Positions 1 through 38,516 of a DNA stretch of 38,516 nt are shown here, piece after piece. The translations under genes and the position numbers were made by a program. Source of the DNA: Actinomycetes bacterium (lineage in GTDB: Bacteria; Actinomycetota; Thermoleophilia; Solirubrobacterales; Solirubrobacteraceae); the NCBI GenBank assembly GCA_021820105.1, contig JAKAED010000018.1, positions 1 through 38,516 on the forward strand. The letters run 5' to 3'. Numbering within the stretch: position 1 is the stretch's first letter; the number at the start of each line of letters is the position of its first letter. Below the pieces are notes generated by a model that ran no database searches, had not been told where the DNA came from, and saw only the letters and a program-made list of their open reading frames with translations.

Positions 1-165
1 GAACCTACCGCCACGCCCGGACGCACCAGCGAGGCCCAAGCAGATTTTCATACCGGTAAACCCGCCAGACAGCACCCCTTTGCGCGACAGCCACCGCGGC
101 CAGCGGGGGGCAGCGGATCGGACGTCCCTATGGCGGGCGTTCGCTGCGCCGGTAAGCTGTTTCAC

Positions 166-357
166 GTGACCACGCGTGAGAAGCTTCACTCCTTGGTTGA
201 CGACCTCAGCGAAGCCGAGGCGGAGGCCGCGCTCGCCCGTCTGACGAGAGAGCGCGACTCGCTTAGCGCCTGGGCAGCATCCGAGGACCGGGACACCACC
301 GAGGATGCTTGGGCGCTTTCCAATGCGCGGGAGGCGATTCGCGAGGAGCCTTGGTAG
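166..357 (+). CDS. MazE-like antitoxin of a toxin-antitoxin pair
   Basis: A small acidic protein of about 63 residues, rich in Glu and Ala, with a predicted helical segment (EAEAEAALARL) and a C-terminal EDAWA...REEPW tail. It ends inside the start of a MazF/PemK-type toxin gene (7-base overlap), which is the usual antitoxin-then-toxin order, so I infer that it binds and neutralises that toxin. A longer frame opens at ATG 130, but GTG 166 (TTREKLHSLVDDL) begins where the antitoxin-like sequence begins. A related sequence without a toxin lies at 15209-15397. The family assignment rests on context and length. No DNA-binding fold is obvious. Confidence 0.62.
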   Translation: MTTREKLHSLVDDLSEAEAEAALARLTRERDSLSAWAASEDRDTTEDAWALSNAREAIREEPW

Positions 358-662
358 CTCGCGGTGAGGTCTGCTGGCTCGAGCTAGCAGAGGAAGGACG
401 CAGGCCGGTTGTGGTTCTCACTCGTGACGAGGCGATTCCCAGCCTCCGAAATGTCACCGTCGCCTTGATTACGCGCACCGTCCGAGACATTCCGTCCGAG
501 GTGCGGCTGGGGCCAGTCGACGGCATGCCGGTCGAGTGTGCGGTCACGCTCGACAACCTCCGTACCGTTCCGCGTGCACTGCTCGTCGAGTCGATAACGC
601 GCCTTGACGAGGCAAAGATGAGCCAGATCTGCAGCGCTCTGATCCGCGCAACAGGCTGCTAA
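351..662 (+). CDS. MazF/PemK-family toxin (mRNA endoribonuclease)
   Basis: Encodes about 103 residues with the MazF/PemK pattern: an N-terminal RGEVCWLEL strand, RPVVVLTRDEAI, a central VTVALITRTVRDIPSEV strand and a CAVTLDNLRTVPR segment. Family members cleave single-stranded RNA at short sequences and arrest growth when the antitoxin is lost. TTG 351 is the likely start: it overlaps the antitoxin stop codon, and AGGAG lies at 344-348, although the 2-base spacing is short. ATG 309 would start deep inside the antitoxin gene. Length is normal and the frame is intact. Position at the left edge is compatible with cargo of the neighbouring element or with host DNA. Confidence 0.82.
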   Translation: MVARGEVCWLELAEEGRRPVVVLTRDEAIPSLRNVTVALITRTVRDIPSEVRLGPVDGMPVECAVTLDNLRTVPRALLVESITRLDEAKMSQICSALIRATGC

Positions 663-708
663 CTCACCCGAAGCGACTCGCGGGCGTAGACCTGCCTTCG
701 CCACCGCT

Positions 709-764
709 GAGGTATCTCTCGTCTCGCACCGAAAGACGCGGAATGCGCGGATCTGAGGGAGCGA
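709..764. repeat. dispersed repeat, copy A
   Basis: A 56-base segment matches 16909-16964 in the same orientation at roughly three quarters of positions, including an identical CGCACCGAAA core and GGAATGCGC. It lies in the 247-base gap (663-909) between the toxin gene and the regulator. I see no convincing gene in that gap. Both copies lie outside clear genes, which suggests a diverged intergenic repeat or the footprint of an old insertion. Confidence 0.5.
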
Positions 765-909
765 GTCCCGAACCCCGCCAGTCGCGGTTGCCTATGCAGC
801 ACGATCGCAACTGCGGATCGGCAGGCCGGCCGCCGCTGCTTGCCCGGCACCTCGCAGCCAGCATGGCGCTATCCCTTCCGCCAGGGATGCCGTCAAGCCC
901 ACACGAGTC

Positions 910-1572
910 CTATGGCGACTGTCCACGGGTCGGCTCTTCGGTAGCCGATCGGCGACGTATCACGGTGGTTGGTCGAGGCAGACGGTTCGACATGACGGGT
1001 CTGTTGGACGACGCGTTGACGCTCGATGCCTTCGCTGCGCGCGGAGCGAGGGTGTGACTGCATCTTTCGTGAAGGAGCTCAGCGGCCGACCTCGGCCGGC
1101 TGGTGAGATCGACGTGGCGGCCGGCGTCCTGCTCGGCGATCGCCAGGTGCACCGAGTCGGGGTCGCTGACCAGCACCCGCACCCGGCAGCCACGTGCGCC
1201 AGCGTCGGCGAGCAGCTCACCGTCCCCGTTGCCGATCATGTCGCCGAGGGTGAGGTCAAGCAGCAAGACGCGCTCGCGCGCGTCCGCGAGAAGCTCCCTC
1301 CAGTCCGGGGCGTCGGCGGCAGTGAGCAGCTCGACCCCCTCCCCCTCCCCCTCCGTGTCGTCGGCCGGCTCTTGGTCGGGCACCTCGCCGGGCCAGAGCA
1401 CCTGCTCGGGGACGCCGAGGGTGTCGGCGACACGACGGCGGTAGCGGGCGCGCGGGGTACGGCCACTGAGCCACCGGCGTGCGGTCTTGACATCCACCTC
1501 GGCCCTGACGGCGAGGTCGTCGACCTCAAGCCCCGCGTTTCTGAGGGCCTGTTTGAGCTGCTCGTTCCCCAC
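910..1572 (-). CDS. XRE-type regulator, C-terminus apparently replaced
   Basis: The N-terminal 60 residues form a helix-turn-helix (LKQALRNAGLEVDDLAVRAE, then VDVKTARRWLSGRTPRAR), followed by VADTLGVPEQVLWPGE. This is typical of actinobacterial XRE proteins that carry a C-terminal ligand-type domain (DUF5919 family). The middle part (RVLLLDLTLGDMIG...RVRVLVSDPDSVHLA) fits that domain. After LLHER, near base 1065, the sequence becomes low-complexity and no longer resembles the family, so the last 50 residues look foreign or frameshifted. GTG 1572 is chosen because GGGAGG lies 8 bases upstream. The gene is divergent from the excisionase gene and is separated from it by a phased GTCCC array, a likely operator set for this protein. 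Confidence 0.7.
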   Translation of the reverse strand: MGNEQLKQALRNAGLEVDDLAVRAEVDVKTARRWLSGRTPRARYRRRVADTLGVPEQVLWPGEVPDQEPADDTEGEGEGVELLTAADAPDWRELLADARERVLLLDLTLGDMIGNGDGELLADAGARGCRVRVLVSDPDSVHLAIAEQDAGRHVDLTSRPRSAAELLHERCSHTLAPRAAKASSVNASSNRPVMSNRLPRPTTVIRRRSATEEPTRGQSP

Positions 1573-1633
1573 CGTTGGGACCTCCCGCAACCGTCCGTGT
1601 TTGCGCCAGCAACTGTACGGAACTGCACAAAGC

Positions 1634-1730
1634 GTCCCCTGAAGTCCCGTTGCGTCCCCGGCCGTCCCCGAGCGTCCCCAAGAGTCCCTGAGAGCGTCCC
1701 CAAGCGTGGTAGAGACGTCCCTTCCGTCCC
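1634..1730. promoter_or_regulatory. phased GTCCC repeat array in a divergent promoter
   Basis: GTCCC (GGGAC on the other strand) starts at 1634, 1644, 1654, 1664, 1674, 1684, 1696, 1717 and 1726. The first six copies are exactly 10 bases apart, which places them on one face of the helix. The array lies between the regulator start (1572) and the excisionase start (1745). Inference: cooperative operator sites for the XRE regulator, or an iteron-like site of the element. Confidence 0.6.
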
Positions 1731-1744
1731 TGCACGGTGTGGGC

Positions 1745-1969
1745 ATGCAAACCACACCTGCAGTTCCACACACACACGTTGATCCCAACCGAGGGTTGAC
1801 TCGCGATGAGGTGATGACCCCTCGTGAGGTCGCCGAGCTGCTCGGGATCCCGGTCTCGACCGTCTACTACCTCGCCCGCCAGGGCCAGCTCCCACACACC
1901 CGTCTCGGGCGCACCTACAGGTTCCTGCGCCCGCAGCTCGAGGCGCTGCTCGAAGGGAGCCAGCGATGA
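1745..1969 (+). CDS. excisionase / HTH_17 DNA-binding protein
   Basis: A 74-residue protein with a MerR/excisionase-type winged helix (helix-turn-helix domain 17): MTPREVAELLGIPVSTVYYL, ARQGQLPHTRLGRTYRF and LRPQLEALL. Proteins of this type bend DNA to direct integrase-mediated excision, or act as small activators of replication and transfer genes. It is the first gene of a rightward transfer operon, and its stop codon overlaps the coupling-protein start (ATGA). No clear Shine-Dalgarno sequence precedes ATG 1745. GTG 1739 or ATG 1814 (just before the conserved fold) are alternatives. The phased GTCCC array directly upstream probably controls it. Confidence 0.78.
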   Translation: MQTTPAVPHTHVDPNRGLTRDEVMTPREVAELLGIPVSTVYYLARQGQLPHTRLGRTYRFLRPQLEALLEGSQR

Positions 1970-3492
1970 ACGACTGGGGCCCCTCACACCAACAGCCCCA
2001 TCCCGGGATCGGTGCCAAGAGAACCGTAGGCGGTGTGCTGTTCGCCGCCGCGATGGTCTCATCCACCGTCTTTCACCTGCTGATCTGGGCCGGATTGTTC
2101 TACGCCTGCGTGCGGCTCAACCGCCGCTTCGCTCTGTTGCCCCGGCTGCGTGCGTTCCTGGCCGGCGAGCCCGCCGGCCCGCCGGCATCGATTTCGGCCT
2201 CGTGTCCGTCCGCGGTCTACCTCGGTGTCGGCCAGGCCGGCTGGCCGTGCTGGTCGCGGCACGGGCGTGCGGTGCTAGTGATCGGCCCGTCGCAGTCCGG
2301 CAAGACGACGAGCGTGATCATCCCGACGCTACTCGACTACCCCGGCCCGATCGTTTCGACCTCGACCAAACCCGACGTGCTGCACGCCACGATCGGCAAG
2401 CGGCTCGAGAGCGGCAGGGTCTGGCAGTTCGACCCGACAGGTCAAACAGAGCGAGTTGCGGGAGCGCAAGCGCTGCGTTGGTCGCCCCTCCCATGCTCAA
2501 CGGACTGGGACGGGGCGCTGCTGATGGCCCGGGCGATGGTCGACGGCGCAGCCGTCGGCGCCGGTATCACCGAGGCCAACCACTGGGCCAAGCGTGCGCA
2601 GGCGCTGCTCGCGGCGCTCCTGCATGCGGCCGCGATCACGGAAGCGCCGATGCGCACCGTGATCGGCTGGGTCACGAGCCACGACATCGACGACCCGCTC
2701 AACCGACTCCGCGACGTGGAAACAACGCCGCTGGCTGTTGATGTCCTCACTGGGGTGGCGAACACCGAGGCGCGCGAGCGCTCCTCGATCTTCTCCGCCA
2801 CCGCCGACGCTCTCGACGGCTACACCTCACAGGCCGCACTCGAGGCCACCGAGCACGAGAACTTCGACGCACACCGGTTCGTGATCTCACACGACACCAT
2901 GTACATCCACGCGCCAGCCGAAAGCCAACGCCTGGCAGCCCCGCTGGTCTGCGGCCTACTCGCCGAGATCCGCCGCGCCACCTACCAGGCCCACGCCAGC
3001 GGTGAGCTCACAGGCCGGCGCGTCCTGTTCGCGCTCGATGAGGTCGCAAACGTAGCCCCGATCAGCGAGCTGCCGCAGATCGCCTCAGAAGGCGGCGGCC
3101 AAGGGCTCCTGCTCTTGGCGGTGCTCCAAGACCTCAGCCAGGCACGCGCCCGCTGGGGCACCATCGCCGACGGGTTCCTGACCCTGTTCGGGACCAAACT
3201 GATCCTCCCCGGCGTCGCCGACCCGCGAACCCTGGAGACGATCTCAACTGCGCTGGGTGAGTACGACCGCAGGGTCGTCACGGAGTCGCACGCGAACGTC
3301 CCCGGACGCTGGCGCACACAGCGCTCGACAAGTCAGTCGACGCAGCGCACCCGCGTCCTCTCCCCCGGTGAGGTTGCGAACATCCCCGCAGGCCACGCGC
3401 TCCATCTCGACGGCGTGCGCTGGAAACTGGTCACCCTCACGCCGTTCCACCAGCTCCACTCACCCTTCGAGGCGATGTTTCATGCCCGCTGA
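1966..3492 (+). CDS. VirD4/TraG-like type IV coupling protein ATPase
   Basis: A 508-residue membrane-anchored ATPase that would connect a relaxase-DNA complex to a type IV secretion channel. Residues 22-50 are strongly hydrophobic (one or two membrane segments). Walker A is GPSQSGKTT at 107-115 and Walker B is VLFALDEVAN at 353-362, followed by the conserved QIASEGGGQG and a C-terminal TraG/TraM-recognition-like region. The start is ATG 1966, overlapping the excisionase stop by ATGA, with AAGGGAG shortly upstream. It is followed by a relaxase gene. No VirB channel genes are visible, so the element probably borrows a channel from another conjugative element or has one to the left of the window. 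Confidence 0.88.
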   Translation: MNDWGPSHQQPHPGIGAKRTVGGVLFAAAMVSSTVFHLLIWAGLFYACVRLNRRFALLPRLRAFLAGEPAGPPASISASCPSAVYLGVGQAGWPCWSRHGRAVLVIGPSQSGKTTSVIIPTLLDYPGPIVSTSTKPDVLHATIGKRLESGRVWQFDPTGQTERVAGAQALRWSPLPCSTDWDGALLMARAMVDGAAVGAGITEANHWAKRAQALLAALLHAAAITEAPMRTVIGWVTSHDIDDPLNRLRDVETTPLAVDVLTGVANTEARERSSIFSATADALDGYTSQAALEATEHENFDAHRFVISHDTMYIHAPAESQRLAAPLVCGLLAEIRRATYQAHASGELTGRRVLFALDEVANVAPISELPQIASEGGGQGLLLLAVLQDLSQARARWGTIADGFLTLFGTKLILPGVADPRTLETISTALGEYDRRVVTESHANVPGRWRTQRSTSQSTQRTRVLSPGEVANIPAGHALHLDGVRWKLVTLTPFHQLHSPFEAMFHAR

Positions 3493-3577
3493 GCGGAGGG
3501 ACGGAAGGGGACGCTTCGGGGCAAGCACTCCCTGTGCGTACTGTGTGGTCCTCTGGATTGGGGGGCTGGGACGGCTC

Positions 3578-3616
3578 GGGAGTTGTCCGGCTTAGGGGTC
3601 CTTCGGACCGGCTCCC
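3578..3616 (+). other. candidate oriT hairpin upstream of the relaxase
   Basis: In the 165-base gap before the relaxase gene, a hairpin GGTCC-TTC-GGACC (3597-3609) is nested inside GGGAG (3578-3582) and CTCCC (3612-3616). Relaxases of the TrwC class nick close to inverted repeats that often lie next to their gene. No nick consensus was recognised, so this is only a structural candidate. Confidence 0.3.
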
Positions 3617-3657
3617 AGGGGCAGTCGGGGTGCGGAATCGGGCGCAAGGGCAGAGGC

Positions 3658-4661
3658 ATGCTGAGCGTCGCGAAGGTGACCGGCAACCTGGCGGCCGGCT
3701 ACGCCGACTACCTCGAGGGCAAGACCACCCAGGCCGAGCTTGGTGACTATTACCTGAAAGGCGGGGAGCGGGTCGAGGCACCCGGGCGCTGGGTCAGCGG
3801 CGCGGGTCGGGTCGGCTGTGACCCACTGCAGCCCGTCGGCGGGCAGGCGCTGCGCGAGCTGATGGCCGTCCGGCATCCGGTCAGCGGGCAGCCGCTGCGC
3901 CGCACGGCGCGAGCGGCGAGGCGGTGGCCGCGATCGACGCGACGTTCTCGGCGCCGAAATCGGTCAGCGCGGTCTGGGCTGTCGCCGATGCGGAGCTGCG
4001 CGCCCGCATCGAGGCGGCGCACGAGCTGGCGATCGACCGGGCGCTGCGCTATGCCACGCGCCAGGTGCCGATGGTGCGCCACCGGGTCGAGGGCGGCGGC
4101 GCCGTGCACGCCAAGGCGGCGGAGCTGATCGCGACGAGCTGGCGGCACACCACCGCACGGGCGGTGGGTGAGCGTGTGCCCGATCCGCAGCTGCACTCGC
4201 ACGTCCTCCTGCACGCCGCGGTACGCGACGACCAGCGGGTCGTCGCCATCGACTCACGCTCGTGGTTCGTTCACCGCCGCGAGCTCGGCGCCGCCTACCG
4301 CACCGAGCTGGCACGGGAGCTGACCACGCTGGGGTTTGAGATCACGCGCGGAACCGGACGCGGCGGCCGTTACTTCGAGATCGCCGGCGTGCCGCAGGAG
4401 CTGATCGACACGTGGTCAAGCCGCCACCACCAGGTGCAGCAGGCGATCCGCCAGACCCTGGAGCAGACCGGAAGGGAGCGGCTCGGGCCGGCGGCGGAGA
4501 GCCGCGCTGCGCTCGTCACCCGCCGCGCCAAGCAGCCAACGACCGTCGCCGAGCTCGACAGCGCATGGCAGCGCGCCGCCCGACGCCGGGTTCGCGCACG
4601 AGGAGCTTCAGCTGCTGCGCGACGTCGTCGGCACCAAAGTCGAGCCGCCCGACGTGCGTGA
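3658..4661 (+). pseudogene. TrwC-type relaxase domain (5' part, frameshifted)
   Basis: The N-terminal half of a MobF/TrwC relaxase, which nicks oriT and carries the strand into the recipient. ATG 3658 begins MLSVAKVTGNLAAGYADYL, then GDYYLKGG with candidate catalytic tyrosines and APGRWVSGAG. Near 3898-3906 one base appears to be missing. The frame then resumes as AIDATFSAPKSVSAVWAV, and the metal-binding triad DPQLHSHVLLHAA lies near 4187-4228. Near 4578-4584 one extra base moves the reading frame again into the helicase half. The total length 3658-6288 is divisible by three, so the two lesions compensate. As written, no full relaxase is made. A sequencing error is a real alternative. Confidence 0.8.
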
Positions 4662-6288
4662 GCTGCTGCGGGGGCTGACCGAGTTCGACGCGACCTTCAG
4701 CGACCGCCAGGCACGAGCGGTCGCGCTCGAACAGGCCGCCGGTGCCCCGATCGAGCAGGCGCTCGGCGCGCTCGCCCACGCGCGCGAGGACCGCGCCGTT
4801 GTGCGGCTGGCGGACGGAAGCAGCACCACCCGCTGGCACCGCAAGCTCGAACGCGACACAGTCACCACCTTCGAAACGCTGACCCGTGAACGGCTACAGG
4901 CGATCCCGGGGCGCCTGGTTGAGCAGGCCGCCGACACCGTTGACCGTCGGCTCGCCAGGCACCGCGGCGGGCTCTCCCCCGAGCAGCGCCAGGCGCTCGA
5001 GCTCGCCTGCGGCGACCGCCAGGTGGTGATGATCGAGGGACAGGCGGGCACCGGCAAGAGCACGCTGCTGCAGGCGGTCGCGCTCGCCCACCAGGCCGAG
5101 GGGCGGCGCGTGATCGTCACCAGCACCGCGGCGGTCGCCGCCGAACGAGTCTCGAGTGACCTCGCCGGGGTCGGCGTCGAGGCTCCCGCCTACTCGACCG
5201 CCGCACTACAGCACGCGATCGCCACCGGCCAACTCAGCATCGATTCCCGCACCACCGTGATCCACGACGAGGCCGCGCTGGCATCGACCCGCGAACAGCA
5301 GCAGCTGCTCGACACGATCCAGCAGAACTGGGCGCAGCTGATCATCGTCGGCGACCCGCAGCAGTCAAAGCCGGTCGGCGCCGCCGGGCTCTGGCCGCGG
5401 CTCGAGCGCCAGGCCGGCCGCCAGGGATCTCGCGTGCAGCTCACCACCAACCTGCGGGCGCTCGACCCCAACGACCGCCGCGACCAGGCCCGCTTCCGCG
5501 ACGGCCGCCACCAGGAGGCGCTGTGCGGCTATGCCGACCGCGGACGCCTGCACGTCGCCAACGACAGGGACGCGGCGGAACGGGCGGCGCTCGCGGCCGC
5601 GCACCGCGACCGCACCGACGGGAAGCGGACGCTCGTTATTACACAGACCTCCAACGAGCACCTCGATGAGCTGAATGCGCAGGCGCAAGCGCTCCGCGCT
5701 CGTGACTGCCAGCTCGGCTACAACACGCTGCGGCTGCCCGGACGCCCGTACCAGCTCCGCCCCGGTGACGAGATCCAGATCCGACACACCGTCACCCTCC
5801 GCGACGGTCCGCTCCGAAACGGAAGCACCGCCACCATCACCGGGATTGATCCACGCGCCGGACAGCTGTCGATGCAGCTCGCCGACGACCGGACGATCGT
5901 GATGGACCGCGAGCAGATCAGGCAGGCCGACCTGCGCCTGGCCTACGTGCAGCACCCCGTGCCCGCGCAAGGACTCACCACCGACACCACTCATCTGATC
6001 GTCGCCGACCACGCCACTGCCGAGGGCACCTACGTCGCGCTCAGCCGCGCACGCGAAGAGACGCACATCCATGTCGGCCAGGAGCTGCTGGCCGGCGGCG
6101 AGCGTGGACCGATCGAGCGGCTCGCCGAACACGTCGGGCGCAGCGAACCCGAGATCCCCTCGATCGCGGTCCCGCTTGAACGCGAAGAGTGGCTGCACCC
6201 CGCGCGCGAGGTCGGCGCCGAGGCGGGCCTCGAGCCCGAGGAAGAACGGACGCTCGATCCGGACCGAGACATCGGCTGGGAGATGTGA
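4654..6288 (+). CDS. RecD-like helicase half of the TrwC relaxase
   Basis: An open frame of 544 residues giving the ATPase part of the relaxase-helicase; the natural protein would be about 876 residues starting at 3658. It has GLSPEQRQALELACG (Q motif-like), Walker A GQAGTGKST near 5038-5064, Walker B-like VIHDEAALAS, IIVGDPQQSKPVG, and at the C-terminus the UvrD-like YVALSRAREETHIHV motif. The helicase unwinds the strand being transferred. ATG 4654 is probably not a true start, because coding similarity (FAHEELQLLRDVVG) extends upstream in this frame to about 4585, where the frameshift lies. The C-terminal Glu/Arg-rich tail is intact to the stop. Confidence 0.85.
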   Translation: MRELLRGLTEFDATFSDRQARAVALEQAAGAPIEQALGALAHAREDRAVVRLADGSSTTRWHRKLERDTVTTFETLTRERLQAIPGRLVEQAADTVDRRLARHRGGLSPEQRQALELACGDRQVVMIEGQAGTGKSTLLQAVALAHQAEGRRVIVTSTAAVAAERVSSDLAGVGVEAPAYSTAALQHAIATGQLSIDSRTTVIHDEAALASTREQQQLLDTIQQNWAQLIIVGDPQQSKPVGAAGLWPRLERQAGRQGSRVQLTTNLRALDPNDRRDQARFRDGRHQEALCGYADRGRLHVANDRDAAERAALAAAHRDRTDGKRTLVITQTSNEHLDELNAQAQALRARDCQLGYNTLRLPGRPYQLRPGDEIQIRHTVTLRDGPLRNGSTATITGIDPRAGQLSMQLADDRTIVMDREQIRQADLRLAYVQHPVPAQGLTTDTTHLIVADHATAEGTYVALSRAREETHIHVGQELLAGGERGPIERLAEHVGRSEPEIPSIAVPLEREEWLHPAREVGAEAGLEPEEERTLDPDRDIGWEM

Positions 6289-6362
6289 CGGATGGCCGCC
6301 CCGGACCGTGTGCGGCGGCACCGGGAGTCAGCGGTGGCCGCGGGGGCTTCGCAGCGGCTGAC

Positions 6363-6454
6363 GCCAAATCGCCCAGTCGACTCGCGCCAAAGTGCCTAAT
6401 CAAACTTTGCCAAACTGCCTAACAAACCTCGGCCAAACCGCCTAACGACTGATA
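6363..6454. repeat. four 23-bp direct repeats (iteron-like)
   Basis: GCCAAA begins at 6363, 6386, 6409 and 6432, exactly 23 bases apart. Each is followed at +8 by GCCYA, giving GCCAAANNGCCYA, with 10 variable bases between units. The array sits in the 176-base gap between the relaxase and the DUF4143 ATPase gene and ends at a -10-like GATACT (6451-6456). Inference: operator sites or replication/transfer iterons. Confidence 0.65.
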
Positions 6455-6464
6455 CTGTGGTCAA

Positions 6465-7721
6465 GTGACCGTCTACATCCCGCGCCTTCTTGATGGTGCG
6501 CTCGAGCAGCGTCTTCGCTCAGCAGGAGCAGTCGTCATCGACGGGCCGAAAGCTGTCGGCAAGACCGAGACAGGACGCCGGGCCGCACTGAGCGAGGTGT
6601 CACTGGACACCGACGTGGCACAACGCCTGCTCGCCCTCTCAGACCCAAGGCTCGTGCTCGAGGGCGCAACCCCGCGTCTGCTCGATGAGTGGCAGGTCGT
6701 GCCGGCTCTCTGGAACGCGGTCCGCCGCGCGGTTGACGACCGACGAGCGATGGGGCAGTTCATCCTCACCGGCTCGGCCTCACCAGCAGATGACCTGACC
6801 CGACACTCCGGCGCCGGGCGCTTCACACGCCTGCGCATGCGACCGCTCACCCTGATCGAGACAGGGCACGCATCACCCGACGTTTCCTTGAGCGACCTGC
6901 TGAAAGGCGCGTTCGAACCAACACCAGGCCAAACGCTCGAGCTCCCGATCATCGTCGAGCGCATCATCACAGGAGGCTGGCCCGCCAGCCAGGGCATCCC
7001 AATCCGTGAGTCGGCACGGTACGCGAGCGACTACCTCGATCAAACCGCCCGCCTTGACGTGGTGGGCCTCGAGGGCGTCAGACACGACCCCAGAAAGGTC
7101 AGAGCGCTGCTGCGATCGCTCGCACGAAACACGGCAACCGAGGCGTCCGGCTCCACGCTCGCCCGTGACGCCGGCGGGAACGATGGGCCGCTTCACCGTG
7201 ACACCGTGGCTCGATACCTCGACGCCCTCGAGCGCGTCCACGTCCTCGAGGTGCAGGAAGCCTGGAGTGTGCCGCTGCGGACACGGACCCCCCTACGCGA
7301 GGCGCCTAAACGACAACTCGTCGACACCTCGCTGATCACGGCCGCTCTACGGATCGGGTCCGCCGACGCGCTCATGAACGACCCCGAGACGCTCGGGCTC
7401 ATCTTCGAGTCTCTCGTCATCCAGCAGCTTCGCGCGCTTGCAGACCTAAACGACGCGGCGGTGTTTCACTTTCGCTCGAAGTCCGGACTCGAGGTCGACG
7501 CGATCGTCGAACAGACCGGCGGTGCCTGGGCGGCATTCGAAGTGAAGCTCGGACCAGGCCTGATCGACACAGCCGCAGCAACGCTTCTGAAATTCGCAAG
7601 CGAAATCGACACCGCTCGCCGCGGACCTCCGTCAACGCTCGGCGTGATCGTGCCGTCGGGCCCCGCCTATCGCCGTCCGGACGGGGTAGCTGTCATCGGG
7701 CTGACAAGCCTCGGCGTCTGA
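6465..7721 (+). CDS. DUF4143 / AAA_14 family ATP-binding protein
   Basis: A 418-residue protein with the AAA_14 plus DUF4143 layout. Walker A is GPKAVGKTET (about 27-36), Walker B-like PRLLDEWQ (about 70-77), and sensor-like GQFILTGSAS follows. A winged-helix-like LHRDTVARYLDALERVHVLE precedes a C-terminal PD-(D/E)XK-like fold (GLEVDAIVE...AFEVK). The cellular role of this family is unproven; it is common on mobile elements. The start is GTG 6465, about nine bases after a GATACT -10-like element and without a Shine-Dalgarno sequence, so a leaderless transcript is plausible. Four 23-bp repeats precede it. Length is normal and the frame is intact. Confidence 0.85.
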   Translation: MTVYIPRLLDGALEQRLRSAGAVVIDGPKAVGKTETGRRAALSEVSLDTDVAQRLLALSDPRLVLEGATPRLLDEWQVVPALWNAVRRAVDDRRAMGQFILTGSASPADDLTRHSGAGRFTRLRMRPLTLIETGHASPDVSLSDLLKGAFEPTPGQTLELPIIVERIITGGWPASQGIPIRESARYASDYLDQTARLDVVGLEGVRHDPRKVRALLRSLARNTATEASGSTLARDAGGNDGPLHRDTVARYLDALERVHVLEVQEAWSVPLRTRTPLREAPKRQLVDTSLITAALRIGSADALMNDPETLGLIFESLVIQQLRALADLNDAAVFHFRSKSGLEVDAIVEQTGGAWAAFEVKLGPGLIDTAAATLLKFASEIDTARRGPPSTLGVIVPSGPAYRRPDGVAVIGLTSLGV

Positions 7722-7878
7722 CCACGCCAATTACGCTGGGCTTGCCTGGATCGGAGGCTGCATGCTCCGTCAATGGACACAGATTTCGATCGCGTCATGC
7801 CTTGGGCGGGCGAGACCTCAGTGCGCCAGACCTGTCAGATCGCTCTGACCGCACGTACCGGCCGGCGTGCCACGTCAC

Positions 7879-10167
7879 TCATCCTGGTGTGTAGCCAAGC
7901 GCTGCGTACGCCTTCTGGCGCTTGGCGAACATCCGCCGCAGCACGGGCACGGCGTGATCGACGTAATCGATGATGCGGATCTCGTGCTTGGCATCGTGAT
8001 GGCGATGCAGCCGGCCTGCGTACTGGGTCATGGTTCCCTTCCAAGCAATCGGCATCGCGAGCACGAGCGTGTCGAGGCGTGGATCGTCGAACCCCTCACC
8101 GATGTAGCGGCCGGTGGCCAGCACCACCCGTGGCTCCGGCGAAGCTAACAGCGTGTCGATCCGCCGGCGGGCGCGCTTACCGATGCCGCCATGGAGAACA
8201 GCCACTCGATCTGTCTGCTTGCCAATCAGTTCCGCCAAGGCGTCCAGGTGCTGCCGGCGCTCGGTGAGCACAAGCGGACACCGCCCTTCGGCAAGCTCGG
8301 CGACGACGTCAGCAGCGACCTGCGCGGTTCGGCCGCAGTCGCCTGCAACGGCGGTCAGCACCTCCTGGATGCCCGGCTCTGGCGGTAGCGCCGTCGCGTC
8401 AAAGGGCGGTTCCCGGGCGAGCAGCACGCGCCTGACGGCGGTCTCGACCTGTGCGGTCGCGATGATCGTGTGCCGGACCGGGCCGCACTGCATCGTGATG
8501 ATTGGGTGATGGCCGTCACGACGCTCGGGCGTGGCTGTCAGGCCCGTCACTTTGCGAGCCGGTAGCTCACGCAGCACACGCTCTGTGGTGAAGGCGGCAA
8601 CGTGGTGGCATTCGTCGACGACGACGTGCCCGTAGCGGGAGAGAGGGCCGGGTTCTCGCCGGGCAAGTGACTGGATCATCACGACATCGATTCCGCTGGA
8701 TCCGGGTTTGTCGACGCTCGTGCCGATCGCGCTGGGCTCGAGGTCAAGGAAGTGACTGAGCCGACTGAGCCATTGCTCAAGGAGAGGACGACGGTGAACG
8801 AGAATCAGCGTCGATCGCGCCCGAGCGGCGATCAACGCCGCCGCGACAACGGTCTTGCCGGCGCCGGGCGGCGCGACCAACACGCCGACGTCGTGCTTCG
8901 TGAGCGCCTTGACCGCTTTCTGCTGATCATCGGGCAGGACGCCGGCGAAGGCGACGTCGATCTCGTCTCCGTCACTGCGTGAGTCCTCGACCGTCGTTGT
9001 AACCCCGTGAGCCTCAAGCTCGTCAACAACGCGATCAAGGCAGCCGCGCGGTAGCAGTATCCGGTCGGCAACCTGCTCATGGCACGAAATTACCCTCGGC
9101 GTTCTGTGGGTCGAGAGCCGAGCGCGTTCGCGCTCATAGAACTCGGGATTGGCGAACGCACCAGTTCGAACGAGGCGATCCCGCAGGTCGGGCGGCAGAT
9201 CCGTTGCGGGAATCTGGACGCGTGCGCCCAAAGTGACCGTGACCTTCGCCGGTGCAGCCTCGCTAAGTGCGGGTTGCAGCGTCCGCGCGTTCCGCGTAGT
9301 CGGCTGCATCCCCAGCGATCCGCCGGCGCCTTCCGCCTCGCTGGCAATCTGCACCGCACGATCAGCAGAAAGCCGCTTCACCCCGGCGAGGTACGCCCAC
9401 TGATCGGGGTACGGCTCAAGGTCGCTATCGAGAAAGACAGTGCATGCGTGCTGGCGGCGGTCACGCTGCAGCGGAAGCGCGATGAGGTTGCCGAAACCAC
9501 CGGCGGGCATCGTGTCCTGGTTGGGAAAGAGCCGGTCATACGAACTCATGGCGATCGCCCGGCGCGACATCGCACGCGTCAGCAGCAGCGACCCGACGGA
9601 CCGCGCGACCCGGGCGGAGATAGGCTCGGAGAACAAGGCCCACACGTGCGCTCCATCCCCCGAACGTGAACGCTCCACCAGCACCGGGACACCGAGCTCT
9701 TCCGCGCTTTCGCGTAGCGCAACGACATCATCTCTCCAGGAGGCGCCGTCCAGGTCGATCGCAACCAGCCAGCAGGTCTCATCTGTGAGCAGCGGATAGA
9801 TCCCGATCGTCTGCAGGCCCTCCAGATGACGGCGCAACTCGACCTGCGTCAGGGCTACGAATCGCCGGCTCGCACAATCGGCGCACTTGACCTTCGGCTT
9901 CTGACACACCCCCGGCTGCCACTCGTTCGAACAGCGGGGCGCCCAGCCTGAGCGACCAGCCGCCCTGATGCTCTCCCAGCGTGTCGCAAACACGTCGGTC
10001 CGCCCACGGAACAACGACTGAAACAGCGCAACGCGTCCCTCGGCGGTACCGATATCGGGACCGCCCGTCGCGGACCTCATCGCCGCGATCTGCCCCGCGA
10101 GGGCGGCGCGCTCACAATCAAGTTCTGCAAGCCGCGTCTGCGCCTGCTCCAGATCGACCAGCTTCAT
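7879..10167 (-). CDS. TOTE-type primase fused to SF2 helicase
   Basis: About 762 residues. A short coiled coil (LEQAQTRLAELDCERAALAG) leads into an archaeo-eukaryotic primase domain of the TOTE type: a Cys cluster (C-x8-C-x6-C-x2-C, about 79-98), AIDLDG with two aspartates (138, 140), RSRSGDGAHVW, YDRLFPNQD and GGFGNLIALPLQ. A superfamily 2 helicase follows: Walker A APPGAGKT (about 432-439), DECH box (518-521), GLTATPERRDG and QYAGRLHRHH. Such proteins have been linked to conflict systems and to element replication. ATG 10167 begins the coiled coil. GTG 10170 or TTG 10173 fit a GGAG better, and the frame is open to ATG 10236. It is convergent with the DUF4143 gene. Confidence 0.85.
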   Translation of the reverse strand: MKLVDLEQAQTRLAELDCERAALAGQIAAMRSATGGPDIGTAEGRVALFQSLFRGRTDVFATRWESIRAAGRSGWAPRCSNEWQPGVCQKPKVKCADCASRRFVALTQVELRRHLEGLQTIGIYPLLTDETCWLVAIDLDGASWRDDVVALRESAEELGVPVLVERSRSGDGAHVWALFSEPISARVARSVGSLLLTRAMSRRAIAMSSYDRLFPNQDTMPAGGFGNLIALPLQRDRRQHACTVFLDSDLEPYPDQWAYLAGVKRLSADRAVQIASEAEGAGGSLGMQPTTRNARTLQPALSEAAPAKVTVTLGARVQIPATDLPPDLRDRLVRTGAFANPEFYERERARLSTHRTPRVISCHEQVADRILLPRGCLDRVVDELEAHGVTTTVEDSRSDGDEIDVAFAGVLPDDQQKAVKALTKHDVGVLVAPPGAGKTVVAAALIAARARSTLILVHRRPLLEQWLSRLSHFLDLEPSAIGTSVDKPGSSGIDVVMIQSLARREPGPLSRYGHVVVDECHHVAAFTTERVLRELPARKVTGLTATPERRDGHHPIITMQCGPVRHTIIATAQVETAVRRVLLAREPPFDATALPPEPGIQEVLTAVAGDCGRTAQVAADVVAELAEGRCPLVLTERRQHLDALAELIGKQTDRVAVLHGGIGKRARRRIDTLLASPEPRVVLATGRYIGEGFDDPRLDTLVLAMPIAWKGTMTQYAGRLHRHHDAKHEIRIIDYVDHAVPVLRRMFAKRQKAYAALGYTPG

Positions 10168-10280
10168 CACCAAGATGGTCTCCGCCGGCTCGGACACATG
10201 GCCATCACGGTGAGCATCTGAAAGCCGACCATGCAAGCGCGTCGGAAGATCGTGCCTGACGGCGAGCGATCGTTGACGGG

Positions 10281-10590
10281 TCAGTAGAGCCGCTCGCCGC
10301 CCAGCAGGGCCTCGGGCAGCTCTGCGAGCAGCTGACGTGCGAGCGGACGATCTTATCCACGAGCCTCGGCGAGTTGACGTCCGTCGCCGTCCAGGTCGGC
10401 GAGGAACCGGTGGCTGCTGCGCACCGCCTCCGACAGCTCGTGCGTGGTCGGGCTTGGGACGGCGAGCGCTCCGATGTCACCAAGGTCGAATTCGCGGGCG
10501 TCGCGTGGTCGCTGCCGGAGCTCGCCGCCGCTCCAGTGCCAGAGCCGAAGGCTCTGGTTGCCGCTGGAACCACCGCGAAGTCGTCCGCAC
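10281..10590 (-). pseudogene. possible remnant of an unidentified minus-strand gene
   Basis: In the 430-base gap before the DUF6398 gene, the minus strand reads like protein: LRLWHWSGGEL, EFDLGDIGALAVPSPTTHEL, SEAVRSSHRFLADLDGDGRQ. It is interrupted by one TAA at 10353-10355, then continues in the same frame with RPLARQLLAELPEALLGGER to a stop at 10281. The style resembles C-terminal tails of DNA methylase or restriction subunits, but I cannot name the family. The plus-strand frame over the same bases looks random. Confidence 0.35.
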
Positions 10591-10598
10591 GCGGCGCG

Positions 10599-11122
10599 AT
10601 GATCGGGTGTATGGCTGAGACCTTGCGGATTCCGATCGCGATGCAGGAGATCACTGGCGAGATCATCGCCGTTACCGATAAGGTGTGCGCTGAACATCTT
10701 GATGCCGAATACGCACGGCTCGCGCGGCGGCTCGTTGGGCGGCTTGCGCGCAAGCGGCCGTCGCCCCTGGCCCGCGGCGACACGCGTATCTTGGCCGCAG
10801 GCGTGCTGTACGTGCTGGCTCAGGTCAACTTCCTGTTTGATCGCTCGCAGAGCCCACATATGTCAAGTGTCGAGCTCGCGGTGGCTACCGACGTGAAGCC
10901 GACGACCATGGCTAACAAGGCGGCGATGATCAACCGTCTGCTCGAATCGGCGTCTACGAGCCGGAGCTCACGCGCATAGCGATGCTGGAGCAACATCCGA
11001 TGGCCTGGATCGTGGAGATCAATGGCTTCCTGATTGATGCGCGCCAGTTGCCCGAGGAACTTCAGGACGAGGCGCGGCGAGGTGGACTGATCCCAGACCT
11101 CGAGGCGCTCCGCGGAGTATGA
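10599..11122 (+). pseudogene. DUF6398-domain protein, one-base frameshift
   Basis: The first part (from ATG 10599 or 10611) matches the DUF6398 pattern: AMQEITGEIIAVTDKVCAEH, LARKRPSPLARGDTRILAAG, then NFLFDRSQSPHMSSVELAVA and TTMANKAAMINRLL, a helix-turn-helix-like end. At about 10950 a base appears to be missing. In the shifted frame the protein continues GVYEPELTRIAMLEQHPMAW, IVEINGFLIDARQLPEELQD and ends at 11122. Restored length is about 175 residues. The function of the domain is unknown. Its stop overlaps the next start (ATGA), so it heads a coupled three-gene module. Confidence 0.6.
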
Positions 11123-11436
11123 GCTCGCCCGCTCAGCTGGATGCTTTGATCGAGGAGCTGACAGTCGATTGCTACAACGACGAGGAGCAGGAGACCGGGT
11201 TCCAGGTTGGAGCTGAGGCCGCGCTCAGACGAGGCGAGCGTGCCAGGTTGGCCGGGCATGAACTTGAGGTCCGCCGAGTCATCCACGGGCCGGACGTCCG
11301 CGCCGGCCTACGTGCGCTCGTACGCGATCGGGACGGCATCGCGCACGAGGTGGCGCTGAGCGACCTCGTGTTTCCCGACGACAGTGAGCTCGGGATGATC
11401 GTCGCCGCATACCGACGTTGGCTCGGGTGGCGATGA
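11119..11436 (+). CDS. small conserved protein of unknown function
   Basis: A 105-residue acidic protein. Its N-terminus (LDALIEELTVDCYNDEEQET followed by GFQVGAEAAL) and its C-terminus (SELGMIVAAYRRWLGWR) resemble short actinobacterial proteins sometimes labelled calcium-binding on weak grounds. A central beta-rich stretch (HELEVRRVIHGPDVRAGLRA) would form a barrel-like domain. No catalytic motif is visible. The start overlaps the DUF6398 stop by ATGA, and the stop overlaps the next start in the same way, so the three genes are co-translated and probably act together. Confidence 0.6.
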   Translation: MSSPAQLDALIEELTVDCYNDEEQETGFQVGAEAALRRGERARLAGHELEVRRVIHGPDVRAGLRALVRDRDGIAHEVALSDLVFPDDSELGMIVAAYRRWLGWR

Positions 11437-11939
11437 GATCAGCAGAGTCCGCGTTGAGTTCCTGCAGTGACGCCGAGAAGGCGTCGGTCCTTGCTGCACT
11501 CGTGAGTGACAACGCGGATCTCCGAGAGCAGGCCGAGGGCGTAGCCCGCCAGATCCTCGCCACCGTCGACGTGATGGTGATCAGCGACCTCATCACCGAG
11601 ACCATCCTGAATCTCGACACCGAAGATCTCGCCAACCGGGCAGGCCGTCGCCGCCACGGGTACGTCGAGCCCACAGATGCCGCGTGGCAACTGCTCGAGG
11701 AAGCGATCAAGCCTTGGATCGATGATCTCCGACGGCGAGGACGTCTTGGTTTTCACCAGGCGGCGACCGACCTTGCCATGGCGATGACGCAAGCCCTTGA
11801 AGCGGTCGAGGAACGCGCAGACCGGATCGACGACTGCCTGGTTCGTCAATGGGCGCCCGACTTCCCGTCCGAGACAGTGTCCTGGGTCCAGCGGGAGCTT
11901 GAAGCGGCAGTCGGACCAAGCCCAGCGGGTTCGGCCTAA
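11433..11939 (+). CDS. conserved protein of unknown function, third gene of module
   Basis: A 168-residue mostly helical protein containing DLANRAGRRRHGYVEPTDAA and WQLLEEAIKPWIDDLRRRGR, then HQAATDLAMAMTQALEAVEE and a C-terminal LVRQWAPDFPSETVSWV. No enzyme signature, membrane segment or signal peptide is seen. ATG 11433 overlaps the upstream stop (ATGA) and is preferred to ATG 11418. I do not recognise a named family. Association with the DUF6398 gene on an integrated element suggests cargo, possibly regulatory or defensive, but nothing in the protein itself shows that. Confidence 0.6.
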   Translation: MRSAESALSSCSDAEKASVLAALVSDNADLREQAEGVARQILATVDVMVISDLITETILNLDTEDLANRAGRRRHGYVEPTDAAWQLLEEAIKPWIDDLRRRGRLGFHQAATDLAMAMTQALEAVEERADRIDDCLVRQWAPDFPSETVSWVQRELEAAVGPSPAGSA

Positions 11940-11978
11940 CTGCCGAATGAGCTTGCCAGGGCTCACTTCGCGGGGTCC

Positions 11979-12585
11979 TCACGCGAGGATCACCTCGAGC
12001 GCCTCCCGCACCCTGCGCTCGCCACCGAGCTGGCGGGCCAGAGCGGTGAGCCGAAGCACATCCGACCCGGGTTGCCGCAGGTACCGGGACAGCGCTTCGA
12101 GAGCAACGTCGCGCCCGACAAGGTGCGGAAGGCGCATCGCGTCGACGACGCACCGGGGCGCAGAGTAGATCCAGAAGCGGTCGCCTGCGTCTGTCTGCTG
12201 CTGCAGGCGGTCCAAACCAAATGTTTCAGGGGCGAACCGGTGAGGCTGAATGGCAGGCAGGCTGATTTTCGGCCAGTGCGCGTCCCGGGGCACCGCAAGA
12301 TCGATCCTGTCGGGCAGAGCATCGGACAGCTCCCAGAACGACAGCCCCGACGTCAGGCACACCGTCCCGTGAGGAACGCGCAGCGCCAGCGCTGCGAACT
12401 CGGTGTTGGTCGCCGGGGTGCTGGCGATCGACTGCATGACACCGCGTGAGAGCGTGAGCAGCTTCCCCCTGATCGCGCAGCGTGTAAATCCGATGCCTGG
12501 GGATTCCGACCTCAGCCGCCTCGCGAACCCGGAACGGCCGATTGCCGAAGTGCTCGGTGATGAGTTCGAGGTCTGAGCGCGTCAC
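11979..12585 (-). pseudogene. AbiEi-family antitoxin/regulator, frameshifted, no toxin partner
   Basis: The N-terminal winged helix (MTRSDLELITEHFGNRPFRV, then REAAEVGIPRHRIYTLRDQG) starts at GTG 12585. After a run of five G on the minus strand (near 12463-12467) the frame shifts. With one G removed it reads KLLTLSRGVMQSIAS and continues with HGTVCLTSGLSFWELSDALP, RIDLAVPRDAHWP and the rest of the AbiEi domain to 11979, about 201 residues. AbiEi normally represses its own operon and counters the nucleotidyltransferase AbiEii. No AbiEii gene is next to it here. A perfect palindrome lies 11 bases upstream of the start. Confidence 0.75.
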
Positions 12586-12595
12586 GCGACAAATC

Positions 12596-12618
12596 CTACC
12601 TATTGTCCCGATAGGTAG
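12596..12618. promoter_or_regulatory. palindromic operator upstream of the AbiEi gene
   Basis: CTACCTAT (12596-12603) and ATAGGTAG (12611-12618) are perfect inverted repeats with a 7-base spacer, ending 11 bases before the GTG start of the AbiEi-like gene. AbiEi proteins repress their own promoters through inverted repeats, so this is a likely autoregulatory operator. Confidence 0.6.
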
Positions 12619-12788
12619 TGAGCTTTTGTTGACCGGCCGGATGCATGGACCTGCCTGTCTCCCGGCTTGTCAAGAGTCCCGCTTCGCACCTGTACCTGAT
12701 GCAAAGCGCAATGCTCGACACCCCGCGGCGAGCAGCGGCCCCAGGTCGGCGCAGACTCGTTCCGAGCCACCGCGCCAGTCGGATCGCG

Positions 12789-14093
12789 TCAGGCTCGTTC
12801 GACCGTGGCGTTAGTTGGCGCCGCGCGCTCAAACGCCGCAGTGAAGATCGCTGCGCGCTCGGTCGCGGGACGCGCGTGCAGATACCGGCTGGTCGTGGCC
12901 AGTTGGGAATGGCCCATCGCGTCCTGCACGCTGACCAGGTCGACGCCCCCGGCCACCAGCAGCGAACCGAACGTGTGGCGCAGATCATGCCAGCGCAGCG
13001 GTCGGAGACCCGCCACGTCCCGCGCGTGCTTGTAGCGGCGGCGCAACGCGGAGCCGTCGAGCCGACGCCCGTAGGAGTTGCAGAAGACGTAGTCATCCGG
13101 TGAGGTGAAGTCCGGCCGTGCGGCCAAGCGCCTCAGCGCGGCCGCGCTCTGGTCGGCCATCGGCACCCGGCGGACGTGGCCGGTCTTGGTCGGGCCCTCG
13201 ACCCCGGCGGACACGGCGCGGCTGATCGTCAGCACCGAGCCGGCCCAGTCGATGTCCCGCCAGCGCAGCGCCAGCTGCTCGCCCAGCCGCAGGCCCGAGT
13301 AGGCGGCGACGCGCACCGCCTCGGCATCGCGGCCGTCATCAAACTCCTCGGCAGGATCACGCGAGAGCCGGTGCCCACGATAGTCGCCGGACTCGAGGAC
13401 CTCGGCGAGCGACTCGATCTCATCAGGCGTGAAGAAGACGAGGACCCCCGGCTCGGGGATGCGGCGCCGGTCCGTGCCCTTCGCGGGATTGCCGGGAAGG
13501 GCGAACTTGGGCGAGCGGACCCCGAAGCTGAACACGGCCCGGACGACGTCGCGCGTCCGGTTGACGGTCCGGGACGAGGCACCGGTCGCGGCCACGCGGT
13601 CGAGCAGCTGCTCGATCTCCTCCGTCCGAATGCGCCTGGCGGGCAGATCGCCGAGCGCCGCCATGATCCGTCCGTTCGTCTCCCCGGTGCCACGCCGGTA
13701 CGTGACGCCGGGCTCGGCCAGGTCGCTGCGGTGCTGGCGCAGCGTCGAGGGTTTGGCACCCTTGACGCGCTCGAGCCAATCGAGGTAGGCGTGGGCGAGC
13801 TCGCGGAATGTGACGCCAGCGGCGAGCCGCTCGCGCTCGGCCTCGGTCTCGTTCTCGATCTCCGTGACGTAGGCGGCCACCAGCTCGGCGGCACGCACGT
13901 TCGCGCGGCGCTCATCGAAGTAGCCCTCCTGCACGCGACCCTTGCGGGGTCGCCAGCCGCCGCCGTCGCGTTCCAGCCAGGCTGGTCCGATCTGGCGCTT
14001 CACCTGGCGCCCCTGATAGCGGAATTTGGCCTCGTAGACGGGGTCGTTTTTCTGCTGACGGATCACCAGGGCTGGGACGGGAAGACGTGCCAT
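12789..14093 (-). CDS. tyrosine recombinase (element integrase)
   Basis: A 434-residue phage-type integrase. Residues 1-55 form an arm-binding domain (YEAKFRYQGRQVKRQIGPAW), about 90-200 the SAM-like core-binding domain, and the C-terminal catalytic domain carries the full set: Arg269 (AAYSGLRLGEQ), Lys303 (TKTGHVRRVP), His369 and Arg372 (WHDLRHTFGS), His395 (GHSQLATTSRY) and Tyr404. The gene is intact. It starts 145 bases from a tRNA-Arg 3' fragment, the usual arrangement for tRNA-targeting elements, and repeats lie between the two. A long plus-strand frame over this gene is a high-GC shadow. Confidence 0.95.
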   Translation of the reverse strand: MARLPVPALVIRQQKNDPVYEAKFRYQGRQVKRQIGPAWLERDGGGWRPRKGRVQEGYFDERRANVRAAELVAAYVTEIENETEAERERLAAGVTFRELAHAYLDWLERVKGAKPSTLRQHRSDLAEPGVTYRRGTGETNGRIMAALGDLPARRIRTEEIEQLLDRVAATGASSRTVNRTRDVVRAVFSFGVRSPKFALPGNPAKGTDRRRIPEPGVLVFFTPDEIESLAEVLESGDYRGHRLSRDPAEEFDDGRDAEAVRVAAYSGLRLGEQLALRWRDIDWAGSVLTISRAVSAGVEGPTKTGHVRRVPMADQSAAALRRLAARPDFTSPDDYVFCNSYGRRLDGSALRRRYKHARDVAGLRPLRWHDLRHTFGSLLVAGGVDLVSVQDAMGHSQLATTSRYLHARPATERAAIFTAAFERAAPTNATVERA

Positions 14094-14111
14094 TCTTGTC
14101 AGATTCTACAG

Positions 14112-14231
14112 CGGGTACCATTCGGGTACCACTATCTTGAGTACCGCTTTCGATACCCAACTGGCTCAAAAAGTCCGTATTTAAGGGGTCTAAGCCATAA
14201 TCGATCCCCTGTATTTACTGGGTTTAGAGCC
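14112..14231. repeat. direct repeats between integrase and att site (arm-type candidates)
   Basis: CGGGTACCA occurs at 14112-14120 and 14123-14131, followed by related GTACCG and ATACCC motifs up to 14158. GTATTTA followed by GGG(G/-)TYTA and GCC occurs at 14177-14196 and 14211-14231. The stretch has lower GC than its surroundings. Location suggests integrase or excisionase binding sites and the integrase promoter. The rest of the 309-base gene-free stretch 14094-14402 holds the att fragment and a terminator. Confidence 0.45.
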
Positions 14232-14237
14232 CTTAGA

Positions 14238-14284
14238 TCGGTCTACGGAACCGAAGGTCAGGGGTTCGAATCCCTTCGGGCGCG
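14238..14284 (+). other. att site: 3' fragment of tRNA-Arg(ACG)
   Basis: The sequence folds as the 3' part of a tRNA: anticodon stem TCGGT/ACCGA with loop CTACGGA (anticodon ACG), variable loop AGGTC, T arm AGGGG-TTCGAAT-CCCTT, acceptor strand CGGGCGC and discriminator G. No D arm or matching 5' acceptor strand (GCGCCCG expected) precedes it, so it is not a complete gene. It fits the duplicated crossover segment left when an element integrates into a tRNA-Arg gene. The intact gene should lie at the other end, left of this window. Confidence 0.8.
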
Positions 14285-14289
14285 CTTTC

Positions 14290-14317
14290 GAAGACCCTCG
14301 CTTTTGCGGGGGTCTTC
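14290..14317 (+). terminator. hairpin terminator of the original tRNA-Arg gene
   Basis: GAAGACCCTCGC, loop TTTT, GCGGGGGTCTTC (12-bp stem with one G:U pair), followed by TCGCTTTT. Its position directly after the tRNA 3' end suggests that it terminated the tRNA gene before the element inserted. Confidence 0.7.
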
Positions 14318-14402
14318 TCGCTTTTGAGACCCCGTGGTCAGCGTCAACGATGAGGCCCTACCAGCAGGCCACGCGGCGCTGGGAACGGGTCAGCGCTCCC
14401 TC

Positions 14403-15077
14403 TCAGCATTCACCGGCGATCTCACTTTGGAGTCGTTCGAGAAAGCCGACCATGTAGGCGTGCCGGCCTTGAGCGACCGCCCGCCCGCCGCCGGTGTGCA
14501 TGCGATCGGCCAGCAACAACAGCTTCTCATGGAAGTGGGCAACGCTCGAACTATTCGAGGCCATGTACGCCGCAGCGCTGTCGTGCCGGACCGCGACCTC
14601 GTCGGGGTCGTAGAGGGGGCGCCCGGCGTGCCCCCCGTACGCGAACGCGCGCGCGATCCCGATCGCCCCGATCGCGTCGAGTCGGTCGGCATCCTGAACT
14701 ATCCGGCCTTCCAGCGTCGGCATGTCGTCCGGGACGCCCGCGCCCTTGAACGAGACCCGCGCGACTATGTCGGCCACCTGGTCAGTGAGCTCGGCGGGCG
14801 CGTTGATGCTGGTCAGCCAGGAGCGTGTCGCCACCGGTCCGGCGTTCAGGTCACCCTCGTGGAACTTCCAGTCGGCGATGTCATGCAGGAGTGCCGCCAG
14901 TTCGACAGTGGTGCGATCGGCATCGGGCTCCCGCTCGCAGATCGCCTTGGCGTTCGCCCACACACGTTCAATGTGGCTCCAGTCGTGTGAGCTGTCTCCT
15001 GAAGGATTCTGCCGGATATGCGCGGCAGTCAGGACGATCAATGAGTCAGAGTCGGGCATCCTCCCCACGATGACCAT
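14403..15077 (-). CDS. HD-domain phosphohydrolase
   Basis: A 224-residue HD-superfamily protein with the metal ligands arranged as HDWSHIERVW, ALLHDIADWKFHEG and IVQDADRLDAIGAIGIARAF. This is the pattern of small uncharacterised HD hydrolases (YedJ-like) that act on nucleotides or similar phosphate esters. The substrate cannot be read from the sequence. ATG 15077 follows GGAG closely. ATG 15059, after GGGGAGG, is an alternative start with six fewer residues. It is the first gene outside the element and has no operon partner. Confidence 0.85.
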   Translation of the reverse strand: MVIVGRMPDSDSLIVLTAAHIRQNPSGDSSHDWSHIERVWANAKAICEREPDADRTTVELAALLHDIADWKFHEGDLNAGPVATRSWLTSINAPAELTDQVADIVARVSFKGAGVPDDMPTLEGRIVQDADRLDAIGAIGIARAFAYGGHAGRPLYDPDEVAVRHDSAAAYMASNSSSVAHFHEKLLLLADRMHTGGGRAVAQGRHAYMVGFLERLQSEIAGEC

Positions 15078-15208
15078 TTCTCCGGACAGAAGGCACGATT
15101 CCCTTGCGTCCTTCAGCGCTCCACTGCCTGATCTCGCGGCGACGCCCGCTGGCGGCGCCGCGCGCTCCGATCAACTGGCTCCTGCTGCTTTGTAGGCTTG
15201 TGGAGACC

Positions 15209-15397
15209 ATGGACAATCCCGCTCAAATCAGTTCAGCTGACTATGATCCGGCCGAAGCGGAGGCTGAAGCCGCTCTGGCTCGCAAACCGCGTGAGCGGAT
15301 CGCCATGAGCGCCCGTGAGTTCGTCTCTGAACGTGACGCGCTTGAAGACGCCTGGGCTGGCTCTGGTACGCACAGCTTGCGCGATGAAGGTTGGTAA
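15209..15397 (+). CDS. orphan MazE-like antitoxin relative
   Basis: A 62-residue acidic protein sharing EAEAEAALAR, RER, an EDAWA motif and a C-terminal Arg-Asp/Glu-Glu-x-Trp tail with the antitoxin at 166-357. GGAG lies 3 bases before ATG 15209. The 190 bases downstream contain no MazF-like frame in any phase, so it stands alone. It could be a remnant of a second toxin-antitoxin pair or an orphan that counters a toxin encoded elsewhere. Confidence 0.5.
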   Translation: MDNPAQISSADYDPAEAEAEAALARKPRERIAMSAREFVSERDALEDAWAGSGTHSLRDEGW

Positions 15398-15586
15398 GCC
15401 GCTTACCAGACTGCTGCAATCGCCGGTCAGGCCGCACGAACTCGACCGTGGCGAAGAGGCAGCTCGCCGGCGCCCGAGAACCCAACCTCATCAGCCGGAC
15501 GACCGATCCGAGCTCGCATGGTGCAGCGGCGTGCAAACGGGGTGAGGATGCAGCCGGCGGCACTTGGCCCGGTGTGCGGTGGCGTG

Positions 15587-16180
15587 CTACCAGGCGAGTG
15601 TGATGCGCTCGCGCGGGTGGGTGCCCTGCTCGAGCAGGTCGGCGATTCCGATCGCGTAGTCCTCGGCGCTGATCTCGCTGTTTCCCTGCTCGTCGGTCAG
15701 CAGGCGATCGCCGTCCAGCCGGTAGCGGCCCGTGCGCTCGCCCGGGCGGATCAGCGCGGCCGGGCTGACATAGGTCCAATCGAGATCGTCCACGCTGCGG
15801 TAGACCGCCAGCGCGTCGACCTGGTCAAGCGCCTCAGGCTTCCACTCCTGGTGGAACTCAGGCGTGTCCACCAGGCGCACCCCCGGGGAGACCTCGAGGC
15901 TGCCAGCGCCTCCGACGATCACCAGCCGCCGCACGCCGGCGCGACGCACCCCATCGACCAGCGAGCGTGCGACGTCGACGAGCGTGTATTGACCGCTGCG
16001 AGCCGACACGGCGCTGAGGACCGCGTCCGCGCCTGACGCGACGGTCGCGATCGATGCCGGATCGGTGACATCGGTCCCGGTCGAGCGGCTGGCGGCGATG
16101 ACCGCGTGGCCCCGCCGCTCAAGCTCGGTGGCGATCCGACTGCCGATCATCCCAGTTGAACCAAAGACGACGATCTTCAT
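15587..16180 (-). CDS. NAD(P)-binding short-chain reductase-like protein
   Basis: A 197-residue atypical SDR (NmrA/YwnB-like). It opens with KIVVFGSTGMIGSRIATELE, a GxTGxxG dinucleotide-binding motif, then GHAVIAASRSTGTDVTDPAS, RRLVIVGGAGSLEV and DLDWTYVSPAALIRPGERTG. Proteins of this size usually reduce small carbonyls or bind NAD(P)H as sensors. The substrate is unknown. ATG 16180 is preferred because AAGGAG lies 7 bases upstream; GTG 16183 is the alternative. It is divergent from an HxlR regulator and separated from it by a palindrome, a common regulator-oxidoreductase pairing. Confidence 0.85.
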   Translation of the reverse strand: MKIVVFGSTGMIGSRIATELERRGHAVIAASRSTGTDVTDPASIATVASGADAVLSAVSARSGQYTLVDVARSLVDGVRRAGVRRLVIVGGAGSLEVSPGVRLVDTPEFHQEWKPEALDQVDALAVYRSVDDLDWTYVSPAALIRPGERTGRYRLDGDRLLTDEQGNSEISAEDYAIGIADLLEQGTHPRERITLAW

Positions 16181-16232
16181 CACAGCGCTCCTTCGTTATC
16201 ACGGTCAGGTGTTGCGCATGGCGCACACGACA

Positions 16233-16251
16233 CAGTAACTTTTGGTTACTG
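16233..16251. promoter_or_regulatory. palindromic HxlR operator candidate
   Basis: CAGTAAC (16233-16239), spacer TTTTG, GTTACTG (16245-16251): perfect 7-bp arms in the divergent promoter of the SDR and HxlR genes. It is partly repeated as CGTAAC at 16262. HxlR proteins bind such GTA/TAC palindromes, so both genes are probably controlled here. Confidence 0.6.
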
Positions 16252-16268
16252 AGTACTTCAACGTAACC

Positions 16269-16628
16269 ATGAAGCCGAACGTCTATGACCCCAACTGCCC
16301 GACCCGGACCGTGCTCGACCGGATCGGAGACAAGTGGACGACGCTGGTCGTGCTCGTGCTGCTTGACGGCCCCCGCCGTTTCAGTCAACTACGAGACGGG
16401 ATCGGCGGCGTGGCCCCGAAGGTGCTCACCGAGACGCTGCGACGACTCGAGCGCGACGGCATCCTCACCCGCACCGCCTACCCGGAGATCCCGCCCCGCG
16501 TCGAGTACCAGCTCACGCCGCTCGGTCGCTCACTCGAGGAGCCGATCCGCGCGATCGCCACCTGGGCCGAGCACAACGTCCCGCAGATCACCCGCGCGCG
16601 CAAAGCGTACGACAGGCGCGCCGCCTAA
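16269..16628 (+). CDS. HxlR-family transcriptional regulator
   Basis: A 119-residue winged-helix protein with the HxlR signature: an N-terminal cysteine (PNCPTRTVLDRIGDKWTTLV, Cys10), LLDGPRRFSQLRDGIGGVAP, KVLTETLRRLERDGILTRTA and PPRVEYQLTPLGRSLEEPI. Many members sense electrophiles or aldehydes through that cysteine and control a neighbouring oxidoreductase. The divergent SDR gene and the palindrome at 16233-16251 fit this. ATG 16269 gives the family length. TTG 16242 upstream lies inside the palindrome and is unlikely. No clear Shine-Dalgarno sequence precedes it. Confidence 0.92.
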   Translation: MKPNVYDPNCPTRTVLDRIGDKWTTLVVLVLLDGPRRFSQLRDGIGGVAPKVLTETLRRLERDGILTRTAYPEIPPRVEYQLTPLGRSLEEPIRAIATWAEHNVPQITRARKAYDRRAA

Positions 16629-16783
16629 CAGTCGCGTCTCAGAGCTCCCCAACCAGCACGACCCACCGCACACCTCCCTTCGCTGCCGCACGGGCGTGAC
16701 CAAACCGCGGCCGCCAGCCCCGCATCGCGCGGGTTGCGTTCATGTGGCTCAGAGGGTGTTCTTGGGCGTCGGCGCCAACTGCT

Positions 16784-16830
16784 GACTATCGACGTATGTA
16801 TCGCGTATTGCGGGCAAAACGTCGATAGTC
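16784..16830. repeat. 12-bp perfect inverted repeat
   Basis: GACTATCGACGT (16784-16795) and ACGTCGATAGTC (16819-16830) are perfectly complementary across a 23-base spacer. No T tract follows on either strand, so it is not a standard terminator. A protein-binding site or the end of a small mobile element is possible. Confidence 0.55.
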
Positions 16831-16908
16831 GCCTTCGCCTCGACCAAGCGGCAAGTGACCGCACGGCCACGCAAAGGCAACTCCAGCCGCACCCGCTCTT
16901 CCGCTCCG

Positions 16909-16964
16909 ACTGGCATCTCCCGCCGCGCACCGAAACACGTGGAATGCGCAGACTGGAGGGCGGA
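16909..16964. repeat. dispersed repeat, copy B
   Basis: Matches 709-764 in the same orientation at about three quarters of positions, sharing GCACCGAAA and GGAATGCGC. It lies 79 bases after the 12-bp inverted repeat in a gene-poor gap. Confidence 0.5.
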
Positions 16965-17104
16965 CGACGCGTAGAAGCGAGGCTGCGAGACACCGTCACC
17001 TTGGGGGTGGGTGGCTCTTTGGTGCTCGCTCCCGGGCACCTTCATTCAAGTCCGATTCGCGCCGTTGGCTTTCGGTTCAGCGCTAGCGATAAGAGTTCCT
17101 ATGG

Positions 17105-17542
17105 CTACAGGTTCGGCGTCGGCCTATTACGCGAGACGACCTGTTCTCGCAGCTGACGGTTGGCCTCACGCAGCTCCGGGGTGAGCTGTTCGCCAAAGTC
17201 CTCGGTTTCGAAGATCGGTCGCAGTTCGATCTCGATCCCGCCGCCGAACGGCGCCCGCTTGAGCCACTCAAGCGCCTCCTCCCGTGAGGCGCACTCCCAG
17301 ATCCAGTATCCGGCGACGATCTCCTTGGCCTCGGTGAACGGACCGTCGATAACCGTCGGCCGCTCACCCTCGAAACGGACCTTTGCGCCGTGTGAGGTTG
17401 GGTGCAGGCCATCCGCTGCGAGCAGCACACCGGCGTTGGACAGCTGCTGGTTGTACTTGGTCATCGCCTCCAACGCCTCGCGCGGGGGCATCTGCCCCGA
17501 CTCGGACTCCGGACCACCGGGAACCAGCACCATGAAACGCAT
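17105..17542 (-). CDS. YCII-family (DGPF-domain) protein
   Basis: A 145-residue YciI-like protein: MRFMVLVPGGPESESG at the N-terminus, MTKYNQQLSNAGVLLAADGL, the signature VIDGPFTEAKEIVAGYWIWE, and EALEWLKRAPFGGGIEIELR. Members form small dimers of ferredoxin-like fold. Several are encoded next to ECF sigma factors, but none is adjacent here. Biochemical function is unknown. ATG 17542 has AGGAG 6 bases upstream, so it is preferred over GTG 17545. It appears to be transcribed alone. Confidence 0.9.
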   Translation of the reverse strand: MRFMVLVPGGPESESGQMPPREALEAMTKYNQQLSNAGVLLAADGLHPTSHGAKVRFEGERPTVIDGPFTEAKEIVAGYWIWECASREEALEWLKRAPFGGGIEIELRPIFETEDFGEQLTPELREANRQLREQVVSRNRPTPNL

Positions 17543-17722
17543 CACGATCTCCTAAGGATTGGGGTGTCTTCACATCTACGTCGAACAGAGAAGCGCGAAA
17601 ACGACACCATTCTGGAACTGATCTCAACCTAGGAACCCCGAGCAGGCTCCCGGCTGACGCGCGAGCAGCCCCTGAACCTGAGCCAGGGCAGGATCGCCCA
17701 CGAATGCACACGAGTCTCAGCG

Positions 17723-18241
17723 TCAGAGCTTCAGCTCAAAGACCTGGCCGTTCCAGCCGCCGCGCACGTCAACTGTGAAGGTGTCAGATCGGACGAAACC
17801 CTGTTGCTCGTACCAGGCCACGAGCTCGGGGGCATCCGCCCAGCAATCTACCCGCAGGACCTCGGATCCGCTGGCCCTCGCGTCGCTGACGGCGCGGCGG
17901 ACGAGGTGTGCGCCCACGCCTGTCCCGGCTTGCTCGCGGTCGCTGATCAGAAACAGCAGGTAGGTCTCTGGCAGCAGCGTCGGAGGAACGTGCGCTGGGG
18001 GCTCACTGCCGATCACACTCGCGCCGACCGGTCTGCCTGCACGCTCGGCGATGCGCAGGCCCGGGTCACCGACCCATTTGTGCACCATCTCCCGATGCTG
18101 CGGTTGCTCCGACGCCGGGATCGTGCCCCACTGCTGGGCCTGTCCGCGATCGACCATCCAGGCAATTGCCTGATCCCACATGGAGAGCAAGGCCACCTCA
18201 TCGGTAGAGCGGCCGTTGCGTATCTGAACTGGCAGGGGCAC
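17723..18241 (-). CDS. GNAT-family N-acetyltransferase
   Basis: About 172 residues in the GNAT fold: IRNGRSTDEVALLSMWDQAI at the N-terminus, LRIAERAGRPVGASVIGSE, the acetyl-CoA loop region ISDREQAGTGVGAHLVRRAV, then LRVDCWADAPELVAWYEQQG followed by FVRSDTF, the usual C-terminal signature. It would transfer an acetyl group from acetyl-CoA to an unknown amine. GTG 18241 starts just before the fold. The frame is open to 18340, but that extension runs into the tandem repeats and reads as repeat-derived sequence, so it was not used. Confidence 0.85.
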   Translation of the reverse strand: MPLPVQIRNGRSTDEVALLSMWDQAIAWMVDRGQAQQWGTIPASEQPQHREMVHKWVGDPGLRIAERAGRPVGASVIGSEPPAHVPPTLLPETYLLFLISDREQAGTGVGAHLVRRAVSDARASGSEVLRVDCWADAPELVAWYEQQGFVRSDTFTVDVRGGWNGQVFELKL

Positions 18242-18286
18242 TGCCGCAACCGTACAGACCCGCCCAGGCGAGCACGCTTGGCCAAG

Positions 18287-18386
18287 GCAACCCCCGACGC
18301 GGCGCCGTTCAGCAACCCCCGACGCGGCGCCGTTCAGCAACCCGCGACCCGGCGCCGTTCAGCAACCCCCGACGCGGCGCCGCTCA
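18287..18386. repeat. four tandem 25-bp repeats
   Basis: Units at 18287, 18312, 18337 and 18362, each of the form GCAACCCCCGACGCGGCGCC plus GTTCA. Units 1 and 2 are identical; unit 3 has two changes and unit 4 one. Each contains the palindrome CGGCGCCG. The array lies upstream of both the GNAT gene and the divergent flavoprotein gene at 18488. There are no spacers, so it is not a CRISPR. Confidence 0.85.
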
Positions 18387-18487
18387 AAATCCGCGCCTGA
18401 TCCGAATCCTTATCGTGCGTGGATGCGTCTGATCAGATGTGCCAACCACGCCCGTGGTGAGCAAGATCTTGGAGAACGGACAGCGTC

Positions 18488-19915
18488 GTGTTGAGACAAT
18501 TTGATGTGGTGGTAATCGGGGCAGGCCCTGCCGGCGAGGTACTGGCGGGCAGGCTCGCGGAGCGCGGCAGCAAACGCGTCGCGATCGTGGAGGCCGGCTT
18601 GGTCGGCGGCGAGTGCTCCTTCTATGCGTGCATGCCTTCAAAGGCGCTGCTGCGGCCGGCCGAGGTGTTGCGAGAGGTCGCTCGAGTGCCCGGCGCCGCA
18701 GAGGCGGTCACCGGATCGATCGACGTTGAGGCTGCGCTTGCGCGCCGTGATCAGGTGATCAACAACCTCGATGACTCCAACCAGGTTCCGTGGCTGACTG
18801 ACCGCAACATTGAGCTTGTCCGCGGTCATGGGCGGCTGGATGGTGCTGGTCGAGTCAGCGTCGGCGACGATGTGCTTATCGCTCAGGATGCGGTGGTGAT
18901 CGCGGTTGGGACCGGTGCCCTGCTCCCGCCGATCCCTGGTCTTGCAGATGTGAGCGCCTGGTCAAACCGAGAGATCACCACGGCTAAGGCCGTGCCGGAA
19001 CGCCTGATCGTGCTCGGCGGTGGTGTCGTGGGCGTTGAGATGGCGCAGGCGTGGGCATCGTTGGGAGCCGAAGTAACGGTGATTGAGGCGCTGGATCGGC
19101 TCCTCGTACGCGAGGAGCCGATCGCGGGCCAACTGGTGAGGGACTCACTTGAGCACCTGGGGGTGCGGGTGCTCACCGGCGTGCGAGCGAGCGCGGCCGA
19201 GCGTGTGGAGGGCGAGGTGCGCGTGCACCTTGAGACTGGGGAGGTCGTGAGCGGCGATCAACTGCTGGTGGCCATTGGTCGGAGACCGCTGAGCAAGGAC
19301 CTCGGTCTTGAGACGGTCGGGTTAGAACCCGGCGGCTATCTCCAGGTGGACGATCAGATGCGTGTGCTTGGGGCGAGCGGGCTATATGCGGTTGGTGACA
19401 TCAATGGCCGCTCGCTGCTGACTCACTCCGGCAAGTATCAGGCCCGTATCGCCGCCGACCACATCCTTGGCGAGCCCGCGAGTGCGCGCGGCGATGGAAT
19501 TGGCGCGCCACGGGTGGTGTTCACGGACCCGCAGATAGCAGCGGTCGGATTGACGCTGGCGGCAGCGCTTGAGGCCGGCCTGACGGTGGAGGCCTTTGAC
19601 CTTCCGACGGGTGGCTCGGCCGGTGCCAGCTTCTACGGTCGCAATGCTCCCGGCACCAGCCGGTTTGTCGTCGACACTGAACGAGAGGTTTTGGTCGGTG
19701 CCACCTTCATCGGCCCAGAGGTGGCTGACTTCCTGCAGGCGGCGACCATCGCGACGGTGGCTGAGGTGCCGCTGTCGGTGCTCGCGCACGCGGTGGCGCC
19801 GTTTCCCACCCGAAGCGAGCTCTGGTTGAAATTCCTTGAGGCCTATGAGACCGGCAGACAAGTCTCGCTGCACGCCTCGGTGGCGGCGTCGGCTTCCATC
19901 ACTCCGCGGGCCTGA
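18488..19915 (+). CDS. dihydrolipoyl dehydrogenase-like FAD oxidoreductase
   Basis: A 475-residue class I pyridine-nucleotide disulfide oxidoreductase. FAD site is VVIGAGPAGEVLAGRLAERG. The redox dithiol is Cys43 and Cys48 in GGECSFYACMPSK, a variant of the usual GGTCLNxGCxPSK. The NAD(P)H site is IVLGGGVVGVEMAQAWASLG, and the second FAD motif is GLYAVGDINGRSLLTHSGKY. The C-terminal dimerisation domain has VAPFPTRSE in place of the usual HxHPTxSE, so the His-Glu pair is altered and the substrate may differ from lipoamide. GTG 18488 is the start. A 39-base gap to the anti-sigma gene suggests one operon. Confidence 0.88.
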   Translation: MLRQFDVVVIGAGPAGEVLAGRLAERGSKRVAIVEAGLVGGECSFYACMPSKALLRPAEVLREVARVPGAAEAVTGSIDVEAALARRDQVINNLDDSNQVPWLTDRNIELVRGHGRLDGAGRVSVGDDVLIAQDAVVIAVGTGALLPPIPGLADVSAWSNREITTAKAVPERLIVLGGGVVGVEMAQAWASLGAEVTVIEALDRLLVREEPIAGQLVRDSLEHLGVRVLTGVRASAAERVEGEVRVHLETGEVVSGDQLLVAIGRRPLSKDLGLETVGLEPGGYLQVDDQMRVLGASGLYAVGDINGRSLLTHSGKYQARIAADHILGEPASARGDGIGAPRVVFTDPQIAAVGLTLAAALEAGLTVEAFDLPTGGSAGASFYGRNAPGTSRFVVDTEREVLVGATFIGPEVADFLQAATIATVAEVPLSVLAHAVAPFPTRSELWLKFLEAYETGRQVSLHASVAASASITPRA

Positions 19916-19954
19916 TCGGGTAGCTCATCGAGCACGAGCACCGGAACGGCAGCA

Positions 19955-20203
19955 ATGAACCTCAATCCGATGACCCGCCGTCAGTCCCGCTGTCGGGAGA
20001 CCCGGGCGCAGATGTCTGACTATCTGGACGGCGAACTCTCCGGTGACGACAGCAAGCGCCTTGAGCGCCACACGAGGTGGTGCCCTAGTTGTGCCCGCAT
20101 GCTGACCAATCTCCGCCGGACAGTCACGGGGTTGCAGGCCCTTGGCGATATCCCACCAGACGAAGGAGACCACCGGCGCGAGGAGCCTGGGCCGCTCAGC
20201 TGA
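19955..20203 (+). CDS. zinc-binding anti-sigma factor (ZAS type)
   Basis: An 82-residue soluble protein with the anti-sigma signature His39-x3-Cys43-x2-Cys46 (RHTRWCPSC) preceded by Cys13 and SDYLDGELSGDDSKRLERH. In this family the motif binds zinc and often senses thiol oxidation, releasing an ECF sigma factor. There is no membrane segment. ATG 19955 is used; ATG 19970 is also possible. It follows a dithiol flavoprotein gene by 39 bases and overlaps the convergent ECF sigma gene tail-to-tail by 8 bases. I infer that the convergent sigma factor is its partner, although such pairs are usually co-directional. Confidence 0.85.
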   Translation: MNLNPMTRRQSRCRETRAQMSDYLDGELSGDDSKRLERHTRWCPSCARMLTNLRRTVTGLQALGDIPPDEGDHRREEPGPLS

Positions 20204-20771
20204 CGTAGCCGTCAGCGAACCACTGATCAAGCGCGGCTCGCATTGCCATCCTACCTCGGTGCACGCGGCTCTTCAGGGCCCGTTCGCCGACCCCCAGGAT
20301 CTCCGCGGCCTCAGCGGTTGAGAGACCCTCCACGTCCCGTAGCGTGACGGCGGTTCGGTAGTCAACGGGCAGAGCCGCCAGGGCCGCATCCACCGCGGCG
20401 AGAAATTCTCTGGATTCGAACACCCGATCCGGCTGTGCTCCCCAGGACGGAACGCGTTCGCCCACCTGATCGTCCAGCGGGAGCGTCTGCGGTCTGGTTG
20501 GGCGTACCGCGTTGTAGGCCTCATTGATCGCGATTCTGGTGAGCCACGTGCAGAAGCGCGACCTGCCCTCAAACCTCTGGAGGTTCAGCCAACTCCGCGT
20601 CAGGGCGTTCTGCAGCACGTCGTCGACCTGGTCCTGATCTCGCATCAGACGCCAGAGCACACCTCTGAGCCGCGGAAAGCACGGTTCAGCCAGCTCCGCA
20701 AAGGCCTCCTCGTCACCCTCACGGGCGCGCGCGACCAGCCGTGACTCGTCCACGCGCGACATTATCTTCAT
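20196..20771 (-). CDS. ECF-type RNA polymerase sigma factor
   Basis: A 191-residue sigma-70 family ECF factor. Region 2 reads FPRLRGVLWRLMRDQDQVDD, VLQNALTRSWLNLQRFEGRS and FCTWLTRIAINEAYNAVR. Region 4 reads DYRTAVTLRDVEGLSTAEAA, EILGVGERALKSRVHRGR. It would direct RNA polymerase to a small regulon. It lies 38 bases downstream of the methyltransferase gene on the same strand, so it may be the last gene of the radical SAM operon, and it is convergent with the anti-sigma gene. ATG 20771 or ATG 20762 may be the start. Confidence 0.93.
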   Translation of the reverse strand: MKIMSRVDESRLVARAREGDEEAFAELAEPCFPRLRGVLWRLMRDQDQVDDVLQNALTRSWLNLQRFEGRSRFCTWLTRIAINEAYNAVRPTRPQTLPLDDQVGERVPSWGAQPDRVFESREFLAAVDAALAALPVDYRTAVTLRDVEGLSTAEAAEILGVGERALKSRVHRGRMAMRAALDQWFADGYVS

Positions 20772-20809
20772 TTCCGGAGCTAAGTACCCACCAAGTAGGA
20801 GCGCAGTGC

Positions 20810-21457
20810 TCAGCGGACCCGGTTACTGAGCACGCAGAGGCTCGGGTAGCCGCGCAGGCTCCACCGCACCGCGGTGCAGTCAAAGCCCGCGGCCTGAAGC
20901 GCAGCCCGTGGATCCAGTGCGCGAAGCCCGCCGAGCTGCTCCGGGAAGTACCGACCGATCAGATCAAGCAGGGTGCCGGTCATACGGCCAAGGCCGCCGG
21001 CGGGCACGGCAGGGGTCACGGTCAGGAGCTGGCCGCCAGGCCGCAAAACACGGCGCAGCTCATCCAGAGCCGGCGACAGATCGCGTGCGGGCAGCAGGTG
21101 CAGCACGTAGGAGGCGGTGATCGTGTCGAAACTACCGGAGGGTTTTGGCAGCGCGCGCAGATCTCCGAGTTCAGCGACCCAGCCTGAGGGGAGCGGTCGC
21201 AGCCTGGAGAGCATTCCGGGAGAAGAGTCGATCGCCGTCAGCGCCCGTGGTCGCCAACGTTTATGGGCAAGCTGACGCAGAACCTCTCCTGTCCCGGTGC
21301 CCACGTCGAGCCAGCGTTGACCGGAAGTCGGTTCGAGCATTTGGAGCGCGGACCGTATCGCGGTTTGCTCCAGGCACAGCTGGCGGTCGTAGGAGCGGGC
21401 GTGACGATCCCAAACATCTGGACCGCCCGCCCCGGTCCACTCACGATTGCGCGTCAT
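20810..21457 (-). CDS. class I SAM-dependent methyltransferase
   Basis: A 215-residue methyltransferase of the UbiE/ArsM-like fold. Motif I is RWLDVGTGTGEVLRQLAHK, motif II TAIDSSPGMLSRL, then ELGDLRALPKPSGSFDTITA, SYVLHLLP and LRRVLRPGGQLLTVTPAVP. The substrate is unknown. Its three cysteines are near residue 28 and in the last quarter and do not match the Cys triad of arsenite methyltransferases, so I would not call it ArsM. Its ATG overlaps the MFS stop by one base (TGATG), which suggests coupled translation and a shared pathway. Confidence 0.9.
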   Translation of the reverse strand: MTRNREWTGAGGPDVWDRHARSYDRQLCLEQTAIRSALQMLEPTSGQRWLDVGTGTGEVLRQLAHKRWRPRALTAIDSSPGMLSRLRPLPSGWVAELGDLRALPKPSGSFDTITASYVLHLLPARDLSPALDELRRVLRPGGQLLTVTPAVPAGGLGRMTGTLLDLIGRYFPEQLGGLRALDPRAALQAAGFDCTAVRWSLRGYPSLCVLSNRVR

Positions 21458-22809
21458 CAGCGTGCTCCACGGCCGGCGAGAGCTTCGAGCGAGATCCCCC
21501 GTGCCTCAATCCCGCGCAGCCACCAGATTGCGGAGGCGAGCGCTCCGATCGCCCATAGACCGCCGAGTGTGGCGAAGCCACTCCACAGTCCGAAGCTGGA
21601 GGCCAGTTGCGCAAGCACGACCGCACCGACTATCGCGCCGATGCGTCCCACAGCCACGCACGCCCCGACGCCCGTGGCCCGAAGGTGCGTCGGGAACAGT
21701 TCGGTGAAGGTCGGGTAAGCCGACATCCAGGCCATTGAGGCGAACAGCACGGCCACGGTGAACGCTGCCAGGGTCCATCCAGGGGAGTGGCTGATCGCAG
21801 CCGCGGCCACCAGCAGAGATGAGAGCGATGCGGTGCTGTAGCCGAACAGCAGGGTCGGTTTGCGGCCCACCCGATCCAGAGCCCAGCTGACGGTGAGTCC
21901 TCCAAGCAGCGCTCCGAGATTAGCCACCAGGTAGTAGTAGGGGACAGCGCGTGCGGAGACGCCCACCGCGTTGCGGGTCAGCACGAACACCGAGACGAAG
22001 GTGAACAGCCCGTAATAGCCGGCTGCCTCGGAGAAGTCCAAGGCCATTCCGAAGAGCAGACGGCCACGGTATCCGCGCCAGAGTTCGCCCAGCTGCGCTC
22101 GAGCTGATCGCTGAAGCTCGACGGGAAGATATTCGGCGCGCTCGCGCCGGATCCCGGAGATCTGCTCGATCACAGCGTTGGCATCGGCGAGCCTGCCCTG
22201 AGCGGCGAGCCACCGTGGTGACTCGGGCACCAGTCGCCGCGCCAGCAGTCCGTAGATGGCGCTGAGGACCCCGAACAGCAGTGCGATCCGCCAACCACCG
22301 GAACCCAGGACGGTGGAGACGAACAGGATTCCGACGAGGCCGGCGGCGATGCCCCCAATTGACCAGAAGTTCATCACCAGCGCGTTGGTGCGCCCGCGCG
22401 CGCGGGCCGGCATGAACTCGCTGATGGCCGAACAGACCGCCGAATATTCGCCCCCGACGCCCAACCCGGTCAGGAAGCGAAAAGCCATGAAGAAGCCGTA
22501 GCTCGGGGAGACAGCCGTGGCCAGCGCCGAGAGTGAGTAGAGGATCAGCGTGGCTACAAATAGCCGGCGTCGGCCGACTCTGTCGGCCAGGTATCCGAAG
22601 AGCGCGGCACCCAGGCCGAGCCCAACGAACCAGATCACGAACACAGCAATCTGCTGATCGGCAGAGAGCCTGAACGTGGCAGCGATCGCCGGGATCACAC
22701 TGCCGATGATCTGGACCTCAAAGGCGTCAAGTGCCCAGCCGATCCCAAGCGCGCCGGCGATGCGGCGATGAATCGGGCGCCATGCGGCGCGGTCGAGCCG
22801 GTCAGACAA
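21457..22809 (-). CDS. MFS transporter (sugar-porter/NiaP-like)
   Basis: A 450-residue major facilitator with about 12 membrane segments. The loop 2-3 motif is GYLADRVGRRRLFV, the TM4-5 region GLGVGGEYSAVCSAISEFMP then ARARGR, the mid-loop RRLVPESPRWLAAQGR (PESPRW signature), and the second-half motif SWALDRVGRKPTLLFG. The PESPR and G-R-R/K motifs match metabolite:H+ symporters and organic acid or nicotinate carriers. The substrate is unknown. It sits 10 bases after the TIGR04283 gene and overlaps the methyltransferase gene, so it is likely an importer or exporter for that pathway. Confidence 0.9.
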   Translation of the reverse strand: MSDRLDRAAWRPIHRRIAGALGIGWALDAFEVQIIGSVIPAIAATFRLSADQQIAVFVIWFVGLGLGAALFGYLADRVGRRRLFVATLILYSLSALATAVSPSYGFFMAFRFLTGLGVGGEYSAVCSAISEFMPARARGRTNALVMNFWSIGGIAAGLVGILFVSTVLGSGGWRIALLFGVLSAIYGLLARRLVPESPRWLAAQGRLADANAVIEQISGIRRERAEYLPVELQRSARAQLGELWRGYRGRLLFGMALDFSEAAGYYGLFTFVSVFVLTRNAVGVSARAVPYYYLVANLGALLGGLTVSWALDRVGRKPTLLFGYSTASLSSLLVAAAAISHSPGWTLAAFTVAVLFASMAWMSAYPTFTELFPTHLRATGVGACVAVGRIGAIVGAVVLAQLASSFGLWSGFATLGGLWAIGALASAIWWLRGIEARGISLEALAGRGAR

Positions 22810-22819
22810 GGTCGGCCCC

Positions 22820-23494
22820 CTAGCGGATCACTGGGTAGAGGCGAGCGAGCCTGGTCGGTGAGACACCTGCCAGGTACAGCCACCTGATTGCCACCCACGC
22901 CGCGATGGTTCTGCTGATGCCGTGACCCTGCCAGCGCCGAGCCGATGTCACCGCCGGACCCGCGAGGCATCTGGTGCTTCCCAGCCTCTCCAGGCGCCGG
23001 ACAAAGTCGTAGTCCTCCATGATCGGCATATCCCTGTACCCACCGAGGAGATCAAAGACCTCCCGGCGACACCAGATGGCGGAGTCGCCGTAATAGATGC
23101 CCAATCGTCGCTGCAGTTGGTACCAGCGGCCCAACAGCCTGCTGAAGCGATCACCTCCGTCGAAGCTCAGCGCGAAGTTGCCGCCGAGCACGAGCCGATC
23201 GGTGAGTGTCCTCCTGATCGCCTCCGCAGCCCCCTCGGGAAGTTCGGTGTCAGCGTGCAGGAACACCAGCACCTCGCCGGTGCAAGTGTCTGCGCCCGCG
23301 TTGAGCTGTCTTGCCCTGCCGCGCTGCACCCGCATCAGCCTGGGCGAACTCGGATGCGCGAGCACCAGCGCGCAGGTGGAGTCAGTTGAACCGCCATCAA
23401 CGACCACCACATCCTGAAACTCCGTGAGGCGATCAAGCAGGGACTTGATCCGGGCCTCCTCGTTGAGCGTTGGGATGATCACCGAGATCCTCAC
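22820..23494 (-). CDS. TIGR04283-type family 2 glycosyltransferase
   Basis: A 224-residue GT2 enzyme. It starts RISVIIPTLNEEARIKSLLD, then VVVVDGGSTDSTCALV, RARQLNAGA, VLVFLHADTELPEGAAE (metal-binding Asp region), GGNFALSFDG and YYGDSAIWCRREVFDLLGGY followed by MEDYDFVRRL. This matches the glycosyltransferases often found near arsenosugar genes (TIGR04283). The real substrate is unproven. GTG 23494 overlaps the upstream stop (GTGA), the expected coupling, and removes an 18-residue extension of the longer frame. It is paired with a TIGR04282 gene, as in other genomes. Confidence 0.9.
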   Translation of the reverse strand: MRISVIIPTLNEEARIKSLLDRLTEFQDVVVVDGGSTDSTCALVLAHPSSPRLMRVQRGRARQLNAGADTCTGEVLVFLHADTELPEGAAEAIRRTLTDRLVLGGNFALSFDGGDRFSRLLGRWYQLQRRLGIYYGDSAIWCRREVFDLLGGYRDMPIMEDYDFVRRLERLGSTRCLAGPAVTSARRWQGHGISRTIAAWVAIRWLYLAGVSPTRLARLYPVIR

Positions 23495-24132
23495 GCGAGC
23501 ACCGCCTGAATCGAGGGAGGGCATCCTGGGTGACGGAGCAGTGCGCACGCGTCGGCGGGCGTGTCAAGATCCGGCACCGGTGGCAGCAGCGCAACCGTGA
23601 TGCCCGCTCGGTCCAGCGCAGCCAGCGTGAGCGAGAGCACATCGGGGCCGCCCCAGGCACGCACCGGCAGGTCGAATGCGGCTGGATCCGGCGTCGCCAT
23701 GGCGATCAGCACGTAGCCGCCATCCAAAGCCGGGATCAGGGACGCGCCTGCACCCGCGCGCAGTGACGCAAAAGCTGACCTGACGTGAGGCGCGCCCAGC
23801 AGCGGGGCGTCCGTGCCGATCACCGCCAGCGGGCCTCGGTTTCGCCCGGCGGCATCAGCGCAGGCGGCGGCAAGGCGCGCGCCAAGGTTTTCGCCCCGTT
23901 GCGGGAACAGCGCCACCTCTGGTGGGACGAGATTGGCCAGCAAGGAGCCGGCGTCGACCGGCGCGTACGCGAGTGAGACAGCGTCCGCCGCGTTCACGGC
24001 CCAGGTGACGGTATGGCGGATGAGCCGGCTTTGCAGCTCGGCGCACCCATGGTCTCCGAGCAGCGGTTCGAGCCGGGTCTTCACCGCGCCGGGCGCCGGG
24101 GCCTTGGCCATGACCAGTAGGCCCGTCCTCAT
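23491..24132 (-). CDS. TIGR04282-type (DUF2064) nucleotidyl/glycosyltransferase
   Basis: A 213-residue protein with a nucleotide-diphospho-sugar transferase-like fold: LLVMAKAPAPGAVKTRLEPL, FPQRGENLGARLAAACADAA, AVIGTDAPLLGAPHVRSAFA, SLIPALDGGYVLIAMATPDP, and VLLPPVPDLDTPADACAL. This is the DUF2064/TIGR04282 pattern, linked by neighbourhood to arsenosugar synthesis and otherwise uncharacterised. ATG 24132 overlaps the radical SAM stop codon (ATGA), and its own stop overlaps the next start. The longer GTG 24141 start is less likely. Confidence 0.9.
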   Translation of the reverse strand: MRTGLLVMAKAPAPGAVKTRLEPLLGDHGCAELQSRLIRHTVTWAVNAADAVSLAYAPVDAGSLLANLVPPEVALFPQRGENLGARLAAACADAAGRNRGPLAVIGTDAPLLGAPHVRSAFASLRAGAGASLIPALDGGYVLIAMATPDPAAFDLPVRAWGGPDVLSLTLAALDRAGITVALLPPVPDLDTPADACALLRHPGCPPSIQAVLA

Positions 24133-25817
24133 ACGGCGCACCGAAATGCCGCAGGCAGGCTGCCGTCAGCCTGACGGAGCGCGAGGAAACGCTCCGTGAT
24201 CAGTTGCTTGGCGCGGCCCAGGGGTACCGTCCCCGGTGCCACCAGCATGTCTGGGCTTGATTCCAGATCTCCACCCAGAGGATGCCAGTGGACACCGTCG
24301 GCTGAAACCGTCAGTTCGGGAGCGACGACGGCGTCGTCGAGCACACTCGCCTCTGGCACCTGCGCCGCGAAGCCGCGACGCACCAGTGGCCTGACTGCAA
24401 AGGCATCACCAACAACGCCGTACTCCTCCAGCAACGAACGCAGCGCCGGTATCTCCTGCCGGTTATGGGGCGTCTCGGTCATCGCCACACGCAGCGGAAG
24501 GCCGAGTCTGTTGGCGTGCTGAATCCCTGCAAGAGCGCGGGCGAACGATCCGCTTCCGCGCCAGGCATCGTGAGACGCTGCGGTGGCACCGTCGAGTGAA
24601 GTCTGCAGCACCAACTGCTCGCGTCCGGCCAGGCGGTCCAGTTCGTGCTTCCGCCGACCATGGAAGAGCATGGCGTTGGTCAGCACCACCGTTTGAATCC
24701 TGTCCGAGCAGTATTCGAGCATCGACACTATGTCCGGATGCAGGAACGGTTCGCCGCCGGTCAGGTAGATCTCAGCGAAGTCCTCCGCGAGCGCCTCGTC
24801 CACCAGGCGCCGGAAATAGGCAAGCTCGAGCGAGCGGGGTCGAGCCCGGGGCGAGGATGCGACCACGCAGTAGTCGCAGGCGAGGTTGCAGTGGAAGTTG
24901 GTGTAGATCCACAATCGCGCCGGGAACGCCGGGGTACCGAACAGCGGCACGACCGGACGCTCCTCATCGGCGTGTGCAGGGCGTTCGACCCAACCCAACT
25001 CCGCAGTGGGGACGAGATCGTCCACCGTCGCGCGATACAGGTGGAAGCGTCCACGGGCTCGCTCGGGGGGCGGCACTATCTCCAGGCATGTGGTCCACCA
25101 GCCCGTCTCGATCGTCTCAACGAACGGTTCCGGGAGCCCGGCGGTCCGCATCGACGCGGCCTGTGCCGGCCAGTCGTAGTCCACGGCGACGAGCTGCGCC
25201 TCAGCGACACCGGCGTTGATATCTATCAGCGCATACCAGACGCACGTTCTGCCGTCATTGGCAGGACGGCCCACGACGCCGACGTTCACGATCAGGGCGC
25301 CATCGAGCCGACGCTGCCAGGGGATCCCGGTATGCGTGCAGAGCAGCACATCTGCGCCGCTTGCGTCCAGCCGCAGCCGCAGCTCGTCATCGTCCAGTGA
25401 CTCCCACATGAAATCGTTGATGGCAAGCGGCGAGCCGTGAACCATGTGCACGTCAAGGCCACCCATGGGCTCCCGTAGTTGCTCCGGGAGCGTCCGCATC
25501 CAGGCGGCAAACGCCGGGTCGGTGTGCGCCAGCGTGTAGTCGTAGAGCAGCTGGGCATAGTGGTTGTCGCGCTCGTCGGCGTAGCCGCAGCCACAGTCCG
25601 GATCGCCCCTACCGATGGCCAGGTCGTAGTTGCCGGCTATGCACTCCACCCGGTTCTCAAGCAGCAGCTGCCAGATCTCGTTGCACTCAGCGCCGAACCC
25701 GCCCAGGTCGCCTAGGCAGAAGATCCGCTCGCAGCCGCGCTCGCGAGCGTCCCGCAGCGTCGCGCGCAGCGCGTAGGGATTGGCATATGGGCCGCCCAGC
25801 GCGGCGATTCGAGTCAT
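24129..25817 (-). CDS. metallophosphoesterase-like domain fused to radical SAM enzyme
   Basis: A 562-residue two-domain protein. Residues 1-235 resemble calcineurin-like phosphoesterases of the YfcE type: GDLGGFG (36-42), GNYD (62-65), VHGSP (126-130) and a THTGIP segment (161-166). The usual first motif SDIHGN reads GGPYAN (8-13), so the DxH metal ligands are lost and GNHD is GNYD. Residues about 300-500 are a radical SAM core: Cys310, Cys314 and Cys317 (CNLACDYC), TGGEPF (353-358) and QTSLDGATAASHDAW. A lone Cys560 lies near the end. It heads the leftward operon. The reaction is unknown. Phosphatase activity looks doubtful. Confidence 0.85.
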   Translation of the reverse strand: MTRIAALGGPYANPYALRATLRDARERGCERIFCLGDLGGFGAECNEIWQLLLENRVECIAGNYDLAIGRGDPDCGCGYADERDNHYAQLLYDYTLAHTDPAFAAWMRTLPEQLREPMGGLDVHMVHGSPLAINDFMWESLDDDELRLRLDASGADVLLCTHTGIPWQRRLDGALIVNVGVVGRPANDGRTCVWYALIDINAGVAEAQLVAVDYDWPAQAASMRTAGLPEPFVETIETGWWTTCLEIVPPPERARGRFHLYRATVDDLVPTAELGWVERPAHADEERPVVPLFGTPAFPARLWIYTNFHCNLACDYCVVASSPRARPRSLELAYFRRLVDEALAEDFAEIYLTGGEPFLHPDIVSMLEYCSDRIQTVVLTNAMLFHGRRKHELDRLAGREQLVLQTSLDGATAASHDAWRGSGSFARALAGIQHANRLGLPLRVAMTETPHNRQEIPALRSLLEEYGVVGDAFAVRPLVRRGFAAQVPEASVLDDAVVAPELTVSADGVHWHPLGGDLESSPDMLVAPGTVPLGRAKQLITERFLALRQADGSLPAAFRCAV

Positions 25818-25847
25818 TGATGCTTCGACCGCCAGGACGGGGGAGAG

Positions 25848-25861
25848 GATTCATCTGAATC
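25848..25861. promoter_or_regulatory. small palindrome in the divergent promoter
   Basis: GATTCA-TC-TGAATC lies in the 107-base gap between the two divergent operons (starts at 25817 and 25925). A shared regulator site is plausible but the arms are only 6 bases. Confidence 0.35.
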
Positions 25862-25924
25862 GCTCAACCGGTCGACGGTGTCCAACGCCACTGGAAGCTG
25901 TCATCACAAACCTGGAGTGCAGAA

Positions 25925-26281
25925 ATGAGCAGAATGAGTGAGCTCGTCAAGCGAGCGTTCACCGACACGACGACCACTGAAGGACCCGTTGAGGCTGTCT
26001 GGAACGGCGTGGTGCTTGCCCGTAGCGACAACACGGTCGTGGTTGAGGGCAACCACTACTTCCCACCGGAGGCGATCAAACGTGAGCACTTCTCGACCAG
26101 CAGCAAGCAGACGGTCTGCCCCTGGAAGGGCAGAGCAAGCTACTACGACCTGAACGCCGGGGGCGAGTCCAATCCGGCAGCTGCCTGGTACTACCCGGAT
26201 CCCAGCCCGGCGGCAGCTCACATCAAGGATCACGTGGCATTCTGGAAGGGAGTCCAGGTTCGCCCGGCGGCGACACTGTGA
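25925..26281 (+). CDS. DUF427-domain protein
   Basis: A 118-residue protein of the DUF427 family: VEAVWNGVVLARSDNTVVVE, GNHYFPPEAIKREHFSTSSK, TVCPWKGRASYYDLNAGGES and the C-terminal AAAHIKDHVAFWKGVQV. Members adopt a small barrel fold and have no established activity. The CPWKG cysteine and nearby His/Tyr residues are conserved. GGAG lies 7 bases before ATG 25925. It is the first gene of the rightward operon, and its stop overlaps the radical SAM start (GTGA), which points to a role in the same pathway. Confidence 0.9.
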   Translation: MSRMSELVKRAFTDTTTTEGPVEAVWNGVVLARSDNTVVVEGNHYFPPEAIKREHFSTSSKQTVCPWKGRASYYDLNAGGESNPAAAWYYPDPSPAAAHIKDHVAFWKGVQVRPAATL

Positions 26282-27654
26282 TCGCCACGAGCCTGCGGAG
26301 CATCTGGGAGCGTTCGCGCCCGGTGCATCCGGACACGGCTGCTGCTCTGCGGACGCGCTGGGCGGAACTGCCGCCCGTCGCCCGCAACCCAGCTCAGCTG
26401 CTTGGTCGGCACACGGTCGGTTGCGAGGGCACCCATGGTGTGTTTCCAAGGTGCAACCTTGCGTGTACGCCCTGCTACCACGCGCGTCAGGCCAATTCGG
26501 TCCGAATCGATGCAGAACACACGATCAAGGCCGTTGACGCCCAGATGCAGCTGCTGCGGACTCTCCGCGGGACTGGACAGCACGCCCAGCTGATCGGGGG
26601 CGAGGTCACCCTGCTGGGACCCGAAGCACATGGTGACGCGCTGGCTGTGATGGAACGTCACGGCCGCAAACCCATGAGCATGACCCACGGCGACTTTGAC
26701 TATGACTACCTTGAGCGATTGGCGCTTGGAGCCGATGGCCGCAGGCGGTTCCGCTTGCTCAGATTCGCGGGCCACTTCGACTCACTGATGCTTGGGCGAA
26801 GCGATGCGCCGCGGCCTGTTGAGGAGGCAGAGCTCAACCCGGCGCGCCGGCGATTCGTGGCCAACTTCGAGCGTCTCAAGCAGGAGCACGGAGTCGACTA
26901 CGACCTCGCCCACAACATGACGGTCACGCCGCGCAATATCGGTGAGGTTGCCCAGGTAGCCCGCATCGCCATGGACATGGGGTACGGGATGGCGTCATTT
27001 CAACCGGCTGCATACGTCGGCAACCCGCGGCGGTGGCGCGAGGATTTCCATCAGGTTGATATGGACACGGTCTGGAGCGAGATCGAGCGCGGCGTCGGGA
27101 CGCGGCTTCCCTGGGCGCATCTGCAGATGGGTGACCCACGCTGCAACCGCAGCGCCTACGGCGTACTCACCCGCGGGCATTGGGTGCCGCTGCTGGACGA
27201 TTTGGATCCTCGGGATCTCCGGATGCGGGACCTGTTTCTCACCCACTGCGGCGGCATCGACCCGCAGCAACCAACGGCGGTGCTGGCGCTCATGATTGCC
27301 CGCCTCGCTTGGCGCAGACCGGCGTTGATCCCGGCGGCGCTCGGCTGGGCACGGCGTCTGCTTGGCAGGATCGGCCTGCGCCGTCTGCTGCGCGGCCGTC
27401 CTCGTGGCATGACGTTTGTGGTGCACGCGTTCATGGACGCTGAGGTGGTGCTACCTGCCTGGGAGGCCATGGAGCGGGGCGAGACCGCAGCTGACCCCCA
27501 GGTGCGCGCCGCCCAGGAGCGGCTGCAGGCGTGCTCTTACGCGATGGCGCATCCGGAGACGGGACGGCTGGTTCCCGCATGCGTCCAACACTCGGTCCTG
27601 GACCCTGAGGAGAACCTCAGGTTGGCTGAACTCCTCCCACTGGTCAGCGCGTGA
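26278..27654 (+). CDS. radical SAM protein
   Basis: A 458-residue radical SAM enzyme. The [4Fe-4S]-binding motif is Cys59, Cys63 and Cys66 in FPRCNLACTPCYHARQ, with GGEVTLLGPEAHG (107-119) as the GGE motif. The middle (RFVANFERLKQEHGVDYDLA, GYGMASFQPAAYVGN) completes the barrel. The C-terminal third has a basic, hydrophobic helix region (about 335-375) and extra cysteines (SYAMAHPETGRLVPACVQ), which may bind a second cluster or a substrate. Substrate and reaction are unknown. GTG 26278 overlaps the DUF427 stop, and its own stop overlaps the next gene's start. Confidence 0.87.
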   Translation: MIATSLRSIWERSRPVHPDTAAALRTRWAELPPVARNPAQLLGRHTVGCEGTHGVFPRCNLACTPCYHARQANSVRIDAEHTIKAVDAQMQLLRTLRGTGQHAQLIGGEVTLLGPEAHGDALAVMERHGRKPMSMTHGDFDYDYLERLALGADGRRRFRLLRFAGHFDSLMLGRSDAPRPVEEAELNPARRRFVANFERLKQEHGVDYDLAHNMTVTPRNIGEVAQVARIAMDMGYGMASFQPAAYVGNPRRWREDFHQVDMDTVWSEIERGVGTRLPWAHLQMGDPRCNRSAYGVLTRGHWVPLLDDLDPRDLRMRDLFLTHCGGIDPQQPTAVLALMIARLAWRRPALIPAALGWARRLLGRIGLRRLLRGRPRGMTFVVHAFMDAEVVLPAWEAMERGETAADPQVRAAQERLQACSYAMAHPETGRLVPACVQHSVLDPEENLRLAELLPLVSA

Positions 27655-29096
27655 TGGAAGCGAGCTACGACCTGGTGGTTATCGGTGGCGGCACCGGTGG
27701 GCTCGTCGCGGCGTTGATCGCGGCGGGGATCGGCGCAAGGGTGGCGCTGGTGGAGCGCGACCGGCTCGGGGGGGACTGCCTCTGGACCGGCTGCGTGCCG
27801 TCCAAGAGCCTGCTGGCTGCGGCTGAGTTGGCGCATCTGATCCGCCACGCTGATGGGCTCGGACTGACGCCCAGCGAGCCGGCGATTGACTTCAGCCGGG
27901 TCATGGAGCGGGTTCGGCGCGCGGTCACGACGATCGAGGCCCATGAGAGCGCGGAGCGTCTGCAACGTGACGGAGTCAGCTTGATCAGGGGCCACGCGCG
28001 CTTCACCGGTCGTGGCCGGCTGGTCGTTGACGCTCGGCCGTTGCGGTTCCGTGCCGCCATCATCGCCACAGGCTCACGCCCGGTGGTGCCGTCGGTCCCG
28101 GGCTTGACTGATGCCCCGACCCTGACCACGGACACGGTGTGGCAACTGGAGCGGCTGCCTGAACGTCTGGTGATCCTCGGCGGAGGGCCGATCGGCTGCG
28201 AGTTCGCACAGGCGTTTGTTCGGCTTGGCGCGGCGGTCACCGTCGTTGAGTTGAGCCAGCGCCTGCTCCCCAGAGAGGAGCCGGCGGCCAGCCGCCTGCT
28301 TGCCGATCGGCTGACGGCGGAGGGTGTGCAGATCAGGCTTGACGCGCAAGCCGAACGCTTTGAGTCCGCTTCCGGCCACAGCGAGGTTGTGCTTGCCGGC
28401 GGGGAGCGTCTGCCCGCGGACGCGATTCTGCTCGCGGTGGGTCGGGTCCCCCGCAGCACCGGTCTTGGGCTGGAGACGGTTGGCGTGGCCACCGATCCGC
28501 GCGGGGCGGTCTTGGTTGATGAGCATCTGCGCACCAGTGCGCGAGGAATCTACGCCGTCGGTGACGTGACTGGTCTGCTCCAGTTCACGCACGTTGCCGC
28601 GCACCACGCCCGCGTTGCGGTTCCCAATGCGCTTTTCCACGCGGGTTCACGGCGCTCCGAGACGATCCCGTGGGTGACCTTCACAGACCCCGAGGTGGCC
28701 CGAGTGGGCCTGACGGAGGCCGAGGCTCGGGAGCGGTGGGGTGACCGTGCGCGGGTCGCCGGCTATGAGTACGCGGAGCTCGATCGGGCAATAACGTCCG
28801 GGCAGGCCTACGGCTTTGCAAAGTTGATTGCTGATCCGCGCGGGCGGCTTGTCGGAGCAACCATCGCCGCTCCGGCTGCCGGCGAGGCGCTTGGAGAGGT
28901 TGCCGCTCTGATTGCCCGTGGCGGACGGATGCACGACCTATCACGCGCGGTGCACGCCTATCCAACGCTGGCGGAGGGGCCGGTACGTGCGGCGGATGAT
29001 GACCTTGCCGCGCGCTATTCGACACCCGGCCTACGGCGGTTGGCGAGCCTGGTGTTCGGCGGCCAGCGCCTGTGGTCGCGCTTGCGCGGACGCTAG
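27654..29096 (+). CDS. mercuric-reductase-like FAD oxidoreductase
   Basis: About 480 residues of the class I disulfide oxidoreductase family. FAD motif VVIGGGTGGLVAALIAAGIG; dithiol GDCLWTGCVPSKS (Cys43 and Cys48 counted from GTG 27651); NAD(P)H motif VILGGGPIGCEFAQAFVRLG; second FAD motif GIYAVGDVTGLLQFTHVAAH; C-terminal VHAYPTLAEG. It has no N-terminal heavy-metal domain and no C-terminal CC pair, so it is not a classical mercuric reductase. Relatives are often found beside membrane and radical SAM genes. ATG 27654 or GTG 27651 overlaps the radical SAM stop. It is the last gene of the rightward operon. Confidence 0.88.
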   Translation: MEASYDLVVIGGGTGGLVAALIAAGIGARVALVERDRLGGDCLWTGCVPSKSLLAAAELAHLIRHADGLGLTPSEPAIDFSRVMERVRRAVTTIEAHESAERLQRDGVSLIRGHARFTGRGRLVVDARPLRFRAAIIATGSRPVVPSVPGLTDAPTLTTDTVWQLERLPERLVILGGGPIGCEFAQAFVRLGAAVTVVELSQRLLPREEPAASRLLADRLTAEGVQIRLDAQAERFESASGHSEVVLAGGERLPADAILLAVGRVPRSTGLGLETVGVATDPRGAVLVDEHLRTSARGIYAVGDVTGLLQFTHVAAHHARVAVPNALFHAGSRRSETIPWVTFTDPEVARVGLTEAEARERWGDRARVAGYEYAELDRAITSGQAYGFAKLIADPRGRLVGATIAAPAAGEALGEVAALIARGGRMHDLSRAVHAYPTLAEGPVRAADDDLAARYSTPGLRRLASLVFGGQRLWSRLRGR

Positions 29097-29121
29097 TCCT
29101 GCGGCTGGCGATGGCGGCCGG

Positions 29122-29733
29122 TCAGCTGCGCTTGTGAGCCAGGAGGTCAGCGGCCACATCTGCGGCGTGTGGCACAGCCTCCGCGTTGCCGTCGAGGTGG
29201 GCTGCGGCCATGGCACCGTCGTAGAGCGTGACCAAGACGTCCACCAGCGCGGACTCTGAGCCGCGATCTCCGGCAAGGTTCGTGAATGTCTCTCGCAGAC
29301 GGCGACGGTGGGCCCTTACCTCCGTTGTGACCGGGCCTGGGTCGGGGAACTCGGCAGCAGCATTGTTGAAGGGGCAACCTCTGTAGTCAGCCGCACGCAC
29401 GCGTTCATCAAGAACCGCGAAGGGAGCCAACACGGCGGCTGAGCTGCCCGCCTCATGGGACGCCGCGTGCTTCTGAACCGCCTCCAGCCAACCGAGGCTC
29501 TGCTGCTCCAGGTAGGCGGCCACCAGCTCAGCCTTGCTGGCGTAGTGCGCGTAGAGCGTCGCCTTGGCGACGCCCGCCTCAGCGATCACCCGGTCGATGC
29601 CGACCGCATGGATGCCCTCGGCGTAGAACAGGCGACTTGCCACCTCCAGCAGACGGGCGGCAGGGCTCGAAGCTGGCGGGGTGGGGGGCGCCGACGACGG
29701 CACGAGCGTGGATGCGGGGGAGGGTGTCGACAT
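29122..29733 (-). CDS. TetR/AcrR-family regulator
   Basis: About 203 residues. After a Pro/Ser/Ala-rich leader comes the HTH: AARLLEVASRLFYAEGIHAV, GIDRVIAEAGVAKATLYAHY, ASKAELVAAYLE. The ligand-binding part has AADYRGCPFNNAAAEFPDPG, typical of the TetR group related to LmrA/YxaF. ATG 29733 is used rather than ATG 29760 because GAAGG lies about 10 bases upstream. It ends 26 bases from the convergent flavoprotein stop. An 18-bp palindrome lies between it and the divergent peroxiredoxin gene, which it probably represses along with itself. Confidence 0.9.
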   Translation of the reverse strand: MSTPSPASTLVPSSAPPTPPASSPAARLLEVASRLFYAEGIHAVGIDRVIAEAGVAKATLYAHYASKAELVAAYLEQQSLGWLEAVQKHAASHEAGSSAAVLAPFAVLDERVRAADYRGCPFNNAAAEFPDPGPVTTEVRAHRRRLRETFTNLAGDRGSESALVDVLVTLYDGAMAAAHLDGNAEAVPHAADVAADLLAHKRS

Positions 29734-29796
29734 GGATACGAAGCCTTCAGTGGTGGCCACCGGCTAAGGCGATTCTATCTGCTACTTTTCCGGACC

Positions 29797-29814
29797 AGAC
29801 AGACAGGTCTGTCT
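29797..29814. promoter_or_regulatory. TetR operator palindrome
   Basis: AGACAGAC-AG-GTCTGTCT, perfect 8-bp arms, in the divergent gap between the TetR gene and the peroxiredoxin gene. The pattern matches operators known for LmrA/YxaF-type TetR proteins (AGACAGnnnnGTCTGTCT-like). Confidence 0.8.
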
Positions 29815-29927
29815 AGGAGTCGCGAAGTGCTCTCATGACCAATCGCGAAGTGCCCCCACGAACGGTCAGGGACACCAGCGGCAGCTGTCGACACCCCCTG
29901 TGAGACCCTCGAAAGGAAGTAGATCCA

Positions 29928-30596
29928 ATGTCAGGTGAATTGGCCGCGAAACTCAAGCAGACGAACGACCAGAACCGGGAGCGGATCCCCGCGGACACGC
30001 TGGAGATCATGGACGCGGCTACTGCCGAGCTTGATGCCTCGGGAATGATCGAAGCGACGCTCGGGCTTGGCGAGCAGGCGCCGGAGTTCACGCTGCCGGA
30101 CGCCACCGGCAAGCACGTGGCACTGTCCTCCCTGCTGGCTCAGGGCCCGGTCGTGCTCGCCTTCTACAGGGGCGGGTGGTGCCCCTACTGCTCACTTGAG
30201 CTGCGCGAGCTGCAGACTCGACTCGCAGACATCAAGGCCACCGGAGCTACGCTCGTCGCCATCTCCCCCCAGACTCCCGACAACTCGCTCTCCACGGCGG
30301 AGAAGCTGGAGCTTGCCTTCCCAGTGCTGTCGGACGTTGGGAACGCCGTGGCCCGCTCCTATGGACTGGTCTTCTCGCTTCCGGAGAACCTGCGCGAGGT
30401 GTACTCGGGCTTCGGCATCGACCTGCCGGCGGCCAACGGAGACGAGAGCTTCGAGCTGCCGCTCCCGGCGACCTTCGTCATCACAGCGGAGGGGAAGGTT
30501 GCCTGGCGCTTCGTGAACACCGACTACACCAAGCGTGGTGAGCCTGAAGACGTGATCAGCGCGCTGCGGGCGCTAGAGGTGGCTGGCGTCGCTTGA
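29928..30596 (+). CDS. peroxiredoxin-like (AhpC/TSA) protein
   Basis: A 222-residue thioredoxin-fold protein: GEQAPEFTLPDATGKHVALS, VVLAFYRGGWCPYCSLELRE with a CxxC pair (Cys85, Cys88), LVAISPQTPDNSLSTAEKLE, FPVLSDVGNAVARSYGLVF and PLPATFVITAEGKVAWRF. It belongs to the peroxiredoxin-like family that likely reduces peroxides or acts as a thiol oxidoreductase. Its GGWCPYC motif differs from the usual TxxC peroxidatic site. AAGGAAG lies about 8 bases before ATG 29928. The TetR palindrome is 114 bases upstream. Confidence 0.92.
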   Translation: MSGELAAKLKQTNDQNRERIPADTLEIMDAATAELDASGMIEATLGLGEQAPEFTLPDATGKHVALSSLLAQGPVVLAFYRGGWCPYCSLELRELQTRLADIKATGATLVAISPQTPDNSLSTAEKLELAFPVLSDVGNAVARSYGLVFSLPENLREVYSGFGIDLPAANGDESFELPLPATFVITAEGKVAWRFVNTDYTKRGEPEDVISALRALEVAGVA

Positions 30597-30607
30597 GAGA
30601 CCGCTGA

Positions 30608-30645
30608 CCGGCGATCGCCCGGCCGGCTGGCCGGGCGATCGCCGG
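30608..30645 (+). terminator. 17-bp perfect hairpin after the peroxiredoxin gene
   Basis: CCGGCGATCGCCCGGCC, loop GGCT, then its exact complement. It starts 12 bases after the stop codon. No T tract follows, which is common for terminators in high-GC actinobacteria. Confidence 0.65.
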
Positions 30646-30679
30646 TGAGGCAAAGGTGTCGCCGGGTAGGCTCGCTCCG

Positions 30680-31372
30680 ATGATCGCCAACAGGCCAGCC
30701 GCTGTCGTCTTTGACGTCAACGAGACACTGACCGATCTCTCCGGTTTGAGTTCGGTGTTTGATGACTTCGGCCTGGGGCCAATGGCACTGTCCTGGTGGT
30801 TTGCGGTGGTGTTGCGCGACGGGATGGCGCTCGCCGCAGCGGGTGGGGCAGCCTCGTTCCCGGAGCTTGCGGTGACGGCGCTTCATGAGCTGTTCGAGGC
30901 GCACGGGCGGGCGGTGCCGGAGGAAGCGGCCGATCGGTTGCTGGCGGGATTCGGGCAGCTGCCGCTGCATCCGGACGTGATTCCGGCACTGGAGTTGCTC
31001 CGCGAGGCTCAGGTGCCCGCCTTTGCGTTGACCAACGGGGCTGCCGCCCCGGCAGCACGGATCCTGGGTCGTGCCGGCGCGCGCTCACTGTTCGCGGACG
31101 TGATCTCAGTGGATGTGGTTGGCCACTGGAAACCGCGCCCCGAGCCCTACACCCACGCTGCCCAGACAGTCGGCGTCGAACCCGAGCGTCTGGCAATGGT
31201 CGCGGTTCACCCGTGGGACCTGAACGGGGCCGCCAGCGTCGGTCTGCTGACAGGGTGGGTCAGGCGTGGGCAGCGCTCGTTTCCACCGGTCTTCACCAAC
31301 CCGACCGTGCAGGCGGAGAGACTCGACGAACTGGTTGCCGCGCTGCTTGAGTTGCCGGCCGAGGCGGACTGA
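30680..31372 (+). CDS. HAD-type haloacid dehalogenase-like hydrolase
   Basis: A 230-residue HAD enzyme of the haloacid dehalogenase type II group. Motif I is VVFDVNETLTDL (nucleophile Asp12), motif II PAFALTNGAAAPAARI, motif III VVGHWKPRPEPYTHAAQTVG and motif IV LAMVAVHPWDLNGAASVGL. Motif IV has HPWDLNGA where dehalogenases have A-x-H-x-W-D-x-x-A, so the fit is good. The substrate is probably a 2-haloacid or a phosphate ester. ATG 30680 gives family length. It stands alone after a hairpin. Confidence 0.88.
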   Translation: MIANRPAAVVFDVNETLTDLSGLSSVFDDFGLGPMALSWWFAVVLRDGMALAAAGGAASFPELAVTALHELFEAHGRAVPEEAADRLLAGFGQLPLHPDVIPALELLREAQVPAFALTNGAAAPAARILGRAGARSLFADVISVDVVGHWKPRPEPYTHAAQTVGVEPERLAMVAVHPWDLNGAASVGLLTGWVRRGQRSFPPVFTNPTVQAERLDELVAALLELPAEAD

Positions 31373-31430
31373 CCCTCCCGCCTCGGCACCCCCGGAACGC
31401 AGGAGCGCCGCCGGCCTCAGAATGTGGGCA

Positions 31431-31712
31431 ATGCCCAGTGCGATCATCACCGTGCGCGTTCAACCGCGCGCTCGCGTCGACCAGGTGGTCACGGTCCGCA
31501 ACGGTGTGCTGGTCGTGCGTGTGACCGCGCCACCGCTTGACGGTCGCGCCAATGAGGCGGTCTGCCGGCTGCTGGCGACCGCGCTCGCCGTGCGCAGCTC
31601 AAATCTCAGGATCATTCGCGGCGAGCGAGCGCGAGAGAAATCCGTAGCCGTGGAGGGGCTAGATCAAGCAGATGTGGATGCCTACCTCGCCTCCATCACC
31701 CAGGCCGGTTGA
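31431..31712 (+). CDS. DUF167 (YggU-like) protein
   Basis: A 93-residue DUF167 protein: AIITVRVQPRARVDQVVTVR at the N-terminus, LVVRVTAPPLDGRANEAVCR, LLATALAVRSSNLRIIRGER and REKSVAVEGL. The PxDGxAN motif is diagnostic. The fold is known but the function is not. ATG 31431 is used; ATG 31422 is three codons upstream. It lies 58 bases after the HAD gene on the same strand and may be co-transcribed with it. Confidence 0.92.
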   Translation: MPSAIITVRVQPRARVDQVVTVRNGVLVVRVTAPPLDGRANEAVCRLLATALAVRSSNLRIIRGERAREKSVAVEGLDQADVDAYLASITQAG

Positions 31713-31752
31713 GGCTGCCTCCGACGACCGATCAGCGGTCCATACTGGCTGC

Positions 31753-32115
31753 ATGGAAAACCTCGTGCAGCGCACCGACTTCTTCTCCGTGCCCGTGCAG
31801 GACATGGATCGAGCCAGAGCCTTCTACCGAGATGTGCTCGGGATGCACAGCCCGGACTGGGAGGCGGGATTTCCCGAGATCGAGACCGGTAACGTCTCGC
31901 TCTACCTGGTGGATCCCAAGGCGATGGGCATCGAGTTCTCCCCGCACACTGCTCAGATCGCCCTGCGGGTGGCAGACGTTGCCGAAGCCAGACGTGAGCT
32001 CGAGCAGCGAGGCGTGAGCTTCACCGGCGAGCACGACACAGGCGTCTGCAACATGGCCTTCTTCAATGACAGCGAGGGCAATGCGCTGATGCTCCACCAC
32101 CGCTACGCGCCCTGA
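31753..32115 (+). CDS. VOC-family (glyoxalase/dioxygenase-fold) protein
   Basis: A 120-residue single vicinal-oxygen-chelate domain: FFSVPVQDMDRARAFYRDVL, GMHSPDWEAGFPEIETGNVS, IALRVADVAEARRELEQRGV and MAFFNDSEGNALMLHHRYAP. Two beta-alpha-beta-beta-beta units are visible and the second ends in the typical DPEGN-like DSEGNALML. Candidate metal ligands are few, so it may bind a small molecule rather than catalyse a reaction. It is rightward and 40 bases after the DUF167 gene. Confidence 0.9.
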   Translation: MENLVQRTDFFSVPVQDMDRARAFYRDVLGMHSPDWEAGFPEIETGNVSLYLVDPKAMGIEFSPHTAQIALRVADVAEARRELEQRGVSFTGEHDTGVCNMAFFNDSEGNALMLHHRYAP

Positions 32116-32221
32116 GTCACAGCCGCGAGGCACAGGGCGGTCGCAACACTCGTTGCATTTGGAGGCTGATGGGCGACTCTGACCGAAACCTTAGGGTGGA
32201 CATGCTGTTCTCCCTTGTGTC

Positions 32222-34519
32222 GTGATCAGGAGCCGTACCCGTCAGCCCCGGATCCAATGGACGGCACTGATTGCGATCGTCGCCGTTTGCTTTGGCCTGC
32301 TCGCGACTCCTCCGCTCGCCAGTGCGAACGCGACCAGGACGGTCAGCTACCACGGATTGAAGCTGCGGGTTCCGTCGAGTTGGCCGGTCTTCCGATTGGG
32401 GGCGGGCTCGAGCGTCTGCGTACGCTTCAACCGCCACGCCGTCTACCTGGGACGACCCGGCACCAATGAGTCATGTCCGCTCCACGCGGTTGGCCGGACA
32501 GAGGCGATTCTGGTCTCGCCCGGGAGCTACACCGGTCTGCTGGCGCCCGTCAGCAGGCTCTCCGCAGGTCCGTCAGCCGGCTCGATGGCGCGCATCGGGG
32601 ATGCCGCTCATCACCTCATCATCACGGCCACCTGGAATCGGCACCCGCAACTGGTCCGCGCAGCGTTGTGGCTGCGCTCGCTGCGCGCGGCGATGCTCGC
32701 CACCAACGGACATCGTCCGCCGGTAGCTCGCGGTTCGACCATCAGGTCGCACGCCATCGCACACGAGATCACGCCCGGTCCTGCTGCGCCCGGCCAGGTC
32801 TACACCGGGCTTGCCTTTGACACCTGCACGACGCAATCAGAGGCAGCGATGGCGGCGTGGGGCGGAAGTTCCCCGTACGGCGCGGTTGGTATCTACATCG
32901 GCGGTACCAACGCGGCCTGCCTTGGCGGAAACCTCAATGCCTCCTGGGTCAGCACCGAATCGGCTGCAGGGTGGCATCTGCTCCCCCTGTACGTTGGGCT
33001 GCAGGCTCCCGGGAACGGGTGCGGCTGCCAGGCGCTCTCAACGACGCTGACCAACGGCCAGTACGCGACCGCCGCCTCGCAGGGCACGGCGGCTGCTCAG
33101 GACGCCGTCGCTCAGGCGCAGGCACTGGGACTCGGCTCGGGCAACCCGATCTACTTCGACATGGAGAATTACAAGCGCACGACCGCGGCCAGCGGTGCCG
33201 TGCTCGCCTTCCTGCAGGCCTGGACGCAGCAACTGCACGCGAGCGGCTACCTATCCGGCGTCTACAGCAGCGGCAGCTCGGGGGTGGCCGATCTGGTCGC
33301 CAACTACGGGACCGCATATCTGGAGCCTGACGAGCTGTGGACCGCGGCATGGAGCCCCACGACACCCAGCACACCGCCAACCAGCGCCGCCACAAGTTGG
33401 GTGCCGAGCGCCGATTGGCCGGGACCCCACCAGCTGCTGCAGTACTACAGCGATGCCCAGGGGAAGGTTCCCTACGAGACGTACGGAGGGACGCGGATCA
33501 GCATCGACCGTGATTACGTCAACGCGCCCACCGCCGCGGTCGGCGCCGGGACGCTGCTGGCCACGATCCCGGTGGCGCCGACGGTGACGGTGCGACCGCA
33601 GGCCGACGGTTCGGTCAAGCTGCTGCCCAGGTGGCCGGGTGAGCCCGGGGTCACGGCATACAACATCCTCGCCGGCGCCGCGCCCGTTGGCCTCACGCCA
33701 TTGACGAGCGTCACCACTGACACCGTGCACGCCGTCAAGCTGCACGACGTGCACGCCTTCTACGAGGTGCAGGCGCTCAACGCCGCCGGCCAGGTCCTCG
33801 GCACCTCGGCACCTGTCGCGACGCCGCCCAGCGTGGCGATCTTCGGTAACAGCGGCTTTGTCGGCGCACGCGGACCGGTGGGGGTCCCGGTGGCGTGCCT
33901 GAACGCGACCACCTGTGAAGTGCAGGGGGCGATCTATCAGGGCACTCAGCTGCTCGCGCAGACCAGCATCACGGCGATTCCGAGACAGGGTGGGCAGCTC
34001 CTGTTCCCACTGAGTGCACAGGAACATCAGGCACTCGCGACCGCGAAATCAAGGCGCCTGGCCGTCACCGTCACCTTGACCGCCAGCAACGGCGCGACCG
34101 CCAGCCGTCCGCTGCAACTGATCCCCTACACCAGTTCTGGCGCCTCGCCACAGCGCCACTCCTGGGCGAGTGCGGCGCTGCAGATCCTGGGCACCAGAAG
34201 CTTTGTCTCAAACGCGTGGACGGGTGGAGTCCTGGCCGTGTGCAGGTCCAGCACGCCGTGCGTCGCGACGACCAAACTGACCCGAGCCGGCGCAGCGCTG
34301 GCAACCCCACGGACACAGACGCTCGGCGCGGGTGAGATCGGCTACCTCACCTACCGCTTGAGCGCTCAAGGTCACGCGCTGCTGCGAGCCTTGCCGGGCA
34401 ACCAGCTCGGCGCACGCGTCACGGTGACGACGGCGCCACCAGCCCCGAGCGCTGCGGGCAGCGTGGATAAGGGCCCTCGCACGGCCATGGCGCTCGTCTC
34501 GCTGGAAAGCTTCCGCTGA
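32222..34519 (+). CDS. secreted DUF1906 glycoside-hydrolase-like protein
   Basis: A 765-residue exported protein. Residues 1-36 are a signal peptide (basic start, hydrophobic WTALIAIVAVCFGLLA, cleavage after ASA). After a unique N-terminal region, about 190-425 is a DUF1906 domain (Rv2525c-like, glycoside-hydrolase TIM-barrel fold): GLAFDTCTTQSEAAMAAWGG, GAVGIYIGGTNAACLGG, NPIYFDMENY and a closing ISIDRDYVNAP. The rest has a fibronectin-like segment (about 445-535) and two beta-rich repeats with paired cysteines (CLNATTC, CRSSTPC). It probably acts at the cell envelope. GTG 32222 is the start. Two hairpins follow the stop codon. Confidence 0.85.
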   Translation: MIRSRTRQPRIQWTALIAIVAVCFGLLATPPLASANATRTVSYHGLKLRVPSSWPVFRLGAGSSVCVRFNRHAVYLGRPGTNESCPLHAVGRTEAILVSPGSYTGLLAPVSRLSAGPSAGSMARIGDAAHHLIITATWNRHPQLVRAALWLRSLRAAMLATNGHRPPVARGSTIRSHAIAHEITPGPAAPGQVYTGLAFDTCTTQSEAAMAAWGGSSPYGAVGIYIGGTNAACLGGNLNASWVSTESAAGWHLLPLYVGLQAPGNGCGCQALSTTLTNGQYATAASQGTAAAQDAVAQAQALGLGSGNPIYFDMENYKRTTAASGAVLAFLQAWTQQLHASGYLSGVYSSGSSGVADLVANYGTAYLEPDELWTAAWSPTTPSTPPTSAATSWVPSADWPGPHQLLQYYSDAQGKVPYETYGGTRISIDRDYVNAPTAAVGAGTLLATIPVAPTVTVRPQADGSVKLLPRWPGEPGVTAYNILAGAAPVGLTPLTSVTTDTVHAVKLHDVHAFYEVQALNAAGQVLGTSAPVATPPSVAIFGNSGFVGARGPVGVPVACLNATTCEVQGAIYQGTQLLAQTSITAIPRQGGQLLFPLSAQEHQALATAKSRRLAVTVTLTASNGATASRPLQLIPYTSSGASPQRHSWASAALQILGTRSFVSNAWTGGVLAVCRSSTPCVATTKLTRAGAALATPRTQTLGAGEIGYLTYRLSAQGHALLRALPGNQLGARVTVTTAPPAPSAAGSVDKGPRTAMALVSLESFR

Positions 34520-34533
34520 GGACACGGCGCCGC

Positions 34534-34564
34534 GGTGCCGGCCGCCCGCTGGCTGGCCGGCACC
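34534..34564. terminator. hairpin terminator 1 between convergent genes
   Basis: GGTGCCGGCC, 11-base loop, GGCCGGCACC. It lies just after the DUF1906 stop codon and upstream of a second hairpin, so transcription from both sides could stop here. Confidence 0.7.
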
Positions 34565-34566
34565 GG

Positions 34567-34598
34567 CCCGGTCGGGGGCAAGCGGGCCCCCGACCGGG
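34567..34598. terminator. hairpin terminator 2 between convergent genes
   Basis: CCCGGTCGGGGGC, loop AAGCGG, GCCCCCGACCGGG: a perfect 13-bp stem ending 15 bases before the aldehyde dehydrogenase stop codon. Confidence 0.72.
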
Positions 34599-34612
34599 AT
34601 GTGGGGCATCAG

Positions 34613-36076
34613 TCAGTGGCCGCCGTCGCCATCCGGCACGGCCAGCACCTGCGTCTCGGTGAAGCCGTAGACCCCCTCGCGGCCGAGTTCGCGCCCGATG
34701 CCGCTCTGGTTGAAGCCGCCGAACATGGCGCGCTCGTCGACCGCGGTGGCGTTGTGGTTGTTGAAGAAGATGTGGCCGGCGCGCAGCTGTCTGCCGATCT
34801 GCATCGCGTGCTCATCGTCGCCCGACCAGACTGAGGCGCATAGGCCAGACCACGTGTCGTTGGCCAGCGCGACCGCCTCCTCCTCGCTGTCGTAGGGGAT
34901 GATCGGGAGCGCCGGACCGAACTGCTCCTCGGTCACTATGCGCTGATCCGCGGAGGGGTCCAGAACCAGAGCCGGGCGCATGTACGTGCCGGTCGCGGGA
35001 TCGGCGTCAACATACTCACCGCCCTCGATCACCTCGGTACCGAGCGCGCGCGACTGCGCGAGCAGTTCCTGGACGTACTCACGCTGCCGCGTCATGTTGA
35101 GCGGGCCCATCGTGACGTCGGGGTTGAGCCCGGAGCCGATCCGCTGACCCTCAATGAACCCGCGCAGGCCATCGACCACGTCCCCGAACATGGCGCGCGG
35201 CACGTACAGCCGCTTGAGCGCCATGCACACCTGCCCGGTGGTGAGGAAGGTGGCCATCCCGAGCTTGGTGATCGTGCCCTCATCGAGCGTCACGTCGTCG
35301 AGCAGGATCGCGGGATCATTCCCTCCGAGCTCGAGCGTGACGTTGGTCACGTTGCGTGAGGCCATCTCCATGATCCGCTTGCCACCAGCGGTCGAACCGG
35401 TGAAGCACACGTGCTTGATGCGCGGGTCACCCACGACGATCGGCCCGAGCACAGCGTCCTGGCCGGTGACCACGTTCAGCACGCCTGCGGGCAGCCTTGA
35501 GGCCACGTGGCGCAGGGTGAGCACCGAGGACAGCGGGGCCGTGGGCGGTGGCTTGGCGATGATCGTGTTACCGGCCATCAGCGCGTGCGGGAGGCTTGCG
35601 GCGAGGATCGCGAGTGGCCAGTTGAACGGGTAGATGATCGTCACGACCCCCTGTGGGACGTGGCGGATCGTGGTGTTGTAGGGCGGGCCTGGGATCAGCT
35701 CCGGTGTATCGAGCTCGCGTGCGTACCTGGCTGCCTCATGGAAGCGCCCGATGAACACCTGTAGGTCGATGGTCGCCTCAAACCGGGTCTTCCCGTTCTC
35801 CCGCGAAAGGACCTCGGCGCGTGCGTCAAGGTCCTCGCCGAGCGACTCGAGCGCCTGCAGACAGATGTCAATCCGCTGGGCTGCCGAGAGCGCCGCCCAC
35901 GCCGGCCACGCGCTCTGCGCCGCCGCGACCGCGTCAAGCGCGTCCTCGGCGCTGGCCGCGGCGGCGCGGCCGACCAAGGAACCATCGTGCGGCTCATGAA
36001 CCGCGAACGTCTCAGCCGCCTGGCGCTCCTCGCCCCCAATGAGCAGTGGCGTGATCACAGCCTCGCTGATCGCCAT
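34613..36076 (-). CDS. NAD(P)-dependent aldehyde dehydrogenase
   Basis: A 487-residue aldehyde dehydrogenase. It has the oxyanion Asn152 (YPFNWPL), Lys175 (IIAKPPPTAPLS), FTGSTAGGKRIM (225-236), general base Glu249 (TLELGGNDP), catalytic Cys284 (TTGQVCMALKR), EEQFGPALPI and the C-terminal FGGFNQSGIGRELGREGVYG. It oxidises an aldehyde to an acid with NAD(P)+. The substrate cannot be read. GGGAGAGG precedes ATG 36076. It lies 95 bases downstream of an Lrp-type regulator gene on the same strand. Confidence 0.95.
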   Translation of the reverse strand: MAISEAVITPLLIGGEERQAAETFAVHEPHDGSLVGRAAAASAEDALDAVAAAQSAWPAWAALSAAQRIDICLQALESLGEDLDARAEVLSRENGKTRFEATIDLQVFIGRFHEAARYARELDTPELIPGPPYNTTIRHVPQGVVTIIYPFNWPLAILAASLPHALMAGNTIIAKPPPTAPLSSVLTLRHVASRLPAGVLNVVTGQDAVLGPIVVGDPRIKHVCFTGSTAGGKRIMEMASRNVTNVTLELGGNDPAILLDDVTLDEGTITKLGMATFLTTGQVCMALKRLYVPRAMFGDVVDGLRGFIEGQRIGSGLNPDVTMGPLNMTRQREYVQELLAQSRALGTEVIEGGEYVDADPATGTYMRPALVLDPSADQRIVTEEQFGPALPIIPYDSEEEAVALANDTWSGLCASVWSGDDEHAMQIGRQLRAGHIFFNNHNATAVDERAMFGGFNQSGIGRELGREGVYGFTETQVLAVPDGDGGH

Positions 36077-36171
36077 ATTCGCCTCTCCCTTTCTTCAACG
36101 GGCCACTGCCCAAGAAACAAAATGATCAGAGACATGGTCGGCGATGCGGGCGGCGTTGTCCAGCGCTCGCG

Positions 36172-36651
36172 TCACTCACCGCCGGAACCCAGCGGCAGCG
36201 GCGAGGCGGGCTTCAGCTCCTCCAGCCGCAGCAGTGTGGTCACCCGCACGGCGCCACCGCGAGTGCTCAGCCGCGTGATCACGCGCTGGAGCTCTGCGAC
36301 CTCCCGAGCGGCCACAACGAGGATCGCGTCGATCTCACCCGTCACCCAATCTGCGGAGATGACCTCCGGCATCGACCGGACCGCTTCCATGAACCTGCGG
36401 TGTCCACTCTCATCGTGACGCTCGATGGTCACGAGCACGTACACGTGCAGCGGGAAACCCACCAGCGGTGCGTCCAGCTCCGCCACCACCGCTCTGATCA
36501 CGCCTGAGGACTTGAGCCGTCTCACCCGGTGCAGGGTGGCGGTGGGCGAGAGCCCGACCAAGCGCGCCAGTTCGACGTTTGAGCGATCGGCATCGAGCTG
36601 CAGCAGCGTGAGCAGTCGAAGATCAATTAAATCCAGTGAAAGAGCGCTCAT
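36172..36651 (-). CDS. Lrp/AsnC-family regulator
   Basis: A 159-residue regulator. HTH: DLIDLRLLTLLQLDADRSNV, ELARLVGLSPTATLHRVRRL, KSSGVIRAVVAELD. The C-terminal RAM ligand domain is PLHVYVLVTIERHDESGHRR, PEVISADWVTGEIDAILVVA, AREVAELQRVITRL. ATG 36651 gives the family length; the longer frame to 36804 runs through the operator and the divergent gene. It is divergent from an EamA transporter gene and probably controls that exporter and the aldehyde dehydrogenase in response to an amino acid or similar ligand. Confidence 0.92.
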   Translation of the reverse strand: MSALSLDLIDLRLLTLLQLDADRSNVELARLVGLSPTATLHRVRRLKSSGVIRAVVAELDAPLVGFPLHVYVLVTIERHDESGHRRFMEAVRSMPEVISADWVTGEIDAILVVAAREVAELQRVITRLSTRGGAVRVTTLLRLEELKPASPLPLGSGGE

Positions 36652-36658
36652 ACAACAG

Positions 36659-36696
36659 ATCATACGGTCATAAGTCTTAGAAGACAAACGTATGAT
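36659..36696. promoter_or_regulatory. nested palindrome, Lrp operator candidate
   Basis: ATCATACG (36659-36666) and CGTATGAT (36689-36696) are perfect inverted repeats enclosing GTCTT-AG-AAGAC-like arms (36674-36685). The stretch is AT-rich for this DNA and lies between the divergent Lrp and EamA genes. Confidence 0.65.
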
Positions 36697-36730
36697 GGAT
36701 GTGTAACGCAGATGCGCAATATTGAATGGC

Positions 36731-37568
36731 GTGAAGACCCGCTCCGCCATATTCGCCCTGATTGCGGCCGGATCCCTTTGGGGGATCACCGTGGCGCTGT
36801 CCAAGCTCTCGCTCGAGTGGCTCTCGCCCAGCTGGCTGACCGCGCTGCGTTTTCTGATCGCAGCCCCGGTGCTACGGGGCCGTTGTGCTGCTGCAGAACA
36901 TAGGCATCGACCACACCAGCGTGAGCCACGGCGCGATCATCGTCGGCGCACTCCCGGCCGTGGTTGCGCTGGTCGCGGCCGCGACCGGCGGTGGCAGGTC
37001 TCGGCCGCTGGTCTGGCTGGGCTACGGTGTGGCGCTGGTCGGTGTCGTGCTCGTTGCCAAGGGCGGCGGAGGCGGTGCAACCGGTTTTGGCGACATGCTC
37101 GTGTTCGCGTCGGTGCTGCTCTCCGGAGTCTTTATCGCGCTGCAGCCGAAGCTGCTGAAGGGCCAGGACGCCGCCGCCGTGACGGCTGTGCAGTTTCTGG
37201 CGGCCGAGTCTGTTGCGCTGCCGGTGGCGCTCCTCGGCCGTGGGCTGCATGCACCGGCGGCACCCGCACCGGTGATCAGCTTCGCTGCGCTCGCGCTTGT
37301 CGGAACCGTCCTGCCTTTCTGGCTGTTTGCGTACGGTCAGTCGCGTGTGTCACCCGCGTTCGCCGGCGCCTTTGTCAACCTCGAGCCGCTGGTGGGCGCC
37401 GTGGTTGGCTGGGTTGCGTTCTCGGATCCGGTTGGAGCCTGGCAACTGATCGGCGCGGTTGCCGTCATCGTCGGCATCCTGATCAGCCTGCTGCCGCCGG
37501 TGGGGGAGTTCCAGCTCCCGCAACTGGAGCGAGGCGCCGATGCCGCGCGCGCACTGGTAGATTCATAG
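36731..37568 (+). pseudogene. EamA-family (DMT) transporter with internal deletion
   Basis: GTG 36731 begins KTRSAIFALIAAGSLWGITV with the first two membrane segments to LTALRFLIAAPVL. After base 36873 the frame changes: the family sequence resumes in another phase as VVLLQNIGIDHTSVSHGAII, with eight further segments to LIGAVAVIVGILISLL and a stop at 37568. The cytoplasmic loop and the first half of the third segment (about 20-30 residues) are missing, so this looks like a real short deletion that is not a multiple of three, not a one-base error. The intact family protein of about 300 residues would export amino acids or metabolites, which fits the divergent Lrp regulator. Confidence 0.75.
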
Positions 37569-37574
37569 ATCCGC

Positions 37575-37648
37575 GGTGGGCGTAGCTCAGTTGGTAGAGC
37601 TCCTGGTTGTGGTCCAGGCGGTCGTGGGTTCGAGTCCCATCGCTCACC
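37575..37648 (+). tRNA. tRNA-His (anticodon GTG)
   Basis: Full cloverleaf: extra G at -1 (37575) opposite discriminator C (37648), acceptor GTGGGCG/CGCTCAC, D arm GCTC...GAGC, anticodon arm CCTGG-TTGTGGT-CCAGG with GTG, T arm GTGGG-TTCGAGT-CCCAT. CCA is not encoded. The -1 G and C73 are hallmarks of tRNA-His. Confidence 0.97.
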
Positions 37649-37655
37649 TCTTCAG

Positions 37656-37678
37656 AAGGCCCCGCGTTGCGGGGCCTT
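37656..37678 (+). terminator. rho-independent terminator of tRNA-His
   Basis: AAGGCCCCGC-GTT-GCGGGGCCTT, a perfect 10-bp stem with a 3-base loop, 8 bases after the tRNA and followed by TC. Nothing else is recognised between here and the GH65 stop at 37846. Confidence 0.88.
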
Positions 37679-37845
37679 TCTCATGTGGAACCGCCTGCGC
37701 GTCACCTCGCTGCGGTCATGCGCGTGAACAGCAACACCACGCTGCGGGGCGGGGAGGGAAATGGCGTTCTGGTGTCCGTCCTGCGTCCTGAAATGCCATT
37801 TCGCGTACCGCATGAGCTGTTCTCGCTCGCTGACCGCACTACTGG

Positions 37846-38516
37846 CTAGCGCAGCCGCGCCTCATAGCTCTGCCCTCCGGCCAGCTCCACCAGATTCTCG
37901 CCGTGGGCGATACGCAGCGGGGGTGCGTCGGATGCTGGGATAGTGATCTGCAGGTGCCCGTCAGCGATCCGGACCGTGATCCCCCAGTGGCGACGGTGGC
38001 GGAGGGTGAACTCCAGCTCCGTCAGGGGCGCCGGAATGAGCGGATTGAGCCGCAGCAGGTCGCCCTGCCACTCGATGCCGGTGAACCCGCGCTGCAGCAG
38101 GTCAACCGTGCCCGCCATTGCGCCAAGATGAATCCCCTCAGCCGTGGTGCCGCCCTGGGTGTCCGCGATGTCACTCTCCAAGGCTGCTTGGAAGATCGAC
38201 CATGCCTCGGGTCTATTCGACCGCGCGAGCACCCAGGAGTCGACCACATGGCTGAGCGTCGAGCCGTGCGACGTCCTTGCGAGGTAGTAGTCGATGTTTG
38301 TGGGGATCGCCTTCGGGTCAAAGTGATAGCCAAGACGGTCGAGCAGCCCGCCCAGCTCCTCTGACGAGAGCATGAAGAAGAGCATCAGCACGTCAGGCTG
38401 CTTCGAGACTTTGTAGTTATTGGTTGAGTCACCTTCAGCCTCAAGGATGCGGTCAAGCCGGTGGATGTCGCCGTAACGACTCCGGTAGGTCTGCCAATCC
38501 AGTTCCGGTAGGCGCT
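37846..38516 (-). CDS. GH65 phosphorylase/hydrolase, C-terminal part (cut by window edge)
   Basis: The last 222 codons of a glycoside hydrolase family 65 enzyme (trehalose, kojibiose or maltose phosphorylase type). It reads in frame from the window edge: SKQPDVLMLFFMLSSEELGG, IDYYLARTSHGSTLSHVVDS, SDIADTQGGTTAEGIHLGAM and AGTVDLLQRGFTGIEWQGD, followed by the beta-sandwich C-terminal domain (RHRRHWGITVRIADGHLQI). The RTSHGSTLS and QGGTTAEGIHLGAMAGT phosphate- and substrate-site motifs are conserved. The catalytic Glu lies upstream, outside the window. It would cleave an alpha-disaccharide using phosphate. Which sugar is unknown. Confidence 0.92.
   Translation of the reverse strand, partial: RLPELDWQTYRSRYGDIHRLDRILEAEGDSTNNYKVSKQPDVLMLFFMLSSEELGGLLDRLGYHFDPKAIPTNIDYYLARTSHGSTLSHVVDSWVLARSNRPEAWSIFQAALESDIADTQGGTTAEGIHLGAMAGTVDLLQRGFTGIEWQGDLLRLNPLIPAPLTELEFTLRHRRHWGITVRIADGHLQITIPASDAPPLRIAHGENLVELAGGQSYEARLR

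What the first reader, a model, noticed from the sequence alone, without database searches (positions are those of the whole stretch)
20196..29096. Two divergent, tightly coupled radical SAM operons with a sigma gene at one end: a candidate undescribed biosynthetic pathway
Seen: the leftward set (radical SAM fusion, TIGR04282, TIGR04283, MFS, methyltransferase) has 4-, 4-, (10-base gap) and 1-base junctions, with an ECF sigma gene 38 bp further on. The rightward set (DUF427, radical SAM, flavoprotein) is coupled by GTGA/TGATG overlaps. Known: TIGR04282/04283 enzymes are associated with arsenosugar genes. Inference: two radical SAM steps, glycosylation, methylation and transport make one small product. 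There is no arsR, arsB or recognisable ArsM, so the arsenic link is weak and another element or scaffold is possible.
Basis: partly seen in the sequence, partly recalled or inferred. Interest (0 to 1): 0.78.

Follow-up and report, generated by a model that had tools for sequence, protein, structure and literature searches.

The report
Arsenic-sugar operon with fused reductase–radical enzyme
This soil bacterium carries a conserved gene set that most likely builds an arsenic-containing sugar, using an unusual enzyme in which an arsenic-reductase-like domain is joined to a radical-chemistry domain in place of the known arsenosugar enzyme.

Summary
The operons are real and recur together: 16 of 17 genomes of the order with the fused radical SAM gene (RSF) also carry the second radical SAM gene (RS2), and 59 of 70 orthologous loci keep TIGR04282 and/or TIGR04283. 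RSF's N-terminal domain is of the metallophosphoesterase type found in ars operons: all 19 stand-alone relatives listed in the order lie near arsR, arsC or arsM, against 1 weak hit in 18 control stretches. In 32 of 32 aligned RSF proteins it keeps the Cys-x-Cys pair reported as essential in the arsenate reductase Car1, but has lost the Asp-x-His metal motif. Orthologous Streptomyces clusters add an ArsM-like gene with its three conserved cysteines and a phosphorylase like the one beside genuine ArsS genes, where TIGR04283–ArsS–phosphorylase form a similar module. Best reading: an arsenosugar-type pathway in which RSF replaces ArsS. The product, RSF's reaction and RS2's role are inferred. Against it: ArsM does not track RSF within the order, and one complete RSF-bearing Conexibacter genome shows no ArsM. 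New variant of a known kind.

The parts
24129..25817 (-). RSF: Car1-like (metallophosphoesterase-fold) putative arsenic reductase domain (residues 1 to about 240) fused to a radical SAM domain (about 290-562)
   Evidence: Pfam; NCBIfam Rv1681 family 267.3 bits, below cut-off 380; invariant C75/C77, G9/Y11 and C310/C314/C317 in 32 of 32 aligned; AlphaFold model, mean pLDDT 86.4, and Foldseek
23491..24132 (-). TIGR04282 CofC-like transferase (longest ORF starts at 24141; the ATGA overlap suggests 24132); proposed nucleotidyl transfer to an arseno-ribose-1-phosphate
   Evidence: 154.4 bits, cut-off 134
22820..23494 (-). TIGR04283 family-2 glycosyltransferase (longest ORF from 23548; the GTGA overlap suggests 23494)
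   Evidence: 216.4 bits, cut-off 182; DGGSxDxT and HAD motifs conserved at 90% or more of 47 rows
21457..22809 (-). MFS transporter
   Evidence: PF07690, PF00083; MFS homologue in 22 of 70 fused-RSF loci by tblastn
20810..21457 (-). SAM methyltransferase; no Cys conserved in all 7 aligned, so unlike ArsM
20196..20771 (-). ECF sigma factor
   Evidence: ECF homologue at 200 bits or more in 18 of 70 fused-RSF loci
19955..20203 (+). putative zinc-finger anti-sigma (HxxxCxxC; pattern recalled), tail-to-tail with the sigma gene
   Evidence: sequence; same arrangement in L024, L087, L122
25925..26281 (+). DUF427 protein
   Evidence: PF04248; homologue in 16 of 70 fused-RSF loci
26278..27654 (+). RS2: second radical SAM protein (C59/C63/C66 invariant in 25 of 25), far from named families
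27651..29096 (+). FAD2: pyridine-nucleotide disulphide oxidoreductase; redox CxxxxC in all 53 rows aligned
18488..19915 (+). FAD1: second disulphide oxidoreductase beside the anti-sigma gene; also at that end of the cluster in L024 and L122 (membership uncertain)

Best explanation
The locus is an arsenosugar-type (organoarsenical) biosynthetic cluster. RSF takes a pentavalent arsenical (arsenate, or a methylated arsenical made by the two ArsM enzymes encoded elsewhere in this genome), reduces it to As(III) with the Cys75/Cys77 pair of its Car1-like domain, and its radical SAM domain then joins a 5'-deoxyadenosyl group to arsenic, the step done by ArsS in known arsenosugar pathways. A phosphorylase of the ArsS-linked type (encoded elsewhere in this genome next to a second TIGR04282-like gene; inside the cluster in Streptomyces) removes adenine to give the 5-arseno-ribose-1-phosphate, TIGR04282 activates it, TIGR04283 transfers it to an acceptor, and MFS moves the product. 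FAD2 probably regenerates reduced thiols; RS2 and the methyltransferase make a further tailoring step, possibly on a lipid acceptor. The ECF sigma/anti-sigma pair probably controls it. Shown by computation: gene content, conservation, domain and motif facts, association with ars genes. Inferred: every reaction, the order of steps, the regulation and the product.
For: All 19 stand-alone homologues of the RSF N-terminal domain listed in the order at E 1e-30 lie in stretches with ArsR (16), ArsC (12) or ArsM (10); 1 of 18 control stretches has a short ArsR hit. Plasmid homologues sit in annotated ars operons (three looked at). Cys-x-Cys invariant in 32 of 32 aligned RSF, at positions 74/76 in a Mucilaginibacter ars homologue, the numbers given for the essential cysteines of Car1 (passage in PMC12124457); the segment is absent from the ordinary metallophosphoesterase 3rqz. 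ArsM-like gene at 300 bits or more in 17 of 70 fused-RSF loci; each cysteine of the triad in 19 of 20 aligned rows, gaps only in two partial reading frames. Phosphorylase in 24 of 70 loci, of the same score class as the ArsS-adjacent ones and far from true MTA phosphorylase. TIGR04283-ArsS-phosphorylase in a row in 4 of 8 ArsS stretches fetched. All 7 of 396 phylum genomes with RSF have TIGR04283, against 22 of 389 others, p 5e-9, relatedness not corrected. Own genome: 2 ArsM over cut-off, phosphorylase next to a second TIGR04282-like gene.
Against: ArsM does not track RSF within the order: 10 of 16 other RSF genomes against 7 of 15 non-RSF genomes, p 0.48. ArsM and phosphorylase are not in the window's cluster. 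RSF scores only 53.2 bits with the ArsS model (cut-off 300). The Asp-x-His motif is lost, so whether reduction still works is unknown; Car1's own sequence was not compared. RS2 is unexplained and occurs without RSF in 6 genomes. 18 of 29 TIGR04283 genomes in the phylum sample have neither RSF nor ArsS at the thresholds used. The ten two-gene relatives L094-L103 showed none of ArsM, ArsR, ArsC or ACR3 nearby. In the tree the ArsS-linked phosphorylases do not form a supported group with the RSF-cluster ones alone.
Confidence: 0.6

Rival explanations
1. It is an arsenic pathway, but RS2 makes the As-C bond and RSF only reduces arsenic or makes another radical modification.
For: RS2 is missing in all 5 tested genomes whose RSF locus lacks the transferases (L032, L035, L036, L043, L083) and present in 7 of the other 8; RS2 lies beside the phosphorylase gene in Streptomyces loci.
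Against: In the five RS2 stretches without RSF (L117-L121; five of the six such genomes) no TIGR04282/04283, phosphorylase, ArsM, ArsC or ACR3 was found; L120 has an ArsR-family regulator. RSF shares TIGR04283 in 7 of 7 phylum genomes. Genome G537 (L040) has ArsM, phosphorylase, TIGR04283 and RSF but no RS2 match.
Confidence: 0.2
2. The cluster handles selenium or another element; the arsenic names of TIGR04282/04283 are inherited labels.
For: RS2's best, very weak family match is the (seleno)protein TrsS (25.4 bits of 490; matched by 25 of 25 members). The PhnD-like protein near RSF in L036 also matches a putative selenate-transport model below its cut-off.
Against: ars-operon relatives of the RSF N-terminal domain and ArsM-like genes with the Cys triad in orthologous clusters; ACR3 in 3 of 80 RSF loci. 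Selenium genes were not systematically sought.
Confidence: 0.1
3. RSF is a housekeeping or RiPP-type radical SAM enzyme and the neighbours are an ordinary polysaccharide or lipid-tailoring set without any metalloid.
For: Generic family annotations; Foldseek matches of the radical SAM half to BlsE, SkfB and SuiB.
Against: Association with ars genes and the CxC pair. I ran no search for a precursor peptide.
Confidence: 0.1

Closest known systems
Arsenosugar biosynthesis with ArsM + ArsS (reported for cyanobacteria)
   Same: Same companions: TIGR04282/04283 transferases, ArsM in the genome, phosphorylase of one score class.
   Different: No ArsS: the radical SAM protein scores 53.2 of 300 bits with it and is fused to a reductase-like domain; extra RS2, FAD2, DUF427, MFS, ECF sigma.
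Car1, metallophosphoesterase-type arsenate reductase (Rufibacter tibetensis)
   Same: Fold family, ars-operon relatives, Cys-x-Cys pair at equivalent positions.
   Different: Fused to radical SAM; Asp-x-His replaced by Gly-x-Tyr in 32 of 32. The Car1 paper was not held and its sequence was not compared.
HpnH/HpnG hopanoid adenosylation and phosphorylase pair
   Same: Logic: radical SAM adenosylation followed by a nucleoside-phosphorylase step (role recalled, not tested).
   Different: Weak sequence similarity only (RSF with TIGR03470 48.8 bits of 225; cluster phosphorylases with TIGR03468 28-30 bits of 187).
Rv1681 family radical SAM protein (NF049973)
   Same: Nearest named family of the RSF radical SAM half (267.3 bits over residues 295-561).
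   Different: Below cut-off 380; no function given; the 326-position model is too short to hold both RSF domains.
Bisenarsan and arsinothricin pathways
   Same: Bacterial organoarsenicals; arsinothricin uses a radical SAM enzyme for C-As bond formation (passages of PMC12159101).
   Different: Neither pathway's genes were compared here; the bisenarsan C-As bond is proposed to arise without SAM-dependent enzymes.

Membership tests
ArsM/ArsS arsenosugar pathway | ArsS (TIGR04167) radical SAM | tested here: not met
   RSF 53.2 bits, cut-off 300; no ArsS at E 1e-40 in the window's genome, which is 88.9% complete
ArsM/ArsS arsenosugar pathway | TIGR04282 and TIGR04283 transferases above cut-off | tested here: met
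ArsM/ArsS arsenosugar pathway | ArsM in the genome | tested here: met
   two genes over cut-off, 313 bits each, on other contigs; no match in the RSF-bearing relative G066
ArsM/ArsS arsenosugar pathway | arsenic-containing sugar product | not testable with these tools
   chemistry needed
Car1-like arsenate reductase | Cys-x-Cys pair at 74/76 | tested here: met
   C75/C77 in 32 of 32 aligned
Car1-like arsenate reductase | Asp-x-His metal motif kept by stand-alone ars relatives (whether Car1 needs it is not known to me) | tested here: not met
   GGxYxN in 32 of 32 RSF and 10 of 10 two-gene relatives, against (S/T)DxH in the stand-alone relatives of the order
Car1-like arsenate reductase | arsenate reduction | not testable with these tools
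   assay needed
Radical SAM superfamily | CxxxCxxC cluster motif | tested here: met
   RSF C310/C314/C317 and RS2 C59/C63/C66 invariant
Rv1681 family (NF049973) | score over cut-off 380 | tested here: not met
   267.3 bits
MTA phosphorylase (TIGR01694) | score over cut-off 274.85 | tested here: not met
   own-genome copy 151.7 bits; two Streptomyces cluster copies 148.9 and 163.1

The most novel reading that the evidence does not exclude
RSF is a bifunctional enzyme that reduces a pentavalent arsenical on Cys75/Cys77 of a metallophosphoesterase fold that no longer has its usual metal motif, and hands the As(III) directly to the radical SAM centre for adenosylation: a second, independent solution to the ArsS step, spread through Actinomycetota and, as a two-gene version, through Acidobacteria, Planctomycetes and Balneolales.
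Probability: 0.4. Interest if true: 0.85.

Novelty: new variant of a known kind. Interest (0 to 1): 0.7.

Why it matters
A 2025 review (PMC12159101, passages read) says that arsenosugars are reported from several cyanobacteria and that actinomycetes were long known to make only simple methylated arsenicals, until bisenarsan. This locus predicts arsenosugar-type products in Streptomyces and soil Thermoleophilia, names a candidate enzyme joining arsenic reduction and C-As bond formation, and suggests concrete functions for TIGR04282, TIGR04283 and a phosphorylase subfamily whose best model is MTA phosphorylase. All of it can be tested in culturable strains.

Tried and rejected
RSF as an ArsS: rejected by score. 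Window methyltransferase as an ArsM: rejected, no Cys conserved in all 7 aligned. RS2 as a known family: only very weak TrsS, Tes and viperin matches, no convincing PDB sequence match (best E 0.16) and only generic radical SAM folds. A simple all-against-all ORF clustering was spoiled by antisense shadow ORFs and replaced by a profile panel. That panel misses genes overlapped by longer ORFs: it finds a transferase in 54 of 70 loci, tblastn in 59 of 70. ArsS and RSF share no genome in the phylum sample (8 and 7 genomes), but chance gives that with p 0.87, so it is no evidence of exclusion. The phosphorylase tree holds 63 rows, cluster members only if over 350 bits, and one shadow ORF (L208, 97 bits) on a branch of length 10; two weaker cluster copies (L064 199 bits, L082 145 bits) were left out. 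ECF promoter: only the intergenic sequence was read, no motif analysis. First count of stand-alone relatives left one of 19 unfetched; added. Literature: nothing found on this fusion in the open PMC library (searches; the first 20 of 79 papers were listed); subscription papers are mostly not held. Papers of which I saw passages: PMC12159101, PMC11237643, PMC12124457, PMC10652896; the others only as listings.
Full report
What is there. The window is a whole 38.5-kb contig of a 4.0-Mb draft genome of 264 contigs. In the list of related named loci the nearest is Conexibacter sp. DBS9H8 (79% identity over the fused protein; records of very near genomes may be left out there). A small ORF with an HxxxCxxC pattern, typical of zinc-finger anti-sigma factors (recalled), lies tail-to-tail with the sigma gene.

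Is it a unit? One scan of named genomes gave 90 relatives of the fused protein RSF, of which the best 80 were kept: 70 loci of the fused type (L024-L093, some cut by contig ends or interrupted, several from one genome) and 10 distant ones (L094-L103) in which a radical SAM gene and a metallophosphoesterase gene lie side by side. By tblastn with the window proteins, 59 of the 70 have TIGR04282 and/or TIGR04283 (GT83 58, GT82 40), 45 RS2, 22 MFS and 16 DUF427. By a profile panel the numbers are 54 with either transferase, RS2 44, FAD2 homologue 40, phosphorylase 24, ECF sigma 18, ArsM 17, DUF427 16. Of 42 loci with at least 5 kb on both sides of RSF, 8 lack both transferases by the panel, of which two (L038, L092) have TIGR04283 by tblastn, leaving 6. 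In 151 genomes of the order I count 17 with RSF (14 full-length, G043 and G001 in two pieces, G075 the C-terminal half only; other matches there cover one domain at lower identity) and 22 with RS2 (two seen only as fragments at contig ends); 16 are shared (Fisher p 8e-16). The exception, G076, has RSF on a 4,975-base contig. Relatedness of genomes is not corrected for in any of these tests.

Arsenic, first line: the N-terminal domain. At E 1e-30 the order-level search lists 19 matches to this domain alone, 36-40% identical. I fetched the surroundings of all 19 and searched them with ArsM, ArsR, ArsC and ACR3 proteins taken from ars operons of named plasmids. All 19 have at least one (ArsR 16, ArsC 12, ArsM 10, ACR3 0; six have only a distant ArsR or only ArsC); of 18 control stretches, placed by hand in genomes of the order, one has a short ArsR match. 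Plasmid relatives lie in annotated ars operons of Mucilaginibacter, Pontibacter and Rubrobacter, and a genome announcement describes two metallophosphoesterases in ars operons of another Mucilaginibacter (PMC10652896, passage). A 2025 paper (PMC12124457, passages read) reports that an ars-operon metallophosphoesterase resembles Car1, an As(V) reductase of Rufibacter tibetensis, and has Cys74 and Cys76, essential there. In the Mucilaginibacter homologue the pair is at 74 and 76; in RSF it is Cys75 and Cys77, invariant in all 32 aligned (31 of the 70 loci plus the window). In the alignment of the Pontibacter homologue with the ordinary metallophosphoesterase 3rqz that segment is missing. The stand-alone relatives keep an Asp-x-His motif (18 of 18 aligned, and the 19th); the 32 fused proteins have Gly-x-Tyr. 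The ten two-gene relatives have GGxYxN and CxC in 10 of 10. AlphaFold (mean pLDDT 86.4, pTM 0.67) and Foldseek give a metallophosphoesterase half (PH1004, SapH) and a radical SAM half (BlsE, SkfB, SuiB).

Second line: the missing genes appear in orthologous clusters. Two Streptomyces-type loci scanned carry a methyltransferase whose best model is arsenite methyltransferase (200 and 195 bits, below cut-off 263). Seventeen such locus proteins were aligned with annotated Rubrobacter ArsM and the two ArsMs of this genome: cysteines corresponding to Cys82, Cys170 and Cys223 of the Rubrobacter protein are each in 19 of 20 rows, the gaps being partial reading frames in L059 and L089. That these are ArsM's catalytic residues is recalled. 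Loci also carry a phosphorylase that scores 149-163 bits with MTA phosphorylase (two scanned, cut-off 275). MTA phosphorylase acts on a 5'-substituted deoxyadenosine (recalled), and an adenosylated arsenical would be another. The window's own genome has two ArsM genes over cut-off, one beside an MFS gene whose best model is ArsK (107 bits, below cut-off 400) and one beside arsA (751 bits, over cut-off), and a phosphorylase 28 bp from a second TIGR04282-like gene (92 bits, below cut-off 134). The same pair recurs in G066 (L200).

Third line: comparison with genuine ArsS. ArsS is found in 8 of 396 phylum genomes. I fetched 8 stretches around ArsS genes from 6 of these genomes (three, L137-L139, from one). 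Four (L134, L135, L136, L140) show TIGR04283, ArsS and the phosphorylase in a row; L141, a short contig, has both transferases beside ArsS without the phosphorylase; L139 has an ArsM-ArsS fusion; L137 and L138 have none of these. With a profile built from RSF-cluster phosphorylases, the ArsS-linked ones score 323-364, the Solirubrobacterales ones 403-432, the cluster ones mostly 426-646 (two weak copies, 145 and 199), true MTA phosphorylases 100-134; the profile favours its own members. In the unrooted tree the true MTA phosphorylases stand apart on a long branch, which joins weakly beside the ArsS-linked group, so it does not prove that ArsS-linked and RSF-cluster enzymes form one clade. RSF occurs in 7 of 396 genomes (E 1e-90) and all 7 have TIGR04283 (E 1e-45), against 22 of the other 389 (p 5e-9). 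So RSF stands where ArsS stands, although its ArsS score is only 53.2 bits of 300.

RS2. It has an invariant CxxxCxxC motif but only very weak family matches, and the cluster loop is modelled with low confidence. In 13 genomes chosen by hand, RS2 is present in 7 of the 8 with a transferase at the RSF locus and in 0 of the 5 without; it therefore goes with the sugar branch. But 6 genomes of the order have RS2 without RSF. In five of them the surroundings (L117-L121) show ECF sigma in 5, FAD2 in 3 and DUF427 in 2, no transferases, phosphorylase or ArsM, and in L120 an ArsR-family regulator. I cannot assign its reaction. VTT-domain and CDP-alcohol phosphatidyltransferase genes in some loci make a lipid-linked product possible.

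Against. ArsM presence does not differ between RSF and non-RSF genomes of the order (10 of 16 against 7 of 15), and G066, a one-contig genome with two RSF loci, shows none. Either methylation is not needed, or the substrate comes methylated, or another methyltransferase acts. The window methyltransferase has no Cys triad. The ten two-gene relatives have no ars gene nearby by the same search.

Verdict. Arsenic pathway: about 0.8. RSF as the ArsS counterpart: about 0.6. Direct transfer from the reductase half to the radical SAM half: about 0.4. My searches of the open library found no description of this fusion; a subscription paper is not excluded.

Noticed in passing
window 19955-20203 and 20196-20771: Anti-sigma-like ORF tail-to-tail (8-base overlap) with its sigma gene instead of co-directional; the same in L024, L087 and L122, but co-directional in L120 and L121.
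   Followed up: partly
L139:6721-9219: Natural fusion of an ArsM-like and an ArsS radical SAM domain in one ORF of an unnamed actinobacterial genome.
   Followed up: no
L036, L043, L083: RSF with an ArsM-like gene nearby and, in L036, phosphonate-type ABC transporter genes (PhnD-like, PhnE), without transferases at the locus and without RS2 in the genome; might be uptake of an arsenical.
   Followed up: partly
L144 (Mycolicibacterium vanbaalenii plasmid): Radical SAM gene 46% identical to the RSF radical SAM half next to a PhnD-like binding protein gene, with a deiodinase-like gene and a second radical SAM gene nearby.
   Followed up: no
L116:8105-9686: Phosphorylase plus TIGR04282-like pair near glmU and ispE in the window's genome; the pair recurs in G066 (L200).
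   Followed up: partly
L134, L136, L140: ArsS loci also carry a flippase-like gene (scanned in L136, L140) and a C-GCAxxG-C-C protein (scanned in L134, L136), candidates for further arsenosugar steps.
   Followed up: no
L142:7762-8496: A tandem second metallophosphoesterase in the Mucilaginibacter ars operon lacks the Cys-x-Cys pair.
   Followed up: no
L024:9078-9698: A 206-aa ORF without Pfam match lies between the divergent operons in Conexibacter DBS9H8 (homologue in L122), where the window has only a 107-bp gap.
   Followed up: no
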